A DNA stretch of 64,000 nt from Thermacetogenium phaeum DSM 12270 (lineage in GTDB: Bacteria; Bacillota; DSM-12270; Thermacetogeniales; Thermacetogeniaceae). Every line of letters begins with the position of its first letter. Positions within the stretch are counted from its first letter, which is position 1. The stretch is from contig NC_018870.1 in NCBI RefSeq assembly GCF_000305935.1, forward strand, positions 2,465,001-2,529,000. The letters are read 5' to 3'. Both the position numbers and the translations under genes were made by a program. Under the pieces are notes generated by a model. That model made no database searches. It worked only from the letters and a program-made list of their open reading frames with translations, and had not been told where the DNA came from. Positions 1 through 64,000 of this stretch are shown here, piece by piece.

Positions 1-594
1 CTTGAGATCTGTATTCCGCACCCGATACGGCTCTATTGTGAAGTATGCCTCCTTGTCATCAACTCCCAGCAGTGCGCCCTTTTTTATGATATTATTTCTT
101 ATTTGATCGGAGAACTCCTTCTCTTCCGGGTGATAGTAATAAGTCTTCTTTCTCCCGTCTGCCGACATTAGTGTCGAGTAAACGGTGATCGGTGAAATAG
201 CCCTAACCTTTACCCGGCCGGAGCTGAAATCCGGGTTTCTTGCAATTGCCACCGATTCCACTACTAAAGGGCTGCCGCCGATATCGATCTGAGGAGTACG
301 CAGCAGCGAGTTGGCCAGGCACTCCAAAAAGTTGTTATTGGGGCTGCCTATTTTTATCCTCACCGGTGAGTTAAAAGATATCATCCCGTTGATGATTTTA
401 ACACCGCTTCCCTCAATTCTGGAAAAAACAAACAGGCGAAACACCCTACCGGCGGAAACAAACCCCCTGTCGTGCAGTTCCGGCAGATGTTCTCTGACTC
501 GCTGATAAATCATCCCCTGGACGGCCTTGTTATATTGCAGCGGAAGGGTTATCCTTTCGTTCTCGGTTGCCCTGAATTCTACGATCAACCTCAT
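1..594 (-). CDS. cas6: Cas6 CRISPR RNA endoribonuclease (first copy, 3' end beyond window)
   Basis: Cas6 cuts the repeat RNA of pre-crRNA. The reading frame starts at ATG 594 and stays open to base 1 (198 codons seen), so the C-terminus with the Gly-rich loop is outside. The visible part matches the Cas6 fold: an N-terminal strand (MRLIVEF), then LPLQYNKAVQGMIY, a central SPITVYST motif and the KKTYYYHPEE segment. The same motifs occur in the second Cas6 at 9554-10300, so the two are paralogues. It is the last visible gene of the type I-B operon, 13 nt after cas2. Its array probably lies beyond the left edge (inference). Confidence 0.9.
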   Translation of the reverse strand, partial: MRLIVEFRATENERITLPLQYNKAVQGMIYQRVREHLPELHDRGFVSAGRVFRLFVFSRIEGSGVKIINGMISFNSPVRIKIGSPNNNFLECLANSLLRTPQIDIGGSPLVVESVAIARNPDFSSGRVKVRAISPITVYSTLMSADGRKKTYYYHPEEKEFSDQIRNNIIKKGALLGVDDKEAYFTIEPYRVRNTDLK

Positions 595-607
595 TCTCGA
601 TCCCTCT

Positions 608-880
608 TTAAAATATTGTCTCCTCGCCGCCTTTGAGCACCCCGAAGCACTGCCGCTCAGAGTATTTTGTGGTTCTGAAAGTGTAAAAAATCAGGGAGTC
701 TTCTTTCAGATCAATTATTTCGAGCAGCTCTTCTTTAAGCCTTCTGAAGTTCGCTTCTGAGATCTCCCCTTCGAGCACCGAGTTCTGGACCCAGTAAAGG
801 TATTTTCTGCTCACCTTGAGCACCTTGGCCACCCTTTTTTCGTTAACGTCATAAACTTCAATCACAAACATCTCTACCAC
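608..880 (-). CDS. cas2: Cas2 adaptation protein
   Basis: Cas2 bridges two Cas1 dimers in the spacer-integration complex. At 90 residues it has the usual length. It opens with the beta strand MFVIEVYDVNEKRVAKV, carrying the conserved Asp of the Cas2 ferredoxin fold, and continues with KYLYWVQNSVLEGEIS, the typical Cas2 helix. The start overlaps the end of cas1 by 7 nt, indicating coupled translation. It follows cas4 and cas1 in the normal type I-B order. Confidence 0.95.
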   Translation of the reverse strand: MVEMFVIEVYDVNEKRVAKVLKVSRKYLYWVQNSVLEGEISEANFRRLKEELLEIIDLKEDSLIFYTFRTTKYSERQCFGVLKGGEETIF

Positions 881-1866
881 CTGGCAACGAACGGTTGGTA
901 GTCTGCCTCACCCATAAGGTGCTTTTCCAGTTTGTAAAGCTCCATTCTGATCAGCCGCCGATAAGAAACCTGGCGGCCCAGCTCCCTGTGCTTGATAGTG
1001 CTCATCATTCTCTGCTCGAAATTCTGAATGAAAAGGGTGCGGCCGCTTCGGCTCAGCACTACCCCATCGAGCTTCTTCTCAAAATGGCTTTTTTTCAGCA
1101 TCTGCTTACCCGTCAAGTAGAATATCAGCCTGTCTACCAAAATCGGTTTGAAGATTTCCGCCACATCCAGGTTTAAGGAAAAACGCCGGAAGTTGGAGGT
1201 GTGGAGGTAGCCGATCCGGGGATCCAGGTGGGTACGGTAGATCTCCGATAAGGTAGTGGTATAAAGCAGTGTGTTGCCGAAACTGATCAGAGCATTGAGC
1301 CGGTTTTTCGGCGGCCGCTTGCTCCGCACCTCGAAGACGTAATCCGGGTTGTCGATAATCAGATCAAAGGTGCCGTAATAAGCATCACGGATGTTCCCTT
1401 CATAGGCCATCAATTCATCAACGGAGGAAGCTGAGTCGATCTCTCCCATCAATTTTTCTATTCTCTCAAAAGCACTGCCCACCTCTTTCCCCCTGTTCCG
1501 GTAATACATCAATACCTGGCGGATATTTTTGACTGCTCCGGTGACAAAGGCTCGGGCCAGACAGATGCGCAGCTCAGGATTGATGTAGTGCTCTGCTTGC
1601 TTCACCGTCATATACCCGGAATTGAAGTGCTCCCTGGGGTAAAAGCTCCCCATGTAATAGTCGTAATGGTTGTAGTAGTGAAGGATGATCTCTTTTTCGC
1701 TGAGGAACTCCAGCAGCCTTTTATTAAGGTCAACTTCTCCAAAGACATGGATCTCTCCGATATCTTCAACGGGAAGAAAACGCTTGCCCTCATCCGTGAT
1801 CAAGCAGATGGTATTGTTCTCCCGCCTTAGCTCCCCACTGTTCAATAGATAGATCGACTTGCGCAC
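874..1866 (-). CDS. cas1: Cas1 integrase (type I-B lineage)
   Basis: Cas1 is the metal-dependent integrase that joins new spacers to the array. The 330-residue length is normal. The catalytic triad is visible: Glu156 in MAYEGNIR, His222 in YLHTSNF and Asp234 in SLNLDVAEIF. The segment LISFGNTLLYTTTLSEIY before the His is the usual helical-domain signature, and the SNFRRFSL form matches type I-B/III Cas1 rather than I-E. It lies between cas4 (12 nt gap) and cas2 (7 nt overlap), giving a complete adaptation unit. Confidence 0.96.
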   Translation of the reverse strand: MRKSIYLLNSGELRRENNTICLITDEGKRFLPVEDIGEIHVFGEVDLNKRLLEFLSEKEIILHYYNHYDYYMGSFYPREHFNSGYMTVKQAEHYINPELRICLARAFVTGAVKNIRQVLMYYRNRGKEVGSAFERIEKLMGEIDSASSVDELMAYEGNIRDAYYGTFDLIIDNPDYVFEVRSKRPPKNRLNALISFGNTLLYTTTLSEIYRTHLDPRIGYLHTSNFRRFSLNLDVAEIFKPILVDRLIFYLTGKQMLKKSHFEKKLDGVVLSRSGRTLFIQNFEQRMMSTIKHRELGRQVSYRRLIRMELYKLEKHLMGEADYQPFVARW

Positions 1867-1877
1867 GGCTTCTCCTC

Positions 1878-2393
1878 CTAAGCCCAGCAGAATTCAGCAT
1901 AGGCACAGGGGCGGCACCAGCGGGTTCTAACCGCAGGCGGGGGCACCGGAGAGTCGATAATCCTCCTGATTTCCCCGATTATTCTCTCGATTTCAACAAG
2001 ATCTTCTTCTTCAAGAGTAACCAGTTCCCTTTTGCGCTCCTCCGGCACCAGCAGCACCCCTTTGAAATCCAGACCCAGACTTTTTAGCACAAACAGATAG
2101 TATTTCAACTGTAGCCTGGCGCTTTCCAGAAACCGGCTCGACTTCTTGATTTCGGCGATCAATACCTCGTCCCTGGAGGCCTGCATCAGGTCGATTCTTA
2201 TGTTCCCTACCGCCAGCTCGTGCCTGTCCCTCCGGTAACTGTGTTCGTGAATGAAGCGGCCGATTGCCACATTATCGTCATCCTCGTCCGGCGTGAGCTG
2301 TCTGGCCATCAGCCACACCTGGCGGTGGCAGATGGTGTAGTACCAGACCAGGGTTCCGTTGACCGGCCAGTGTTCACCAATCATCGACCCCAT
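1878..2393 (-). CDS. cas4: Cas4 RecB-like nuclease of the adaptation module
   Basis: Cas4 is an Fe-S RecB-family exonuclease that trims and orients prespacers. About 171 residues from ATG 2393, chosen because GGAGG lies 9 nt upstream; ATG 2384 is an alternative. An open frame continues upstream to 2471 but would overlap cas3 deeply. Visible motifs are the N-terminal cluster Cys in YYTICHRQ, GRFIHEHSY, the RecB strands IRIDLMQ and IAEIKKS (Asp, Glu, Lys), and the C-terminal cysteines in CRPCAYAEFC. Together they give the four ligands of the cluster. It overlaps the end of cas3 by 20 nt. Confidence 0.93.
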   Translation of the reverse strand: MGSMIGEHWPVNGTLVWYYTICHRQVWLMARQLTPDEDDDNVAIGRFIHEHSYRRDRHELAVGNIRIDLMQASRDEVLIAEIKKSSRFLESARLQLKYYLFVLKSLGLDFKGVLLVPEERKRELVTLEEEDLVEIERIIGEIRRIIDSPVPPPAVRTRWCRPCAYAEFCWA

Positions 2394-4641
2394 CCCCTGC
2401 GGCCTCCAGATCAGGCGGCATAAAACCAGTCCGCCTGCTGTATATCCTGCCGATCCCCTCTCCTTGAACAAGATAAATACCCGAGGATACTTTCCTTAAG
2501 ATATCGCCGCTCTCTGCCCCGTAGATCATTCCTCCGACCCGCAGCAGCCACTCCTCCAGCATTTTTACCGGCACGGAAACAGCATGGAGGCCGAGCCTCC
2601 GGCTGGCTTCCCGCTTCTGCTCCACCATCCTCATGACATCCTCATCCGGCGCCGCCTGCCGGCTTAGAAGATCGAGGTCATTCTCCACCCCCTCATAGGC
2701 CACCACCAGAGTGGCTTCACCTCTTTCCTCCTTCTCTATGAGATCGTGGAATTCTCCCCACCTGCCGCTGCTGATGTCCTCCCAGAGCGGGTTTTCCGCC
2801 GTTATCTCCCGCACCTTACGGTAATAGGCGGCAACCATTCCTGGGCAGTCTCTCTCATCGAAACTGTCTTTGAGAACAGCCTTTGTAGCAACCAAGAGCG
2901 TGGAGTCGTAGACATACCCTGCATAGCTCCTGCCGTTCTCATCACACAGCTCGCAGACGAGCACCTCCCCCTGCTCCCTCTTCCCGTGGCGGTTGCAGCG
3001 GCCGGCCACCTGAATGATGCTGTCCAGCGGCCCGAGGTCGCGATAGACAAACTGAAAATCCAGGTCGACCCCTGCCTCCACCACCTGCGTGGAGACCAGC
3101 CGGGCAGGTTTACCGGCACTTTCATCCTCTCTTATCTGCTGCAATGTCGCTCTCCTGTCCAGGGGAGTTACCCAGCCGGAAAGGAAATAGGATGTCACTC
3201 CGCGGCTCTGCAGCTCCAGATAGGCCAGCAGTGCCGAGCGGTGCGTATTGAAAACCAGCAGGGCGCTCTTAGCCAGAAGCTTCGAAATAACATCGGGGGA
3301 ACCCAGGAGTTCCGGCACAGTCAGGCGTTCGCGCCTCCACTCAAAGCGGTGCCTGATCATGGGGAAAAAGTAGGGACGGGGAGCCAGCTCTAACCCCTGA
3401 GCGATCTCGGGCTGTGTAGCCGTCATCAGGATGAAGGTGGTATTCAGCTTCTCCGACAAGAGGTTCAGGGTTTTACCAAATCCCTGCCAGTAACAGGAGG
3501 GTATCGCCTGCGGCTCATCCAGAATCACCACCGCCCTGCTCAGCCGGTGCAGGGACATAGTGTCATTTCCTTTAGGTGAGTAGAGCACTTCCCAGAATTT
3601 GGCCATGGTGGTTATCACGACAGGTTCCTGCCAGTAGCGGAAAAAGGAAAGAAAGCGCTCCTGTGGTGAGGAATTCTCCGGATCCCCCTCCTCTCCCGCT
3701 ACTTCACTCAGGTAGTGATCCTCACGGACCGGAGAGGCATCCTTAAAGAGCACCCGGGCGACATCCGCATTCTGCTCGACCAGGCTGATAAAGGGGAGCA
3801 CATAAATGATCCCGGTTGCCGCAAACCTTTCCGCCGCCAACATGGCCAGCTCCAGCCCGACCAGCGTCTTCCCGGCTCCCGTCGGCAGGGTCAGGGTATA
3901 AATGCCCGGTTTTTTGAGGACCTCTTCGGCCTTTCGGACAACCTCCTCCCGTACCTGCTGACGCCACTCCGCCAGCGGTCTTCCCCTCAAGGATGCGGCA
4001 AAATCCTCCACCCGCTTCTGGTCGATCCTCAAGGGATGGTACTCCATCTCCCTGCCCACAGCCGCATTATAGCGATCGGCGGTGACCAGCAGGGAATAGA
4101 GCATTCGGAGCCGCAGCCAGGCCTCCTCCATTTTTTCTTCATCCGGAGGGAAAAACTCCACCCGCTCAAAGATCAACTCATCCCAGTCCGCCTGAGCCGG
4201 CAGCAGCTCCCCCCACTTCGCCAACTGGTGCCCCAGGGCCTCCATAACGGCTTCCGCACCGTTCCAGACCGGGATCTTGCCGATCACCCCACAGGCGTTC
4301 TCCTGATAATCCCAGCAGAACCAGAATTTTTTCGCCTCATCCAGGTTCTCCAAAGAGGAGTGATGGCGGCGCACCGCTTCGGTGCAGAGGAGATCTCCGG
4401 TCAGCCCCAGCACAAGGGCGGCAGAAGGAGCGGCGTGTCCAAACCGCCCCTTCTGCTGCAGCAGGTGCTTCTGGAACAGGGGATGGGCCTTCGCCAGATC
4501 GTGGAGGAGAAGCGCCCATCTTTCACCCTCTTCGAGTTCCAGCCGGAAGTGTCTCGCTATTTTTTGGGCCAGCTCAGCTGTTTCCAGCAGGTGCTGCTCC
4601 AACCTCTTACCCTTATGGCTGTATACTTCACCAGGGCTCAA
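2374..4641 (-). CDS. cas3: Cas3 HD nuclease-helicase
   Basis: Cas3 is recruited by Cascade and degrades target DNA. The 755-residue chain holds an N-terminal HD nuclease (His17 region, HD at 47-48 in LLHDLAKAH, further histidines in GHAAPSA and RRHHSS) and an SF2 helicase: Walker A LPTGAGKT at about 253-260, motif II DEPQ at 376-379, and motif VI QVAGRCNRHG near residue 545. DEPQ replaces the more usual DEIQ/DEIH, so a Pro sits in motif II. The probable start is TTG 4641, overlapping the end of cas5 by 14 nt. Confidence 0.96.
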   Translation of the reverse strand: MSPGEVYSHKGKRLEQHLLETAELAQKIARHFRLELEEGERWALLLHDLAKAHPLFQKHLLQQKGRFGHAAPSAALVLGLTGDLLCTEAVRRHHSSLENLDEAKKFWFCWDYQENACGVIGKIPVWNGAEAVMEALGHQLAKWGELLPAQADWDELIFERVEFFPPDEEKMEEAWLRLRMLYSLLVTADRYNAAVGREMEYHPLRIDQKRVEDFAASLRGRPLAEWRQQVREEVVRKAEEVLKKPGIYTLTLPTGAGKTLVGLELAMLAAERFAATGIIYVLPFISLVEQNADVARVLFKDASPVREDHYLSEVAGEEGDPENSSPQERFLSFFRYWQEPVVITTMAKFWEVLYSPKGNDTMSLHRLSRAVVILDEPQAIPSCYWQGFGKTLNLLSEKLNTTFILMTATQPEIAQGLELAPRPYFFPMIRHRFEWRRERLTVPELLGSPDVISKLLAKSALLVFNTHRSALLAYLELQSRGVTSYFLSGWVTPLDRRATLQQIREDESAGKPARLVSTQVVEAGVDLDFQFVYRDLGPLDSIIQVAGRCNRHGKREQGEVLVCELCDENGRSYAGYVYDSTLLVATKAVLKDSFDERDCPGMVAAYYRKVREITAENPLWEDISSGRWGEFHDLIEKEERGEATLVVAYEGVENDLDLLSRQAAPDEDVMRMVEQKREASRRLGLHAVSVPVKMLEEWLLRVGGMIYGAESGDILRKVSSGIYLVQGEGIGRIYSRRTGFMPPDLEAAGDGVDDW

Positions 4642-5350
4642 ACCAGGCCACCCTTTCCGTGCCTACCAGGCTCACTTCTACATCCCCCCGGTTCCGGAGG
4701 TAGATCCGGCTGTTCACCCGGTATTCGGGATAGATCACGTTGACCGTCTCCTGCTGCCTTCTTATACCGTCCAATCTGAAGGGGACCACCTCTGAATGGA
4801 GGCAGCCGCTCTGCTGCAGATCCAGCCGGACATCTCCGTAAAGGGGTAGGACGCTGTCGATCCCCATAGCCTCCTCTTCCACCGGGGTCTCCCGGAACTC
4901 CCCGACATAGGAATATTCCGCCAGGGCAAAAGCCACTCCCAGATAAGGGGTGAAGATGAACTCCTGCCGTTCCAGCCTTTTCTTCAGCTCATCATAGACC
5001 TCACCGCCCCGAACGTAAATCCGGTAAGCCGGCCTCTTCAGCAGCTGGTGTTTGACCTGAATGTGCTCCCCCATATCGCCACTGGGCGATTTGAACTTGA
5101 TCAGATTGACCGCGGTAGAAAACCAGGCCACCGGCCGCCTCAGCCCCAAGGCCACCTGCATACCCCTGACCCGATCCCAGTACTCGGCTTTGAGCGCTCC
5201 CTCCGAGGCGCCGTGATCAAGGCCGACAATCGCTGCGATCAAGCCGCAGACGGCCGTCGGTGGGGGAAAGGGAAAGGAGACCATGGATGTGGTGGTATAG
5301 GGCTTCCGGAACATGGCCAGGTCCCCCCAGACGTCGAAAACCAGGGTCAA
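4628..5350 (-). CDS. cas5: Cas5 of type I-B Cascade
   Basis: Cas5 binds the 5' handle of the crRNA at the foot of Cascade. The 240 residues begin VFDVWGDLAMFRKPYTTT, followed by SFPFPPPTAVCGLIAAI, which is the typical Cas5b/Cas5h N-terminal RAMP domain. The start is TTG 5350, a few nt after GAGGTGAGCGGGA and 6 nt beyond the stop of cas7. The C-terminus overlaps cas3 by 14 nt. The position between cas7 and cas3 is the standard I-B order. Confidence 0.94.
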   Translation of the reverse strand: MTLVFDVWGDLAMFRKPYTTTSMVSFPFPPPTAVCGLIAAIVGLDHGASEGALKAEYWDRVRGMQVALGLRRPVAWFSTAVNLIKFKSPSGDMGEHIQVKHQLLKRPAYRIYVRGGEVYDELKKRLERQEFIFTPYLGVAFALAEYSYVGEFRETPVEEEAMGIDSVLPLYGDVRLDLQQSGCLHSEVVPFRLDGIRRQQETVNVIYPEYRVNSRIYLRNRGDVEVSLVGTERVAWFEPW

Positions 5351-5356
5351 TCCCGC

Positions 5357-6274
5357 TCACCTCACCTCAATAACGGCTCCTGCCAGGTTTTTCAACCGGT
5401 CGATGCCCAGCAGGGAGAGTTCTTTATTGACGATAGCCCTCACCCGGTCGATCTGATCCGACTTTTCTTCCACCGCATCGATGAGCGGTTCGATATCCAC
5501 TACCAGCTGGCTCAAGCGCCGCAAAGCCCTCTGGGCGTCCCGATCCGGCTCCTCACCCTCCGCCGTAAGCAGGCGCAGCTTCTCATCCAGCGCCCCGATC
5601 TTGCCGTTGAAGCCCTCTTTATAGGTGATCTCCAAATAAAAACGGGATTTATGCTCCTGCTTGCTCCTGGTAATCAGGTTATCGGTGCCGGACCAGAGGG
5701 CTTCCGCAAGCAGATCCAGGTCCTCCTCGGTAGCACCGGTGTACTTAGCCGCATGCTGGTTGGCGATCCCGTAGGTGGCGATCAGGGCAAAGGGAACCTT
5801 GTACTCGTTGCGGAAGGAACGCTGCTGTTTTTCCTTCCCCTCCCCGCCTTCAGTGGCAAAGGCCGAAGTGCCCTGGATGAACTCGAAAGTGCAGGCATGC
5901 AGAGAGCGCCCCCACTTGAACTGCACCGGCCCCGTCCAGGCAAAGGACTCGTTGCCGAGGGCAAAGGTGACCCCGAAGAGCCTGGTGTCGATGCACTCCC
6001 GCAATACCTCGTCGCCCTTCTCCTTGCCGGTGCTTTGCTTCAGCTCCTCAAACCTGGTTTTCAGCGTTTTCGGCTTGCCGTCAACGAAGACCAGCCGCTC
6101 CTGGTTGACCCACTCGTCCCTGACGGTGCGCTTGATCCGGACGTCGGATACCAGAGCCTGTAAGGTGTCCTCGTCATAACGGGGGTGGTTTTCATTCAGA
6201 GGGTCACCGTTCGGGTTCGCATCAACCACCGTATAGAGAAAAACGAACTCCCTTCTCCGCTTAAATTCCATCAT
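5357..6274 (-). CDS. cas7: Cas7 (Csh2-type) Cascade backbone
   Basis: Cas7 forms the helical backbone that covers the crRNA spacer. The 305-residue protein opens with REFVFLYTVVDANPNGDPL, a Csh2/Cas7b signature, followed by VSDVRIKRTVRDEW. LFGVTFALG and WTGPVQFKWGRSLH are other family blocks. The start ATG overlaps the stop of the small subunit by 1 nt (TAATG), with GGAGG a few nt upstream. Confidence 0.95.
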   Translation of the reverse strand: MMEFKRRREFVFLYTVVDANPNGDPLNENHPRYDEDTLQALVSDVRIKRTVRDEWVNQERLVFVDGKPKTLKTRFEELKQSTGKEKGDEVLRECIDTRLFGVTFALGNESFAWTGPVQFKWGRSLHACTFEFIQGTSAFATEGGEGKEKQQRSFRNEYKVPFALIATYGIANQHAAKYTGATEEDLDLLAEALWSGTDNLITRSKQEHKSRFYLEITYKEGFNGKIGALDEKLRLLTAEGEEPDRDAQRALRRLSQLVVDIEPLIDAVEEKSDQIDRVRAIVNKELSLLGIDRLKNLAGAVIEVR

Positions 6275-6699
6275 TAATTACCTCCCTCATTGTCCAATTC
6301 TTCTTTCCCTTCTTTACCAAAGATCTTCCAGAAGTAACTGGCGGCGTTGCCAAAACCGACGGTAAAGGCAAAATTGCCGTCAATCCCCAGGTCGCCGTTC
6401 CCCGACAGGATCAGCCTGCCCACCTCGGCTGCCAGCCGGTTGATCAGGTAGGAATGCTTCTGCATCCCCTCGTAGGCGCTGATCAGCTGGGGCACCCGGG
6501 CCAGCTGCCTCTTCAAGCGCTTCAAGTCCATCCTGCCGAAGTCGATCTGCTTGAAAAGAGGGGCTTTCTTGATGTCGCCCTCTTTCCCCACCTGGCAGCG
6601 GGCCATGTAGCCGAGAAGAACCCCGGCCAGGAAGACCCCTTTGCCCCGCTCACTCTGCAGATAGGGATCCTCAAAATCCGATAGAAAATCCAGTTTCAC
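6274..6699 (-). CDS. cas11: Separate type I-B small subunit, Cas11-like (C-terminal part of Cas8b/Csh1)
   Basis: This 141-residue helical protein resembles the C-terminal domain of Csh1/Cas8b (FLAGVLLGYMARCQ, LINRLAAEVGRLIL, NFAFTVGFGNAASYF). That domain is made in other type I-B systems as Cas11 from an internal start. Here it has its own gene. Translation most likely begins at GTG 6699, which overlaps the cas8b stop (GTGTGA) and has AGGAGGT 6 nt upstream; a longer frame to 6780 lacks such a site. It would form the belly of Cascade. The assignment rests on family resemblance and position. Confidence 0.78.
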   Translation of the reverse strand: MKLDFLSDFEDPYLQSERGKGVFLAGVLLGYMARCQVGKEGDIKKAPLFKQIDFGRMDLKRLKRQLARVPQLISAYEGMQKHSYLINRLAAEVGRLILSGNGDLGIDGNFAFTVGFGNAASYFWKIFGKEGKEELDNEGGN

Positions 6700-8132
6700 A
6701 CTGCCACCTCCTGATTGATCCGGTACATATAATCCGCCCAGGCCTGTGCGTAAAGCAGAGTCCGGGCTACATCGTTCCAACTCCCCGATTCGAAGGCCAG
6801 CCTGGCCGCCCGTTCCACAACCGCCTGTTTGAAGAAGGCCACTGGCAGCCTCTCCCCCCGCAGCATCTTCCCGATCACCTTTAAGGCATAATCTCTAAAA
6901 ACCTTCTTATCGCCTTCGCTCTTGCCGGCAAAACCGCTCAGGGTTTTATAGAGGCTCTTGATCGCCCAATCGAGGGTGAAGAGATCATCCCGCCCAACAT
7001 CTCCGAATACCGCTTTAATCGCTTCCCCCCATTTTCGCTCCAGCATGGCCAGCCGTTCCGGGGGCACGTCCTCCACCATCAGGTGCACCAGCTCCTGGGC
7101 GTTGTTTCTCTCCCAGAAGATGAAGTGAAAAACCAATCCGCTCCCCTCTTGGGCTAAGCGGGAGAAGTACCGTGATTCCCTTTTCTCCCCGGGGCTCTGC
7201 AGCCTGTCCTGAGAAAGGCCCTCCTCCACGCTGGCGATCAGCTGCTTCAACGTCCGGCCACCGCCGCCTCCGACCGCCTCTGGGAGGGTCCAGATGTTGA
7301 TCCCTGGGAGTACCGTGTTGTTGTTCAGCTTCATCTGGAGCCTGTCCCGGCCGGAGGAGATGCTTTCAAAACAATCATCACAGACTGGGAAATCCCATGG
7401 CTCCTGTTTCTTGTCTAACCCATGGCAAATATTAACTTTATCTCTGGTAGAAAACTTGAAGACCTTACTTAAGGAACGGGGTGTGCAGAGCTTCCGGCAA
7501 TAGGCGCAGCGAACCTGCTCCTCCCCCAGCTTTAAGGTGTCCTCCAGCTTCCGCCTGAAGTAACCGAGAAAGGCGGGAACCTCACCGGGATAGAGGAAGC
7601 TGCCGTCATCCCCTTCTAACCCGAAGATAAAGGCGTGCGAAGATTTCGGATCCAGGTGGGGCAAAATCCCTTTCAATTTTTCCGGTAGTTCGGCCATCAC
7701 CCGATCTACCGATCCGGGGCTGAAGGTCTCTTCCCTCTCATAATCGAGCAGCAGCTTGTTCCTGATCTTGTTGAGGTGACAGCCCTTATCCTGCGCCCAG
7801 TTATCACCCTTCCCGAAGATTGCTTCTCTGTTTTTGTTACTATCTTTCTTCGGCTTGCCCATCAGATGAATCGGGCTGAAACCCCAGGTGGCAGCGCTGC
7901 CCGCCCTCTTGCGATAAAGATATTTCCCCTTCATCTCGGGCTGCATGATCTGATCCGCCAGATCGACCCAGGCAACGCCCAACACATCGATCTGTTCCGC
8001 CTCCCGATCGGCCACCTTGAGGGCGACCCGGATCAGCCTGCCGCCCTTTTCCATCGGGAAAATGAGATACGGATCGAGCCCTTTCCCAGGTGTTAGCGAC
8101 CCCAGTGAACGAATGGCGCTGATGAAACCCAT
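6696..8132 (-). CDS. cas8b: Cas8b (Csh1-type) large subunit lacking the C-terminal domain
   Basis: Cas8b is the large Cascade subunit that recognises the PAM. The 478 residues include LDPYLIFPMEKGGRL at the N-terminus and a zinc-ribbon pair, CAYCRKLC near 210 and CDDCFES near 252, as in Csh1 proteins. Together with the next gene (141 aa) the length equals a normal fused Csh1 of about 600 residues, so the large and small subunits are split. The start ATG has AGGAGGTG 6 nt upstream. It is the first gene of the I-B unit, behind a 127 nt gap after csx1. Confidence 0.88.
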   Translation of the reverse strand: MGFISAIRSLGSLTPGKGLDPYLIFPMEKGGRLIRVALKVADREAEQIDVLGVAWVDLADQIMQPEMKGKYLYRKRAGSAATWGFSPIHLMGKPKKDSNKNREAIFGKGDNWAQDKGCHLNKIRNKLLLDYEREETFSPGSVDRVMAELPEKLKGILPHLDPKSSHAFIFGLEGDDGSFLYPGEVPAFLGYFRRKLEDTLKLGEEQVRCAYCRKLCTPRSLSKVFKFSTRDKVNICHGLDKKQEPWDFPVCDDCFESISSGRDRLQMKLNNNTVLPGINIWTLPEAVGGGGGRTLKQLIASVEEGLSQDRLQSPGEKRESRYFSRLAQEGSGLVFHFIFWERNNAQELVHLMVEDVPPERLAMLERKWGEAIKAVFGDVGRDDLFTLDWAIKSLYKTLSGFAGKSEGDKKVFRDYALKVIGKMLRGERLPVAFFKQAVVERAARLAFESGSWNDVARTLLYAQAWADYMYRINQEVAV

Positions 8133-8259
8133 GTCATCACCTCCTCAAATATTTGTCAACATCTGTAAAATAGCAGACAAGAAAAATCTTGACTGGAACG
8201 ATACTAGCTATTTTTAATAGTAACCAATTACCAGAATAGATTTTTTGGACGAAATTTAC
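8133..8259 (-). promoter_or_regulatory. Gap between type III and type I-B modules, possible promoter
   Basis: This 127 nt AT-rich gap is one of the few breaks in the 20 kb cas region. On the minus strand it contains a small inverted repeat (CAAGA/TCTTG) and AT-rich blocks such as TAGTAT and TATTTT. No hexamer pair with good spacing is convincing. It could carry a separate promoter for the I-B genes. Confidence 0.3.
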
Positions 8260-9513
8260 TCAGCTTACCGTTGATAACATTTGTTCCAGCTTCTGCACCA
8301 TCTCCTTGGCCCGATTACTTATGCTTTCCGGAGATGCCGGACTGTCGTTCATAGCGCAGTGGGCAACATCATTGCGCAACGCTGTCAGATGATCCCAAAG
8401 CTCTGTTATTTCGTCTACTTCTGTTAGATGACTGTACCATGAAGGAAGAGATTCCTCTGTGGGCTTTTCTCTCTTTAATTTCTGAACAGCCACACCCATT
8501 GCGGATTCCAGCTTTTTTCGAACCTTCAAATTTAGCCATTGATCACCAAACCCTGCCCGCCATGCCAGCCAGTTAACCAGCCACTCCCTTTCCATTAGCA
8601 CCGCCTGGACAATGAGATCCTTTTCAAGGAAGTATTTGATGAGGAACAACTGGCATCTGAGTCCCCCTTCGTCGAGCATCTGAGTATCGGCCGCTGACAG
8701 AGGCGTTAGTTCATCTGTAAGCCGCGCAAGAATATGTCCAAACGGCTTCGCCCAGCGTGCCGCTTCCCGCTCCACCTCCCGACCAAGAATTTGCGCTTTA
8801 GCTGCAGCGCTCAGCGCTTCTAAAGGTCGCAACAAGCGCACAGACCGGGAAAATACCTTGATACATCCCGCCATCTTCTGAAGCTGACGGGGGAGTTCCT
8901 CCCCCTCACGCCTTTCTGAGATCCACTGCCGGCGGTGCGCCTCCATCAGCAAATCAGCCAATTTTTCTCCCTCACTGCGTACTATGAAAGCCTCTACCGC
9001 CTGCAGCCATTCGTGCAGATCTACCAGCATGGTCAGATCAAAAACAGGGGCGCGCCACCCCCCGTCGGGTCCGGCCTCTCTAGCATCGTACGCTCCATAA
9101 ATAATGCGTTCCAGATGGATATCCCGGGTCTGTCTGAGATAATTAATGACTCCAAAAATCACAAACGGTAGAGAACGCAATGCATGCGTTACATCTAAGA
9201 CAACCCTTGCACCATCCGGCACTGCACCTGAGACGATATCGAAGATCTCCCAGAGCTCATCCTCTGTTCTTCCCAGTGGAATGGGCACCGGCTGTAAACG
9301 ATTGCCGAGCAGGCGTTCTATCTCTCGGTAATGTTCGTGAACATGAGCCTCCGGTGTTACCATCAACAAAAGCTTGTCCGGTCGGAAAAACGCATCAGCT
9401 GCCAGCGGGAAAAGAGCAGTACGATATATCTGGTATCCCCCTCCGCCGTGCAGCCAACAATACTCAATCTCCTCGTATTTCCCAATGCCGATAGTAGAAA
9501 GAACCACAAACAC
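8260..9513 (-). CDS. csx1: Csx1-type CARF-HEPN ribonuclease (TM1812-like)
   Basis: Proteins of this class bind cyclic oligoadenylate made by Cas10 and then cut RNA. About 417 residues from GTG 9513, preferred because GGGAGG lies 7 nt upstream; the frame is open to TTG 9552. The N-terminal CARF domain carries LDVTHALRSLP at about 106-116, the TM1812/Csx1 signature. The C-terminal HEPN domain ends with RNDVAH at 380-385, the R-x4-H catalytic motif. It is the last gene of the type III unit, 40 nt after cas6. Confidence 0.88.
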   Translation of the reverse strand: MFVVLSTIGIGKYEEIEYCWLHGGGGYQIYRTALFPLAADAFFRPDKLLLMVTPEAHVHEHYREIERLLGNRLQPVPIPLGRTEDELWEIFDIVSGAVPDGARVVLDVTHALRSLPFVIFGVINYLRQTRDIHLERIIYGAYDAREAGPDGGWRAPVFDLTMLVDLHEWLQAVEAFIVRSEGEKLADLLMEAHRRQWISERREGEELPRQLQKMAGCIKVFSRSVRLLRPLEALSAAAKAQILGREVEREAARWAKPFGHILARLTDELTPLSAADTQMLDEGGLRCQLFLIKYFLEKDLIVQAVLMEREWLVNWLAWRAGFGDQWLNLKVRKKLESAMGVAVQKLKREKPTEESLPSWYSHLTEVDEITELWDHLTALRNDVAHCAMNDSPASPESISNRAKEMVQKLEQMLSTVS

Positions 9514-9553
9514 AGAATCACCTCCCTTCTCTGTCACCGCATTCTTTACCAAG

Positions 9554-10300
9554 CTAATTCACCGGAACACAGCAACCGTAACCCTGAGAGTTCTTTGCCC
9601 CCAATCCGGCATCCAGCGCCACCTGCAGAAGCCCCGGGTCGGCACGAATTTCGTATTCACCCATCCAACCCTTAACCACGGTCTCCTTGTAGCGGGTGAT
9701 CTTCATGTCCCTATTTTCCACGCACAGCGGCCTGATGCTGAACTCCTCCGTTCGCGCCGAGCGCCCGTAGACCAGAAGGTGCTTCTTCGCCAGGTTATCG
9801 GCCACCAAAACGGGAAAACGCGGTTCGAAGGGAGAATAATAATAAGTAAACTTCTTTCCGTTTTCATCAGAAAGGGTGCTATAGACCACCAGCGGCGAGA
9901 GCATCCGCACCTTGAGCCTGTCCTCCCTTACCCGGGGAGCTGCGGTGGCGAACTCCTTCACCTCCAGCCGGGCATCTCCGAGGCGTACCTGCCCTTTCCG
10001 GAGAAAACCGGTTCCGATCTCCTGCAGAACGAAGGGTATGGGAGAACAGATCACCAAACGCAGCGGCGGAGTCAAAACCAGGCGACCCGCCGGCCGGTCA
10101 TAGCGCACCTCACGCCCCAAGAGCCGCGAGAAGGTAAAAAGCTTGAAGCGGCGCTTCTCATAGGAAAATCCCTGCTCGTGCAGATAGCTCCTCAGCACCG
10201 GATTGTTCATGTGGCTGTAGATCAGCCCCTGGAGCAGATGCCCGTACTGAACGGGGACCGCCACCGGCTCCGGGGCGCTGAAGAAAATGGTGAGCTGCAC
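9554..10300 (-). CDS. cas6: Cas6 CRISPR RNA endoribonuclease (second copy, type III unit)
   Basis: A 248-residue Cas6 with both RAMP halves: PVQYGHLLQGLIYSHM at the N-terminus, SPLVVYSTL and KKFTYYYSPFEPRF centrally, and the C-terminal Gly-rich loop GLGAKNSQGYGCC. The start is GTG 10300. It shares motifs with the Cas6 at the left edge of the window, so the locus has one Cas6 per effector module. Whether they process the same repeat cannot be told without an array. Confidence 0.94.
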   Translation of the reverse strand: MQLTIFFSAPEPVAVPVQYGHLLQGLIYSHMNNPVLRSYLHEQGFSYEKRRFKLFTFSRLLGREVRYDRPAGRLVLTPPLRLVICSPIPFVLQEIGTGFLRKGQVRLGDARLEVKEFATAAPRVREDRLKVRMLSPLVVYSTLSDENGKKFTYYYSPFEPRFPVLVADNLAKKHLLVYGRSARTEEFSIRPLCVENRDMKITRYKETVVKGWMGEYEIRADPGLLQVALDAGLGAKNSQGYGCCVPVN

Positions 10301-10315
10301 TAAATCCCCTCCCAG

Positions 10316-10822
10316 TTACAATTTTTGCTTATTGGCCCAGTTCATGAGCACTTTCTTCCAATCGTCGTGCTCATTTAGAGGGGGTTTTTCTTCGTTTTTC
10401 ACAACATCACCCTGCAAACGCCTGTTTTTACTTCTAGTCTGTACCCCTGAAGCCGAAACCCCTGCAATCTGGGCGTGGAAGATCCGGCTCAGCCAGCCCA
10501 GAACATATGCAAGCTCATCAAATGAAAGACCCTTTAAATCGGGGTGATTCACACGCCCCCTGCTTATTTCGAGCGCGCTGATAATCGCCTCATACTGCTG
10601 CCGCATACCGTAGCGGGCAAGAGGGCTTCCGGCCAAAGCCTCCACCATTGTCAACGCCTTGTGCATCCTGTCATCCGCTTTCGAAGAACGGGAAACATCC
10701 CGAAAGATACCAGCAACAGTTTTAACTGCCGTCGTCCCCTTCTTAGCACCCATTTCACGCAAGGGCGGCCCCTCCAGCAATCGATATGCCAGGCTCAAAA
10801 GGCGCTCTTTATTCATTGCCAT
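10316..10822 (-). CDS. Unrecognised small helical protein in the type III-D operon
   Basis: I do not recognise this family. It is about 168 residues from ATG 10822 (SD AGGAG upstream; ATG 10846 is also possible). It is predicted largely helical with a hydrophobic core stretch LSFDELAYVLGWLSRIF and a charged, possibly flexible tail rich in Lys, Arg and Asn after about residue 120. It lies between cas6 (15 nt) and a Cas7-type RAMP gene (27 nt) and is co-directional. It may be an accessory effector subunit comparable in role to Csx19 or another Cas11-like subunit, but I see no decisive motif. Confidence 0.6.
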   Translation of the reverse strand: MAMNKERLLSLAYRLLEGPPLREMGAKKGTTAVKTVAGIFRDVSRSSKADDRMHKALTMVEALAGSPLARYGMRQQYEAIISALEISRGRVNHPDLKGLSFDELAYVLGWLSRIFHAQIAGVSASGVQTRSKNRRLQGDVVKNEEKPPLNEHDDWKKVLMNWANKQKL

Positions 10823-10849
10823 CAAGGAATCATCTCCTTCCTGCATCGC

Positions 10850-11947
10850 CTAATATCCTTCCGCGCCCCAGCGCGGGCCGCGACGCTCACCCGACAGGAC
10901 CTGGCGGACCAAATCCACATTCTTTTTGACGTCAGGGTCGTGGTCCCCGTAATTTCGAGCAAGCCCCAACAGATCCGGATATTCGGCCTGTTCGAAAAGG
11001 CCGCCCCTGGCATACCAGCTGACCTCGAGCAGTTTTGTCCGAACGGTGCCGTAGTAAGCCGGTTTTCCGTAACCGATGCTCAGATTGATCGTCCCATCGA
11101 GGCCCAGTGCAAAGCAGAGCAATGACAGCTCATCCTCGTCCAGGTTTTGAAAGGTCACCTCTCCCTGAAAGACACTTCCGGGAGCAGCTGTTTCAACCGG
11201 CTGGTTGCCACTTCGCGGTTCGCCCAGGAGGTAAAGCTTACGACCGCGGTAAGCCGCCGCCGGCAGCCTCTCTTTAAGCCGTTTAAACCATTTCAGCCAC
11301 TCCTCTTTCGTGCAATCAGGGCAGTGGGCGGGGCCATTACAGGAAACAGCCTCATAAAAACTGCAGTAATACAGTCGCTCATTCCCTCCACCTCTGTTAT
11401 CCTTCTGGGGGTAATCTTTAAACGGCTGCTCCAGCGTAGGCAGCTTCTCAACGGACAGCTGCACCTCCCCTACCGGGCGAAACTCTCCGAAAACCACCCT
11501 TCCCCGATAGCTCTTCCCCCTGCCCACAAATCCAAAGAGGCGACAGGTTATGCAGGCAGCCTTATCGTTGCATCTTGTCCGCACTCCTGGAGGCAGGGCA
11601 TTCTCTAGCCTGGAGTTATTTTTCACCGGCGGCCGGGGAAGACAGCTCCGGGAACAGGCCTCGGCCAGACTGCGCACAACCCCCTTCAGGGACGAGCCGG
11701 GAATTACAGGGATCTCCCCGTCACGCAAAAAGGCTTGAACCAGCCGTCCGTCAATTAGGCGATAAGTGCCGCTGCCGATATGCAGAGGAGTAACCACCGA
11801 CAGCTCGAGCGTCATCCTTCCGGTCCAGCGACTTTTGTCGAGCAGATTATGCGGTACAATCCCTCTGCGGTCATCAGGACGCACCTGCAGTAGAGGAATA
11901 AACGTATAGGGCTTATCCCGCAGCAGCGTTCCGGTTCCTTTAGCCAC
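10850..11947 (-). CDS. Cas7-type RAMP of the type III-D effector
   Basis: A RAMP subunit of 365 residues. It has LELSVVTPLHIGSGTYR, IPVIPGSSLKGVVRSLAE and CRLFGFVGRGKSYRGRV, the usual three blocks of Csm3/Csx7-like Cas7 proteins. It carries cysteine motifs CNDKAACITC and, in the middle, CNGPAHCPDC, consistent with structural zinc. It would form part of the crRNA-bound backbone. GTG 11947 overlaps the preceding gene by 8 nt. It is the longest of the four Cas7-like RAMPs. Confidence 0.86.
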   Translation of the reverse strand: MAKGTGTLLRDKPYTFIPLLQVRPDDRRGIVPHNLLDKSRWTGRMTLELSVVTPLHIGSGTYRLIDGRLVQAFLRDGEIPVIPGSSLKGVVRSLAEACSRSCLPRPPVKNNSRLENALPPGVRTRCNDKAACITCRLFGFVGRGKSYRGRVVFGEFRPVGEVQLSVEKLPTLEQPFKDYPQKDNRGGGNERLYYCSFYEAVSCNGPAHCPDCTKEEWLKWFKRLKERLPAAAYRGRKLYLLGEPRSGNQPVETAAPGSVFQGEVTFQNLDEDELSLLCFALGLDGTINLSIGYGKPAYYGTVRTKLLEVSWYARGGLFEQAEYPDLLGLARNYGDHDPDVKKNVDLVRQVLSGERRGPRWGAEGY

Positions 11948-12839
11948 CTTGATTCACCCTCTCCAGCCTCTGACGCATCTCACTTTGAAGGCGGTGCAGT
12001 TTTTTCAGTTCCTGCACCAAATCCACGTCAAGATCGCGGAGCCAAGCAAGCCCTTCCCGGGTGGTTTCCCAGCAAAAACCGTTTCTGCCGTAGCGGAGTC
12101 CGCTTACTTTTACAGCGTCTTCTTTTTCTTGATAGCCCAGCAGGACTTCCTCCGGCAGAACCCGGCGGTAATCGCGCAGCACAATGCGGACGTTTTCTAG
12201 CCGCACCCTGCCATACCCCCTGGTAGAGCCGCCACCGAGGAAAACGTAACCTTCATCCAGATCTTGAAGCAGCAGCCCCAAGAGCTTCAGCTGCCAGAGG
12301 GCAAAATTGGTGAGGCTGATTTCGGCTTCAAAAGTCCCCTCCTCTACAACTTCTGGATTGAACAATGCCGTCCCCTGGCTGGCCCCTGTGATGCGGTTGA
12401 TGGCAACATGGTTTCGGACGTTCATTCTTAAAGGTTTGCCTGGCACGGGAAAGGCATCGGAGCAGCGCAGTCTTCCTGCCAGGTAGGTCTGCCCGAAAAG
12501 CTGGGTCAGCGGATCTGAAGCGTAATAGGCTTCGCAACCCAACTTGTTCCGCAGCAATCTGTCAAGGTCGTGTATTTGCTGCTTATCAAAGGGATCCGGA
12601 ATCTCCATCCCATCCGGAGCCAGGGAGCGGACGATCTGCTCCGCACGGCTGCGCAGCACCCCTTTGAGGCTGGAGCCGGGAATATAGGGAACACTTTCGC
12701 CGTTTTGCCAGGCACGAACAAAGCACATGTCGGGCAGCAGAGGATCTAAGCCGGGCTCATCGGGCCCCTTTATCAACAACGGGCCTGCAGTCCGTAGCCA
12801 GAACGTTACCTTCATTTCGTTGCGCAAGTTCTTAAACAT
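11940..12839 (-). CDS. Cas7-type RAMP (Csx7-like) of the type III-D effector
   Basis: A RAMP subunit of about 299 residues from ATG 12839, which overlaps the upstream gene by 8 nt; an open frame to 12881 is not needed. Blocks are VPYIPGSSLKGVLRSRAEQI, LTQLFGQTYLAGRLRCSD, HVAINRITGASQGTALF and the Gly-rich loop FLGGGSTRGYGRV. The acidic region around DPFDKQQIHDLD could supply a target-RNA-cleaving Asp as in Csm3, but this is inference. Confidence 0.86.
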   Translation of the reverse strand: MFKNLRNEMKVTFWLRTAGPLLIKGPDEPGLDPLLPDMCFVRAWQNGESVPYIPGSSLKGVLRSRAEQIVRSLAPDGMEIPDPFDKQQIHDLDRLLRNKLGCEAYYASDPLTQLFGQTYLAGRLRCSDAFPVPGKPLRMNVRNHVAINRITGASQGTALFNPEVVEEGTFEAEISLTNFALWQLKLLGLLLQDLDEGYVFLGGGSTRGYGRVRLENVRIVLRDYRRVLPEEVLLGYQEKEDAVKVSGLRYGRNGFCWETTREGLAWLRDLDVDLVQELKKLHRLQSEMRQRLERVNQGG

Positions 12840-13653
12840 TCTCTCCACCCCCCGGATTGAGCTCTGAGGCCCTGCAGACATCTTTCATCTCCTCTGTAGA
12901 TATAGACTCCCAACCACCGATTAAAAACTGCCGCAGGTTGGAAACAGTAACTGAGGCCACCTTTACATTTTCCAAGCGCACCCTTCCTAGGCCACGACCC
13001 GTACTCCCTCCGATCGGAAGCTCACCCCTGATAAAAGGGAACAGTGTTAAGAGCAGATCCTGCCACTCCTCTTCGGTGGCATTCTCAACGATCGCCTCGA
13101 AAGTAAAAGCGGTTCCTGCGGGCACTGCTTCTGTTTCGTACTTGCGGGACGTTAAGGAAGTCCTTTTATCACGGTCTATGGCAACACCGGGGCGAATTTC
13201 ATAGAAGCCCGGCCAGCTGGATTCAATTACCAATAGATCCCTTACCCTTACGCGGCCGGCGAAATGGGGGCTTCCAAAAAGGCGGCACGCCGGGCATAGC
13301 TGCTCGTAAATCGCCTGTGCCAGAGCCTGGAGGTTTTTGCCGTGTTCTTTTTTGAGCTCTTTCACGGATTTTGTAGACAGACAGGGCTCGCTCAGCGGGT
13401 CGCAGCAACCCCTGTCGCCGTTAGCAAGCTGCCCCAGAACCTGCTCGGCAAAAGTCCGCCAGACCCCTTTAAAGGAGGAACCCGGGATAAAGGGGCGTCC
13501 ATAAGCATCGCGAATAACCGGATTATCAACAGCCCCCGGTTCGGGTATACCGCCACCGCTCCCGATGCGCACCGGTGTGATGGCTACCAATCGCCCTATA
13601 ATCCTTCTCCTGTTGTCAAACCTATCATAGAAAAGACTAGCGTCTCCTGCCAC
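12832..13653 (-). CDS. Cas7-type RAMP (Csx7-like) of the type III-D effector
   Basis: A RAMP subunit of about 273 residues. The start is uncertain: GTG 13653 fits GGGAG 8 nt upstream, GTG 13662 is also possible, and the frame is open to ATG 13713. Visible blocks are AITPVRIGSGGGIPEPG, RPFIPGSSFKGVWRTFAEQ, CPACRLFGSPHFAGRVRV and ELPIGGSTGRGLGRV. CCDPLSEPC and CPAC may bind zinc. It overlaps both neighbours, so the run is tightly coupled. Confidence 0.86.
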   Translation of the reverse strand: MAGDASLFYDRFDNRRRIIGRLVAITPVRIGSGGGIPEPGAVDNPVIRDAYGRPFIPGSSFKGVWRTFAEQVLGQLANGDRGCCDPLSEPCLSTKSVKELKKEHGKNLQALAQAIYEQLCPACRLFGSPHFAGRVRVRDLLVIESSWPGFYEIRPGVAIDRDKRTSLTSRKYETEAVPAGTAFTFEAIVENATEEEWQDLLLTLFPFIRGELPIGGSTGRGLGRVRLENVKVASVTVSNLRQFLIGGWESISTEEMKDVCRASELNPGGGENV

Positions 13654-14110
13654 GGCGCCCACTCCCTTCCTTACCTGTTTTTTTGCTGCCGGCATACTCC
13701 AGGTACTTGGCACGCCAGGCCAGGTATCCGAAATAGTAAGTCAGGCAGAGAAGTACGAACTTTCGATCGTCCTTTCGCTTCTTCAACGCTAATTCTTCAA
13801 TCGCCTCGATCTCATCTTTCAGCGCTTCCCCGAAAGGCCGATCGCCTACCGAGCAGCGCCATGATTTATAATCATTGTCCCGCCCCATCTGATAGTCGAT
13901 AAAGGCCTCGATTTCCAGCACTGAGGAGGCCGTCTGGGTTAGCGACACCAAGTTGCGAATCTGGCTGTAACCCATCCCACCAGGTTTGGATCTGCCATCC
14001 CCTAGAAACTTCGCAGCCCTTTGGGCAAGCTCTTCTTTTAGACCCTCAAGGTCCTTTCTCCTATCCCGCTCGGCATTCAAGCCATCTACGGTTCGCTCAG
14101 CTGCGTTCAT
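13637..14110 (-). CDS. cas11: Csm2-like small subunit (Cas11) of type III-D
   Basis: A 157-residue helical protein. The segment MGYSQIRNLVSLTQTA followed by IEAFIDYQMGRD resembles small subunits found next to csx10 in type III-D loci. A basic tail (SGRRGRRR) ends the chain. Cas11 subunits line the belly of the complex along the target RNA. It sits between csx10 (3 nt) and a RAMP gene (overlap). Assignment rests on motif resemblance and place, so it is less certain than the RAMPs. Confidence 0.7.
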   Translation of the reverse strand: MNAAERTVDGLNAERDRRKDLEGLKEELAQRAAKFLGDGRSKPGGMGYSQIRNLVSLTQTASSVLEIEAFIDYQMGRDNDYKSWRCSVGDRPFGEALKDEIEAIEELALKKRKDDRKFVLLCLTYYFGYLAWRAKYLEYAGSKKTGKEGSGRRGRRR

Positions 14111-14113
14111 CGT

Positions 14114-15283
14114 TTATACCTCCCGTCTCCCCTTATTTAGGTGAATTTCGTCGCAGATGCGCACAGCCCCATAACCATCTTCTTTATTCATCCCCAGCCC
14201 TCGTTCTTCCAAAATCAGCAGGGACTGCAGCAGCTCATCATCAAGGGGCCCCCGCACCCGGCAAAGGAAAACGCTGCCTGCAGAAATGTGCAGGGATGCT
14301 TGACGGCGCCCGTCGCCGCGCTCTGCCGTCCGGTAACCCCCGTAAACCTTAAAATCCGCAAGCACCTTCACCAACCCGTCCAGGCGCTCGCTCACAGGGG
14401 AACCGGCGGGGAGCAGAGCTTCTATCAGTTCCCGCTGCAGGGTGTCATTGGATACTCGCTCACTTTTAGGCGTCAAGCGCTTTTCAGGCAGTGCATCGGC
14501 CAGCATGGTGAAAGACAGATATAGAAACTCTCCCTCCTTAGTGCCGGCCGGAATATCCAACAGCTCTCTGGCTTTTTCCTGGAAGCGAACGATGCGCTCC
14601 TTTAGCTTCTCCACACCACAGCCCACAGCCTTTTCAAAATGAACCCTGGCCTTGCCCAAACCTGCGGTTGTCTTCGCCCCAATCCGGAGCTCCAGCTCCG
14701 CAGGGAAGGCTCCGGCAGGATCGGGAACTGTCAACAGGCCGCTGAACACCTGGCCCTCTCTCAGCACCCGCAGAGAATAAAGCTGTCTGTCCTGGGCCAC
14801 CCCACGATAGGGGTCCACCTCCAGGCGCATAATCAAGCGCCGTTTGGCTTCCACCTTGCAGCCGTCTTTCAGGTACCCTCCTGCCCTTTCGGCCGGCTTC
14901 TTACACTCAGGACAGGAAAGTCTCTCTGAAAAAAGGAGGGTATCGAAAACCGGGTGATCGTCATTAAATTTGCAACGATAAGCGCTCAATGGGGCCACCC
15001 TTGCCCCATCCAAATAGAGGTTGTGGAAGCGCAGTTCAGCGAAGGAGGAACACAGGAAGCACCAGGAGCAGCGGGTGCATTCAGAGCCGCCCACAAACTC
15101 GACCCAGTTTATCAGCCCTTCGTCCGCCTCATAGGGACAGTCATCCTTTATAACCCGCGCCAAAGCCGCCCGCAGAACTCCTCCCGGTATGTAATCACGG
15201 GAAGGAAGAAAATAGGCCGACGGTTCACGCCTGTCACCAACCAGGGTCGGGCTCTGCAGCGTTATTTTTACAGTGTACTGCAT
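14114..15283 (-). CDS. csx10: Csx10, the Cas5-type RAMP of type III-D
   Basis: Csx10 plays the Cas5 role, holding the crRNA 5' handle next to Cas10, and is the hallmark of subtype III-D. About 389 residues from ATG 15283, which has GGAGGAGAAG upstream and lies 2 nt after the previous stop. It begins MQYTVKITLQSPTLVGD, then YIPGGVLRAALARV. A zinc-like cluster follows (CTRCSWCFLC), and later CPECKK. The Gly-rich loop IGAKTTAGLGKARV is present. Confidence 0.88.
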   Translation of the reverse strand: MQYTVKITLQSPTLVGDRREPSAYFLPSRDYIPGGVLRAALARVIKDDCPYEADEGLINWVEFVGGSECTRCSWCFLCSSFAELRFHNLYLDGARVAPLSAYRCKFNDDHPVFDTLLFSERLSCPECKKPAERAGGYLKDGCKVEAKRRLIMRLEVDPYRGVAQDRQLYSLRVLREGQVFSGLLTVPDPAGAFPAELELRIGAKTTAGLGKARVHFEKAVGCGVEKLKERIVRFQEKARELLDIPAGTKEGEFLYLSFTMLADALPEKRLTPKSERVSNDTLQRELIEALLPAGSPVSERLDGLVKVLADFKVYGGYRTAERGDGRRQASLHISAGSVFLCRVRGPLDDELLQSLLILEERGLGMNKEDGYGAVRICDEIHLNKGRREV

Positions 15284-15285
15284 TC

Positions 15286-15867
15286 CTACTTCTCCTCCAT
15301 TATTTCTGATTGAAACCACCCCAGGCCGCGGCTCTTTCCAAAGCCAAGGGAGTAATTGTAGGCAAAGGCATCCTTCAGGACTGCTATTACCTGATCCCGA
15401 TAAACCTCCGGCACTGTCCCGCTGATCCGGCCGCGATAGACCAGATTCTCCCCACCGGTCGTTTCCACTGTATACAGTGCGCCGTCTCGAGCTACCCTCC
15501 GGTAGCGGTCGATCCCGATGCCGGAGCGGACGCCGAGCCAGTGCTCATTTTCCTCTTGCACCGGTCGGGCGTCGTCAAAGCAGAGACAACCCTTCCTGTA
15601 TTCCGCACGGCCGAAGATCAGGCACTCCAGGCAGCTGCAGTCATCGGAGCCCCGGCAGATCCCCGCTTCTCCGTACATTCCCGCCCCTGCCAGCGCCCTC
15701 ACGGCAGCCCGCAGCCTTCCTTTAATTGTCGACCCGGGAATGATGGGAATTCCGTTTTCCCGGTAAGTGTAGCTGTCCAAAAAACCCGCTCCCCCGGTAC
15801 CGGTGCCAATATGTACAGGAGTTTTAAGCTTCAACCGGTATTCAATGCAGAGCTTTGCCCTCTTCAA
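15286..15867 (-). CDS. Csm3-like Cas7 RAMP of the type III-D effector
   Basis: The shortest RAMP here, 193 residues, close to Csm3 size. Motifs: LKLKTPVHIGTGTGGAGF, GIPIIPGSTIKGRLRAAV, CLECLIFGRAEYRKG, RSGIGIDRYRRVARDGALY and the Gly-rich SLGFGKSRGLGWF. Csm3 orthologues cut target RNA with an Asp in the thumb; the stretch FLDSYTYRENG may hold its equivalent. It overlaps cas10 by 4 nt and precedes csx10 by 2 nt. Confidence 0.88.
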   Translation of the reverse strand: MKRAKLCIEYRLKLKTPVHIGTGTGGAGFLDSYTYRENGIPIIPGSTIKGRLRAAVRALAGAGMYGEAGICRGSDDCSCLECLIFGRAEYRKGCLCFDDARPVQEENEHWLGVRSGIGIDRYRRVARDGALYTVETTGGENLVYRGRISGTVPEVYRDQVIAVLKDAFAYNYSLGFGKSRGLGWFQSEIMEEK

Positions 15868-18098
15868 CTGCTTTCACCTCCTGACCCGACATAGTTCCAG
15901 AGCTCCACCACATCGATCCAGGGGCAGCAACTGCTGCCTTCTATCTCTTCTATCTCACAAAACATGGCCGGATCCCCATGCTGTCCTGTTAAGATATGCC
16001 AGCAATTCCGCAGTGCCTTCTGTTGCGCCTCCGGTAGACGAGAGAACTGGTAATTGAAAAAGAGGTTGGCCACCTGCATGCCGTAACTCACCGCTGCCTG
16101 ACGCAGCCCGTAAAACCAGCTTCTTCCGGGAATCTCTCGGCTCGTCTGAAGCCGGCACAGCGCCTTCATGAGGTTTTCGGCCTGAGTAAAGGTATACGGC
16201 CGCAGGGTGAGCTTGACGCCGTTTTTACAAAAAGTTTCCGAACGGTAAACAGTTATATTGTCCTCGTAAGCACCATAGGAGGCCAAAACGGCGATGTCCA
16301 GCGTCCCTTCCTTCAACTCCCCCTTTGCCAAATCCCTGTAAGCACGCTTTTTGGCTTCCTTAAGAAGGGCCTGTGCCACCTCGAAGAGGTAGCGCACCGG
16401 CGTCTTCGCCCCGGCAATAATCACACCGACCGAAAGGGTTGGGCCGGCTTTACCCTCGGAGAGGTTCTTAAACAATCTGTCGAAACACTTCCCTATAGCA
16501 ACAGCCAGCGGCAAGGCGGCCTGCGCCGGGACAATGATAAAGGCATCATCACCGCCCAAAGCGATTATCTCAACCGCCCCGTTATCTAATAGCGCCTGGT
16601 GCTCTTTAATAGCAGTAAAAGCAGCCGTATAGGCAGCATTCTCGGTGAACTGACTCAGCATGCGCAGATGAGCGAGGGAATTACACTGCCCGAAGAGAGA
16701 ACCGAAGTTATTGCCGTCGGCATAGATTACTGCGATCTCCTCATTGGAGTCGGCGATTTCGCTGATCTCCTGAGCGGCAGGAAGATCCGCCTGCACTCCC
16801 CGCGCCTCCCAAAACTCCCGGTAATCGGCAGCAAAAACCGTCTTCCTGGCACTTTGACCTACAATCTGCTTCCGCAGGCAGGACGCACAGAGAGGCCGCT
16901 CTTCATCCTCATATTTCCACTGCTTTACGGCCGGACGGATGCCACATGAATCGCACCACCTTCCACCGGCGTCCGGCAGAGGAAAGCTCGAAACATTTAA
17001 AGACCCGTCGGCGTAAAGCTCTATATCCCCTTTTTCCGCGTCCCAAGCAGGGATCAGCACACTGCGCCTATCAACAATTTCATCGTTCAGCCTGCGGTTC
17101 AAGCTTGAAAAATCGCTCAGCTCGGCAGCATGTACCCGGCAGCTCACACCCACGGCCCGGGCAGTGAGACAGACCTCACGGTACAATCGCTCGATCTCCC
17201 CGGCCACCATTTCCCCCTTGCCGGCAGGCACCACGGCCAGCAGGTGACCGCCCCCGGCGTATATCAAAGACGCTCCAGTCAAACCCGGCAGTTCGCGAAA
17301 CATTCGGAAAAAACGCTTGCGGTTGATGTCGTCCAGCAAGACGCTGGCGCCTCGAATCTCGCCGATGCGGTTTGTTTCCAGGTAATACTCCTTTACTTTG
17401 AAGGCTCCTCCTACAACCAACTCCAAAGGAGGCAAATGATCCCAAGAGGTAGCTGTTATCCCCGGAACGAGCTCTTCTGGATAGCCTGCCAGGAGGGAGG
17501 CCGCTGTATAGGCATCCTGGAGCCGCTCCGGGATCGGCGCTAAGAAGGATAAGCCTTTTCCCCCAGCGTAGATCTCGCACCCGTCGAGGAGGGAAGTGAG
17601 AGAAAGCGCCGACCAATCCTCCCGCTGTACCTGTTCGGCTGCCAGGGCGTAGAATAAGCCTGTACGCAGGAGCAGGAAATCTGCCAGCCGAACGCAATCT
17701 TTCTTTTCCCCTCTAATCCAGCCGGAGAAAGAACGACTGCACCCGGGGTAAGGCAGCTCCGGCCACAGAGCCACCGGAGGGATACCGGAGGCATCGCTTT
17801 GAGCGCTTTCACAATCGAAGCCGGATTCCTTGAGATACTGCTTGCGGCTGAATACATCCCGCTGGGCAAACAAACAGGACAGTTGTTCGGCGGCGCTTTT
17901 ATGCCCCTTTTCTTTAATTAAAACCTCTGACCAGGCCAGCCCCGCGTTGGTAATCTCAGCAGCCTTTTCTCTTTCGAGGTAATAGCAGCTACCGGTGACC
18001 GGATGAACCCAACAAAAAGCATCAGATGGCGGACGGTCCACCTTCTCAGGGCAACCTAAAGGGTTGCAAACATCCTCCAACCAGTTTACAAACGCCAA
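15864..18098 (-). CDS. cas10: Cas10 of type III-D, GGDD cyclase without visible HD domain
   Basis: Cas10 senses bound target RNA and makes cyclic oligoadenylate from ATP. The 744 residues include a zinc pair CDSCGIRP and CASC near 380-415, the palm motif VIYADGNNFGSLF near 467, and EIIALGGDDAFI with GGDD at about 515-518, so the cyclase site is intact. I find no N-terminal HD motif, so direct ssDNA cleavage by Cas10 is unlikely here. This agrees with the many cOA-dependent effectors around it. The start is TTG 18098 with AGGAGG 9 nt upstream. Confidence 0.94.
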   Translation of the reverse strand: MAFVNWLEDVCNPLGCPEKVDRPPSDAFCWVHPVTGSCYYLEREKAAEITNAGLAWSEVLIKEKGHKSAAEQLSCLFAQRDVFSRKQYLKESGFDCESAQSDASGIPPVALWPELPYPGCSRSFSGWIRGEKKDCVRLADFLLLRTGLFYALAAEQVQREDWSALSLTSLLDGCEIYAGGKGLSFLAPIPERLQDAYTAASLLAGYPEELVPGITATSWDHLPPLELVVGGAFKVKEYYLETNRIGEIRGASVLLDDINRKRFFRMFRELPGLTGASLIYAGGGHLLAVVPAGKGEMVAGEIERLYREVCLTARAVGVSCRVHAAELSDFSSLNRRLNDEIVDRRSVLIPAWDAEKGDIELYADGSLNVSSFPLPDAGGRWCDSCGIRPAVKQWKYEDEERPLCASCLRKQIVGQSARKTVFAADYREFWEARGVQADLPAAQEISEIADSNEEIAVIYADGNNFGSLFGQCNSLAHLRMLSQFTENAAYTAAFTAIKEHQALLDNGAVEIIALGGDDAFIIVPAQAALPLAVAIGKCFDRLFKNLSEGKAGPTLSVGVIIAGAKTPVRYLFEVAQALLKEAKKRAYRDLAKGELKEGTLDIAVLASYGAYEDNITVYRSETFCKNGVKLTLRPYTFTQAENLMKALCRLQTSREIPGRSWFYGLRQAAVSYGMQVANLFFNYQFSRLPEAQQKALRNCWHILTGQHGDPAMFCEIEEIEGSSCCPWIDVVELWNYVGSGGESS

Positions 18099-18153
18099 GT
18101 TATTACCACCTCCTATATATTCTCATGCAGCAAAGACTGCCTGTTCCTCTGCT

Positions 18154-18534
18154 TTACCTCTTTGCCCGCGCCCCCTCCCGCACCGCCTGCAAATTGATGA
18201 TTTCGGCCACCTCGAAGCGGGGTGGGAGGGACCCGCGAACGAGCCGCAGCCGCAGTACCGGCGGAAAGTATCCCATCCTCCCGTGCAGCTCTGCCATAAG
18301 CACCGCTGCGCTGATGTTTAAAGACGGCGGGTTGACGAGAATCGGCACTGTTTGCCATTCCTTTGCAGCGAGCCCGGTCCGCTCGGCCATGGCCACAACC
18401 TGGGGGGCAAGAGGTTTCTGAGGATCGATTTGAGCGTCGACTTCTATTACCCTTTCTACCTTCTCACCGGCAATCTTCTCCAGTTGCTGCAGCTGTTCAG
18501 GAGTCAAAGGATGAGAATAGTTGATAATGACCAA
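18154..18534 (-). CDS. csx15: Csx15 family protein
   Basis: A 126-residue protein starting at TTG 18534 (GGGGG upstream). The N-terminal strand and motif VIINYSHPLTPEQLQQLEK is typical of Csx15. Csx15 occurs next to CARF effectors and has been proposed to bind or degrade cyclic oligoadenylate. Its place between the Can2-like nuclease (4 nt) and cas10 fits a role in damping the signal. That function is inference here. Confidence 0.75.
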   Translation of the reverse strand: MVIINYSHPLTPEQLQQLEKIAGEKVERVIEVDAQIDPQKPLAPQVVAMAERTGLAAKEWQTVPILVNPPSLNISAAVLMAELHGRMGYFPPVLRLRLVRGSLPPRFEVAEIINLQAVREGARAKR

Positions 18535-18538
18535 GAGA

Positions 18539-19432
18539 TTAACCCCCTAGTTCTTTTTTTACCGTTTGGATCAGCTTTTCTGTGTCTTCCCGAGACAACT
18601 CTCCGCTTTGCGCTGAAGGAAGTTCGACAACTGTAATCCCATGTGCTCTTGCTAAAGCAAAGTTATTAGGCTCATATTCCCGGTCTATAATGAGAAATTT
18701 TTTTGTATAAGTGCCCAAGAAACGCTGCTCAGCTGCGGTGATTATCTGTTCGATACCTTCCTTACTTTGAGCCTTCTTCCTCGTTTTCGTTTCAGCAATT
18801 CCTACCCGATTACCGCATCTTAGTACGAGATCGATTTCCAGCCCTCCCAGCGGTTTTACTGAGTGTTTAACTTCATCAAGTTCCTGACTCAGCACTCCGT
18901 ATATCATCTTTTCAAACTCATTATGGAAATCCGCGACATGATAATCAGCAAGATGAGCTCTAAGATAAAAATCTATATCGATCAGCAGAGGAACCTCATC
19001 CCGTTTTTCAAGTTTCAGACCATCCGAAAACCGATAATGATAAACAACACTTTTCTTTCCCTCGCTCTCAATGTATAGAAAAGGGCAGGAAAGCTGCTCC
19101 GCCAAACGGTAAGCTGCCAGCGCCATCGGTTTAGTACCACCCGTAAGGTTGAACACAATACCGTCCGGAGACCAACCCTTTTCCTCAAGAAACCGCTTAA
19201 TTTTTCTCTCACAAACAGGCAGATTATACGGGTCAACTTCAATTGGCTCATCTTCAATCATCATACCCCACTCGACACCGCGCAGTTTTAGAACCGAACA
19301 CAGGCGCTCATAAACCTCCTTCGTGCGCTCTGTTAAGACAAATGCCGCCATCTTAGGCCGCGCATACAATAGAGCCAGAAGGTTAGGTATCGGCTGCTCA
19401 CCGACAAGGGAGATTATTATCGTATCTTTCAC
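18539..19432 (-). CDS. Can2/Card1-like CARF nuclease (DUF1887 type)
   Basis: Can2/Card1 proteins are activated by cyclic tetra-adenylate and nick DNA or cut RNA. The 297 residues show an N-terminal CARF domain with NLTGGTKPM at 95-103 and a C-terminal PD-(D/E)XK nuclease with Asp201 (LEIDLVLRCG), Glu214 and Lys216 (AETKTRKK). All catalytic residues are present. It is shorter than typical Card1 (about 370 aa), with a compact linker. GTG 19432 follows a GGGGGAAAGGG ribosome site. Confidence 0.88.
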   Translation of the reverse strand: MKDTIIISLVGEQPIPNLLALLYARPKMAAFVLTERTKEVYERLCSVLKLRGVEWGMMIEDEPIEVDPYNLPVCERKIKRFLEEKGWSPDGIVFNLTGGTKPMALAAYRLAEQLSCPFLYIESEGKKSVVYHYRFSDGLKLEKRDEVPLLIDIDFYLRAHLADYHVADFHNEFEKMIYGVLSQELDEVKHSVKPLGGLEIDLVLRCGNRVGIAETKTRKKAQSKEGIEQIITAAEQRFLGTYTKKFLIIDREYEPNNFALARAHGITVVELPSAQSGELSREDTEKLIQTVKKELGG

Positions 19433-19452
19433 AGCACCCTTTCCCCCCTTTT

Positions 19453-20346
19453 TTATCCTTTCTCCTCCATCTTTGCGAAATAAGGCGCAAATTCGGCGAT
19501 CAGAACGCTGCGGTCTACAGTACAGTCAGGGTGGCCGAGCCATTCCCTGAGCTTTTCGTAAATACTGCAGAGCTGATTCGCCACCGTTTGCTCGCTCTTG
19601 CAGAGGGCTCTGGCGACAGCGGCGTTATTCAGCCCTTTGCACACCAGGCGTGTCACATCCCGCTCAGCCTTGGTCAGCCAGCGGTGGATGAACTCCTCCT
19701 CCCGCTTCATCCTGTTCTCTCTGCTCAACCGTTCGTACCAGGCAACCACCTCCGCCGGATCTTCCAGTTCCGCCACCGTCCGCAGAAGGGTGCCGGCCTC
19801 GTTCCAGCGCAACACAGGCACGGAAACCAGCCAGGCCCTGTCGGTAGGCTTAAGGTGCAGGCGGCGTTCCGCTCCGGGATGCCACCCTTCGGTTATCAGG
19901 TGCCAGACGCAGTCTCGGGGGCCGAAAAGCAGCTGGGCGACAACCATTCCGATTATTCCCATCACCTTGCGCCCCCCCGATACGCAGAGGTGCACAGTGG
20001 CCCCACTGCGACGGGCGCGGCGAACTTCTCCATAAAGGGTGCGGAGCAGGGCCCGCAGTTCCTCTTCGCCACAGAAGTCGACCACCGGACCTGCGGAGGA
20101 AACAACCGGAGCCTTCCGCAACCGCACGCCGGGATATAAGCCTTTTGCGTACTCGGCCTCGATCGTCGCCAGCGACTCTTCAATTCCCGGGCTAAAAGTG
20201 TAGACTACAGCAACCTCCTTAATCTGGTAACCGAGATATAAAAGCCGGTCAAGGGTTATAGTTACCACTTGAGGCTCCATGCCGAGGGTTGCAATCAATA
20301 CTTCCCCGTTTCCCCCTGCATCGCCATCCATATTCATCCTCATCAT
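19453..20346 (-). CDS. CARF (NE0113-like) protein fused to a LuxR-type helix-turn-helix
   Basis: The N-terminal domain (about 15-180) is a CARF fold of the NE0113/Csm6-like kind: VLIATLGMEPQVVTITLDRL, then CVSGGRKVMG at 121-130. The C-terminal part (about 222-270) reads as a GerE/LuxR HTH: WLTKAERDVTRLVCKG, NNAAVARALCKSEQTV, ANQLCSIYEKL. A cOA-sensing transcription factor is therefore likely, though NE0113-like proteins can be ring nucleases. It is the first gene of the whole cas run. The start could be any of four in-frame ATGs between 20346 and 20331. No HEPN motif is present. Confidence 0.82.
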   Translation of the reverse strand: MMRMNMDGDAGGNGEVLIATLGMEPQVVTITLDRLLYLGYQIKEVAVVYTFSPGIEESLATIEAEYAKGLYPGVRLRKAPVVSSAGPVVDFCGEEELRALLRTLYGEVRRARRSGATVHLCVSGGRKVMGIIGMVVAQLLFGPRDCVWHLITEGWHPGAERRLHLKPTDRAWLVSVPVLRWNEAGTLLRTVAELEDPAEVVAWYERLSRENRMKREEEFIHRWLTKAERDVTRLVCKGLNNAAVARALCKSEQTVANQLCSIYEKLREWLGHPDCTVDRSVLIAEFAPYFAKMEEKG

Positions 20347-20387
20347 CCTCGAAAGCTGTTGTAGAAACCAGACACCTGGCTACTCTT

Positions 20388-20402
20388 TTTCTTAGTAAGA
20401 AA
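20388..20402. promoter_or_regulatory. Perfect palindrome upstream of the CARF-HTH gene
   Basis: TTTCTTAGTAAGAAA is a 7+1+7 perfect inverted repeat about 42 bp before the first start codon of the cas run. On the minus strand a weak TTGTCA hexamer lies about 35 bp further upstream. The position suits an operator for the CARF-HTH protein (inference). Confidence 0.4.
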
Positions 20403-20935
20403 CTACTATTCAATAATGAAAGCGCTAATGACAAGGCATCTTATTTAAAACAAAAACCACTATTAAAATCTTCAAGCTTAGGTGCAAGAGAGCATTTAGA
20501 ATACAAAAAGGCAGGTTGTTGCTTCCTGCCTTTCTACGATTCTCACTTTTGGGAATACTGCTTTTATACAACCATCTTATTATTACTTTATCATGTTGAT
20601 TACATTTATCCTCTTGCTGGAAACGGCCGCCTCACGACCCGGGCTGTTTACGGAATTATTGAGCAGAACCCCATGCTAAGGCTCGGTGCCCATCATACCG
20701 GATTAGCAGTTTCTGGAGCAAACTATTCGACACCTGTCGCCTTTTTCCTGCCGATTAAATTTTAAATCTGCGCCTCTTAATCCTGTTTCTTCTGAATTCT
20801 TGTGGGTAAGCTGTTGGCTGTGAACCACATACAGCTTCTGGTTCCAAGAAGAACGAGCTTCTTTATATGCGAAGAGGCCGAACCCAACGTCAATCGTAAG
20901 CGGCTGGATTAAGGTCTAATGCGGAAAATTATAGC
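20403..20935. other. Intergenic region with a possible degraded coding fragment
   Basis: This stretch separates the divergent cas region and amino-acid unit. At about 20598-20765 on the plus strand a frame ends with SGANYSTPVAFFLPIKF and then a stop. It reads like a real protein C-terminus, but I do not recognise it and see no start or ribosome site. The rest is AT-rich and shows no gene. It may be the scar of an insertion that brought in the AT-rich unit. Confidence 0.3.
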
Positions 20936-20966
20936 TTGACAAAAATACAAAAAATTTTAGTATAAA
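20936..20966 (+). promoter_or_regulatory. Probable sigma-A promoter of the amino-acid unit
   Basis: TTGACA at 20936-20941 is followed by TAGTAT (16 nt spacer) overlapping TATAAA (19 nt spacer) in AT-rich DNA. It points to the regulator gene about 100 nt downstream. Confidence 0.6.
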
Positions 20967-21064
20967 AGAAGGATATTTATTAAAATTGTTGAAGTATCTT
21001 ATCAAAGAACATACAAATAATTTTGATAAAGATATTTTTGGGTTATGGAAGGGCTGAAAAGCAA

Positions 21065-21703
21065 ATGCATCACACATTAGGTACATTAAAAAAAATTGTC
21101 GAGGGGTTAGGTAAGACGTTAGGAAGAAACTGCGAAATAGTCCTCCATGATATTTCCAACCCTGATTCATCTATTATCGCTATAGCAAATGGTCATGTAA
21201 CTGGGAGAAATATTGGCTCACCAGCAACAGACTTTTTGCTTGATTTGGCAGCAGCCCCAAATGAAAACGATATGGTTATTAACTATTTTACAAAAGCAAG
21301 TAATGGTAAGCAGTTGAAATCATCAACATTTTTATTAAGGGACGAAAAGGGGGAGGTTATTGGGGCTCTTTGTATTAACATTGATATATCTCAATTGCTG
21401 GGTGTTAAAGATTTTGTTGATGACTTGCTTTGTATAGACGAAACAGAGAATAATGCGATGGAGAATTTCCCCAATAATACTACTGAATTTTTACAAATGA
21501 TGATAGATAAAAGTCTCTCCATAGTTAATAAGCCCGTAGAATTTCAAACAAAAGAAGACAAGCTCAAAATCGTGGCTTACTTGAATAAATGCAGGGTATT
21601 TAAAATTAAGGGAGCTGTAGATTTTGTTGCAAAGACCCTAAAAGTATCTAGATACACAATTTACAACTATTTAGATGAAATAACAGCAGATGAAACAACT
21701 TAA
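21065..21703 (+). CDS. YheO/DauR-like PAS-HTH transcriptional regulator
   Basis: A 212-residue regulator with an N-terminal YheO-type PAS domain (CEIVLHDISNPDSSIIAIANGHVTGRNIG, split here as CEIVLHDISN and IIAIANGHVTGRNIG; ALCINIDIS further on) and a C-terminal HTH_22 (VAKTLKVSRYTIYNYL). DauR-type proteins control D-amino-acid or related catabolism. ATG 21065 has GGAAGG about 12 nt upstream; the frame is open to 21023. It precedes the desulfidase, antiporter and RidA genes and probably controls them. It is markedly AT-rich compared with the cas genes. Confidence 0.85.
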   Translation: MHHTLGTLKKIVEGLGKTLGRNCEIVLHDISNPDSSIIAIANGHVTGRNIGSPATDFLLDLAAAPNENDMVINYFTKASNGKQLKSSTFLLRDEKGEVIGALCINIDISQLLGVKDFVDDLLCIDETENNAMENFPNNTTEFLQMMIDKSLSIVNKPVEFQTKEDKLKIVAYLNKCRVFKIKGAVDFVAKTLKVSRYTIYNYLDEITADETT

Positions 21704-21851
21704 AGCCACAACAGAATTAACCTCATAGATGTTAGCAAATACTCTTTAAGAAGTTAATCCATAAATGCATCCAACAAGAAATTTTCGAAGTTTTTAAGGG
21801 CGACCTCGGGCCATCGTACGTTGAGCTTCGCAGAAGCACATCAGATTATCA

Positions 21852-21884
21852 AGAACCTTTGAATCATTTTTAAGCAAAGGTTCT
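21852..21884 (+). promoter_or_regulatory. Inverted repeat in front of the desulfidase gene
   Basis: AGAACCTTTG and CAAAGGTTCT form a perfect 10 bp stem with a 13 nt AT-rich loop, ending 39 nt before ATG 21924. It could be the operator of the upstream regulator or an RNA hairpin. There is no U-tract, so it is not a terminator. Confidence 0.45.
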
Positions 21885-21923
21885 ATGATAAATTACAAAT
21901 CAAATTTGCGAGGAGGAAGAGAT

Positions 21924-23243
21924 ATGGACCTACAGGGCATGAGGGACTTGGCCGCTTTTTTGAAGGGTGAAATGGCACCTGCTCTGGGGGTAACAGAACC
22001 AGGTGCAATTGCATTGGCTTCGGCTAAGGCATATGAAGCTATAGGAGGTGATATTGAAAAGATAACTGTAAGTACTGATGAGGGCGTTTTTAAAAATGGC
22101 TTTTCTTGTGCAATACCAGGAACCGATGACATGGGAAATGAGTTGGCAGCAATTTTGGGTGCTATTGCTGGAGACCCTAGCCTAGGATTAAAAGTCCTGA
22201 GCACCATTAGCAAAGAAGACATTGAGAAGGCCAAAAAAATGAGAGAGGAGGGAGTTGCTGAGGTCAACGTTAAAAGAGGGGTAACTGATTTAGTTATTGA
22301 GGCTGTAGTAAAAACGAATTGTGGCGTTGGCAAAGCAGTAATTCGGGATAAGCACGATAATATAGTTTTAGTTGAGTCTAATGGAAAAGCAGTTTATCAA
22401 GCAGAGCAAAAAGACGATTCCCATGAACACAGCAGGTCATTAAATATCAAAGAATTGACATTAAAAGATATAGTCGATTTTGTAGAAAATGTGCCCTATG
22501 AAGATATCGAGTTTGTAATGGAAGCAGTCAAGATCAACAAGGAGTTGGCACAAGAAGGACTTAATGGCCCTGGTATGGGTATCGGAAAAGCGTTGCGTGA
22601 ACTAGTTGAGGAAAATGTTTTAGATGACAACATTATTGTATGCTCCCAAATGCTAACAGCATACGCAATTGATGCAAGGATGGGCGGTGTTCCTAAACCT
22701 GCTATGTCAATTTGTGGAAGTGGAGATCATGGCCTGATCTCAACCTTGCCCCTGATTGCCATTGCTGAAAAGAAAAAAATTGATGAAGAAAAATTAGCCA
22801 GAGCAATAGCATTAAGTTATTTAGTAACAGCTTATATTAAAGCGTTTGCTGGAAGGTTGTCTGCATTTTGTGGATGTGCAGTTGCGGCAGGAACTGGCGT
22901 AAGCAGTGGAGCAACATACCTTTTCGGTGGCAATATAGAGCAAATAGGATATGCAATTAAGAATATGGCATGCAATATTACAGGTATTATTTGCGATGGT
23001 GGAAACTTCGGGTGTTCCTTCAAGGCCGTCACCGCAGCAGAAGCAGCCATTTTGTCAGCCTTGTTTGCAATAAAGAATGTACGCATTCCCGATGACAGTG
23101 GGATTGTAGGAAATAGTGCTGAAGAAACTATGCAAAACATCGGTAAAATAGCCTGCCCAGGGATGTTGAAGACCAATGACGTAATCATAGACATTATGGT
23201 AAGCAGGCGCAGAGATAAAGCCAATACAAAAAAGAAGTCATAA
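21924..23243 (+). CDS. L-cysteine desulfidase / L-serine dehydratase alpha-like enzyme (UPF0597, CdsB type)
   Basis: Members use an Fe-S cluster to eliminate sulfide or water from L-cysteine or L-serine. The 439-residue protein has the family start LGVTEPGAIALASAKAYEA and cluster cysteines in ICGSGDHGLI, FCGCAVAAGTG and CDGGNFGCSF. ATG 21924 is preferred to 21885 because of GAGGAGGAAGAGAT directly before it. The RidA gene downstream would remove the enamine/imine that the reaction releases. The true substrate cannot be read from sequence. Confidence 0.86.
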   Translation: MDLQGMRDLAAFLKGEMAPALGVTEPGAIALASAKAYEAIGGDIEKITVSTDEGVFKNGFSCAIPGTDDMGNELAAILGAIAGDPSLGLKVLSTISKEDIEKAKKMREEGVAEVNVKRGVTDLVIEAVVKTNCGVGKAVIRDKHDNIVLVESNGKAVYQAEQKDDSHEHSRSLNIKELTLKDIVDFVENVPYEDIEFVMEAVKINKELAQEGLNGPGMGIGKALRELVEENVLDDNIIVCSQMLTAYAIDARMGGVPKPAMSICGSGDHGLISTLPLIAIAEKKKIDEEKLARAIALSYLVTAYIKAFAGRLSAFCGCAVAAGTGVSSGATYLFGGNIEQIGYAIKNMACNITGIICDGGNFGCSFKAVTAAEAAILSALFAIKNVRIPDDSGIVGNSAEETMQNIGKIACPGMLKTNDVIIDIMVSRRRDKANTKKKS

Positions 23244-23366
23244 TCCCCAATGGCATATCAAGGGATTATGACTACTATGACTAACTATAGCATACATTGT
23301 AGTATAAAAATAAATACCCAGCAAGGCAAAAAGAGTATAAACATTATAAAATAAGGAGTGAAAAAT

Positions 23367-24815
23367 ATGGATGATAGACTTGAGTTCAGATTTAATCAGT
23401 TTTTTGGGTTAATCCCTTTTGCTATCTTTATAGTTATTACAATTACATTATCTTTTCTGAAAGCAGCAGATTTAAATATGATGATAGCTGCGGGATTAAT
23501 AGGTTTGATGGTTGGGATGTTTTTTGCAAAAGATAAGAGCAAATACTGGGATGTAATAGTAGAGGGTTTGGGTTCTAAAGTCGGTATGATCGCCGTTTTG
23601 ATATGGTTGATAGTTGGTATTTACGGAGGAGTGCTGAAGAGCGGCCAAATTGTTGAAGGATTGGTTTGGGTAAGCTGTAAAATCGGTGTAACAGGCGCTG
23701 TTTTTACTGTAGCAGCATTTATTTTCTCCGCCATATTTGCCATATCTACAGGTACAGGTTTCGGAACAATAGCTACAATGGGCTTTATTATTTACCCTGC
23801 AGGCGTTCTTTTAGGCTGCGACCCAGTTGTTTTAGGCGGTGCAATTTTAAGTGGAGCAGCTTTTGGAGACAGCCTCGCCCCGGTCTCCGATACAACAATT
23901 ATAGCGGCAACAAGCCAAGAATATAAAAACAAAGAAGGTTCGGCCGAAATAGGCGCAACTGTTAAGTCACGATCAAAGTATGCTCTTCTTGCGGGGCTGA
24001 TTGCTGTAATTTTATTTGCAATTTTTGGCGGTTCTACTTCTGCTGCTGACGTTAGCAGTGCAAGCAGCATCTTGGAGCAGTACCAGAACCCAATGGGACT
24101 CCTACTATTGATACCAACTGCAGTTGTTATTATTATGGCAATTAAAGGGCGGGGTATTTATGTTTCCTTGACCACAGGTATACTCCTGGCTATTTTGATC
24201 GGTATGGCAGCAGGTCTCTTCTCGTTCAGTGACTTAATCGCCATCAAAGATGGTGCTGTGGTAGGCGCAATTCCCGAAGGGGTTTCAGGAATGACAACAG
24301 TCTGCATTCTCCTGATTATCGTTGTATCAATGGGTAATATCCTTGTAAAAAGCGGTTGTATGCAAACTACCGTTGACTGGCTCAGCGAAAAAGTAATCAA
24401 AAGCCCGCGAGGTGCAGAGCTATCAATTTTCAGCTTGGTAACAGTTTTCGGAATTTTAATTGCCGCCATTAATACAATTGCAAATATTTGTGTAGCTCCT
24501 TTTGTTAATGCTATCGGCAAAGAAAATGATTTGCATCCAGTAAGAAGGGCAGATATTTTAAGTGCTGCTGTTTGTTCCTTTCCTTTCTTTGTTCCCTATG
24601 GTGGATGTATTTTATTGTTGTTAGGTACGATGAAAACAGTTTCTTCCACATATACTTTCGTAACTCCATTAGATCCGTCATCCTTGTTTTTCTCTGTGTT
24701 CTACAGCTGGGCACTCTGGTTTGTTATGCTCTTTGCTTGTGTCTCTGGATGGGGAAGGAAATTTGAGGGGAAAGGCGGCCAAGAGGTAGCAGAATTGCCT
24801 ACTATAAGTAAGTAA
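23367..24815 (+). CDS. NhaC-family Na+/H+ antiporter-like amino-acid transporter
   Basis: A 482-residue membrane protein with about 11-12 hydrophobic segments. Family blocks: STGTGFGTIATMGFIIYP, ILSGAAFGDSLAPVSDTTIIAA and, in the second half, NTIANICVAPFVNAIG. NhaC-like carriers next to amino-acid enzymes often exchange substrates, so it may import the amino acid used by the desulfidase (inference). ATG 23367 has AAGGAG 8 nt upstream; a GTG at 23358 overlaps that site and is rejected. Confidence 0.88.
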   Translation: MDDRLEFRFNQFFGLIPFAIFIVITITLSFLKAADLNMMIAAGLIGLMVGMFFAKDKSKYWDVIVEGLGSKVGMIAVLIWLIVGIYGGVLKSGQIVEGLVWVSCKIGVTGAVFTVAAFIFSAIFAISTGTGFGTIATMGFIIYPAGVLLGCDPVVLGGAILSGAAFGDSLAPVSDTTIIAATSQEYKNKEGSAEIGATVKSRSKYALLAGLIAVILFAIFGGSTSAADVSSASSILEQYQNPMGLLLLIPTAVVIIMAIKGRGIYVSLTTGILLAILIGMAAGLFSFSDLIAIKDGAVVGAIPEGVSGMTTVCILLIIVVSMGNILVKSGCMQTTVDWLSEKVIKSPRGAELSIFSLVTVFGILIAAINTIANICVAPFVNAIGKENDLHPVRRADILSAAVCSFPFFVPYGGCILLLLGTMKTVSSTYTFVTPLDPSSLFFSVFYSWALWFVMLFACVSGWGRKFEGKGGQEVAELPTISK

Positions 24816-24910
24816 TTAGAAATACAAGTATAGTTTGTCCAAAAATGTTCATGTACCTTGACACTAACCAAACAAGGCCATCTTCTAAAGGTAGTAAGGA
24901 GCGTTGATAA

Positions 24911-25369
24911 ATGGAAGTAGAACAATATTTAGCTGAATTAGGTATAACATTACCCAATGTATCAAAGCCTGTGGCATCTTATGTGCCTGCTGTATGTGGC
25001 GGAAAACTGTTGTTTGTATCAGGACAGCTTTGCACAGTTAGTGGCGAATTGAAGTATAAAGGTAAAGTAGGCAGGAACGTCTCATTGGAAGATGCATATG
25101 AGGCAGCAAAGGCTTCTACCATTAATTCACTAGCTGTGATTAAAAAAGTACTGGGTTCTTTAGACAGGGTAAAAAGGATTGTCAAAGTTGTCGGTTTTGT
25201 CAACAGTGATCCTAATTTTACTGAACAGCACAAAGTTATTAACGGAGCATCTGATTTACTCGTTAAAATTTTTGGAGACAAAGGACATCATGCCCGCTCA
25301 GCTGTAGGAGTAACTGCCCTACCATTTGATGCTTCGGTAGAAGTAGAGTTGGTTGTGGAGATTGAATAG
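24911..25369 (+). CDS. RidA/YjgF-family enamine/imine deaminase
   Basis: RidA proteins hydrolyse reactive enamines made by PLP enzymes and dehydratases. The 152-residue chain has LLFVSGQLCTVSGELKYKG, ALPFDASVEVELVVEIE and GHHARSAVGV with the substrate-binding Arg. The N-terminal EQYLAELGITLPNVSKP is the longer variant found with amino-acid catabolic genes. It follows the antiporter by 95 nt and closes the AT-rich unit. Confidence 0.9.
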   Translation: MEVEQYLAELGITLPNVSKPVASYVPAVCGGKLLFVSGQLCTVSGELKYKGKVGRNVSLEDAYEAAKASTINSLAVIKKVLGSLDRVKRIVKVVGFVNSDPNFTEQHKVINGASDLLVKIFGDKGHHARSAVGVTALPFDASVEVELVVEIE

Positions 25370-25441
25370 TACGATGCGCAAAATACTTATTTCCTTTCGG
25401 CAGGGACTTGCTGTTAACTAATATTTAAAACAATTAAGAAC

Positions 25442-25476
25442 ATGCGAGGGAACGGTTATTCTCCGCTCCCTCGCAT
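25442..25476 (+). terminator. Stem-loop closing the amino-acid unit
   Basis: ATGCGAGGGA pairs with TCCCTCGCAT across a 15 nt loop about 70 nt after ridA. The U-tract is poor (TCTATAT), so it may be a weak or processing hairpin. Confidence 0.5.
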
Positions 25477-25625
25477 TCTATATCATACATGATCAGTAGG
25501 CCGTAGTGCCCCCCCTGCAGGTTGCGGGAAACTTTTTATACCCCTCTTAACATTTTCCACAATTTAATTCGCCGGTTCTCCTTTAATGGCATTATTGCAT
25601 AAGACAATTAGGAAATCACCACCCC

Positions 25626-26057
25626 CTATCCCCTGATCCTCTTCTTAGCCAACCTGTCGCAGCGCTCGTTGTAGGGGTTCCCCCGGTGCCCCTCTACCTT
25701 ATGCCAGCAAACACTGTGAGGCCGCATGACCGCAAGCAGTTCCTCCCACAGGTCTCTGTTTTCCACCGGTCTTCCTGAAGCCGTCCGCCAGCCGTTTTTC
25801 TTCCAGTTTTTAACCCATTTCTTCTGAAAGGCGTTGACCAGGTAGGCGCTATCGGAATAGATGTGGACATGACAGGGTTCTTTCAATTGCTTCAGTGCCT
25901 CAATGGAGGCGGTAAGCTCCATCCTGTTGTTCGTCGTCAGCTCCTCCCGGCCGCTGATCTCCTTCTGATGGCCGTTGCAGACGAGCACTGCCGCCCAGCC
26001 GCCGGGCCCCGGATTCCCGGAGCAGGCACCGTCGGTGTAAATGGTTACCTCCTTCAT
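25626..26057 (-). CDS. rnhA: Ribonuclease HI
   Basis: Cuts RNA in RNA-DNA hybrids. The 143 residues contain all catalytic parts: VTIYTDGACSGNPGPGGW, NNRMELTASIEAL, YSDSAYLVNAF and HKVEGHRGNPYNERCD. ATG 26057 is chosen as the normal RNase HI N-terminus with GGGGGG upstream; the frame is open to 26102. It stands alone on the minus strand. Confidence 0.96.
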   Translation of the reverse strand: MKEVTIYTDGACSGNPGPGGWAAVLVCNGHQKEISGREELTTNNRMELTASIEALKQLKEPCHVHIYSDSAYLVNAFQKKWVKNWKKNGWRTASGRPVENRDLWEELLAVMRPHSVCWHKVEGHRGNPYNERCDRLAKKRIRG

Positions 26058-26253
26058 CAAGAAACCCCCCATTCCCTGCCGGCAGCCGGCTGCCGCCGCC
26101 ATTCTGGGACGATGCCGCTTTGCCTTGAGTCGATTCTCCGGCCGCAGCCGCGCCCTTTGTTAATCGTGAGCAAGAGATTTTGATAGCAGTATTATTATGT
26201 TAACCATGCTGGCCCAACCCGTCAAAACATCACCAGAAGACAGCGGAGACAAC

Positions 26254-27624
26254 CTATTTAAAGGCGGCCACATCCGCCCAAAAATCGGGGAATCCGTATC
26301 CCAGGCGCCAGATAGACACCCCGGCGAGCCCCTGACTCTCGGCCAGGTCGAGCTTTAGCTTGAGGCTTGCCCTGTTCTCATACCAGACCTCATGCCTTAC
26401 CCCTGCCTCATCATAGTACTCAAAGTGCGGTAAGCAGTAAACGGGGTGCCAGGCAGGCTGCACCTGGCGCTCTGCGGCGAGAGCCTCCGCAGCCTGGTAG
26501 GTCAGGGAGGTGGCCGGCTTTCCCTCCGGCCAGTCACGGCCGTAAACCCCCAACCCGAGAATGATCTGGTCGGCGGGCAGAAACTGCCTAGCGTAAGTGA
26601 CGACGCGCTTGACCCAGTCATAGGGGGCGATGGGTCCCGGAGGCCCCGTCCGGTAGTGCAGGTCGTAGGCCATGATCACAACCTTATCGACGTATTTCCC
26701 CATCTCCCCGTAGTCGTAGGCAGCATGCCAGGAGACCGGCTTCTCCATGGCGGGTGCCGTCGCATAAAACCCGATCCCCTCCTTCTTGAGAGCCTGCGAA
26801 AGCTCTGAGAGGAGCGCATAATAACCGCTGCGGTCCTCCGGTTTGACCCCTTCGAAGTCCAGATTGAAGATCTGGTAGCCCTCCCTTGCCACAAGGTCGA
26901 GGGCGCCGTTGACAAAATTCTGCCGCGCCTCCCGGCTGCCGAGCAGAGCATGGAGTTTCACCGGATCCGTAAGAATAACCGAAACCTGGGTGCGTACCCC
27001 CTGGGCACGGGCGTAATCCAATGCCAGCTGGTAGCCTTGAGGCTTTTCATCCACCAGGTTCCCCTTTTCATCCGCCGAGTACCATTGAAAGGCAACATCG
27101 GTAAGGTTGGCGTGCCGCTCCAGGAATTCGCTGTAAGAACCCCCGTAGTAATAGCCCAGGACGATCTTTCTCCTTAAGGGCATGGTGATCCGTACAATCC
27201 GCGTCACCCCGTCCCAGCCAACATCGGCTCCGAAAGTCTCACTCAAGAAACGCAGCGGCACCATTGTTCTGCCCTCTTTGAGAACAGGGGCAACATCCAT
27301 GGTGCGGCTCCCACCATTAACAAGAACCGTCCGGCTGTCAGGCCAACAATCCACAGTGATGCCGCCCCGTTTGATGGTCACCTTTTTCGTTTGCGGTTCG
27401 TAAAAAACAACTGCTCCGAAAGCAGGATTTTCCACAACAAACCTGACCGGCACCAGGGTTCTGCCGTTCCGGATAAAGGGCCGGACATCGGGAAAAGAGA
27501 CGCTCTTCCCGTTAACAAAGACCTGCACCGGTTCCACCGCCTGAGCCGCCGAAGCTGTCAGGCACCAGCAGGCCAGGAAGCCTGTCAAAGCGACAACGGC
27601 AGCAATCAACTTCCTCCAACTCAT
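26254..27624 (-). CDS. Secreted GH18-type glycosidase with copper-amine-oxidase-like domains
   Basis: A 456-residue secreted protein. A signal peptide (MSWRKLIAAVVALTGFLACW, cleavage near ASAAQA) is followed by a copper amine oxidase N-domain pair (VFVNGKSVSF, RTLVPVRFVVE, RTMVPLRFLSETFGADVGWD). The GH18 barrel starts at KIVLGYYYGGSYSE. The catalytic strand reads FNLDFEGVK, keeping the general-acid Glu, and MAYDLHY is the next motif. Such proteins often act on spore or cell-wall peptidoglycan (SleL/YaaH-like). ATG 27624 has GGAGG upstream. Confidence 0.87.
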   Translation of the reverse strand: MSWRKLIAAVVALTGFLACWCLTASAAQAVEPVQVFVNGKSVSFPDVRPFIRNGRTLVPVRFVVENPAFGAVVFYEPQTKKVTIKRGGITVDCWPDSRTVLVNGGSRTMDVAPVLKEGRTMVPLRFLSETFGADVGWDGVTRIVRITMPLRRKIVLGYYYGGSYSEFLERHANLTDVAFQWYSADEKGNLVDEKPQGYQLALDYARAQGVRTQVSVILTDPVKLHALLGSREARQNFVNGALDLVAREGYQIFNLDFEGVKPEDRSGYYALLSELSQALKKEGIGFYATAPAMEKPVSWHAAYDYGEMGKYVDKVVIMAYDLHYRTGPPGPIAPYDWVKRVVTYARQFLPADQIILGLGVYGRDWPEGKPATSLTYQAAEALAAERQVQPAWHPVYCLPHFEYYDEAGVRHEVWYENRASLKLKLDLAESQGLAGVSIWRLGYGFPDFWADVAAFK

Positions 27625-27929
27625 CCCCCATTTACCTCCTTTAGTCGGAAACTGGAGGATGATTTCTCTCCCCAACGGGCAATCCCCTGCTTGCTATTAA
27701 TTATAATTTTTTCCTGTTTGCTGCCGGGCAAGAAAAATACAGGAATGGATTTAAAAGGGTGGAAGTTACGAGTCAGCGAGGCTCACAAAGTGGCAGACAC
27801 GGACGCCGAACTGGATGACCATCAAGGTGAGCTCCAACCGCTAAAAAACAGGGCGTCTTATGGGGGGTATCACTCCAAATGGCGGCAGCAGCGGTAGGGG
27901 AGTTCGCGCTGCATAAAGATCTACCGCTG

Positions 27930-28331
27930 CTAAAAGATATTATTCAGGGTAAGGCGCTCCCGTTCCGGAATGTGTTCGAGAAGCTGAACGGCCTCTCCGA
28001 ATTCGGCGGAGGCGTTGACCGCATCCCGGGTACGGATGAACTCCCTGGCACGCACCAGTTTCATATCGATGTTGTCCAGTTCAAAGTGATCGGTAAACAT
28101 TGCCCAATACCGGCGCACCTCTCTCCAGTGCCCCACAAACCTGTCAAAGGATTCCTCCGTCTCATCCCAGTTATCCTGCTCCATGAGAGCTTTGGCATCC
28201 TTCAGTTCCGCTGCCAGGCTGTCTGCACTCCGCTGCAAGTACCTCTGGGAAATCACCCCTCCCGCAATAATCAGGACGACAACGGTCAGAACTATCATGT
28301 AGGCACCGAAAACCCGTTTCACATCCATCAT
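27930..28331 (-). CDS. DUF4363-family membrane-anchored protein
   Basis: A 133-residue protein with one N-terminal membrane helix (FGAYMIVLTVVVLIIAGGVI) and a helical outer domain of repeated-looking amphipathic helices (DNWDETEESFDRFVGHW, AVNASAEFGEAVQLLEHI). It fits DUF4363, which is habitually encoded with DUF421 proteins in spore formers. It overlaps the DUF421 gene by 4 nt. Function is unknown. Confidence 0.75.
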   Translation of the reverse strand: MMDVKRVFGAYMIVLTVVVLIIAGGVISQRYLQRSADSLAAELKDAKALMEQDNWDETEESFDRFVGHWREVRRYWAMFTDHFELDNIDMKLVRAREFIRTRDAVNASAEFGEAVQLLEHIPERERLTLNNIF

Positions 28332-29005
28332 CCCCTTTCATCCAGGATGAAATCGACCTTCCCTTCAGTGGTGTATTGGGCGAAAAACACCTGGCGCAGG
28401 TCCTGAATGCCCTGCTTGTTAGCCTCCTGGAGAAGAACATCCACCGTCAATCCCGCGATCTGCAGGTTTCTCAAGTTTACCTTGCCGTCCATGATCAGGG
28501 AAACAGGAAATCCCGGCTGAGTAACCGGCACTTTTAAATCTCTGGCTGTAGGCGGTTTAACATCCGCCCTGGGGATCACGGAAATGGAACCGTTGGTCTC
28601 CAGAACGGCATAGGCAATATCGGACATGTTGGGGTATTCCTTGCTCCTGAGCTGTTCCAGGAGGTCGTTGATGTTGACGCGGACGCGCCGCATGGCCTCC
28701 CGATCCGGCTTTCCGTTTCTAATCAGAATGGTCGGAGTTCCACAGATGATGCTCCGCGCTTTTTCACTATGGAGGATGAGCAGAGAAAAGGCGATCTCAA
28801 CCGACATCAGAACCAGGATGCCGATGATCCCGTTGGTCAGCGGAATCCTCGTATCGCTCATGGGTATAACGGCCAGCTCGGCGATGACAATGGTGATCGC
28901 CAGCTCAAAAGGCTGCAGCTGCCCGATCTGGCGCTTCCCCATCAGGCGCATTACTACAACGAGCAGCAAATAAAGGATTAACGCCCGCACGGCGATTAAG
29001 AGCAT
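28328..29005 (-). CDS. DUF421 (YetF-like) membrane protein
   Basis: About 225 residues from ATG 29005, the usual DUF421 N-terminus (a longer frame to 29107 adds atypical sequence). Three membrane helices at about 1-85 contain the family motif VVMRLMGKRQIGQLQPFELAITI. The cytosolic domain has TILIRNGKPD, the RVNINDLLEQLR block and YAVLETNGSISV. It forms a two-gene operon with DUF4363. Members are linked to sporulation/germination, but no activity can be assigned here. Confidence 0.88.
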   Translation of the reverse strand: MLLIAVRALILYLLLVVVMRLMGKRQIGQLQPFELAITIVIAELAVIPMSDTRIPLTNGIIGILVLMSVEIAFSLLILHSEKARSIICGTPTILIRNGKPDREAMRRVRVNINDLLEQLRSKEYPNMSDIAYAVLETNGSISVIPRADVKPPTARDLKVPVTQPGFPVSLIMDGKVNLRNLQIAGLTVDVLLQEANKQGIQDLRQVFFAQYTTEGKVDFILDERG

Positions 29006-29405
29006 CTGACCACCCCCAGCGCACATCAACCATATTTTAACCACCGGGCAGAAATAAAATGCTGTCAAGAGGTTCGCAAAACTAAAAGGAGGCAAAGACA
29101 AACCCACCCGGCGCTTCCGAAGCCGGACGAAAGCTTAAGGTGAAGGTTTTTGAACAATAGTCGGGTCGGCAGCGCTTTGAGGGCAACTACAAGGAACAGA
29201 ATGAACGTATCATCGACCCGCTCCGGAGAAAGGAGAACGAAAAAGATGCTTTACCGGCGCCATTAAAGCCGGTAATGCCCATGTCCGCCCCTACGCCACG
29301 TCGGTGGGCACAAATAGAAACGGCAACAAGCACATTACAATTAGCAAGGCTGCCGTTTCTTACCGGCAGCCTTATTTCGCTGTCAGGATACAGGCACACC
29401 AGAGG
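29006..29405. other. 400 bp without a clear gene
   Basis: No frame here is convincing. On the plus strand a stretch around 29175-29400 reads, with a frame shift, like a coding fragment (GNYKEQNERI, then NRNGNKHITISKAAV), possibly decayed. I cannot name it. A strong hairpin lies at its right end. Confidence 0.3.
29346..29378 (+). terminator. Rho-independent terminator-like hairpin
   Basis: AAGGCTGCCG pairs perfectly with CGGCAGCCTT across an 8 nt loop, followed by ATTTC on the plus strand. On the minus strand it would lie 30 nt beyond the Gln-rich protein gene but lacks a U-run. Confidence 0.5.
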
Positions 29406-29891
29406 CTATTGTCCGATGTCCTTATTGGTATTGAATGTGGGGAAGCCTCCACCGGGCCTGCTGCCGACATTGCTGACAGGTCCACTGGCCCTGGCGGCAC
29501 CGCCATCCCCCTCATTCTCACCCCGGCCTCCGATCTCCCTCGCCGTCTCAAAAGTTGCAGAAGTTCCGAACTGGCCTCCGGTCAAGGTCTGCTGACCAGT
29601 CTGTCCGAACTGACCTGTCCCGCCCATCGGGGGCTGTACGGTGTAAGTAAACTGCCCGGGTTGTGTAGTGAACTGGGCGCTGGGAACCGTGGAGATCTGC
29701 TGTAGCTGTTGGGAAATCTGATTGATCATCTGAATGCAGCGCTGCATCTGCTGGGCGGCCGAACGCTCGTATTCGGCCATCTGGTTCAGCCGGGAAACGT
29801 TGGCCTGCTCGTTCTGATTCAACTGGTTGCAAATCTGGGCGATCTGGTTGAGACTTTGCTGGATTCCTTGAATATTCACTCCGAAGAACAC
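29406..29891 (-). CDS. Gln/Asn-rich helical protein of unknown function
   Basis: A 161-residue protein that I do not recognise. Residues 1-65 form an amphipathic, Gln/Asn-rich helical or coiled-coil part (IQQSLNQIAQICNQLNQNEQ, QQMQRCIQMINQISQQLQQI). The rest is low-complexity, rich in Gly, Gln, Thr and Pro (GGTGQFGQTGQQTLTGGQFG). There is no signal peptide. The composition resembles small spore-coat-type proteins of Firmicutes, but that is only a resemblance. Confidence 0.6.
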   Translation of the reverse strand: MFFGVNIQGIQQSLNQIAQICNQLNQNEQANVSRLNQMAEYERSAAQQMQRCIQMINQISQQLQQISTVPSAQFTTQPGQFTYTVQPPMGGTGQFGQTGQQTLTGGQFGTSATFETAREIGGRGENEGDGGAARASGPVSNVGSRPGGGFPTFNTNKDIGQ

Positions 29892-30058
29892 CTCCCAAAA
29901 TTTTTATCTATATTATCCCTCTCACCCCTTTCTTTATACACAGGCAGACTGTATAATCGCCCTCCGGTGCGGAAAAATCCACGCGAAAACGCTTGACATC
30001 ACTCGACGCCGGTATTAACCTTACAGGAGCAAAAAAACTCGCCCGGGAGTGAAAAGAC

Positions 30059-31402
30059 TTGGACTTCAACAACACAGGAGATATATTTTACCGGATGCGG
30101 CTCGCACTCTCCTCCCTCTCCATTTACAGGAATCTTTTAGACGATAATGCGATCAAGACTTTCACTGCCCTTGCGGAATCCCTCTGCAGCAGGCCGGACC
30201 CCATTACATTCCTCAACCTCTACAACGAACTCTTCTTTTCCCTGGCATCATCCAACACGACCCTTGCCGGTCGCGTCATCGATCTGATCATCTACGACGA
30301 CAACCCCTTTTCCCGACGCTGCGCCACCGGCCAGGATTGGAAGGCCCTGGAGGGCGCGGTAAGAAATGACCTGCGGGCGCTGCAGCTTGTAGCACAGGTT
30401 CCCTCATCCGCAATCAAGGAACGGGCCGCGGCTCTCTGCAAATTAGACAAGGCGCTGCTTGACGAGCTGCCCGAATTGACCTACTCGAACAACAATCTGC
30501 CGGAGGGGACTACGTCTGGCCCTCAGGAAAAACTGAAGCAGGCACTCCTCTCCGGCAGCAGCTGGGAGGAATGCCTGGACGAACTCGCAAGATTTTACAG
30601 GGAAGTCGGTGCGGGGATCTTCGCCCACTACAGGGCGTTTATCTGGGAGCGAAGAGGAGAATCCGGACGCCTGAAAGGGATCGCTTTCCCCGATCCGGTC
30701 AGGCTTTCCGATCTCTACGGCTACGAAGAGGAGCGCGCCCAGGTGTTGGAGAACACCTTGCAGTTCTTAAAGGGCTATCCTGCCAACAATGTGCTCCTCT
30801 ACGGCGACAGGGGAACGGGAAAATCATCCACCGTCAAGGCTCTGGTGAACGAGTACCACTCTCAAGGCCTGCGCATCATCGAAGTGCCTAAGGAATATCT
30901 GGGAGACTTCCCGGAAATCATCCGCATTCTCAGGGGGCGCAGGCAGAAGTTCATCATCTTCGTGGACGACCTGACCTTCGCCGACAGCACGGAAAACTAC
31001 ACCGCTCTGAAGGCGGTGCTGGAAGGCGGCCTGGAGAGCAGGCCTGATAACGCGCTGATCTATGCCACCTCCAATCGCCGTCACCTGGTCAAAGAGGAAT
31101 TCTCCGACCGCCCCGATTTAGAGGGAGAGGAAATCCGTAAAAATGACACCGTTCAGGAAAAGCTCTCCCTGGCCGACCGCTTTGGAATCACGGTGATCTT
31201 TACTGCACCGGATCAGGAGAAGTACTTAAAGATCATTTCAGCACTGGCACAGCAGAGGGGTATACTGGTGCCGCAGGATCTCTTGCACAGGGAAGCCTTA
31301 AGGTGGGCCGAGCGCCACAACGGCCGCTCCCCCAGAACCGCCCACCAGTTTATCGACTGGTTTGAGGGTCACCTGGCGCTGCAAAAACAGGCATCATCCT
31401 GA
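30059..31402 (+). CDS. DUF815 family AAA-type ATPase
   Basis: A 447-residue ATPase. An N-terminal helical region of about 200 residues precedes PDPVRLSDLYGYEEERAQVL, Walker A LLYGDRGTGKSSTVKAL (GDRGTGKS at 249-256) and Walker B KFIIFVDDLTF near 297-307, then YATSNRRHLVKE (sensor-like Asn/Arg). These are the DUF815 blocks. Partner and role are unknown. The start is TTG 30059 with GGGAG about 9 nt upstream. Confidence 0.88.
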   Translation: MDFNNTGDIFYRMRLALSSLSIYRNLLDDNAIKTFTALAESLCSRPDPITFLNLYNELFFSLASSNTTLAGRVIDLIIYDDNPFSRRCATGQDWKALEGAVRNDLRALQLVAQVPSSAIKERAAALCKLDKALLDELPELTYSNNNLPEGTTSGPQEKLKQALLSGSSWEECLDELARFYREVGAGIFAHYRAFIWERRGESGRLKGIAFPDPVRLSDLYGYEEERAQVLENTLQFLKGYPANNVLLYGDRGTGKSSTVKALVNEYHSQGLRIIEVPKEYLGDFPEIIRILRGRRQKFIIFVDDLTFADSTENYTALKAVLEGGLESRPDNALIYATSNRRHLVKEEFSDRPDLEGEEIRKNDTVQEKLSLADRFGITVIFTAPDQEKYLKIISALAQQRGILVPQDLLHREALRWAERHNGRSPRTAHQFIDWFEGHLALQKQASS

Positions 31403-31600
31403 ACTCTTTGAAGCCGTTTGCAAAATGCTTGCTGAAAACAACTACACGCTGAGTTCGGAGTCATGGATTGTTCTTTTTGCACATAAGAGAACCACCGGCT
31501 TTCGGTGTCAATTCAGCCAAAAGAAGCCAAACATACCGGCAAAAAAAATTTAATTTCGAGCAAGACAAGCGAGTAAATATTTGATACTATGTATAAATGG
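31403..31600. other. AT-rich leader region before the permease structure
   Basis: No gene is seen. It runs from the DUF815 stop to the structured element and includes AT-rich blocks (TTGATA, TATAAA) near 31580-31597, too close together for a standard promoter. Confidence 0.3.
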
Positions 31601-31714
31601 TGAATTCATACGTTATTCGACAAAAAAGCGCAGTAGCATAAGCCTGCCCGGCAGTTCTTTCGCCTCAATGGCAGGCATGACTGTGTCGCTGCTTTTTTGT
31701 GACGGTGAATTCAT
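31601..31714 (+). promoter_or_regulatory. Nested inverted-repeat leader element upstream of the purine permease
   Basis: Three pairs nest symmetrically: TGAATTCAT at 31601 and 31706 (self-palindromic, so the copies can also pair with each other), ACAAAAAAGC at 31620-31629 with GCTTTTTTGT at 31691-31700, and GCCTGCC at 31642-31648 with GGCAGGC at 31670-31676. The right arm of the middle stem ends in six T, as in a terminator. It lies 60 nt before the NCS2 start. It lacks the conserved joints of the purine riboswitch. It could be an unrecognised riboswitch/attenuator or a small non-autonomous repeat element. Confidence 0.5.
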
Positions 31715-31776
31715 CCCCCCTCTTCAATAAACGAAGGGCAAAAACTTAAAAAGCACATTCGAAAGGAGGATTTGTG

Positions 31777-33195
31777 ATGGAAAGGTTTTTCAAGCTGAAG
31801 CAAAACGGCACCACAGTGTCAACGGAAATCATCGCCGGACTGACAACATTCTTTACCATGTCTTACATCATTTTCGTCAATCCCGCAATATTATCACAGA
31901 CCGGCATTCCGTGGGGTGCCGTCTTTCTTGCGACGATCATTGCTTCAGCAGTCGGCACACTGGTCATGGGCCTGTTTGCCAATGTGCCCTACGCCCTGGC
32001 TCCCGGTATGGGCTTAAATGCCTTTTTCACCTATACCGTCTGCTTCGGCTTAGGCTTCACCTGGCAGCAGGCGCTGACGATGGTCTTCATCTGCGGTCTC
32101 ATCAATATCGTTTTGACGGTAACCAAAGTCCGCAAGGTCATCATTACTGCAATTCCTAGGGGGCTCCAAAGCGCTATCGGCGGAGGCATCGGTATCTTCA
32201 TCGCTTATATAGGGATCAAAAGCGCGGGGCTTATCAACTTCACTGCGGACCCGGGGACGTATACTGTTCTGGAAGGCGGCACCGCCATTATTAATTCCAG
32301 CGCAGTCCCCGCACTGGTAGACTTCAACAATCCAACCGTTCTGCTTTCCCTGATCGGCCTTGCCCTCACCGTTATCCTGCTCGTGCTCAGGGTGAAGGGA
32401 GCGATTTTGCTGGGCATCATCGGCACCACAATCATCGGCATTCCCATGGGGATCGTCGATGTCTCAGAAATCGGCGTTTCCACCGGTATTGCAGCATCCT
32501 TTGCCGAACTGGGATCGGTATTCGGAACGGTTTTCACCAGCAGCGGTCTTCCTTCCCTGTTTGCCGACAGCGAAAAAATTCTCATCGTTCTGATTACAAT
32601 TTTTGCCTTCAGCCTGACGGACATCTTCGACACAATCGGCACCTTTATAGGTACCGGCCGCAAAACCGGCATCTTCAGCGAAGAGGATGAACAAGCAATG
32701 CTGAGTAGCAGCGGTTTCAAATCCAAAATGGACAAGGCGCTCTTCGCCGATGCAATCGCCACCTCAATCGGTGCTTTATTCGGCACTTCCAACACGACCA
32801 CTTACGTCGAAAGCGCGGCCGGCATTGGAGCCGGAGGCCGCACCGGCCTGACCAGCTTGGTGACCGCCCTTCTTTTCTTACTGGCAATATTCCTGGCTCC
32901 CGTTGCGGGCATCGTGCCGTCGGCTGCAACCGCACCGGCATTAATCGTCGTCGGTATCATGATGATGGCGGCGTTCAAAGACATTAAATGGGATTCAATG
33001 GACGACGCAATCCCTGCTTTCTTCGCCGGAATCTTCATGGCCTTCTGCTACAGCATTTCCTACGGCATCGCGGCAGGGTTTATCTTCTACTGCCTCGTAA
33101 AGCTCTGCAAAGGACAGCTGGCAAAGGTGCACCCTGTGGTAACGGTTTCAACGCTTTTCTTTATCCTCAATTTCATCGTCCAGGCGGTTATCTGA
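31777..33195 (+). CDS. NCS2-family adenine/guanine/hypoxanthine permease
   Basis: A 472-residue, 12-13 helix purine uptake carrier of the AzgA/PbuG type. Signatures: EIIAGLTTFFTMSYIIFVNP, NVPYALAPGMGLNAFFTYTV, FSLTDIFDTIGTFIGTG and FGTSNTTTYVESAAGIGAGG with the substrate-site Glu. ATG 31777 follows AAAGGAGG by 7 nt; a GTG one codon earlier is less well spaced. It is a single-gene unit with a terminator directly after it. Confidence 0.93.
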   Translation: MERFFKLKQNGTTVSTEIIAGLTTFFTMSYIIFVNPAILSQTGIPWGAVFLATIIASAVGTLVMGLFANVPYALAPGMGLNAFFTYTVCFGLGFTWQQALTMVFICGLINIVLTVTKVRKVIITAIPRGLQSAIGGGIGIFIAYIGIKSAGLINFTADPGTYTVLEGGTAIINSSAVPALVDFNNPTVLLSLIGLALTVILLVLRVKGAILLGIIGTTIIGIPMGIVDVSEIGVSTGIAASFAELGSVFGTVFTSSGLPSLFADSEKILIVLITIFAFSLTDIFDTIGTFIGTGRKTGIFSEEDEQAMLSSSGFKSKMDKALFADAIATSIGALFGTSNTTTYVESAAGIGAGGRTGLTSLVTALLFLLAIFLAPVAGIVPSAATAPALIVVGIMMMAAFKDIKWDSMDDAIPAFFAGIFMAFCYSISYGIAAGFIFYCLVKLCKGQLAKVHPVVTVSTLFFILNFIVQAVI

Positions 33196-33203
33196 TAAAG
33201 CTC

Positions 33204-33243
33204 AAAAAGAGCCCGGCAATCTCTCTACCGGGCTCTTTTTTTA
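33204..33243 (+). terminator. Intrinsic terminator of the NCS2 permease gene
   Basis: AAAAAGAGCCCGG and CCGGGCTCTTTTT form a long stem around an 11 nt loop, followed by TTT. Confidence 0.9.
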
Positions 33244-33384
33244 TTAACCTTTCCTGCTCATCCCTTCAGCCAGGCAAAAACCTATAGGCTCCGCTTTCAT
33301 CGCTCAACTCTGCAGCGGTCTAAGGTAAGGAGCGCCGGTTGCCACCCCAATTTTTAGGCGACCTGGAGAGGCTTGCGGCGCAAG

Positions 33385-33423
33385 AAAATCCCCCGCCAAC
33401 CACACGGTCAGCGGGGGACTTTT
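33385..33423 (-). terminator. Terminator after the tRNA cluster
   Basis: CCCCCGC (33390-33396) pairs with GCGGGGG (33411-33417). Flanking A-runs and T-runs allow it to work on both strands. On the minus strand it directly follows tRNA-Val. Confidence 0.75.
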
Positions 33424-33424
33424 C

Positions 33425-33500
33425 TGGTGGGCGCGGTAGGAATCGAACCTACGACCTCATGAATGTGAGTCATGCGCTCTTACCGCTGAGCTACGCGCCC
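33425..33500 (-). tRNA. tRNA-Val (anticodon CAC)
   Basis: Full cloverleaf on the minus strand: acceptor GGGCGCG/CGCGCCC, D-arm GCTC-GAGC, anticodon loop CTCACAT, T-loop TTCGATT and an encoded CCA end. Confidence 0.95.
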
Positions 33501-33548
33501 AACGATATTCATTTTCGGCCTCCAACATCCGGCCTCTGACCTCTAAAA

Positions 33549-33623
33549 TGGTGGGCCCACCAGGATTCGAACCTGGAACCAATCGGTTATGAGCCGAGTG
33601 CTCTACCGTTGAGCTATGGGCCC
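33549..33623 (-). tRNA. tRNA with CAT anticodon (Met, or Ile2 if lysidinylated)
   Basis: Cloverleaf with acceptor GGGCCCA/TGGGCCC, anticodon loop CTCATAA, T-loop TTCGAAT and encoded CCA. The first base pair is intact, so it is not the initiator. The GGCTCATAACC stem resembles both elongator Met and Firmicute Ile2 tRNAs, so the charge cannot be settled by eye. Confidence 0.9.
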
Positions 33624-33624
33624 C

Positions 33625-33699
33625 TGGCTCCCCGGGCAGGATTCGAACCTGCAACCCTCCGGTTAACAGCCGGATGCTCTACCATTGAGCTACCGAGGA
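33625..33699 (-). tRNA. tRNA-Asn (anticodon GTT)
   Basis: Cloverleaf with acceptor TCCTCGG/CCGGGGA, anticodon loop CTGTTAA, T-loop TTCGAAT and a CCA end. It lies 1 nt from the CAT tRNA, so the three tRNAs are probably one transcript. Confidence 0.95.
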
Positions 33700-33835
33700 A
33701 TTTCGCAGCACTTACATTATACAGTAAGAACCCTTCATCGTCAACGCCGTGGTGCGAACAAAAAGCCGCCATCTCCTGATGTTGGAGCCATCCCTCTCCC
33801 GTTCTGCCGGATTATTGAATCCGGCGGCACACCTC

Positions 33836-34681
33836 CTATACCCCGGCATCGCCTCCGCCGGATTCCGGTTTCCCCACAGCCATGGCCAACATAGTAGCCA
33901 CACCGATCTGCAGGGGATCGTGAATCACCCTGTCCCGGAAGGCGGCAAAGGCCTCTGGGGTGAGCCCCGGAGGCATCCCCGGTATGGCCAGAAAGGCTTC
34001 GGGGTGCAGATCGCCAACCCCGATGAAATTCCCCCGGGGGGTGGCGTCGACAAGATAGCGGTATTTCGCCAGGGCCGGGCGCAGCCGGTGCTCCACAATG
34101 AGATTGCCGTTCAGCTCCAAAAACCGGGCCTTGAGGGGATCGGTGTCCAGAACCGCCGGGCGGGCTCCCAACACCACCAGATGGGAAATGGCCGCCATTC
34201 CCACAGGGCCGGCTCCCAGAACAAGGACTTCCTTCCCTCTTAATCCGCCGGCCAGGGCGTTTAAGGCGGTTACAAAGCCGCGGCCGGTAGCCTCGTTGTT
34301 GTCCGCCATAACCCCGGAGAGGATATTGAGAGCAATGAACTTCCGGTCATCCGCCAGGAAGATAATTCTTGCCCCTTCGGCAACCGCCTCCGCCAGCCCG
34401 ACGACATCAGAGCCGCCGGGGATCGCTGCGGCAAATCCCAGGTGCCGGACAACAGCCTGAACCGCCTGGGTAAAAAAGGGGATCACCCCCTGCCCGGCGG
34501 TAACAGGAATAACGGCAACCGGTAGCCTGCCGGCTGCCTGCTCCAGGAGTTTTTCGGAAATACCGGCAGCCCTGCAGGCTATTTGCCGCAAGGTCAGCCC
34601 CGTTTTTCCAAGCAATTCCTCGTCATAACCGCCGATCTCTTCTGCAATCCTCTCCACATCGCTCTGCAAAAGTCGGGTCAT
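33836..34681 (-). CDS. pylD: PylD, final enzyme of pyrrolysine synthesis
   Basis: PylD oxidises 3-methylornithyl-N6-lysine and closes the pyrroline ring. The 281 residues fit the family: N-terminal helical part (MTRLLQSDVERIAEEI), VIPVTAGQGVIPFFTQAV, MADNNEATGRGF, the Rossmann loop VLVLGAGPVGMAA and VDATPRGNFI. It is the last pyl gene in reading order, 121 nt after pylSc. Downstream are only the tRNAs, none of them tRNA-Pyl. Confidence 0.93.
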   Translation of the reverse strand: MTRLLQSDVERIAEEIGGYDEELLGKTGLTLRQIACRAAGISEKLLEQAAGRLPVAVIPVTAGQGVIPFFTQAVQAVVRHLGFAAAIPGGSDVVGLAEAVAEGARIIFLADDRKFIALNILSGVMADNNEATGRGFVTALNALAGGLRGKEVLVLGAGPVGMAAISHLVVLGARPAVLDTDPLKARFLELNGNLIVEHRLRPALAKYRYLVDATPRGNFIGVGDLHPEAFLAIPGMPPGLTPEAFAAFRDRVIHDPLQIGVATMLAMAVGKPESGGGDAGV

Positions 34682-34802
34682 CTTCCTTTCATCCTCACTT
34701 TAGCCAACAAATCACCATTTAGTGAAAGAGCACGTTCCATCCCGCCTGCGTCCCGGAGGCCGGTTGCCCCAACTACCGGCCGTCCGTCCTCAACGAGGGA
34801 TC

Positions 34803-35642
34803 TCAGATGTTCAGACGGGCACCGTCGAGATAGGAAAGGCTCCGCCCCGCTCTGCGGATGTTGCCATGTCCCCTGAGGGCTACCACCAGGCGCTCCAGCC
34901 CGATACCGATCCCCACCCAGGGATCCGTAATCCCCCATTGCTCATCAAGCTTATGGGGCCCCCAGGAGCCGGACCCGAGTTCCAGGTCGCCGGCCACTAT
35001 GTCGACGGTATCCCCGTAAACGTGGCAGTTGTTCCTCTCCAGCCGATAATCCCTAATCCCCGCCGCTTCCATGGCAATTGCCGCCAGCTGCCGCAGCCTC
35101 TCCTCCTGCCGTCCTTCGAGGTCGTCCAGCTCTACCAGGTTGAGCATGGTAAACTCGTTGAGGTGCCGCATACCCTCCGATTCCTTGCGAAAACAGGGGC
35201 CCACTTCGAAGATCCGCACTGGCTTGCCCCACAAACGCAGCAGGTCGCGCAACAGGTGGTAAAGGTTCGGGGCCAGCATCGGCCGCAGGCACTTATCCCC
35301 GTCCACCCAAAAAACCTGCCTGAACAGCGGGTGATCCGGAGTAATGGTCATCTTGCCGAGCATGCCTCGGGACAGCAGAATCGGTGTCACCACCTGCACA
35401 AAACCTTCTTTCGTGAGCCGCTCCACCAGCCTGCTTTCAACCAGGGAAAGCAGAGGGCGGCGGGTGGTGTTTCTCAGCACCTGCAGCGCTTCCCTGTTTC
35501 TGGCCGCCAGCTCCCTCTCCAGCACCTGAAAGGCCCTGTCGCGCTCCTGAAGGGAATCGAAAAACCTGCCCTTAATGTTGTCTTCTCCTGCATCCAGTTC
35601 GCTGAGCCGCTGCTTCTGCGTTTCCGTCCAGGTGATACTCAA
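34803..35642 (-). CDS. pylSc: PylSc, catalytic domain of pyrrolysyl-tRNA synthetase
   Basis: Charges tRNA-Pyl with pyrrolysine. The 279-residue class II synthetase core shows motif 2 IFEVGPCFRKESEGMRHLNEF, seen here as FEVGPCFRKES and MRHLNEFTMLNLVE, plus LRPMLAPNLYHLLR and motif 3 GIGIGLERLVVALRG. The N-terminal tRNA-binding domain is separate (pylSn), as in bacteria rather than Methanosarcina. The start is TTG 35642 preceded by GGGGGATGA. Confidence 0.95.
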   Translation of the reverse strand: MSITWTETQKQRLSELDAGEDNIKGRFFDSLQERDRAFQVLERELAARNREALQVLRNTTRRPLLSLVESRLVERLTKEGFVQVVTPILLSRGMLGKMTITPDHPLFRQVFWVDGDKCLRPMLAPNLYHLLRDLLRLWGKPVRIFEVGPCFRKESEGMRHLNEFTMLNLVELDDLEGRQEERLRQLAAIAMEAAGIRDYRLERNNCHVYGDTVDIVAGDLELGSGSWGPHKLDEQWGITDPWVGIGIGLERLVVALRGHGNIRRAGRSLSYLDGARLNI

Positions 35643-35796
35643 CTCAGATCATCCCCCGCTTTATTGTTCGGCTGCCGGGGCAAATCCGCAGAAAACTTCC
35701 CCAGACGCCTTCTCGATTTTACACCGCCGTTAGCAAAAACCCCCGCAAGGATAAACCCCTTTTCGTCCTCCCTGCGATTCCCCCCGTAGAAGGCTT

Positions 35797-36123
35797 CTAC
35801 TGAGGATCCCGGAGATCGGTGCCATAGTGCTCTGTGAAGCGGGTGGCGGCAAACTTTTCGATCTTCCAGGCCGGTATCCGGCAGGCCCTGCACTTCTCAA
35901 AGACCCACTTGTTGCGCAGCCACCGGGCGGCGCGGCTGTTTTTGGACAGGCGCACCTGGAAGGTGTGGCCGCAGTGGGTGGTAACCTCGGCATACTTCCC
36001 CTTTTTGACGATCTTCCTGATGCCGTGAAGGACGCCGGTGCGCGACGGCCACAGCTTGATCTTGTTGATAAGAAGGTAGAAGTCCACCCGCTTTCGATAA
36101 TACCTTTCCTTCGCCTTACTCAT
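35797..36123 (-). CDS. pylSn: PylSn, tRNA-Pyl-binding protein
   Basis: A 108-codon gene for the N-terminal domain of pyrrolysyl-tRNA synthetase. Signature parts are KLWPSRTGVLHGIRKI, TTHCGHTFQVRLSKNSRAAR (zinc Cys/His) and KCRACRIP. ATG 36123 has AAAGGAG 6 nt upstream; an open frame to 36159 is ignored. Here it sits between pylC and pylSc, unlike the order in Desulfitobacterium, where pylSn follows pylD. Confidence 0.93.
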   Translation of the reverse strand: MSKAKERYYRKRVDFYLLINKIKLWPSRTGVLHGIRKIVKKGKYAEVTTHCGHTFQVRLSKNSRAARWLRNKWVFEKCRACRIPAWKIEKFAATRFTEHYGTDLRDPQ

Positions 36124-36322
36124 CCAAAAGCTCCTTTCAGTTTCCGATTCCTGGAACAACCTCTCAAGGTCGCCGCCAACCGCCCGCTTCCGGCCAGCCG
36201 GCTGCTCCCGGAAAAATGCCCGACCCTGCCGGCAGGCGCCGGCTGTTCCATCCCGCGAAGCGGCAGCAGCTTCGATGGGTAGCGTAACGAAGTGAGGCAG
36301 GGGCTGCGCTATCCTTTAATTC

Positions 36323-37456
36323 TCAGCGAGAAAACCGCTTCCCGATGGCGGCAAGCACTTCACAGCGCCTCTCCCAGGCTTTGTCCCGATCGGCACCGGT
36401 GACGATCAGGGTGGCCACCCATTCCACACGCCCCGGCTCAAAGTTCGTCAGAGCCTCATCCGCCCCGTAAAAGTCACGAACCAGCCTCAAAGGGCCCGCA
36501 TCGGAGATGATGTGCTCCCCCAGGGTTTCCACCCCTTCCGGAGAAACCCTGATATGCTCGTAAACGACCCCACTCTTTACTGAAAGGTCCACCTCCCGGG
36601 GTAGCTCCCCTAGCGAGAACACCCGGTAGAGAAGCTCAACGATGTTGACCCCGGTCGCCTTGTACACCGCAGTCGGCGTCTGGCTGGGCAGCCGGGCATC
36701 GATCTCCAGCAGTTTGAGCACACCCTGATGAAGGATCACCTCCAGGTCCATCACCCCGGTGAGGTCCAGCAAGCCGGCCACCTTCTCCGCCATTTTCGCA
36801 AACTGCCGCACCAGCGCCGGATCCAGCTTCACAGGGGCTGAGACCCGCTTGCAGTCAAAATCATCATCCATCTCCAGTTCCGTTACCAGGAGAGGGAGAA
36901 ACCTCCCCTTAAGGCCGATGACCTCCAGCGAATAGGAGTCCCCCTCCAGAAATTCCTGCAGAATGTAGTCACCCCCTCCGGGGCATGTTTCCTTGAAGAA
37001 CTCATCCAGCTCCCGCTGATCGGCGATCAGCCGAACCCCCCGGCTCCCGCTCAAAGCGGAGGGCTTGGCTATGAGGGGGAAACCACAGCCCGGCCAGTAG
37101 CTGGGAGCGGGAATGCCGTTCTGCCGAAACAGGAGGTCTGATTTCCTTTTGGACGAAGATACATCGTAAGCGGCCGGGTCAAATGCCAGAGGATACTCTT
37201 GAGCTGCGGCGAGCTCCGCCAGGAAGGTCAGCGCCCTTTCGTCCTCTAAAGCGGGAATGATCAGATCGGCCCCTCGCAGCACCTCCGTCAAAGCCTCTGC
37301 ATCCCGAAGAATGTCCAGCCGACGGTAGGAATCGCAGAGCCCCACCGCCGGGGCCTGGGGATTTCTGTCCACCAGGGTGACTTCCCAGCCCGCCTGGTGG
37401 GCGAGGTAAACGGCTTCCACCCCTTGGAGTTTGCCTCCTAATACAACTGCCCTCAC
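36323..37456 (-). CDS. pylC: PylC, 3-methylornithine-lysine ligase
   Basis: PylC joins 3-methylornithine to the epsilon-amino group of lysine with ATP. The 377-residue ATP-grasp protein starts with a Rossmann-like VVLGGKLQGVEAVYLAHQAG and contains PLIAKPSALSGSRGVRLI, YILQEFLEGDSYSLEVIG and KLLEIDARLPSQTPTAVY (metal-binding Glu/Asp). GTG 37456 follows AGGAGGAGAG. A 199 nt gap separates it from pylSn and holds no tRNA. Confidence 0.94.
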   Translation of the reverse strand: MRAVVLGGKLQGVEAVYLAHQAGWEVTLVDRNPQAPAVGLCDSYRRLDILRDAEALTEVLRGADLIIPALEDERALTFLAELAAAQEYPLAFDPAAYDVSSSKRKSDLLFRQNGIPAPSYWPGCGFPLIAKPSALSGSRGVRLIADQRELDEFFKETCPGGGDYILQEFLEGDSYSLEVIGLKGRFLPLLVTELEMDDDFDCKRVSAPVKLDPALVRQFAKMAEKVAGLLDLTGVMDLEVILHQGVLKLLEIDARLPSQTPTAVYKATGVNIVELLYRVFSLGELPREVDLSVKSGVVYEHIRVSPEGVETLGEHIISDAGPLRLVRDFYGADEALTNFEPGRVEWVATLIVTGADRDKAWERRCEVLAAIGKRFSR

Positions 37457-37484
37457 TTCTCTCCTCCTGTGACGAGAATTACGG

Positions 37485-38156
37485 CTAATAGAACATCTCC
37501 CTTTTGACCTCTTGCCCCGGTTCGATCACCAAAAAGTTTCCGTCCCAGTGCCCGGCAAGCAGTTTTTCCAGCAGGTTCAAGGAGCCGGGGATGACCTCGT
37601 ACTTCATATTGAAAGTTTCCGCCGTCTTGCGGGCGTATTCCTCATAAGCGGTCAGGTCATAGGCGCCGGTGTCGATGAGCGCCACCCGCCTATAATTCCT
37701 CATCACCTCTCGCGCCAGCCAGTGGGCCTTTTCCGGGGGATACTTCTTGACCCAGGGAACCTCCCGATTATAAACTGCCAGAGGGGTTTCCCCGTGCTCG
37801 ATCCACCCCTTGGTCAGATAAAAGGTCCCCGGTTCCCTGCGGGATTCCTCGAGGTATCTCTCGCGGGAGCCGAGAAAGAGGGCAATACAGTCGTCCGTCC
37901 TGGGAATCACCAGCTTAACCCGCTGCGGCTTCAAGCCCACTATCCCCTCGGAACAGAGACCGTAGCCGAGTAGGGCCACCTCATAGCTCCCGTCCTCTTC
38001 AATTTCGGCCAGACATCCCCGCAGCCTTTCATTTAGCTTGTCGGGATGGTTATGCAGGCCGAACTCCAAAACCCTAACGTCCAGGTGTTCAGGGGCCAGT
38101 TTCTCGATCTCTGGAGCAATGGATTCGCAAACTACTAAAACTGCTTTTTCTTCCAT
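37485..38156 (-). CDS. DUF1638 protein linked to methylamine/corrinoid methyltransferases
   Basis: A 223-residue protein with the DUF1638 blocks VLVVCESIAPEIEKLAP, ALLGYGLCSEGIVGL, LVIPRTDDCIALFLGSRE and YYLTKGWIEHG-like FYLTKGWIEHGE. This family is commonly found with MttB/MtmB methyltransferase clusters; its chemistry is not established. It lies between the corrinoid activator and pylC in one run. Confidence 0.85.
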   Translation of the reverse strand: MEEKAVLVVCESIAPEIEKLAPEHLDVRVLEFGLHNHPDKLNERLRGCLAEIEEDGSYEVALLGYGLCSEGIVGLKPQRVKLVIPRTDDCIALFLGSRERYLEESRREPGTFYLTKGWIEHGETPLAVYNREVPWVKKYPPEKAHWLAREVMRNYRRVALIDTGAYDLTAYEEYARKTAETFNMKYEVIPGSLNLLEKLLAGHWDGNFLVIEPGQEVKREMFY

Positions 38157-38174
38157 ACCTTCGCCCCTTTCCCG

Positions 38175-40028
38175 TCATGCTTTTGCTGGCGCAGCGGTGG
38201 GAAAGGACATCGAGGCCCCGAAGAGCTCCATAAACCTGGGGTAAGACCCCAGCTCTACATATTCAACTGAAGCTGCGATCCGGGCGGCGCGCCTGTATTC
38301 ACCTTTGGAAAGCAGGGCTGTGATCGCCCCGGTTCCGGCGGCGTTCCCGACTGGTCTTACCCTGTCCTCGAGAACAGAGGGAATCAGGCCGATAGCGCAG
38401 GCGCTGTGCCTGTCCAGATAGTTGCCGAAGGCGCCAGCCAGCAGCACCTCGGAAACGTCTTCCGGAGCGATTCCGTATCTGTCCAGCAGCACCGCAACAC
38501 CCGTTGCTATCGCCCCTTTGGCCAGCTGGAGCTCGCGCACATCCTGCTGGGTAATGTAGAGAGGCCTGCCGTCGGCAGCCTCATCCTCCGCTGCCAGCAA
38601 AAACGCCCTCCCACCGTCCTGTTCAACCACGCGGGAGGCAAAACTCTCGGCAGGTGTGCCGACGAGAGCCTCTGGGGGGAGAATCCTGCCCCGATAATCG
38701 ATGATACCGACCTTCAGCATTCCGGCCACAGCGTCGATAAGCCCGGACCCGCAGATCCCCTTTGGCCTCTCACCGTCAATGGTGGTGTAACTGAACTCTT
38801 CACCGAATTCAACGTGGTCAATGGCCCCTTTAGTCCCCCGCATCCCGCAGCTGATCTGAGCGCCTTCAAAGGCCGGCCCGGCTGCGGCAGAACACGCCAG
38901 AAGGCGGTCCTTCGTTCCCAACACGATTTCCCCGTTGGTGCCGATGTCGATGGCGAGTTTGATCTCCTCGCTTTTATCCATCTCCGTAGCCAGAATGACC
39001 CCAACGGTGTCGGCTCCGACAAAACCGGCGATATTGGGGAGCACGTAGATGACACCAGCCTCGTTGATCTCTATGCCTAATTCGGAGGCAGCCACAACCT
39101 GCTCCATCCCCGTCACCGGAACGTAGGGGGAAAGGGCGATGTGCTTGGGGTTGAGCCCCAGGAAGAGGTGGTGCATGCAGGAGTTCCCCACAACGGAGGC
39201 CGCATAAACGTCCTCCTTCCGGCACTTAGCCTCCGACGCTGCCTTTTCAATCAGCTCGTTGAGCACCTCGATGACGGCTCGATGCAATCTCTCCAGGCCG
39301 TCCTTCTCCTGGGTTGCGTAGGTGATCCGGGAAATGACGTCAGCACCGTACTTCGTCTGGGGATTCAAGGCAGAGGCGACCGCCAGCACCTTTCCCGTCA
39401 AGAGATCGAGGAGGTATCCCACAACAGTGGTCGTGCCGATATCAAAGGCGATCCCCAGGAGTGTGGACGTCGTATCCCCCTTCTCAATCCCCATGACCTC
39501 CTCACCGGCGGTAACGGCGGTGCAGGTAAAGCCTCCCGCCCGCAGCGCCTCCGGCAGTGCGCGCAAGGCCCTTAGGGAAATTCGCAGGTCCTTACTGCCA
39601 CCTGCCTCCTCCAGGACCGCCTGCAGCCGGTTCCAGTCAGGGCGCTGATCCTCGAGCGTCGGCGGCGGTGCTTTCAGGCAATGCTTCTGAACGTGGGGGT
39701 CCAGGTCAATTCTGCGCTCCGTCGTGGCAATGAGAATTTTATGACCTCGCACCTCAAGGAGCTCTACCCCTACATCCTCTTCAACCGCTGCGGCACAGGC
39801 AAGCCGGAGTCCATCTGCGATCTCTTTTTCATCCAGATGAGTCTTATCGGCCTCGGAAGGCTCCATCCGACCCTTCACAACCCTTACCCGGCACTTCCCG
39901 CACTTCCCCCTTCCCCCGCAGGGAAAGTCAAAGTCCAGCCCGGCCAGGTCGATGGCCTCCTTCAATAGTGTTCCCGCAGGCACCTCGACTTCCTTCATTG
40001 CGGGATAAAAGGTTACCTTGCACTTCAA
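38175..40028 (-). CDS. RamA/RACo-like reductive activator of corrinoid methyltransferases
   Basis: Reductively activates Co(II) corrinoid proteins to Co(I) with ATP. The 617 residues hold an N-terminal 2Fe-2S ferredoxin domain with Cys37, Cys43, Cys46 and Cys78 (FPCGGRGKCGKC, RLACAA) and a C-terminal ASKHA/DUF4445 ATPase (IAFDIGTTTVVGYLLD, LAIDIGTNGEIVLG, GSGLIDAVAGMLK, LLAGAFGNYLD). The ferredoxin end makes it RACo-like rather than the archaeal RamA with C-terminal 4Fe-4S clusters. The start is TTG 40028 after GGGGAG. No methyltransferase gene lies beside it in the window. Confidence 0.9.
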   Translation of the reverse strand: MKCKVTFYPAMKEVEVPAGTLLKEAIDLAGLDFDFPCGGRGKCGKCRVRVVKGRMEPSEADKTHLDEKEIADGLRLACAAAVEEDVGVELLEVRGHKILIATTERRIDLDPHVQKHCLKAPPPTLEDQRPDWNRLQAVLEEAGGSKDLRISLRALRALPEALRAGGFTCTAVTAGEEVMGIEKGDTTSTLLGIAFDIGTTTVVGYLLDLLTGKVLAVASALNPQTKYGADVISRITYATQEKDGLERLHRAVIEVLNELIEKAASEAKCRKEDVYAASVVGNSCMHHLFLGLNPKHIALSPYVPVTGMEQVVAASELGIEINEAGVIYVLPNIAGFVGADTVGVILATEMDKSEEIKLAIDIGTNGEIVLGTKDRLLACSAAAGPAFEGAQISCGMRGTKGAIDHVEFGEEFSYTTIDGERPKGICGSGLIDAVAGMLKVGIIDYRGRILPPEALVGTPAESFASRVVEQDGGRAFLLAAEDEAADGRPLYITQQDVRELQLAKGAIATGVAVLLDRYGIAPEDVSEVLLAGAFGNYLDRHSACAIGLIPSVLEDRVRPVGNAAGTGAITALLSKGEYRRAARIAASVEYVELGSYPRFMELFGASMSFPTAAPAKA

Positions 40029-40345
40029 CGCTACGCACTCCCCTCTTTCAGATAATTACTGCCCTGAAAATACATCAAGTTCACCCGCCGGTCTGCCGCT
40101 CGACTCCCGATTCCAGACCGGACGGTGATGGCGGCGACGAAAGGCAGTGCGGTATGATCCCTGTTCAGTAATCTTCACAAACACGGGACTTGCCCCGCAT
40201 GCCGTTAGAATACCTTGTAAGGTTCGACAGCGGTTGACATTTTTCCTCCTGCCGCAATCATTCTCCGCTTTCGTCAATGGCCGCTGTGCCCGTAGAGGTG
40301 GCCAACTCACCGGGAATAAGCAAAACAGATCGGGGATGACGCCAG
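40029..40345. other. Intergenic region carrying dispersed repeat copy 1
   Basis: 317 bp between ramA-like and tetR genes with no credible coding frame. It contains the hairpin repeat at 40059-40125. The rest has scattered short inverted repeats (for example ACGGGACTTGCCCCG) but nothing I can name. Confidence 0.4.
40059..40125 (-). repeat. Dispersed hairpin repeat, copy 1
   Basis: On the minus strand it carries CCGGTCTG, a 19 nt core GGAATCGGGAGTCGAGCGG that overlaps the arm, then CAGACCGG, giving a perfect 8 bp stem, and ends TATTTTCAGGGCAG. The same core and tail recur on the plus strand at 46775-46838. Reading frames differ between copies, so it is not conserved protein. Confidence 0.7.
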
Positions 40346-40897
40346 TCAAAAAGAACGCAGCAGAAACCTTTGCAGCTGTACGGCCGCTTCTTCGACAGTC
40401 AGGTTGTTGGTCAGTAGGAAATCGGGGTTGAGCACCGCCTGGACGGAGGCGGTTACACAGGCGGTAAGGATCCTGGGGTCCAGATCCCGGATTACCGGAT
40501 CCCCTCTTCTGGCCATAGTCTGAATAATCCACCGGATGTTCTCCGCTCTGATGCGTTCGATTTTGGACCAGAGTTGAGGATAGCACCGCTTCAGATCGCT
40601 TATCGATCCGGCATTGAACAGGAATCTGCCGTCCTCCAAAAAGCACCTGATAGCCCCGGTCAAAACACCGGCGATATCCTTTTCTCGATCCACCAGGCTT
40701 CTGATCTCTTGGGTGAGCTCTTCAATGACTGAATCAAGAACAGCCTCGATGACCCCCTCCTTGCTGCCGAAGTAACGATAGAGCGTCCTCTTGCTGATGC
40801 CCGCCCCGGCTGCCATCTCATCCACGGTGATATCATGAAGCCCACGTTCACAGGCAAGCTCCTTTACCGCAGCAATAACCCTGTCCCGGACGTTCAA
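40346..40897 (-). CDS. TetR-family transcriptional repressor
   Basis: A 183-residue regulator with the N-terminal TetR HTH: ELACERGLHDITVDEMAAGA, GISKRTLYRYFGSKEGVIEAVL. The C-terminal ligand domain is variable. It is the last gene of the exporter operon, 15 nt after the permease, and probably represses it by binding the palindrome at 44929-44942 (inference). The start is TTG 40897. Confidence 0.9.
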   Translation of the reverse strand: MNVRDRVIAAVKELACERGLHDITVDEMAAGAGISKRTLYRYFGSKEGVIEAVLDSVIEELTQEIRSLVDREKDIAGVLTGAIRCFLEDGRFLFNAGSISDLKRCYPQLWSKIERIRAENIRWIIQTMARRGDPVIRDLDPRILTACVTASVQAVLNPDFLLTNNLTVEEAAVQLQRFLLRSF

Positions 40898-40912
40898 AAT
40901 AACCGACCACCT

Positions 40913-42025
40913 TTAGCCTATTTTTTTCTTAAACTTGAGGCTGCTGATCGTCAGGAAGACCACAGAGAAAACCAGCAGGGTTACCACCTGCCCCACCAGA
41001 TAGGAGAAGCCGATCCCTTTAAGGACGATCCCCCGGATAATATCCAGATAATAGGTAAGAGGGATGAGGCAGCTCAGGTAATAGATCACCTTGGGCATGG
41101 CCGCCCTCGGGAAGAGGAAACCGGACAGCATAATGGAAGGGAGAAGGACGAAAAAGGACATCTGCATGGCCTGCATCTGCGTCCTGGCGATGTTGGAGAT
41201 GAGGATCCCCAGCCCCAGGGAGGCGGTTATGAAAAAGAGGGTGAGCAGGTAGAGGTCGAGGATGCTGCCGCGGATCGGCACGTGAAAGACCAGGCTCCCC
41301 ACCAACAGGGCTACGGTGATCTGTACGTATCCCAGGAGAATATAGGGCACGATCTTCCCGATCATCAGCTCATAAGGCCTGATAGGGGTAACCAGCAGCT
41401 GCTCCAGAGTTCCCCGCTCCCTCTCCCTGACGATCCCGATGGAGGTCATGAGCACCATGGTCATGGTGACGATAATCCCCAGGAGGGCCGGCACCATATA
41501 ATAGGCGGTGATCCCGTCGGGGTTGTACCACGGCCGCACCCGGACATCGTAAGGTATACCACCGCTTAAGTGGATCTTCTCGAAGATGATCTCCTGCGAC
41601 TTGACGAGGCCGATGGCGTTGGCGATGGCGATGGCCTGGTTGGCCACCATGTTGTCGCTGGCATCCACAATCACCTGCACCTGGGCGGGCGTACCCCGCT
41701 TCAGGTCTCTGGCGAATTGCGGGGGGAAGATAATTCCTGCCTGAGCCTTACCGCTGTCGATCATTCTGTTGACCTCGGCATAACTCCCGGCTATCCAGGT
41801 AACATCGAAGTAGCCGGAGGCGGTGAAGGCCTCCAGCATCTCCCTGCTCTCCGGGGAGAGGGACTGGTCGAAGACGACCGTTGGGATGTGCCGCACCTCG
41901 GTCTGGATGGCATAGCCAAAGAGCAGCAACTGCACCAGGGGGATCAGGAAAACCATCGCCACGGTCAGGCGGTCGCGCCGCAGCTGGATAAATTCCTTTT
42001 TCAGTACGGCCAGGATCCTGTTCAC
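40913..42025 (-). CDS. ABC-2 type exporter permease (YhhJ/YbhR-like)
   Basis: A 370-residue membrane protein: one N-terminal helix (TVAMVFLIPLVQLLLFGYAI), a large outer domain of about 140 residues, and five C-terminal helices with the ABC-2 motif MIGKIVPYILLGYVQ and LFPRAAMPKVIYYLSCLIPLTY (shown partly). It overlaps the ATPase gene by 4 nt. It would form a homodimer, since only one permease gene is present. Confidence 0.9.
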   Translation of the reverse strand: MNRILAVLKKEFIQLRRDRLTVAMVFLIPLVQLLLFGYAIQTEVRHIPTVVFDQSLSPESREMLEAFTASGYFDVTWIAGSYAEVNRMIDSGKAQAGIIFPPQFARDLKRGTPAQVQVIVDASDNMVANQAIAIANAIGLVKSQEIIFEKIHLSGGIPYDVRVRPWYNPDGITAYYMVPALLGIIVTMTMVLMTSIGIVRERERGTLEQLLVTPIRPYELMIGKIVPYILLGYVQITVALLVGSLVFHVPIRGSILDLYLLTLFFITASLGLGILISNIARTQMQAMQMSFFVLLPSIMLSGFLFPRAAMPKVIYYLSCLIPLTYYLDIIRGIVLKGIGFSYLVGQVVTLLVFSVVFLTISSLKFKKKIG

Positions 42026-42945
42026 AAACCCCCCTCCTTTCTGCGCCGGCGCCTGGCAAGGGCGACGAAGACATCGTCCAGCGAGGGGGTAATCCGGTTC
42101 ACTCTGCCCCCGGTGAACCGGGAGAGCATGCCCAGATACTCCTCACCGGCGAGCAGCACATGCAGGAGGCGACCGTGCAGGCTGCACTCCTTCACATATT
42201 CCAGAGCTTCCACATCCCGCATCCTCTCCACCGGGTCCGGCACCTCCAGCTCCACCAGGCAGCCGTCGAGGACGTTCTCCTTCAGCCGGCCGGGTGCATC
42301 CAGGGCCAGCAGTTTCCCTTCGGAGAGAAAGGCGATCCTGGTGCAGCGCTCCGCTTCGTCCATGAAGTGGGTGGTGACCAGAACGGTGGTCCCGGCTGCC
42401 GCCAGTCCCCTGATGATAGCGAAAAACTCCCTGCGGGCGGTGGGGCTGACCCCGCTTGTGGGCTCATCCAGGAACACCATCGCCGGCTCTCCGATCAGGG
42501 CGCAGGAAAGGGCAAGCCGCTGCCTCCAGCCGCCGCTCAAATGGCCCACCAGCTCCCTTTCCCTACCGGCAAGGCCCGCCAGGGTAACCAACCGGCAGAT
42601 CCGCTCCTCCCTCTCCCGTCGGGGGATGCCGTAGACCCCGGCGTAAAATTCCAGGTTCTCACGTACGGTCAGGTCCTCGTAGAGGCTGAACTTCTGGGAC
42701 ATATAACCGATCCTTTTCTTGATCTTTTCGCTCTCCCGGAAAAGGTCATAACCGAGCACCTCCCCGCTCCCCGAGGTGGGCGTCAGGATCCCGCAGAGCA
42801 TCCGGATCACCGTGGACTTGCCGGCTCCATTGGGGCCCAAAAGTCCGAAGACCTCCCCGGGACGGATCTCCATAGTCAGGCCGTCTACTGCAGTAAAATC
42901 GCCGAAAACCCGGGTCAGGCCCCGGGTGACCACAACCGGTTTCAC
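42022..42945 (-). CDS. ABC exporter ATPase
   Basis: A 307-residue ABC ATPase with Walker A GLLGPNGAGKSTVI, signature HLSGGWRQRLALSCAL, Walker B MVFLDEPTSGVSP and H-loop VTTHFMDEAERC. The C-terminal 80 residues are the extra domain seen in drug/Na+ exporters. It overlaps both neighbours by 4 nt and is the second of two adjacent ATPase genes, matching the two halves of E. coli YbhF. Confidence 0.94.
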   Translation of the reverse strand: MKPVVVTRGLTRVFGDFTAVDGLTMEIRPGEVFGLLGPNGAGKSTVIRMLCGILTPTSGSGEVLGYDLFRESEKIKKRIGYMSQKFSLYEDLTVRENLEFYAGVYGIPRREREERICRLVTLAGLAGRERELVGHLSGGWRQRLALSCALIGEPAMVFLDEPTSGVSPTARREFFAIIRGLAAAGTTVLVTTHFMDEAERCTRIAFLSEGKLLALDAPGRLKENVLDGCLVELEVPDPVERMRDVEALEYVKECSLHGRLLHVLLAGEEYLGMLSRFTGGRVNRITPSLDDVFVALARRRRRKEGGL

Positions 42946-43856
42946 ACCTTCCCACCCCGCTCTGCCAGCCAGACGAAAACGTCCTCCATACCGGGCGGTA
43001 CCTCCCGGATCGCCAGTTCGGCCTCCTGCTCCGGCAACGACAGACGGGCGGCAATCTCCCGCCTGCAGGCATCAGGGTCCTGCGCCATCAGCCGGAAGCG
43101 ATCCCCGTAATAAGAAACGTCCTCGATCCCTGCGATCTCCCTAAAAAAGTCCGGTTCAATACCGGCTGCCCGCACCTCCAGCAGATGATAGGGGAAAGAA
43201 GCCTTCAACTCCTGAGGCATCCCTGTCACCGCCAGCCGGCCCTCGTTGATAAAGGCCACCCGGTGGCAGAGTTCCGCCTCATCCATGTAAGGGGTAGAAA
43301 TGAGGAGGGTCATCCCTTCCTTGTTGAGGTAATAGAGGATCTTCCAAAATTCCTTGCGGGATTCCGGGTCGACTCCGTAGGTCGGTTCATCGAGCACCAG
43401 GATTGCCGGCCTCGTGATGAGAGCGCAGGTAAGGGCCAGCTTCTGCCTCATTCCCCCGGAGAGGTGGGCAGCAAGGCGGGCCTTGAACTCCAGCATAGCG
43501 GTCAAGGACAGGATCTCCTCCGCCCTGGCCAGAATCGTCCGGCGGGGAAGACCGTACAGGGAACCGAAAAAGAGGATGTTCTCCATGACGGTGAGGTCTT
43601 CGTAAAGGCTGAATCGCTGCGGCATATAGCCCAGGTCCTCCCTGCCTCTCTCCACTTCCCGGAGATTTTTCCCTTTCAGAAACACCTCCCCGCCGTCCGG
43701 TGTGAGCAGACCGCAGACCATCCGCAACAGGGTGGTCTTCCCCGCTCCGTCGGGCCCCACCAGGCCGAGGATCTCCCCCTTTTGGACCTCCAGGCTCACA
43801 TCCGCTACGGCCACCTTGTCGCCATAGGCTTTGGTGAGCCCCTCTACCCTGATCAT
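42942..43856 (-). CDS. ABC exporter ATPase
   Basis: A 304-residue ABC ATPase: Walker A GLVGPDGAGKTTLL, signature HLSGGMRQKLALTCAL, Walker B ILVLDEPTYGVDP, H-loop STPYMDEAELC. The switch His is replaced by Tyr (ISTPYMDE), which suggests a degenerate site in an asymmetric heterodimer with the next ATPase, which keeps His. It overlaps the HlyD gene and the second ATPase gene by 4 nt each. Confidence 0.93.
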   Translation of the reverse strand: MIRVEGLTKAYGDKVAVADVSLEVQKGEILGLVGPDGAGKTTLLRMVCGLLTPDGGEVFLKGKNLREVERGREDLGYMPQRFSLYEDLTVMENILFFGSLYGLPRRTILARAEEILSLTAMLEFKARLAAHLSGGMRQKLALTCALITRPAILVLDEPTYGVDPESRKEFWKILYYLNKEGMTLLISTPYMDEAELCHRVAFINEGRLAVTGMPQELKASFPYHLLEVRAAGIEPDFFREIAGIEDVSYYGDRFRLMAQDPDACRREIAARLSLPEQEAELAIREVPPGMEDVFVWLAERGGKV

Positions 43857-44848
43857 CGGGAACCATCCCTGGGGAAGGTCACGTCCGCCGGCATGCCGGG
43901 CTTCAAGGCACCATCTGCGTTGTCGATCCGGATCTTCACCGCAAAAACCACGTTGGCCCTTTCCTGCTTTGTCTGCACCGACCGCGGTGTGTATTCCCCT
44001 TTTGTGGCAATCTGGTCGACGATCCCTTGAAAAGTCCGCCTGTCCCCGCTCACCGTGAAGTGAACCTTTTGCCCGACCTTCACCGCAGGGAGATCGTCGG
44101 TAGGCAGGTAAACCTTAATCCACAGGTTCTTGAGGTCGGCAACGGTTGCCAGAGGGGCGCCCATCTGGACGTACTCCCCCTCCTCATAGTTTCTGCTCAG
44201 GACAACACCATCGAGAGGGGAATGGACTTTCAGGTCTTCCAGCAGAGCCTCCGAGGCCCTGAGCACCGCCTTGCAGCGGGCGACTTCCGCCCGGGCCGCG
44301 GCGACAACCTCCGGCCTGCTCCCCGCCTCCAGCAGGCTCAGCCTGGCTTCGGCGGCCTGCAGCTGGTGCACCGCCAGCTCCCTCTGGAGCCTATACCTCT
44401 CCAGCTCCTCCTCAGAGATTCCCCCCTCTTCAAAAAGCAGTTCCCTCCGCGTCAGCTCATCTTCGGCTTTTTTCAGATTGAGCCTGGCCACCTCCACGTT
44501 GGCCAGCGCCTCCTCCTTCTCCTGTTCTCGGGCGCCGGAAAGGAGATTGGCAAGCTGCCTTTCCGCCTTCAACAGGGCCATGGCATCCCGCTCCCGCTGG
44601 GCAACCAGATCGCTGCGAGACAGCTCGGCGACAAGCTGCCCTTTCTTAACGGAATCCCCTTCTTCAACATAAATCTTTTGGATGGTGCCGGACGTTCTTG
44701 CGGTAAGATCAACCGAAGTGGCCTCAATGGTTCCCGTGGCCTGCAGGGGTTCGGATGACGGCGAAAAATACCTGTAACCGGCCCAGACACAAAACCCCAC
44801 CAGCAGAAGAAGGAACCCGGCAACGAGAAAAGGCTTGAACTTTCCCAT
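43853..44848 (-). CDS. HlyD-family membrane fusion / adaptor protein
   Basis: About 331 residues from ATG 44848 (GGAGAG upstream; TTG 44917 opens the frame earlier). One N-terminal membrane anchor (FLVAGFLLLLVGFCVWAGY) is followed by the biotinyl-lipoyl half ARTSGTIQKIYVEEGDSVKKG, a long coiled-coil (about 80-190) and the second half SPLDGVVLSRNYEEGEYV. It resembles YbhG. It is the first gene of the five-gene exporter operon. Confidence 0.92.
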   Translation of the reverse strand: MGKFKPFLVAGFLLLLVGFCVWAGYRYFSPSSEPLQATGTIEATSVDLTARTSGTIQKIYVEEGDSVKKGQLVAELSRSDLVAQRERDAMALLKAERQLANLLSGAREQEKEEALANVEVARLNLKKAEDELTRRELLFEEGGISEEELERYRLQRELAVHQLQAAEARLSLLEAGSRPEVVAAARAEVARCKAVLRASEALLEDLKVHSPLDGVVLSRNYEEGEYVQMGAPLATVADLKNLWIKVYLPTDDLPAVKVGQKVHFTVSGDRRTFQGIVDQIATKGEYTPRSVQTKQERANVVFAVKIRIDNADGALKPGMPADVTFPRDGSR

Positions 44849-44928
44849 GGGAATTTCGCTCTCCTCTCCGGGGAACAAACTACGCAGCAGACGGGTTGGT
44901 ATACCCGGTTTACTCAAATAGTTTACCT

Positions 44929-44963
44929 GTTATAATTATAACTGTCCCAACCGGTGAAGACAA
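44929..44963 (-). promoter_or_regulatory. Promoter and palindromic operator of the exporter operon
   Basis: On the minus strand TTGTCT (44958-44963), a 17 nt spacer and TATAAT (44935-44940). The -10 box lies inside the perfect 14 bp palindrome GTTATAATTATAAC (44929-44942), well placed for repression by the operon's TetR protein. Confidence 0.7.
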
Positions 44964-45213
44964 GGCAAACCCTCTTTTGAGCGGCAATTTTCTCGATCCC
45001 CTGCAGCGCCCGGGATGATTTCTCCAGGAATCACATTTCCTTAACCGGGAGATATTATATAAAGGCATGGTCTGCTGCAAAAAGCCTCTCTTTATGCCGG
45101 ACCCGGTCGGCATAGCCCCGGCCAGGAGCAGCTGGGGCGGCGGACCAGGGGAAAAAGCGGGGCCGCAGCGGAATCTCATTTAATTTTATGGGAAAAGGGG
45201 TGAGTAAAGAGCA
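44964..45213. other. Divergent intergenic region
   Basis: No gene is seen. It separates the exporter operon from the beta-lactamase-like gene and probably holds the latter's promoter; I find no clear hexamer pair. Confidence 0.3.
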
Positions 45214-46140
45214 ATGCCCGGAGATAGAAAGGCTCCAACCCCCGGAAGGAGAAAGATTCTTGCCGTCGTGGCTTTGCTCGCGTTGGTCATGCTGGCATTT
45301 GCAGTGGGCAGGATGGTGGGGCCACAGGCCTTGAAACCGCTGGCCTCCAGGCCGGACTACGGGGAGCTGCGGAAAGAGCTCGCCGATCACCTGAAAACGC
45401 TGCCGGGAACTTACGGCGTTTACTTCAAGGACCTGGCATCAGGAGAGGAGTTCGGGATCAACGAAAGAGTACCCATACCTCCAGCCAGCGCCATCAAGCT
45501 GCCGGTGGTGCTCTATCTTTACGAACAGGTGGCAAAGGGTGAACTCGACTGGAACGACCGCGTCCGCTACCGCAAGAGCACCGATTACCAGGACGGGGCG
45601 GGAGACCTGCAATTTACCGCCAGGGACGGGGACACTTACAGCCTGCGCTGCCTGGCCACCATCTCCATGGTCATCAGCGACAACATCGCCCACAACATGC
45701 TGGTGCGCCACCTGGGTTACGACAACGTGATGAATTTCATCAGGCGGCTGGGGCCGGACACCACCCGCCCCTTCGGGAGCGCCTCCACCACGGCCAGGGA
45801 TATGGGAGCCTTTTTGGAAGAGTTAATCGACTTCGCCTCCAGGGAGCCGGAGCAGGGAGCCCGTCTCCTGAACGACCTCGCCCATACCGTTTACCATGTA
45901 GGCCTGCCGGGAAAACTGCCTCCGAAATTGGTGGTCTCCCATAAGGAGGGGAGCATCAACGGAGTGGCCACAGATGTGGGAATTGTCTTTTCCAGGCGCC
46001 CCTACATCCTGGTGGTGCTTTCCAAAGGGATTCCGGATGAGGATACCGGCTTTCGCAACATAGCCGAAATCTCCCGCATCGTCTACAACTACCAGCAGCG
46101 CTTACCGGCGGCAACGGTTCCCGGGTTACCGCAGATCTGA
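45214..46140 (+). CDS. Class A beta-lactamase-like serine hydrolase, membrane-anchored
   Basis: A 308-residue protein with an N-terminal anchor or signal (ILAVVALLALVMLAFAVG, about 15-32). The active-site motifs of class A enzymes are present: SAIK at 92-95, SDN at 155-157 and HKEG at 243-246 in place of KTG. These are the marks of the penicillin-binding/beta-lactamase fold. True antibiotic hydrolysis is not proven: the Glu166 region (SREPEQG) is only partly conventional. It is a monocistronic gene starting at ATG 45214. Confidence 0.85.
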   Translation: MPGDRKAPTPGRRKILAVVALLALVMLAFAVGRMVGPQALKPLASRPDYGELRKELADHLKTLPGTYGVYFKDLASGEEFGINERVPIPPASAIKLPVVLYLYEQVAKGELDWNDRVRYRKSTDYQDGAGDLQFTARDGDTYSLRCLATISMVISDNIAHNMLVRHLGYDNVMNFIRRLGPDTTRPFGSASTTARDMGAFLEELIDFASREPEQGARLLNDLAHTVYHVGLPGKLPPKLVVSHKEGSINGVATDVGIVFSRRPYILVVLSKGIPDEDTGFRNIAEISRIVYNYQQRLPAATVPGLPQI

Positions 46141-46223
46141 TCGCGGCTCTAACTCATCTGCAGGAATTGAAGACAATGTTAGAGAATAGCTAACAATGAA
46201 GAATTTCCCGGGAGGTGAACCAG

Positions 46224-46529
46224 TTGCCTAATTTCCCACCCTTTGTGCAGGCCTTGGAGAAACGCGACCCGGAGCTCTACGAAGCGGTGACAAAAGTCAT
46301 CGAGGTGGCCATGAAGCCGGGAGCGTTAGATGAGAAGACCAAGGTGTTCATCTGTCTGGCGCTTGACGCCTACATCGGATCGGAGCGCGGGGTAATGGCC
46401 CTGGCCAAGCGCGCCAGGGAACTGGGGGCTACAGAGGAGGAGCTGAAAGAGGTGCTGCGCATTCCTTACTACGTCTCCGGTTCCCGCCCGCTGATCAGCG
46501 CCAACAATGCTTTTGCGGAGCAGGATTAA
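46224..46529 (+). CDS. Carboxymuconolactone decarboxylase/AhpD-like protein
   Basis: About 101 residues, probably from TTG 46224 (GGGAGGT 8 nt before; GTG 46215 overlaps that site). It has the CMD helical pattern: LDEKTKVFICLALDAYIG, ERGVMALAKRARELGATEEELKEVL. The CxxC thiols of AhpD are missing (only one Cys), so peroxidase-type activity is unlikely. Confidence 0.82.
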   Translation: MPNFPPFVQALEKRDPELYEAVTKVIEVAMKPGALDEKTKVFICLALDAYIGSERGVMALAKRARELGATEEELKEVLRIPYYVSGSRPLISANNAFAEQD

Positions 46530-46886
46530 AAGGCGGCTTTTTCTAGTAGACCACCATGCCGCCAGCGGCGGCACCATCAGAGAATGTCTACCGGCGAGCG
46601 ACCTACGGAAGGCCTGGTAACAGGACAGGCGAAGCGAGGATGACAGGCCGGAATGCGAGCTTAAGAGTTTCAACGGAATGGATTTGCTGCGTGGCCAAAC
46701 GCTGCGATTGGCAGAAGCAATTCGTAACATGTTACGCAGCATCCCAGGGCTGTCCCAAAGCGAGCCGTCGTCCTGTCCGGCCTGGAATCGGGAGTCGAGC
46801 GGTAGACCGGCAGGGTATGCAATCTATTTTCAGGGCAGACATCAGAAACCATCCTCTCGTCTGCCCTGTTTGCTTATAGGCGGAGG
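46530..46886. other. Intergenic region carrying dispersed repeat copy 2
   Basis: 357 bp with no credible coding frame. It contains many short inverted repeats (for example ATGCCGCCAGCGGCGGCA) and the repeat at 46775-46838. GC-rich and structured, it could be a non-coding RNA or the remains of a small mobile element. Confidence 0.4.
46775..46838 (+). repeat. Dispersed hairpin repeat, copy 2
   Basis: GTCCGG-CTGGAATCGGGAGTCGAG-CGG, then AGACCGGC, and the tail TATTTTCAGGGCAG repeat copy 1 at 40059-40125 in opposite orientation. The core of 21 nt is identical apart from one base, while the spacer before the tail differs in sequence and length by 2 nt. Confidence 0.7.
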
Positions 46887-47123
46887 CTACACATCGGCAG
46901 CGCTTTCCTTCGTCCAGGCGAGGATATCCTTTGCCGCTTCCAGCTGCTCACCGGAAACATAGATTTTCACTTCCGCCAGGGGGCCAATAGTGATCCCCTC
47001 CACCGGAGCGATGGACTCCCTCATCTTAAAAGCCCTGATCCCTGCCGTCTGCAAAACCCCTTCAATGATAATATCCTCCGGGGGATAGACGACGGCCAAA
47101 AGGGCTAGACCGTCCTTTTTCAT
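46887..47123 (-). CDS. DUF2007-family small protein
   Basis: A 78-residue protein of the DUF2007 (putative signal-transducing) type: VVYPPEDIIIEGVLQTAGI, a middle loop, and VKIYVSGEQLEAAKDILA, the ferredoxin-like second half. No catalytic residues. A single gene. Confidence 0.75.
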   Translation of the reverse strand: MKKDGLALLAVVYPPEDIIIEGVLQTAGIRAFKMRESIAPVEGITIGPLAEVKIYVSGEQLEAAKDILAWTKESAADV

Positions 47124-47275
47124 CCAATAAACCCCTCCTGCCCAAAAACTACCGTCCCTTTATTGTAAACCACCTGCGATCCCAAAACACCGATGGGGAA
47201 AAATACATGTGATAGCCGGACACAGCAGGTAGCATACTATTAACAGACTCAACTATCCACAAGGAGGTATAACTT

Positions 47276-47473
47276 TTGGAAGGAACAGTTAAATGGTTCG
47301 ACGAACGAAAAGGCTACGGTTTTATTACAGGTGAAGACGGCAACGACGTTTTCGTGCACTATTCGGCCATCCAGGAGCCCGGCTTTAAAACGCTGAACGA
47401 AGGCCAAAGAGTAAAATACGAAGTGGTCGAAGGCCCCCGCGGCCAGCAGGCAGCTAACGTCCAGCCGCTCTGA
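47276..47473 (+). CDS. Cold-shock (CspA-type) RNA chaperone
   Basis: A 65-residue OB-fold protein: [17 protein letters not shown] with RNP1, VFVHYSAIQ with RNP2. The start is TTG 47276, a few nt after AAGGAGG. The long leader and terminator directly behind the gene make it a single-gene unit. Confidence 0.95.
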
Positions 47474-47488
47474 CAGCTTTAAAAGGAC

Positions 47489-47524
47489 AACCCCAGGTGT
47501 CAACCTTTCATCTGGGGGTTTTTG
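47489..47524 (+). terminator. Terminator of the cold-shock gene
   Basis: AACCCCAG and CTGGGGGTT form the stem, followed by TTT. It abuts the convergent gene that ends at 47525 and may serve both. Confidence 0.85.
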
Positions 47525-48214
47525 TCAGGCTAGGGCTTCCATCATCTCTTCCGCCTCATGCCGGAATGTGCAGCTCTCCCTTTTGGGGCAGAACTCGCAG
47601 GAGAAGTCACCGGCTTTGACCCTTCCCGGCTCCCCGATGCCGAAAACACCGGTGAGGGACTTGACCGGGTTCATCATCATGCCGCTATTCAGGGTAACGC
47701 CGATTTTTTCGGGGTGAATGAGGCGGAAAACCACCTGCTGGTCACGCACATTCCAGTCCAGCTGGCCAGGTTCCATATAGACGGTGGCCCCGTAACCGGC
47801 AAACTGCTCCCTGATCTTTCGATAAAGCTTTCTCGCCAGAACACCCACAGCTACCGAACCGTAAACATCCAGGAAGTAGGCATCTGCCAGGTAACCATTG
47901 CTGTTTAACTCACCAACCCTTTTCTCCACGCCGGAGCCGATCGTGCAGCACATCACCACGATCCTGTCGGCCCCGCCGAGCAGTTTGGTCAGGTGCTCAC
48001 TCTCAAAATAACACCCCTGCTCCAGGAAGAGCCGGTTTTCACCGATCTTCTCAATGGTGAATACATCGTGGATGGTCCGCGGCTCAAGTAATTTTTCTCC
48101 GATCTCCATGGCCTTACGGCACTGCTCCAGGATTTTTTCACTCACGCCGCCGCGGCTTCCGGCCCTCTTTGCCAGCATCTCCTCCGTCACTTCGATCTGC
48201 AAGTCGTCGAACAT
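47525..48214 (-). CDS. MetH activation-domain-like protein with Fe-S-type cysteines
   Basis: About 230 residues. The chain resembles the AdoMet-binding activation domain of cobalamin-dependent methionine synthase, as used in small corrinoid-reactivation proteins: VVMCCTIGSGVEKRVGEL, DVYGSVAVGVLARKLY, EPGQLDWNVRDQQVVF, LNSGMMMNPVKSLTGVFGIG. The C-terminus holds CEFCPKRESC, a possible cluster or zinc site. It may help reactivate corrinoid methyltransferases that depend on the pyl/ramA genes 8 kb away (inference). ATG 48214 or 48229 may be the start. Confidence 0.78.
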   Translation of the reverse strand: MFDDLQIEVTEEMLAKRAGSRGGVSEKILEQCRKAMEIGEKLLEPRTIHDVFTIEKIGENRLFLEQGCYFESEHLTKLLGGADRIVVMCCTIGSGVEKRVGELNSNGYLADAYFLDVYGSVAVGVLARKLYRKIREQFAGYGATVYMEPGQLDWNVRDQQVVFRLIHPEKIGVTLNSGMMMNPVKSLTGVFGIGEPGRVKAGDFSCEFCPKRESCTFRHEAEEMMEALA

Positions 48215-48425
48215 CCCCTCACCCCTCATTGCCGTAGTTGAGAAGCACCAAACTGCGGTTATCTGTTTTCAAGCAACCTCTGATGCCAGATAGGACAAAA
48301 CCAACCGGGAGTTGATAATCTAGCGGCAGGACTGCCGGTATCTCTATTATAAGTGATTATCTCAAGATATTTGAAGTCTTTTCGTGTTTATTCACCCATT
48401 GACAGCGGCTGCACAGGCCCGCACC

Positions 48426-48701
48426 TCAACCAAACCTTTCTCCGACCATCCAGAGCAGAGCCCCAAAACGCACCCGGAAGGACTCAAGGAAAATCCCGTT
48501 CACAGCGCGATCGTGCACATAACTCCTGATCAGCTCCTCAATCTCAGCGGTCACCGCAGTATATCCGGCAAAGAACTCCCTGTAATCTGAGACGGCCTCC
48601 TCCACAGGAAGTTCTTCCTCCCAGGCATCCATCCAGACCTGCAGCGAGGGGCAATAGCCGGAAGTATAAAGGTAACTACCTCCTCGGGGATGGTTCACCA
48701 T
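48426..48701 (-). CDS. Small protein of unknown function
   Basis: An open frame coding about 91 residues from ATG 48701 (open to 48830, but that part overlaps the HD-type remnant on the other strand). The sequence GYCPSLQVWMDAWEEELP and YVHDRAVNGIFLESFRVRFG reads like a real soluble helical protein. I do not recognise it and the ribosome site is weak. Confidence 0.35.
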   Translation of the reverse strand: MVNHPRGGSYLYTSGYCPSLQVWMDAWEEELPVEEAVSDYREFFAGYTAVTAEIEELIRSYVHDRAVNGIFLESFRVRFGALLWMVGERFG

Positions 48702-48770
48702 AATTCCGGAAAGCAGCCCCGGAAAGCAGATTGCGTCCTCTTCTTCTGGACTGACTTTGAGGCAAATTTT

Positions 48771-49136
48771 ATGATAACATATTTCCAAACAGGCGCTAAG
48801 AGAGCATCCCGCAGGGCTCCTCCACTTCAACCCAAATTAACCGATGAAAGGGTGCAACTCAGCTTGGAAAAGATCCGGGTTAACATCGGAGATATCCTGC
48901 TTTGTCTCTCCAGGGCCCAAAGTTTTATTTCGCCTATTATCACAAGACACCACCAACAGGTAGCCTATCTTTCTTATCGCTTATGTGAACAACTGGAATT
49001 CTCCGGCGAACAAACGAAAGACATATTTTTAGCAGCTTTAGTGCATGATATTGGGGCACTATCAGTGGAAGAACAGCTGAGCCTTATTGAACTGGAACCG
49101 GTGGATGTAAACAATCGCGGTTTCAGGGTTCTTTAA
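48771..49136 (+). pseudogene. Truncated HD-domain (HD-GYP-like) phosphodiesterase remnant
   Basis: The frame shows the start of an HD phosphodiesterase: IITRHHQQVAYLSYRLCEQL and FLAALVHDIGALSVEEQL with the HD pair. It ends after GFRVL at a TAA beside a run of seven A. A full HD-GYP domain would need about 120 more residues, so this is a truncated copy, perhaps with a frameshift in the A-run. The ribosome site before ATG 48771 is weak. Confidence 0.6.
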
Positions 49137-49235
49137 AAAAAGGGCTGGGAAACCGCCTGAATCCCCCCAACCCTATCTAAATTCTGTCCTCTCTCGGATC
49201 AATAAAATGATGGCAAAACATCCGGCAGAATTCTT

Positions 49236-49347
49236 TTACTCACTCAACCAAACCTTTTCCAAAGACGGTTTAAAGAACGGATCCAACTTTAGACCCTTGA
49301 CCTCTTTGCGTACGGCATAAAGAGAGACATCGTTGAAAAGCCTTACG
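49236..49347 (-). pseudogene. 3' end of a substrate-binding protein gene cut by IS110
   Basis: On the minus strand the frame VRLFNDVSLYAVRKEVKGL continues to LEKVWLSE and a TAA at 49238-49236. This is a typical C-terminus of SBP family 5 proteins. It joins in frame to the piece at 51234-51610 (VPVVLLVR) once the IS110 element and one copy of CTTACG are removed. Confidence 0.8.
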
Positions 49348-49621
49348 GTAATATGTCAAGATCCAAGGACCAAAATTTCTAAGAAAATTTTCTAAAAAAG
49401 CGCATACCAAACTAAGCTTGTTTCCAGAGGTAAATGGAAAAAAGCAACATAAATGGATTATTGGTTAAGAGACAATAGTCAGGTGGGTGATATGAATGCT
49501 GCTCCATGCACTGTAGCGTCTTATCCGTTGTGGTCTTTCGGGATAAACCCTACTGGACGGTCGATACTACGGTATTATGAAGCTGTTGCTATTAGCAGAA
49601 GAGCCACCCGACAGACTAAAC

Positions 49622-50860
49622 CTAAACCACCTTTCTCTGCCCCTGGGGCACGTATAGTTGGTTGCTGCGTAGCAGAGCATCAACCACCCGCACGAGTTTA
49701 CGTGCGGTCAGAACCAAAGCACGGCGATGGTGGTGAGTGGAACTCTCTTTAAACTTACGGGCATAGAACTCGGCAAACCTGGGGTCCCATTTACGCACGC
49801 TGTCGGCGGCCATTACAAAGTAATAGCGCAGGTACACATTGCCGGTTTTCGTAAGCGGCGTGTCATCGGCTTCAAACTCGCCTGACTGGTGTTTCCGCCA
49901 GGTGAGGCCGGCAAACTTGGCGACTGCCTTCTCGTTGTCGAACCGGTGGATGTCGCCGATCTCGGCGATTATTCCGGCGGTACAGACAGGCCCCATGCCC
50001 GGCATCGACTGCAGAGTGTTCGGAAAGTGTGACAGTTCTTTCTCAATCGCCTTGTCAATACTCTTGACCTGCTGTTCCAGGGTACGGATGGTCTGCAAAC
50101 TGGTGGCCAGGATCAGGTTCACCGGCTCCAGGAGGCTTCCGTGCAGCCTGTAAGCGCAGGCTGCGGCATGCTTTAAGGCCTTGGCCGTAGCTTCGGGGTT
50201 GGAGAAATGACTCTTTCCCTTCTCCATCAGGAAGTCAATTAACTCATCAAGCGGTCGTGCCGCAATCTCTTCCGGAGAAAGGAACTCGGTCAGGATCGCC
50301 TCCGAGGTGGCCCCGAAGATGTCGCTCAGCACCTTGTCCTGGCAGATGGTATTGAACTTCAGGAACAGGTTGGTCAGGAAGTAGTTCTTCTCCCGAGTGA
50401 TGGTCTGGATCAGGTGGTAACGGAACCTGGTCAGCCGCTGGAGGGGCAGGTAGCGGAAGTCCACCTGGCAGCTCTCGGGCAGCCGTCCGAACCTGAGCCG
50501 GTCGGCGATCACCAGGCAGTCGAACCAGTCATCCTTTGGAATATCGACGTACTGTTTTCTGAAGTTGGCGATCACCTTGGGATTGAAGACGTACACCTGG
50601 GGGTGAAAGGAAGCCAGCAAAGGCTCACCGGCCAGGCGCATCTGCAGGTGCCAGCCATAGACAGAGGTGGACTCCATGCCGATCCGCAGGGAATCAACTT
50701 CGTTGGCGCCGCAGATCTCCACCAGGTACTTAACAAAGGACTCTGCACCCGGATCGTCGTTCTTGCAGCGAATGCGCTTGGCGATCTCCTCGCCCTCTGC
50801 GTCGAACATCCGGGCCTTGAAATCTTTCATGCTGACATCGATACCGACAAACAGTTTCAT
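49622..50860 (-). CDS. IS110-family transposase (RuvC-like DEDD plus Transposase_20)
   Basis: A 412-residue serine-tyrosine-type DEDD recombinase. The N-terminal part begins KLFVGIDVSMKDFKARMFD with the first Asp and has IGMESTSVYGWHL with the Glu. The C-terminal Transposase_20 domain shows LQSMPGMGPVCTAGIIAEIG, FAGLTWRKHQSGEF and the Ser region TKTGNVYLRYYFV. The frame is intact, so the enzyme may be active. ATG 50860 follows GGGAGGGGG. Confidence 0.95.
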   Translation of the reverse strand: MKLFVGIDVSMKDFKARMFDAEGEEIAKRIRCKNDDPGAESFVKYLVEICGANEVDSLRIGMESTSVYGWHLQMRLAGEPLLASFHPQVYVFNPKVIANFRKQYVDIPKDDWFDCLVIADRLRFGRLPESCQVDFRYLPLQRLTRFRYHLIQTITREKNYFLTNLFLKFNTICQDKVLSDIFGATSEAILTEFLSPEEIAARPLDELIDFLMEKGKSHFSNPEATAKALKHAAACAYRLHGSLLEPVNLILATSLQTIRTLEQQVKSIDKAIEKELSHFPNTLQSMPGMGPVCTAGIIAEIGDIHRFDNEKAVAKFAGLTWRKHQSGEFEADDTPLTKTGNVYLRYYFVMAADSVRKWDPRFAEFYARKFKESSTHHHRRALVLTARKLVRVVDALLRSNQLYVPQGQRKVV

Positions 50861-51233
50861 CAGTTTCACCCCCTCCCAGGGAGGAATTGTGCAAGATTAT
50901 GCGGGGTCCCAGGCACCATAACCGGTCAACAGCCTCGCCGGAAACAACGCTTTCCTGTCAGGACCTTGTTCTATCCAACCTGCTACCATTGGACAGGATC
51001 TTGACAAGTTGCGCAACTTACGTGTCAGGGGTACAGGTTATGGGCTGGGGGTCAGGCTTTCTAAGAGGTCGGACCTCAAGGAGGACAACACCTACCCAGA
51101 ACATAATCTCACGACTACATTTTGCCTGGAACACCGCCAAAAGTGAATACCCAATTTCCAGTTGTCAAGGAGCATTTTTGATCCAAGCCGGGCTTCTTTT
51201 AAGGGCTGGATCAATTGGTGTTACAAAAACTAT
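50861..51233 (-). ncRNA. Candidate bridge RNA region of the IS110 element
   Basis: IS110-group elements transcribe a bridge RNA from the non-coding end upstream of the transposase gene. This 373 nt stretch is that end. It has several short inverted repeats (for example AGGATCTTGACAAG near 50997 and GGTCCCAGGCACC near 50903) but I could not fold it with confidence. The guide loops should pair with the CTTACG junction sequences. Confidence 0.45.
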
Positions 51234-51610
51234 CTTACGAGGAGGACTACAGGAACATCTTCTGCAACGAGTTTCCGCAGCTCCCCATAGAGGGCTTTTC
51301 TTTTCGCAACATCGGTCTCCCGAGCAGCATTCAACACCAGCCTGTCGGCCTCGGAACTCCTGTAACCAACCCCCCGAGCCCTATTCATCTGCCCGTCTGA
51401 ATAAATCCAGCGGCCGAAGTAAAAATCAGGGTCACCGGTCATAAGGGTGTAGGGGGAAAGGCTCATATGATAGTTGCCGCTCTTCAATGCTTCGCTCCAG
51501 GCCCCAGCTTCCATCATCACGATCTCCACATCCAAGCCAAAATTTTTCAGCTCCGCTTGAATAATTTCAGCAATGGTTTTGTAAGGCCAGCGGTTGGCCA
51601 GAGCACTGCT
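51234..51610 (-). pseudogene. Middle fragment of a substrate-binding protein gene (SBP family 5)
   Basis: The minus strand reads ANRWPYKTIAEIIQAELKNF, then YTLMTGDPDFYFGRWIYSDG and AEDVPVVLLVR, after which IS110 interrupts the frame. A stop (TGA) lies just upstream of this block, and about 350 N-terminal residues are missing. The gene has thus suffered both a 5' deletion and an insertion. It lies directly after leader copy 1, so the leader has outlived its gene. Confidence 0.82.
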
Positions 51611-51681
51611 GACAAGCCATCATCTACCTGACGGAACCCCAAAAACACATTAAGCAATTTCCCAATCTTTCACCTCCCAAT

Positions 51682-51733
51682 AAAAAACCACGAAGAATCT
51701 ACCCCTGCTGCAAGGCAGAAGACCTTCGTGGTC
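51682..51733 (-). promoter_or_regulatory. Repeated leader hairpin, copy 1
   Basis: Minus strand: ACCACGAAG-GTCTT, an inner CTGCCTTGCAGCAG hairpin, then CTTCGTGGT and TTTTTATT. GGGAGGTG, a ribosome site, follows within about 4 nt. It is one of four related elements (also 52812, 56731, 63364) and looks like a terminator-type attenuator or riboswitch expression platform. Confidence 0.65.
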
Positions 51734-51837
51734 CTATTGCGTAGAAGATTCTTTATTTTCCGGATTACATTACTTGTAAGGCATTATTCGCCATAAAAGG
51801 CATATTTCCTCCAAAGCCTAATTCAATGATGCCTTGT

Positions 51838-52794
51838 TTACTTAAAGAGCACAACCACACCCAGCACCAAACAGGTCACTCCTTCCAGGACCACCAAATT
51901 GGCAATACCTGCTCTGCTGCCCAGGCGTGGACCGAAAAAGGAGACACTTAAGGGAAGATTACTGGACCAGAAGCTGAGAAAGTAATGGATGGATGAAGCC
52001 AGGAGCAAGGCAGTTATTGCCTCCACCGGGGTGACGATACCGGCCTTTAAAAAAGGCCCCAGAGTGCCGATACCGGCTACCATGCTGAGCATTCCGGTAG
52101 TGATCACGATCAGCACCGGGGCAGGGAGACCAAACCGGCGGAGAACAGGGTCTACAAGAGAAAGCCATGTTGTAACTGTCTCGGTCTGCATCAGGGTGAT
52201 CACAAGAAAGGTAAGAGGAACAAATATGGCGACAAGGCGCCCAAAGCTGGGAAGGGATCCCTTTGCCGCATCAATGATCCTTTTACGAAGGGGATCGGAG
52301 GTCGGCTGGGGAAGTTGTTCAGACGAATGCCGAGCACTTTGAGGAGAAAGCAGCAACCTCCCCAAGAATAGCCCCACCAACCCAGCGCTGAAAAATACAC
52401 CGAGGTACATCAGCAGATAAATCAGCCCCAGGCGCATGCCTAGGGCTCCCAAAACCACAGGAGCCATGTAGAAAACCATATTATATAATCCCTTAGGGAG
52501 ATTGGAAACGAGAAAAAAGAGCACCACTTCTTTCATGTTGACAATACTGTTGTTTCTTAGTTCTGCAAGCATGGAATAGGCAGCAACCTCATTAACCAGA
52601 CACAGGGTAAGGGGCGCATCAACCACTGAAGGCAGGTTGCCGAGGCGGGCCAGGGGGCGCATTACTCTCCCCAGCTGCCGGATCAGCGCAGTGTTCAAAG
52701 AAAGCCTTCCCAGGAAACAACCCAGAAACATCAAGGGAAGAACGCTTTTCCAGAGATCGAGAAGAACAGGCAGAGCAGCAATAATGGTCTTCAT
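51838..52794 (-). CDS. Nucleoside-recognition (GATE) domain membrane protein
   Basis: A 318-residue protein with about eight hydrophobic segments in two repeats, as in SpmA/SpmB-like GATE-domain proteins: VLPLMFLGCFLGRLSLN, PLTLCLVNEVAAYSMLAELR and, in the second half, FVPLTFLVITLMQTETV and PVEAITALLLASSIHYFLSF. Substrate unknown; members are suspected transporters. ATG 52794 lies 17 nt after leader copy 2, so expression probably depends on that element. It stands between parts of the nickel/peptide uptake region. Confidence 0.75.
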   Translation of the reverse strand: MKTIIAALPVLLDLWKSVLPLMFLGCFLGRLSLNTALIRQLGRVMRPLARLGNLPSVVDAPLTLCLVNEVAAYSMLAELRNNSIVNMKEVVLFFLVSNLPKGLYNMVFYMAPVVLGALGMRLGLIYLLMYLGVFFSAGLVGLFLGRLLLSPQSARHSSEQLPQPTSDPLRKRIIDAAKGSLPSFGRLVAIFVPLTFLVITLMQTETVTTWLSLVDPVLRRFGLPAPVLIVITTGMLSMVAGIGTLGPFLKAGIVTPVEAITALLLASSIHYFLSFWSSNLPLSVSFFGPRLGSRAGIANLVVLEGVTCLVLGVVVLFK

Positions 52795-52811
52795 CTGATC
52801 ACCTCAGACAA

Positions 52812-52864
52812 ATAAACCACGAAAGCCCCCCCGTTTCAACAGGGTCACAGACCTCCGTGGCCTT
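52812..52864 (-). promoter_or_regulatory. Repeated leader hairpin, copy 2
   Basis: Minus strand: GCCACGGAGGTCT, inner CCCTGTTGAAACGGG hairpin, then CTTTCGTGGT and TTATTT, ending 17 nt before ATG 52794. Pairs differ from copy 1 but remain G-U or A-U compatible. Confidence 0.65.
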
Positions 52865-53035
52865 GACAGGATAACTCCAGTTACCCGTTCTACACAGGAC
52901 TTTTTATTCAACAGATAAAGCAAAAAATCCTGCAATATTTTTCATTCAATTGGACAGATCTTAAGAGCTTACTGCAAAACTAACAGATCGCAGAAGTGGT
53001 ATGTTTTCTGTATGAGGGGGAAATCGATCAACGAT
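52865..53035 (-). promoter_or_regulatory. AT-rich promoter region of the GATE-domain gene
   Basis: No gene. On the minus strand the sequence is AT-rich with several weak TTG/TAT hexamers, and GGGTAACTGGAGTTATCC (52871-52888) makes a short hairpin just before leader copy 2. Confidence 0.35.
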
Positions 53036-53099
53036 AAAAAGGAAGCAGCTTCAAATGGAACCCCCACCACCCCAAAGGGTTTTGTATGAAGCTGCTTAA
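53036..53099 (-). terminator. Terminator after the SBP-DUF4198 unit
   Basis: AAGCAGCTTCA pairs with TGAAGCTGCTT, with an inner CCCTTTGGGG; TCCTTTTTAT follows on the minus strand. It lies about 55 nt after the DUF4198 stop. Confidence 0.75.
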
Positions 53100-53154
53100 C
53101 CTCACCAACCGACCAGCAGAACCGTCCCACCGCACTGAAGGCGCGGAAACCAAT

Positions 53155-53898
53155 CTACTTTGTCACCATTATAAATAATGTAGCTGTATAGTTCCTGCGG
53201 TCGTAGTACCCCTCTTGAACATCATCATTATCTATGTATCTGACCAGCGCCAGATAAAAACCCGGTTTATCAAAGGTGAAGGCAGCCTTTCCTGCACCGT
53301 TCGTATCTTTTAGTTGGGGTTCATCCTTGTCGTCAGCCATACCGTTGATCAGGGCTACCTGGGTGCCGGCTGCAGGCGCCCCTTTATACTTGACTTGCAG
53401 CTCGATGGTATCCCCGACCTTCCAGGGCTTCCAGAAAAGAGGCAACAGCTCCAGATTGCCTCCCACAGCCTGCACCGCTCCTTCCAGGTCGTGCCCTACC
53501 GGAACAACAGCCCCGGCGTACTGGGTATAGGCGACCGACTCCAGGGGAAACTCACAGTCCTTTTTGGGGACATTCAAATATTGGCCGTCAACGGTTACCG
53601 TAAACACCCCCTCCGCTTCCACCACCGGTCTGTAAAAACCGGTTTGCTCGGGTATAAATGTGATCTTATAAGCTGTTTCCTCCGGCCCACCAATAGACAG
53701 CTCGCTTTTCTTCCCGTCGGGTTCAATAAGGTAGGATTTCAGTATCTCCTTCCGGCACAACCCATCGACCTTCATGTTGTGCCCCCATTTGAAGAGGAGT
53801 TCTACAGGTGAACAGCGATGCCCATGGCTGGACCTGAACTCCAGCCACCCCTCATGCCCCTGAACAACAAGGTGAGTAGTATCACGAAAACTTGTCAT
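53155..53898 (-). CDS. DUF4198-family protein, probable metal-uptake accessory
   Basis: A 247-residue protein from ATG 53898 (AAGGAGG 8 nt upstream; a longer frame is ignored). Blocks typical of DUF4198 are LLFKWGHNMKVDGLCRKEI, YKITFIPEQTGFYRPVVE, GHDLEGAVQAVG, VGDTIELQVKYKGAPAAGTQ and KAAFTFDKPGFYLALVRYID. Relatives accompany nickel/cobalt uptake systems. It carries no signal peptide with this start. It follows the intact SBP gene by 67 nt and is probably co-transcribed. Confidence 0.78.
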   Translation of the reverse strand: MTSFRDTTHLVVQGHEGWLEFRSSHGHRCSPVELLFKWGHNMKVDGLCRKEILKSYLIEPDGKKSELSIGGPEETAYKITFIPEQTGFYRPVVEAEGVFTVTVDGQYLNVPKKDCEFPLESVAYTQYAGAVVPVGHDLEGAVQAVGGNLELLPLFWKPWKVGDTIELQVKYKGAPAAGTQVALINGMADDKDEPQLKDTNGAGKAAFTFDKPGFYLALVRYIDNDDVQEGYYDRRNYTATLFIMVTK

Positions 53899-53965
53899 GT
53901 AACATTCCTCCTTCATTTTTATGCCCTGCCGGGCAACAAAGTCAAACTCCATTCTGTACAGCCAG

Positions 53966-55516
53966 TTAACCTTTATAACCCACATTTGAATTCAAAAAGT
54001 ACCATTCTGTAGGAGTTATGACCACCCCTTCCACATCCTTGTGTACGGCTGTGATGATTTTGGGGTAGACCAGAAAGGCAAACGCTGCATCATCAATGAG
54101 GATCTGCTGCGCTTCCTTAGCTATGGTCTTTCTTTCCTCAGTGTCAAACGTAGACTGCAGCTTTCTACCCAGAGCATCAAGCTTCTCACTGCTGTAATGC
54201 CCGAAGTTATTATCCCCTCCTGTTAAAAAGACGGTTTCCAGCATGTACTGGGGATCCCCGGTAGGAGCGGTGCTGAAGCTATAAATAGCAGCATCAAAAT
54301 CTCCACCCTTCATAGCCTCAGAAATGTTCTCAACATTGTTGATTTCGATCTTAATCCCGATATCTAATAATTGGCTCTGAATTGCTTCCATGATCACCGG
54401 CAATTCCGGCCTGCTCTTATAAGAAAGGAAGGTGTACTCAAGTTTCTTACCACCCTTCTGGCGGATGCCGTCACTCCCCCTTTTCCACCCCGCTTCGTCC
54501 AGAAGTCTCTTCGCCCCCGCAGGGTCGTAATGATATCCTTTCAATTCACTTCCCCCAAAGGGAAGCACCGGTGGAAAAGGACCTATGGCCGGAATGCCCG
54601 TCCCCGACATGACCTTTTGGGCAAGGTCATCCCTGTTGATGGCCATGTTGATCGCCTTCCGGACATTGATATCATCAAGGCCTGGCCTTTCCAGGTTGAA
54701 AACGAGCATGTGCACCCGCCCCGAAGACTCGCTTAATACCTTCAGTTCTTTATTCCTTTCCAGCAGCTCCACCTGTTCGGCAGGAATCTTATCTGCCACC
54801 TGGATTTCACCTGACTGCAGTGCCATTATCCGGGTGTTGGCATCGGGGATGTATTTAAACACAACCTCTTTTAACTCAGCCTTTTTACCCCAGTACTCTT
54901 CATTTCGGACCACCACCACACGCTCATCTCGCACATATTCCTTCAACTTGAACGGCCCGGTAAGAACAGGATTTTCCTTGAATTTATCCCCCATTTCCTC
55001 AGCGGCCTCGGCATCAACGATGGTAGCAAAGGGATCGGCCAGCGATGTCATAAAGGACGGGTTGGGGTTGTTGGTTTTGATAATAACCTCATTCCCTTGA
55101 GCTTCTATGGAAGCAATATCCAAAAGGCCAGGAGCCCTCTCATTAATCCCTATAGTGCGCTCCAGAGAGGCCTTCACAGCTGCCCCATCTAAAATTTTCC
55201 CGTTGTGAAACTTGACATTGTCCCTGATCTTAATCTTCCATGTCTTTTCATCAACCCTTGTCCAGGACTCGGCCAGCCAGGGCTCGATCTTCATTCCCTC
55301 ACCGACTCTGACCAGGGTTTCTCCCATGCCGAATTCCATAGTATACCAACCGTTATACCCATCACCTGGGTCGAGGTTTGTACACCACTGCGCCCAACCT
55401 ACGGTCAGGGGTTTGGTTTCCTTCTGTGAAGGAGCGGATGACCCTTTCCCGCATCCCGACGCCATCACTAAAAAAACCGCCAACGTCAAGAGAACAAGAA
55501 CTTTTTTTGCCCTCAT
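53966..55516 (-). CDS. ABC substrate-binding lipoprotein (SBP family 5, NikA/CntA-like)
   Basis: A 516-residue lipoprotein. The signal VLVLLTLAVFLVMASGC gives a lipobox with Cys22. The fold is marked by PLTVGWAQWCTNLDPGDG, LVRVGEGMKIEPWLAESW, VKFHNGKILDGAAVKASLER, and DFDAAIYSFSTAPTGDPQYM. It is the only intact SBP of the three in this region. The family takes peptides, nickel or metallophore-metal; the DUF4198 gene beside it favours a metal (inference). An IS605 remnant cuts the DNA 38 nt upstream, so its native leader is probably lost. Confidence 0.9.
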   Translation of the reverse strand: MRAKKVLVLLTLAVFLVMASGCGKGSSAPSQKETKPLTVGWAQWCTNLDPGDGYNGWYTMEFGMGETLVRVGEGMKIEPWLAESWTRVDEKTWKIKIRDNVKFHNGKILDGAAVKASLERTIGINERAPGLLDIASIEAQGNEVIIKTNNPNPSFMTSLADPFATIVDAEAAEEMGDKFKENPVLTGPFKLKEYVRDERVVVVRNEEYWGKKAELKEVVFKYIPDANTRIMALQSGEIQVADKIPAEQVELLERNKELKVLSESSGRVHMLVFNLERPGLDDINVRKAINMAINRDDLAQKVMSGTGIPAIGPFPPVLPFGGSELKGYHYDPAGAKRLLDEAGWKRGSDGIRQKGGKKLEYTFLSYKSRPELPVIMEAIQSQLLDIGIKIEINNVENISEAMKGGDFDAAIYSFSTAPTGDPQYMLETVFLTGGDNNFGHYSSEKLDALGRKLQSTFDTEERKTIAKEAQQILIDDAAFAFLVYPKIITAVHKDVEGVVITPTEWYFLNSNVGYKG

Positions 55517-55553
55517 CGAATCTCCCCTTCAATCTGATCAATTTTTCACAGCC

Positions 55554-55700
55554 TTGACATACGCCCACGAATGAATTCGTGGGATTCTGGTTCATCGAAG
55601 GATGCCTGCCGATGCGGGGCTCACTCCTTCTCCCGCAAGTGTTGATGCCCCAACCCTGAGAATATTTATAGTCGTTGGTACACTGGTACTTGAGAATGTT
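55554..55700 (-). mobile_element. Orphan IS200/IS605 right end with omegaRNA-like sequence
   Basis: On the minus strand the end reads AGAATCCCACGAATTCATTCG-TGGGCGTATGTCAA. It has an 8 bp hairpin (CCCACGAA/TTCGTGGG) and finishes in GTCAA, the layout of IS605-family right ends after tnpB. Upstream, GAGCCCCGCATCGGCAGGC and GGGTTGGGGCATCAAC resemble the structured omegaRNA that overlaps the tnpB 3' end. A short frame there (FVNILKYQ) recalls the tnpB C-terminus, but no tnpB gene remains. Confidence 0.65.
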
Positions 55701-55775
55701 TACAAATTGGCCGTGTCCGAGATCAGACCTGTCTGATATTTTCATGCTCTGTTGGTGCCGCCCCAGGCGGCGTGA

Positions 55776-55823
55776 TGACAAGGCAATTGAGAAAGAACTG
55801 GCACACCTTCCGGACACTTCGCC
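55776..55823 (+). pseudogene. Remnant of a second IS110 transposase gene
   Basis: The plus strand encodes DKAIEKELAHLPDT, nearly the same as DKAIEKELSHFPNT in the complete IS110 transposase, with matching DNA. Homology stops after about 48 bp on both sides. Confidence 0.7.
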
Positions 55824-56080
55824 ACTTTTCACTATATTTGAGAAACACAACAGTCTCGATCTTAGATAAAAATATCATCACTCCATAGAACACAAAGAAG
55901 ATCGCTAAGATCTGTCTCCAACCGATCCATCTGGAAGGGAAATTGAACGCACCCATTCTATCTGCGGTTTGTGCGGATCCGTCAGCCAACCAACATTGAG
56001 GCTATCAAATAACATCTGCCGTGGATCAGGAACCGGAAACACAGCCAGGAGCCCACTTGTGCCTCACAGCAATTCCCCCT

Positions 56081-56698
56081 CTACCCGTTCTCATCAGCAA
56101 AAGCAGGGGCTTCATCCTTTTTATTCAGGAACATTTCGGCATAATCTGCGTATCTGCCGGCGAAAACCGGCCGGGTAAACCACATCCCGCCATCACCGAG
56201 AATCACGGTCAATGGTTTGGCCCGCTCATAGTCCATCTCCCCAGCTTCATTGAAGAAGCGATCATCAGCCTCCAAATGAACCACTTTACCAATGACCAGT
56301 GAGTAGCGTTCACGCCTGATTTCTTCTACAAGCGTGCACTCTGCCCAGGCCAAACAACCTTCAACCCCGGGCGGTTTAACTGCCTGGGACGGACGCGGCT
56401 TCAAGCCAGCTTCTTCAAACTCATCAACTTCCGGTGGATAATTCCGGGAACAGATCATCACTGCCTCAGCGAGCTCGACAGGGGGAACATTGACAACAAA
56501 CTCCCCTGTTTCGCGGATGTTGCTCAACGTGTCTCGCTTAATCCACGAAGCCAGGAGAAGGTCGTTAAAAGGCCTCAATATTGGAGTAATACATGACCAG
56601 GGGGCAACATTGCGCACCCCATCTTTTCCCACTGTGGAAATCAAAACCACTGGCAAAGGCATCACCTGTTCCCGCTTGCGCGGTGCCAAAACCCCCAT
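56081..56698 (-). CDS. Flavoredoxin-like FMN-binding protein (flavin reductase domain)
   Basis: A 205-residue protein of the flavin-reductase-like family. Typical parts: MPLPVVLISTVGKDGVRN, NVAPWSCITPILRPFNDLLL with the flavin-binding loop, NIRETGEFVVNVP, and AECTLVEEIRRERYSLVIGKV. It probably binds FMN and transfers electrons. Its position behind leader copy 3 in an uptake cluster suggests a role in reducing or releasing an imported ligand (inference). ATG 56698 follows AGGAGGGAGAAG. Confidence 0.85.
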   Translation of the reverse strand: MGVLAPRKREQVMPLPVVLISTVGKDGVRNVAPWSCITPILRPFNDLLLASWIKRDTLSNIRETGEFVVNVPPVELAEAVMICSRNYPPEVDEFEEAGLKPRPSQAVKPPGVEGCLAWAECTLVEEIRRERYSLVIGKVVHLEADDRFFNEAGEMDYERAKPLTVILGDGGMWFTRPVFAGRYADYAEMFLNKKDEAPAFADENG

Positions 56699-56730
56699 TT
56701 CTTCTCCCTCCTAGATCAATTAAATTAATG

Positions 56731-56783
56731 AAAAAGACCACGAAGGCTCCCTTTCTTCAGAAAGGCGCAAGACCTTCATGGCC
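56731..56783 (-). promoter_or_regulatory. Repeated leader hairpin, copy 3
   Basis: Minus strand: GCCATGAAGGTCTT, inner CCTTTCTGAAGAAAGG hairpin, then GCCTTCGTGGTC and TTTTTCATT, 33 nt before the flavoredoxin start. The U in CCAUG pairs with the G of CGUGG, a compensatory wobble relative to copy 1. Confidence 0.65.
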
Positions 56784-56864
56784 TGCTTTCTTGGAACAGC
56801 TTTAGATCCCTTTAAATTTATTTCGACACCGGACAGAAAATCCCTTCCAGAGCTACACAAAAAA

Positions 56865-57998
56865 CTACCTCTGCAGGGAGCCTCTTTTGATCAAAAAAAG
56901 AAGCATTACTCCTCCTAAAAACACGGCCAAGCTACAGAACAAAAAGGCCAGTCTCAACCCTTTTAACTGGGAGAGCACCCCACCTAGAAAAGCACCGCCG
57001 ACCAGGGCAGCCATCCGAAAAACCGTTAAAACACCCAAACTGCCAGCAGTGTCCCTTGGAAACAGCTCAGTCAACCTCACCGTAAGCGGAACAGAGGCTA
57101 GGGCCTGGGTGAGCCCTAGAATCCCCGCGAGCACACCTGCCCAGATGATGTTCCGAGCCAGAGCCAGAGCAGCAAAAACAACCCCGCTCCCCAACAGTCC
57201 CAGAAGCAAGGGACGCAACCACCCAAAGGAGTCTGTAAGATACCCCACCCATAAGACAGCCAGGCTGTAACTGACAAAATAGACAGTGATAACAAAGCCG
57301 ACAATTTTCTCAGAAGGAACCAACTCGTAAAAGAAGACTTGCAAGAAGGCATTGCAGAAACCTACTGTGAGAGCAGGGAAAACAGCCAGCAAGGAGAGCA
57401 AGTAGACCAACCAGTTTTTCATGAGGCACACAGACCTGCCTTGCTTACCGGAAGGCTCATCACGTTCCACAGGCAACGAAGCCAGGAAACCCATCCCCAT
57501 CACTGCTGCTCCAATTAAAAAGACGCTTTTAATCCCCAGGGGATCGATAAGTAAACCCGCAAACAAAGGTGTTATGGCAAACCCAAGATTGGCGAGGCAC
57601 TGGTAGGCACCAACCGCCTGCCCCTTCTTCTGAGCCATTCGAGCCACGTACGCCGTACCAATGGTAAAACTTAAGGCTTCACTTACTCCCTGGAGGCACC
57701 TGAAACCAATAAGCTGCCAGGGGTGCTTGGAGAAGGCATAGGCCACCGGGGTCAGTGGAAGCAGGGCAAACCCAGCACAGGCAAAGCATTTCCTCCCCAA
57801 CCTGTCAGCTAGCAGCCCCAGGGGGAGGACTGCCAGGGCCCAAGAAATCTCAAGCCCAGCGAAGAGCAACCCTGCTTCAAGATAACTTGCTCCCAATTGG
57901 CGAGCGTAAATAGAAAGAAAGGGAACCACAAAGCCCTGTCCCGAAAGGGCCAAAAAAATCGCGATACTGAACAGAGTGATATTGCGTTCCCTAAGCAT
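56865..57998 (-). CDS. Major facilitator superfamily transporter
   Basis: A 377-residue, 12-helix MFS protein. The A-motif GLLADRLGRKCFACAGF lies between helices 2 and 3, and a related GYLTDSFGWLRPLLLG lies in the second half. No substrate can be inferred. ATG 57998 is preferred (AGGGGAACCAGGG before it) and overlaps the permease gene by 8 nt, so it is in the same operon. It may export a ligand or metallophore after uptake (inference). Confidence 0.88.
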   Translation of the reverse strand: MLRERNITLFSIAIFLALSGQGFVVPFLSIYARQLGASYLEAGLLFAGLEISWALAVLPLGLLADRLGRKCFACAGFALLPLTPVAYAFSKHPWQLIGFRCLQGVSEALSFTIGTAYVARMAQKKGQAVGAYQCLANLGFAITPLFAGLLIDPLGIKSVFLIGAAVMGMGFLASLPVERDEPSGKQGRSVCLMKNWLVYLLSLLAVFPALTVGFCNAFLQVFFYELVPSEKIVGFVITVYFVSYSLAVLWVGYLTDSFGWLRPLLLGLLGSGVVFAALALARNIIWAGVLAGILGLTQALASVPLTVRLTELFPRDTAGSLGVLTVFRMAALVGGAFLGGVLSQLKGLRLAFLFCSLAVFLGGVMLLFLIKRGSLQR

Positions 57999-58806
57999 CC
58001 CTGGTTCCCCTTCCCGCCTCAAGCATTTCCTTCAAGCCTTCGCCCAGAAAATTCACTGCCAACACAGTAAAAATGATGGCCAGCCCCGGAAAGAGAACTG
58101 TCCACCAAACCCCGACCATCAAGTCATCCATTTCCTCCATGATGATGTTTCCCCAGCTTGGTTGGTGTGGAGGGATACCAAGGCCAAGGAAGCTCAAGGT
58201 TGACTCTGCAAGAACGGCCTGGGCCACACTGAAGGTGGCAGCCACAAGAGCAGGAGCGAGCACATTCGGCAAAATATGAAAGATGACAAGGTACCACCCT
58301 GTAGCACCAAGGGCCTGCGCGGCCAGCACAAACTCTCTTTCCCGCAGCGAGAGGGTTTCGCTCCGGATCACCCGCGCTGTGGCCGTCCAACCAGTAAGGG
58401 CTAAAACCAGAACCACACTGAGAAAGCCTGGTTTTAAAAAGGCAAGGAGGACAATGTAAACAACGATATCTGGTAATGAATTAAAAACATCTACACAGCG
58501 CATCAAGATGTTGTCCAGAACGCCTCCCCAATACCCAGAGACAAGGCCGATAGCGACCCCCAACATTGTAGTGATTGCGGCCACGAGGAACCCAACCACC
58601 AGAGAAACCCGAGCTCCGTAAAGGCACCGGCTCAGGACATCGCGTCCGAGGTCGTCTGTCCCAAAGGGGTGCTCCCAAGAAGGAGCTTGACTGACCCTGG
58701 TAAGGCAAACTTTTCCAGGATCATCAGGAGAAATTAGGGGGGCAAAGACAGCCAAGAGCAACACCATAAAAAGAAAGCAAGCACCAAAGACAAACTTCTT
58801 CAGCAC
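57991..58806 (-). CDS. ABC importer permease, DppC/NikC type
   Basis: A 271-residue inner-membrane permease with N-terminal helix FVFGACFLFMVLLLAVFAPL, HPFGTDDLGRDVLSRCLYGAR, and the EAA loop EFVLAAQALGATGWYLVIFHILPN. These are hallmarks of the OppC/DppC family. GTG 58806 directly follows the stop of the DppB-type gene. Confidence 0.93.
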   Translation of the reverse strand: MLKKFVFGACFLFMVLLLAVFAPLISPDDPGKVCLTRVSQAPSWEHPFGTDDLGRDVLSRCLYGARVSLVVGFLVAAITTMLGVAIGLVSGYWGGVLDNILMRCVDVFNSLPDIVVYIVLLAFLKPGFLSVVLVLALTGWTATARVIRSETLSLREREFVLAAQALGATGWYLVIFHILPNVLAPALVAATFSVAQAVLAESTLSFLGLGIPPHQPSWGNIIMEEMDDLMVGVWWTVLFPGLAIIFTVLAVNFLGEGLKEMLEAGRGTRDA

Positions 58807-59787
58807 TCAGCTCTCACCACCATACCTCACCCTGGGATCAACAACAGCATAAGCAACGTCGGCAAGAAGGTTGCCCAGGACAACAAAGGTGCTTATTAAG
58901 AGAACAAGCCCCATCAGAACAGGGTAATCAGCCCGAAGAGCGCTTTCTACCAACAAACGGCCTACTCCCGGCCAGGCAAAGATTGTTTCGATGACCACAC
59001 TCCCCCCAACGAGATGAGGAAAAGCCATACCTAAAAGGGTCAAAAAGGGCAGGAGGGCGTTGCGAAGAGCATGCCGTAAGAGGACAGCCCTCTCCGTAAG
59101 GCCCTTCGCCCTTGCCACCAGAATAAAGTCGGAGGTGAGCACTTCCAGCAAACTTGACCTAAGGAACCTCGAATACCAGGGAACAGTAGTTAGCGCAAGC
59201 ACGAGAGACGGTAAAGCAAGGTGGTGAAGGAACCCCATGAGAGAAAAAGCAGCCTCCCGGGTATAACCGGTCCCGCATACAGGAAAAATATTTAGCTTGA
59301 GAGAAAAGGCGTAGATCAGGATCAGGGCGAGCCAGAAGTTTGGAGTAGCGTAAAGAGCGAAACCGAGGGCTGTAAACGCGTGGTCAAGAAGCGATCCCGC
59401 CTTTTTTGCAGATACCACTCCGAAATAAATACTGATAACCACAATGAGGAGGTAGCTTATTCCCATGAGTGCCAGTGTAGCCTGCAGGTGCTCCCCAATA
59501 ACCTCGGCCACTGGCTCCCCAGTAAGCTGAGATCTTCCTAAATTACCATGGAGGAGCTGCCCCAACCAAACAAGGTATTGAACAGGCAAAGGCTTGTCCA
59601 GACCCCAGGAAGCCCGGAGCCGCGCCCGGTCTTGTGGAGAGAGTAATCCAGCTTCTTCTTTGCCCAGGTAAAGTTCAACAGGATCAATGGGTGAAAGATG
59701 AATGATCAGAAAAGCAAGGATGCTGATCCCGAAAAGGAGGGGGAGAACTTGGCTCCCCCTCCTCAAGAGATAACTTCGCAAACCCAT
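58807..59787 (-). CDS. ABC importer permease, DppB/NikB type
   Basis: A 326-residue permease: MGLRSYLLRRGSQVLPLLFG, WGLDKPLPVQYLVWLGQLL, GNLGRSQLTGEPVAEVI and the EAA loop FILVARAKGLTERAVLLRHA. It pairs with the DppC-type gene that follows and lies 21 nt after the frameshifted SBP gene. Confidence 0.93.
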   Translation of the reverse strand: MGLRSYLLRRGSQVLPLLFGISILAFLIIHLSPIDPVELYLGKEEAGLLSPQDRARLRASWGLDKPLPVQYLVWLGQLLHGNLGRSQLTGEPVAEVIGEHLQATLALMGISYLLIVVISIYFGVVSAKKAGSLLDHAFTALGFALYATPNFWLALILIYAFSLKLNIFPVCGTGYTREAAFSLMGFLHHLALPSLVLALTTVPWYSRFLRSSLLEVLTSDFILVARAKGLTERAVLLRHALRNALLPFLTLLGMAFPHLVGGSVVIETIFAWPGVGRLLVESALRADYPVLMGLVLLISTFVVLGNLLADVAYAVVDPRVRYGGES

Positions 59788-59808
59788 TGTCGGCTCTCCT
59801 TTCGGCTA

Positions 59809-61411
59809 CTACTCCAAGCTCCACTCTTCCAGGTTCCACCAAATCCCTTCGGTCAAGTAACCACTGTGGCCTTCAGGATGAATTTTGATTCCCTTAATCC
59901 TCTTGCTACAAAGATAAGTATGATCCATGAAGGCGATGAACACCATCGGCTGCTCCTCGGCCAAGATCTCCTGCAGCTTCCCGTAGATCTCCCGGCGCTT
60001 TTGTTTATCCATGGTCGCCCGCCCCTTTTCGAGAAGCTCGTCAACCGTTCCGTTCCGGAAGCAGGTAGGGTTCCACCAGCCTTGGCCTATAAACTCCGAA
60101 TGCCAGATGGGATATTGATCATCAGGGTCGTACACTGTTGCAAAGAAAAAGAGGGTGGCATCCTGATACATGCGCGGCTTGATCTGCTCCCAACTCAGCC
60201 CGGCCAGCTCCACATCTATGCCGACTTCTCTCAAATCTGTTCTCACGGCAGTGCAGATGTCTTTACGTAAGACATCGTCTGCCGGATACATCAAGATGAA
60301 GCAGAGAGGTTCTCCGTTTTTATCCAGAATCCCATCACCATCAGTGTCCTCCCAGCCGGAAGCAGCCAGCAGAGTCTTTGCCTTTTCCAGGTCAGGGCTG
60401 TATCTTTTGGCTTTAGGGTTGAAGGCCCAGTGGTTGCTCCGGAAGGGGATGCTGGTGGGCTCTCCTTTGCCCTCGAGAACATTATCAACAATAGCCTGCT
60501 TGTCGATGGCATAAGCAATGGCCTGCCGAAGGTTTCGGTCGCGGAAGAGCGGGTTTTCATAGGGAAGAGCAATACCGCACCACTCACCTGTGGGCACAGT
60601 AAATACTTGGACTTCACTGCTTTCAGCCTTCGACGCCAGCTTTGGAGGCAGGAAAGCCCCATCAACCTCACCTTTGACTATCTGGAGAAGACGGGTGTTT
60701 TCATCCGGAATGAAAGTAACTACGACCCTATCGACCTCCGGCTTCCCCAGGAAGTAATCAGGGTTTGCCTCCATGACCAGCCTCTCTCCTTTTTTCCACT
60801 CTACAAATTTAAAAGGACCAGTGCCCACGGGGTTGTGGTTGAACTCGGCAGTCTTGATGTCTTTTCCATCCAGAAGGTGCTTGGGAACAATCCCTACTAC
60901 CAGCTTCTCTAGAAAAGGAGCATAGGGTTTGGAAAGCTGGATTCTTAAGGTGTAGTCATCAACAACATCGATTTTCTCCACCAACTCAAAGTAGGGCTTG
61001 AGGGGAGATGCCACCTCGGGGTCGAGGATCTTCTCGTAGGTGAACTTTACATCATCAGCAGTAAATTCCTTCCCATCATGCCACTTCACCGCTCTGCGCA
61101 AATGGAAAGTGTAGATCTTTCCGTCAGAAGAGACCTTCCAGGACTCGGCCAGGTCCGGAACCACATTGAGAGATCTTCGTCAAACTTTACCAGACCATTG
61201 AAAAACTTGGAGCCTCCATATTTGCCGTAGCCTAGGATGGGGTTTAAATTGTCGTCCTCATATTTCGGGGGGCAATTACCAGAGTGCTCTCCCTGACCTG
61301 TGGAGCTGTTCCAGGCTCCTGTTTCCCACAGCCTGCAAGCAGGCTTGTCAGCATGACTACAAGCAACAAAATCCCCGTCAGCAAGAAAAACCTTTTCCCA
61401 GGCTTCATCAT
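59809..61411 (-). pseudogene. ABC substrate-binding lipoprotein gene with two frameshifts (SBP family 5)
   Basis: The main frame (59809-61164, 451 codons) lacks a signal peptide. Upstream, in a different frame, ATG 61411/61408 encodes a lipoprotein signal ending LLAGCGKQEP. Between them the third frame reads KYEDDNLNPILGYGKYGGSK. Restoring one C in the C6 run near 61271 and removing a 2-nt TC duplication at 61168-61169 gives one continuous NikA/DppA-like protein (YEDDNLNPIL to VKFDEDLNVVPDLAESW). It is either a recent pseudogene or two sequencing errors. If intact, it would serve the adjacent permease pairs. Confidence 0.8.
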
Positions 61412-61465
61412 TCTGCCCTCCCTCTCTGCCTTCTCAAAAAATTACACTCTTCAATGTTCCCTTCA

Positions 61466-62356
61466 TCAGGTAATCATGTCTTTCACCCCCCTTATCAATT
61501 CCTTCCTAGCTGGCCTGGTAGGAAATACGTGTTCGCCTGGAACACCGTGGAACCAACGGGACTCTGGCCCCTCTTCTTGCCCGGCGTATCCTAAGAGCAC
61601 GAACCCCAAGACCGCAAAGGAAATGCAGAACACCGGAGGAAGGTACCACCACCAGTAGCCATTGACGATCCCCCCGTGGGTGAAGGCGTAGTGAAGCATC
61701 ATCCCCCAGCTCTTTTGCGTCGGGTCGCCAAGCCCCAAGAAACTGAGCCCCGCTTCCGTGAGCATAGCACCGGCTACCGCCAGGGAAGCCTTGGCAAAAA
61801 CGACCTCTGAGGTATTTGGAAGAATGTGCCGGAGCATGATGTAGAAACTGCCGGCACCCAAGGCGCGGGCACTCCTGACAAAGGGCATTTCCCTGATCTG
61901 CAATACTCTTGAGCGAACCACGCGGGCCGTCCCCGCCCAGCCCAAAAGGGAGATGGTGATGATGATGTTCCAAATGCTGGGCTTGAGGTAAGCCACCAGC
62001 ACGATCACCAGCGGTAAAGTGGGGATCAGGAAAAAGAGATCGGCAAAGCGCATCAGCAGCTCATCCAGGGTTCCCCGCAGATAACCTGCCGCAAGCCCTA
62101 CCAGGGTACCGATGACAGTAGCCAGAAAGGCGGCAAAGAAACCGATAAACAGGGAGATCCTGGTGCTGTAAATCAACTCGCTCAAGAGATCCTGCCCGAT
62201 GTCGTTGGTACCCAGAAGATGCTCTCCCCCTGGCGGCAGGTACGGAGTGCCCAGTGCCCAGGGATCATGAGGGGATAAAAAAGGAGCAAAAATCGCTGTC
62301 ACCAAAAAAAGCAGCAGGATGACAAGCCCCAAAACAGCAAGCCTGTTTTTAAGCAC
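61466..62356 (-). CDS. ABC importer permease, DppC/NikC type
   Basis: A 296-residue permease from GTG 62356, chosen because AAGGAGGGGG lies just upstream; it overlaps the DppB-type gene by 8 nt. Parts: LAVLGLVILLLFLVTAIFAP, HLLGTNDIGQDLLSELIYST, EMPFVRSARALGAGSFYIM (EAA loop) and the C-terminal helix. It is the second permease pair of the region. Confidence 0.92.
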   Translation of the reverse strand: MLKNRLAVLGLVILLLFLVTAIFAPFLSPHDPWALGTPYLPPGGEHLLGTNDIGQDLLSELIYSTRISLFIGFFAAFLATVIGTLVGLAAGYLRGTLDELLMRFADLFFLIPTLPLVIVLVAYLKPSIWNIIITISLLGWAGTARVVRSRVLQIREMPFVRSARALGAGSFYIMLRHILPNTSEVVFAKASLAVAGAMLTEAGLSFLGLGDPTQKSWGMMLHYAFTHGGIVNGYWWWYLPPVFCISFAVLGFVLLGYAGQEEGPESRWFHGVPGEHVFPTRPARKELIRGVKDMIT

Positions 62357-63341
62357 GGTTCTCCCCCTCCTTGACCCGGGGATCAATCAAGGCGTAGACG
62401 AGGTCAGCCAGGAAATTGGCCAAGATCACGCAAAAAGTCAAAACCAGGAAACATCCCTGGAGCATGGGGTAGTCCCTGGAGACTACCGCATCATAGATTA
62501 ACGTGCCCATCCCCTGCCAGGAAAAGACCACTTCCACAAGTAAAGCCCCAGCCAACAGGAATCCGAAGTCAAGAGCCACCACGGTCACCAGCGGCGGCAG
62601 GGCATTGCGGAAAATGTGCCTGAAGAGAACCTGCCTGTCTCTTAAACCCTTTGCAAAAGCAGTCAGCACGTATTCCTCTTTCCTTACCTGGGCCACAGAG
62701 TTGCGCATGATGATGTAGTTGTAGGCACCGTTGTGGATAACCAGAACCGTCAGGGGAAGGCACATGTGCCACAAGATATCAACCAGCCTGGAAGGGCCGG
62801 AAAGACCCCCGCTGACCATCCCACCTAAAGGAAAGAGGTCGAGGTAAAAGGCGAAAATCAGGAGCAGCAGCATCCCGAAGCAGTAGGTAGGCACTGTGTA
62901 AAAGAACAGGAGCACAGGAGTAAAGATGAAGTCAACTTTCTGGCCCTTCCTCCATCCCGCCAGAGTTCCCAGATAAGCCCCTAAAATGGCAGCCAGAATA
63001 ATCGCCGGCAGGAGCAGGACAAGCGTCCACTTGATGCGGAAGAGGATCACCTTGAAAACAGGCTGCCCGTATTGATAGGACCAGCCAAAGTCCCCTTTCA
63101 GGCAGTTGGCAAGATAAATGCCGTACTGAACGGGCAAGGGCTTGTCCAGTCCGTACCTGGCTTTCAACTCCTCCAAGGTCTCAGGTTCATGAACGTAGAG
63201 ATACTGGTAGTTTTCCTCACCCAAGAGATGAACCAGAGGATCTCCGGGCATGAAGCGGATCAGAAAAAAGTTTAAAGTGATCACGCAGAAAAAAGCTAAT
63301 AAATACCAGACCAACCTCAAGGATAAGTAAAATCTCCTCAT
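62349..63341 (-). CDS. ABC importer permease, DppB/NikB type
   Basis: A 330-residue permease: LVWYLLAFFCVITLNFFLIR, the periplasmic YGLDKPLPVQYGIYLANCLK, GDFGWSYQYGQPVFKVI and the EAA loop EEYVLTAFAKGLRDRQVLFR. It is the first gene behind leader copy 4, starting at ATG 63341 with AGGGAGTAG upstream. No ATPase gene (DppD/F, NikD/E) occurs anywhere in this region. Confidence 0.93.
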   Translation of the reverse strand: MRRFYLSLRLVWYLLAFFCVITLNFFLIRFMPGDPLVHLLGEENYQYLYVHEPETLEELKARYGLDKPLPVQYGIYLANCLKGDFGWSYQYGQPVFKVILFRIKWTLVLLLPAIILAAILGAYLGTLAGWRKGQKVDFIFTPVLLFFYTVPTYCFGMLLLLIFAFYLDLFPLGGMVSGGLSGPSRLVDILWHMCLPLTVLVIHNGAYNYIIMRNSVAQVRKEEYVLTAFAKGLRDRQVLFRHIFRNALPPLVTVVALDFGFLLAGALLVEVVFSWQGMGTLIYDAVVSRDYPMLQGCFLVLTFCVILANFLADLVYALIDPRVKEGENRA

Positions 63342-63363
63342 CAGCTACTCCCTGACACCCCCA

Positions 63364-63428
63364 AAAGAAAAAACCACAGAAATTCTCCTTTCCTGCCTTC
63401 GTGGCAAGAATGAAAACCTCCGTGGTTT
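63364..63428 (-). promoter_or_regulatory. Repeated leader hairpin, copy 4
   Basis: Minus strand: AACCACGGAGGTTTT, a longer inner hairpin (CTTGCCACGAAGGCAGG), then ATTTCTGTGG and TTTTTTCTTTT, 23 nt before ATG 63341. It is the most diverged copy, yet the outer stem still pairs with G-U changes. Confidence 0.62.
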
Positions 63429-63595
63429 TGATGCTCTGCCCTGATTTTCCCGCGCGCGTCCCTTCACGAGACACCTTCTGCTTTCAACCTATTCGACAAG
63501 AATAAGGCAATTCCTGCTGAAAGATAAGTTTTTGATTAAAATGGCGATTTATGGGCAAATGTGTTAAACCCCAAACCACCTTCAGGCAACTACCC
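63429..63595 (-). promoter_or_regulatory. Upstream region of the permease operon
   Basis: No gene. It separates leader copy 4 from the divergent toxin-antitoxin promoter. The minus strand has AT-rich DNA around 63500-63550 that may hold the permease operon's promoter; no clear pair of hexamers was found. Confidence 0.3.
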
Positions 63596-63624
63596 TTGAC
63601 AGGAACTGACGTAAGGATTATATT
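63596..63624 (+). promoter_or_regulatory. Promoter of the vapBC-type pair
   Basis: TTGACA (63596-63601), 17 nt, TATATT (63619-63624). AAGGAGG and ATG 63646 follow directly. Confidence 0.8.
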
Positions 63625-63645
63625 CAGGTGTAAGGAGGAATTTAA

Positions 63646-63912
63646 ATGTTAAGAGCAAGGTTAACCAGTAAGGGACAGGTAACAATACCCGTAATCGTCC
63701 GCCGCAAGCTTAACCTGCAACCGGGAGACGAGCTCGTGTTCGATCTCGACCCGGGCGGGGAAGTTAAGATAAGGGTCCTGAAGCGCAAACGCTTAACTGA
63801 GCTCTATGCCTCCCTGCCCGCGAAGAGACCTTACCCCGGCAAGGCAGAAGTCCGGGAAGAGGTGGCTGGTGGACTCGCCCGGCAGATACTGGACAAGGGG
63901 AAAGAAACGTAA
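63646..63912 (+). CDS. vapB: AbrB/VapB-type antitoxin
   Basis: An 88-residue protein with the SpoVT/AbrB swapped-hairpin DNA-binding domain: RARLTSKGQVTIPVIVRRKL, NLQPGDELVFDLDPGGEVKI. The C-terminal tail (EVREEVAGGLARQIL) would wrap the toxin. Its stop overlaps the toxin start by one base (TAATG). Antitoxin-toxin pairs of this sort repress their own promoter. Confidence 0.88.
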   Translation: MLRARLTSKGQVTIPVIVRRKLNLQPGDELVFDLDPGGEVKIRVLKRKRLTELYASLPAKRPYPGKAEVREEVAGGLARQILDKGKET

Positions 63913-64000
63913 TGGTCTATTTGTGGGTTGATGCCAACGTTGTCTTGCGCTTTCTCACCGGCGACCCACCCGAAATGGCCGCTCAAGCCCTGGAGCTAAT
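63912..64000 (+). CDS. vapC: PIN-domain toxin, 5' part only (VapC type)
   Basis: Only 29 codons are inside the window. They read MVYLWVDANVVLRFLTGD, with the first PIN-domain Asp in the VDANV strand. VapC toxins are Mg2+-dependent RNases. The overlapping start and the AbrB-type gene before it support the call. Confidence 0.82.
   Translation, partial: MVYLWVDANVVLRFLTGDPPEMAAQALEL

Follow-up and report, generated by a model that had tools for sequence, protein, structure and literature searches.

Thermacetogenium phaeum DSM 12270 carries a complete set of pyrrolysine genes that is split between two loci of its chromosome. The stretch of DNA studied here (the window, 64,000 nucleotides) holds one of the two halves. 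We consider it likely that its pylC-pylSn-pylSc-pylD block moved from an ancestral cluster to a locus encoding a RACo-type activator and a DUF1638 protein. Bacterial pyrrolysine genes usually, though not by strict definition, lie in one cluster, and those of T. phaeum do not. We regard this as a known system in a curious rearrangement and not as a new system.

Results

Four pyl genes follow a RACo-DUF1638 pair

All genes of the block lie on the minus strand in the order RACo, DUF1638, pylC, pylSn, pylSc and pylD, followed by tRNA-Asn, tRNA-Met and tRNA-Val, which have no part in the pyl system (Table 1). The pyl genes were called with NCBIfam models and their curated cut-offs, which were exceeded by PylC (427.6 bits against 248.3), PylSn (118 against 51.15), PylSc (336 against 178.15) and PylD (229.1 against 150.05). 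PylRS is therefore encoded as separate PylSn and PylSc proteins, and PylC, PylD and PylSc each have a single match above cut-off in the whole genome. Translation of pylSn likely starts at the ATG at 36123, although the open frame extends to 36159, and pylC begins 28 bases past the DUF1638 gene with a GTG codon, preceded by a ribosome-binding-like site of its own.

Table 1. Features of the pyl block and its surroundings in the window.
Feature	Position	Strand	Basis and remarks
RACo-type corrinoid reductive activator	38175..40028	-	2Fe-2S, linker, middle and ASKHA domains (Pfam)
DUF1638 protein, probable corrinoid-reactivation partner of the activator	37485..38156	-	PF07796; TAG stop
pylC, 3-methylornithine--lysine ligase	36323..37456	-	TIGR03909
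pylSn, PylRS small subunit	35797..36123	-	TIGR03912; TAG stop
pylSc, PylRS catalytic subunit	34803..35642	-	TIGR02367
pylD, final enzyme of pyrrolysine synthesis	33836..34681	-	TIGR03911; TAG stop
tRNA-Asn, tRNA-Met, tRNA-Val, downstream of the block	33425..33699	-	ARAGORN

The activator contains PF00111 (Fer2), PF17650 (RACo_linker), PF17651 (Raco_middle) and PF14574 (RACo_C_ter), in this order and all above cut-off, and falls short of the curated cut-offs of both RamA (TIGR04270; 141.6 bits against 500) and AcsV (NF040756; 509.4 bits against 800). The neighboring protein matches DUF1638 with 163.5 bits against a gathering cut-off of 27. RamA-like ferredoxin/DUF4445 and DUF1638 proteins with linked phenotypes are described for Phaeobacter inhibens (PMC5764234), where the pair serves methionine synthase, whereas in T. 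phaeum it precedes pyl genes; by analogy, the DUF1638 protein probably works with the activator in corrinoid reactivation.

These searches bear out the gene content given by a first-pass annotation, which had also reported that pylB, a tRNA with a CTA anticodon and a methyltransferase are missing. Profile searches and ARAGORN indeed detected no pylB, tRNA-Pyl or methylamine methyltransferase within the window, and none of its three ARAGORN tRNAs has a CTA anticodon; this absence applies to the window only and not to the genome.

The remaining genes lie about 291 kb away

The genome consists of one contig of 2,939,057 bases (99.98% complete, 0.84% contaminated) and encodes one PylB above cut-off (C1:2793989-2795023, 493.5 bits), the translation of which contains a C-x3-C-x2-C motif (CRNNCTFC) characteristic of radical-SAM enzymes. 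At the same locus (L013), ARAGORN identified the sole tRNA-Pyl (CTA) of the genome, which folds into a cloverleaf (C1:2795199-2795270, equal to L013:10200-10271). We relied on ARAGORN since tRNA-Pyl was not among the 47 genome matches of the Rfam tRNA model, which is thus unfit to declare pylT absent. The locus reads mtbC-pylB-[91 bp]-pylT-sigma54 regulator, and its pylB and pylT lie on the strand opposite to the block in the window, at a distance of about 291 kb on the same chromosome. Neither gene had therefore been overlooked in the window or just beyond its edges.

Genome-wide searches returned one MtbB with one in-frame TAG, eight MttB, two of which contain one in-frame TAG each, and no MtmB; all MtbB and MttB matches lie outside the window. 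The TAG-containing mtbB and one of the two TAG-containing mttB genes belong to the second locus, the other mttB lies elsewhere in the genome, and the sequence context of the TAG codons is the same as in MtbB and MttB of the relatives. The parts missing from the window, which had been proposed to lie elsewhere, are thus all present on the same chromosome. The other proposal, that the cell imports methylornithine or makes it without PylB, had been suggested solely by the absence of pylB from the window; we found nothing in its favor and, because a full PylB well above cut-off is encoded on the chromosome, such a route is not needed and its probability is negligible.

Most relatives keep the two halves together

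Five other genomes of the family carry pyl genes. In four of them, no more than about 3 kb separates pylB from pylSc and the order is B-C-Sn-Sc-D, with the start of pylC abutting or overlapping the end of pylB. The fifth, G008, carries C-Sn-Sc-D-pylT-regulator on one contig, and its regulator shares 61.5% identity over 460 residues with the one next to pylT in T. phaeum. The pyl genes of G008 lie in more than one cluster, and one of these clusters (L098) is partial, with pylB, pylC and pylSn only. Compared with the clusters of the relatives, C-Sn-Sc-D is exactly what the second locus of T. phaeum is without. The order in the window had been called unusual; it is normal for this family, and the description holds in that it is not the commonest bacterial order and that the block is cut from its cluster. 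Another genome, G010, has the same efflux-TetR-DUF1638-RACo neighborhood as T. phaeum, with DUF1638 and RACo swapped, and shows no PylRS above cut-off in the genome and no pyl gene match in the 18 kb examined.

In the PylSn and PylSc trees, T. phaeum groups with G002 (in the case of PylSn also with the third copy of G008), with support of 100/99 and 95/88. In the best PylB tree, T. phaeum likewise falls with G002 and G008c, although this placement is weak (70/44) and an alternative grouping was not rejected (p-AU 0.146); for this reason, a shared history of the two halves is not firm.

Promoters and stop codons

Strict sigma-54 sites are concentrated in L013 (4 observed, 0.06 expected). The mtbC-pylB-pylT locus has sites of this type and the surroundings of RACo do not: none precedes RACo, and the window has no strict site from 38 to 41 kb. 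A promoter scan of the minus strand yielded no sigma-70-like site for the RACo operon and one (11/12) at 33744-33716, ahead of the downstream tRNAs. Among the relatives, G016 has a sigma-54 site just before pylB under a looser pattern only, not the strict one, and no such site was found just before pylB in L092, L093, L096, L097 and L098. The TAG stops of pylSn, pylD and the DUF1638 gene were considered as a sign of autoregulation and discarded for lack of enrichment, as TAG ends 9 of the 37 pyl genes of the family, with those of T. phaeum counted, and 19 of the 60 crude frames taken from the window.

Discussion

Origin of the split

The ancestral cluster of the family most likely read mtbC-pylB-pylC-pylSn-pylSc-pylD-pylT-regulator. 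In the Thermacetogenium lineage, C-Sn-Sc-D would have left this cluster and come to stand behind the RACo-DUF1638 pair, where the block would presumably be co-transcribed with the pair and would have lost its sigma-54 control. Since the 91-base gap between pylB and pylT holds no recognizable fossil of pylC or pylD, excision is inferred from the relatives only. A short frame in the gap (MSKKIL, behind a ribosome-binding-like site) was considered as such a fossil and rejected as unlike the PylC starts of the relatives; blastn gave no other copy of the gap sequence in the T. phaeum loci compared, nor a remnant of pylT downstream of pylD when pylT was compared with the window and these loci. A dispersed repeat of 65 bases at 40059-40123, upstream of RACo, has copies elsewhere, one of them at a distance of about 5 kb from pylT. 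The block is not flanked by this repeat, which was therefore dismissed as the vehicle of the move.

Alternatively, two full ancestral clusters may have existed, of which one kept pylB and pylT and the other C-Sn-Sc-D, without any block having moved. The several clusters of G008, including the partial one, and the firm grouping of PylSn and PylSc with G002 next to the weak placement of PylB are compatible with such a history. However, we regard it as unlikely: every pyl gene tested genome-wide is single-copy above cut-off in T. phaeum, the best PylB tree agrees with what one shared history predicts, and more events are required than for a single move. That the split is an error in the 2012 assembly, which was built from 454 reads (PMC3551663), is very improbable. 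Both junctions lie within tight gene neighborhoods of a one-contig genome of the completeness given above, and the start context of pylC differs from that of the relatives, so that the DUF1638-pylC junction looks evolved.

Function and regulation

PylB would supply 3-methylornithine, which PylC is predicted to couple with lysine before PylD closes the ring; PylSc and PylSn would then charge tRNA-Pyl, which would decode the in-frame UAG of mtbB and mttB, and RACo, probably together with DUF1638, may reactivate the corrinoid protein of MtbB/MttB. According to the growth test described in the genome paper, pure cultures of T. phaeum did not grow on 20 mM trimethylamine (PMC3551663), and working pyrrolysine decoding is therefore no more than a prediction. 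This result could mean that the set survives as a dormant remnant, with its sequence intact but without coordinated expression since the split and with methylamines unused, and the restriction of sigma-54-type sites to the mtbC-pylB-pylT locus and the lack of an MtmB match in the genome point the same way. We nevertheless find this doubtful, as the frames called with family models are intact, tRNA and TAG contexts are conserved and no sequence decay is apparent, whereas the lack of growth was recorded under a single set of conditions and may be due to something else. A similarly tentative idea is that the split gates code expansion by two signals, with pylB and pylT under sigma-54 control and pylC, PylRS and pylD tied to the corrinoid-reactivation operon. 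If so, pyrrolysine would be decoded only when both loci are on, which could explain the lack of growth on trimethylamine in one published test despite a complete set, with TAG as an ordinary stop.

Comparison with other pyrrolysine systems

The closest counterpart is the pylB-pylC-pylSn-pylSc-pylD-pylT cluster of Syntrophaceticus schinkii Sp3 and relatives, the S. schinkii genes of which have been published (PMC5113046). It has the same genes, the same C-Sn-Sc-D order and a PylSc that is 76% identical, but there all genes are contiguous with pylT, while T. phaeum has its pylB and pylT far from the block. The common bacterial arrangement pylTScBCDSn (PMC3941956), found for example in Desulfosporosinus and Sporomusa, comprises the same components, unsplit and in a different order; T-Sc-B-C-D-Sn was the most frequent order in our survey (28 of 80 loci). 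Divided pyl genes also occur in Dehalococcoidia, Syntrophomonadaceae and Acetocimmeria, mostly in fragmentary draft assemblies. There, pylSc alone stands apart from pylB-C-D-Sn (in Dehalococcoidia after a RACo gene), unlike in T. phaeum, where pylB and pylT are the separated genes.

Finally, our analysis removes an apparent gap, the lack of PylB and tRNA-Pyl, that could have passed for an alternative route to pyrrolysine, and in its place provides a clear example of a likely relocation that broke up a pyl cassette. As a cultivable thermophile with a full gene set and reported non-growth on trimethylamine, T. phaeum can serve to test to what extent linkage and co-regulation of pyl genes are required.

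Results

The first-pass annotation had described a pyl set in the window without pylB, a tRNA with a CTA anticodon or a methyltransferase, and these presences and absences were borne out, with four Pyl proteins above the NCBIfam cut-offs and tRNA-Val, tRNA-Met and tRNA-Asn as the only tRNAs (ARAGORN, with Rfam concordant). It had also proposed searching the rest of the genome, a single contig (C1) of 2,939,057 bases in which the window spans 2465001-2529000, and there the remaining components were found. A genome-wide profile search placed PylB at C1:2793989-2795023 (493.5 bits; cut-off 348.2), approximately 291 kb from the 5' end of pylC and on the opposite strand, and ARAGORN detected the sole tRNA-Pyl (CTA anticodon) at C1:2795199-2795270 in the same distant locus (L013:10200-10271); this tRNA is missing from the 47 genome matches of the Rfam general tRNA model. 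One in-frame TAG is present in MtbB, the dimethylamine methyltransferase, and one internal TAG in two of the eight MttB matches, while MtmB had no match in the genome. On readthrough, the TAG contexts are KADGL-O and VAGG-O/VGGG-O, and the same contexts hold TAG in the genes of relatives (seven genes from three genomes). PylSc, PylD and PylC each gave one match above the cut-off in genome-wide searches covering these three. Since pylB, tRNA-Pyl and TAG-containing mtbB and mttB reside on the same genome, the pyl system of T. phaeum is complete and split.

Pyl block of the window, in order of transcription, and further copies of the dispersed repeat
Feature	Location	Strand	Remark
RACo-type activator	40028-38175	minus	first in transcription order
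DUF1638	38156-37485	minus	second in transcription order
pylC	37456-36323	minus	NCBIfam curated cut-off passed
pylSn	36123-35797 (likely)	minus	NCBIfam curated cut-off passed
pylSc	35642-34803	minus	NCBIfam curated cut-off passed
pylD	34681-33836	minus	NCBIfam curated cut-off passed
Repeat copy	46775-46838		window
Repeat copy	L100:3698-3762
Repeat copy	L008:1329-1391
Repeat copy	L013:15325-15391
Repeat copy	L028:2699-2763
Repeat copy	C1 near 2392718

Both TAG-bearing mttB genes (L013, start 2400, minus; L100, start 6581, plus) also terminate at a TAG stop, so that one mRNA would use UAG in two roles, as sense codon and as terminator, unlike in the genes compared from Paradesulfitobacterium and the family genome G008. 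In the L100 gene, another stop immediately follows the TAG stop.

PylSc exceeded the cut-off in six of the 20 family genomes searched, T. phaeum included, and PylB in all six. In G002, G007, G015 and Syntrophaceticus schinkii (G016; cluster contig matching NZ_CDRZ01000300.1), pylB, pylC, pylSn, pylSc and pylD are consecutive on one strand, with pylT after pylD in the latter three; the G002 pylT, absent from the tRNA scan of the first locus, was detected in the survey at the extreme end of the same contig taken in the other orientation (L144). The G008 copies are fragmented, and one contig carries pylC-pylSn-pylSc-pylD-pylT, a sigma-54 regulator and mtbC, then mtbB and mttB. Elsewhere in G008, a partial cluster (L098, G008:C48:8000-25842) holds pylB, pylC and pylSn with no pylSc or pylD match downstream, other pyl copies being present in this genome. 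Compared with these clusters, the T. phaeum L013 locus, ordered mtbC-pylB-91 bases-pylT-regulator, lacks exactly the pylC-pylSn-pylSc-pylD block.

A single query of the species-genome collection with a PylSc alignment returned 288 relatives, and the 80 best loci were retained. Flanks of the full 10 kb were available for 27 of these; 24 of the 27 contained PylB, and 20 contained the five partners pylB, pylC, pylSn, pylD and pylT together. No PylB match occurred in 19 of the best 80, mostly short contigs; PylB exceeded the cut-off elsewhere in 7 of 11 genomes checked from this group, and six of the seven contigs retrieved held pylB, pylC, pylD and pylSn together without pylSc. In Paradesulfitobacterium, pylB lies about 16 kb from pylSc on a single contig. 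A divided pyl set is therefore not unique. An arrangement in which pylT comes downstream of pylB and the remaining four genes lie at another place was found in none of the best 80 of 288; in the 10 survey loci with neighbouring pylB and pylT, pylT precedes pylB and both are on one strand.

The strict sigma-54 pattern occurs four times in L013 and four times in the G008 locus L095, against 0.06 expected in each. Two L013 sites, 7938-7953 (+) and 7768-7783 (-), diverge between mtbC-pylB-pylT and an operon of transhydrogenase-like, aminotransferase and mtbB genes. The S. schinkii locus L091 has one strict match, within the cluster and on the opposite strand, and a site fitting only the looser pattern directly upstream of pylB. 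L100 has no site with up to one mismatch. The single strict match of the window, at 10776, is distant from the block, and 38-41 kb holds no site even with the looser pattern, so the block is probably outside sigma-54 control. Upstream of the RACo gene (window 40059-40123) lies one copy of a dispersed repeat, roughly 65 bases long, whose other copies are 82-95% identical to this one.

Discussion

We propose that the pylC-pylSn-pylSc-pylD block relocated from the mtbC-pylB-pylT locus to the RACo/DUF1638 site. In G010, which has no PylRS above the cut-off, efflux genes, TetR, DUF1638 and RACo related to those of T. phaeum stand in a row (L138), with DUF1638 and RACo in reversed order relative to T. 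phaeum and no match to pyl queries within the 18 kb examined; the block thus sits in an older neighbourhood. Phylogenetic trees agree with such a relocation, short of proof. PylSn groups T. phaeum with G002 and G008c, the third G008 copy (support 100/99), and PylSc with G002 (95/88); PylB groups it with G002 and G008c at just 70/44, an alternative grouping not being rejected (p-AU 0.146), and the PylC and PylD trees leave its placement unresolved. A less likely alternative is duplication of the cluster followed by complementary loss, considered because G008 has several clusters, one of them partial. If relocated, the block probably left sigma-54 control. No description of the split was found in the literature searched, a body of text that excludes most subscription papers; the available text of PMC4427996 mentions a Thermacetogenium PylRS.

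The roles of PylB, PylC, PylD and PylSn/PylSc are established (summarized in the available text of PMC3941956). The RACo protein scores under the cut-offs of both RamA and AcsV but contains all four RACo domains. By analogy with Phaeobacter, where DUF1638 is genetically linked to a RamA-like corrinoid activator (PMC5764234, available text), RACo and DUF1638 are likely to form a corrinoid reactivation pair. Of the best 80 of 288 survey loci, 20 carry a RACo match in the 4 kb preceding pylSc, so this neighbourhood is recurrent; DUF1638 matched in two of these 80.

The available text of the genome paper lists tri- and dimethylamine methyltransferases and states that trimethylamine did not support growth (PMC3551663), its main text lacking 'pyrrolys'; neither 'methylamine' nor 'mttB' is matched in the main text of the proteome paper from 2019 (PMC6436200). 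In L013, mtbB is separated from the sigma-54 promoter region by genes for a class-III aminotransferase and a protein resembling PntA/alanine dehydrogenase (4598-7678, minus), neither matched in the corresponding G008 locus, L095. The function of the T. phaeum pyl system is predicted and unproven, and these two genes may have a role with an amino-methylated substrate other than trimethylamine.
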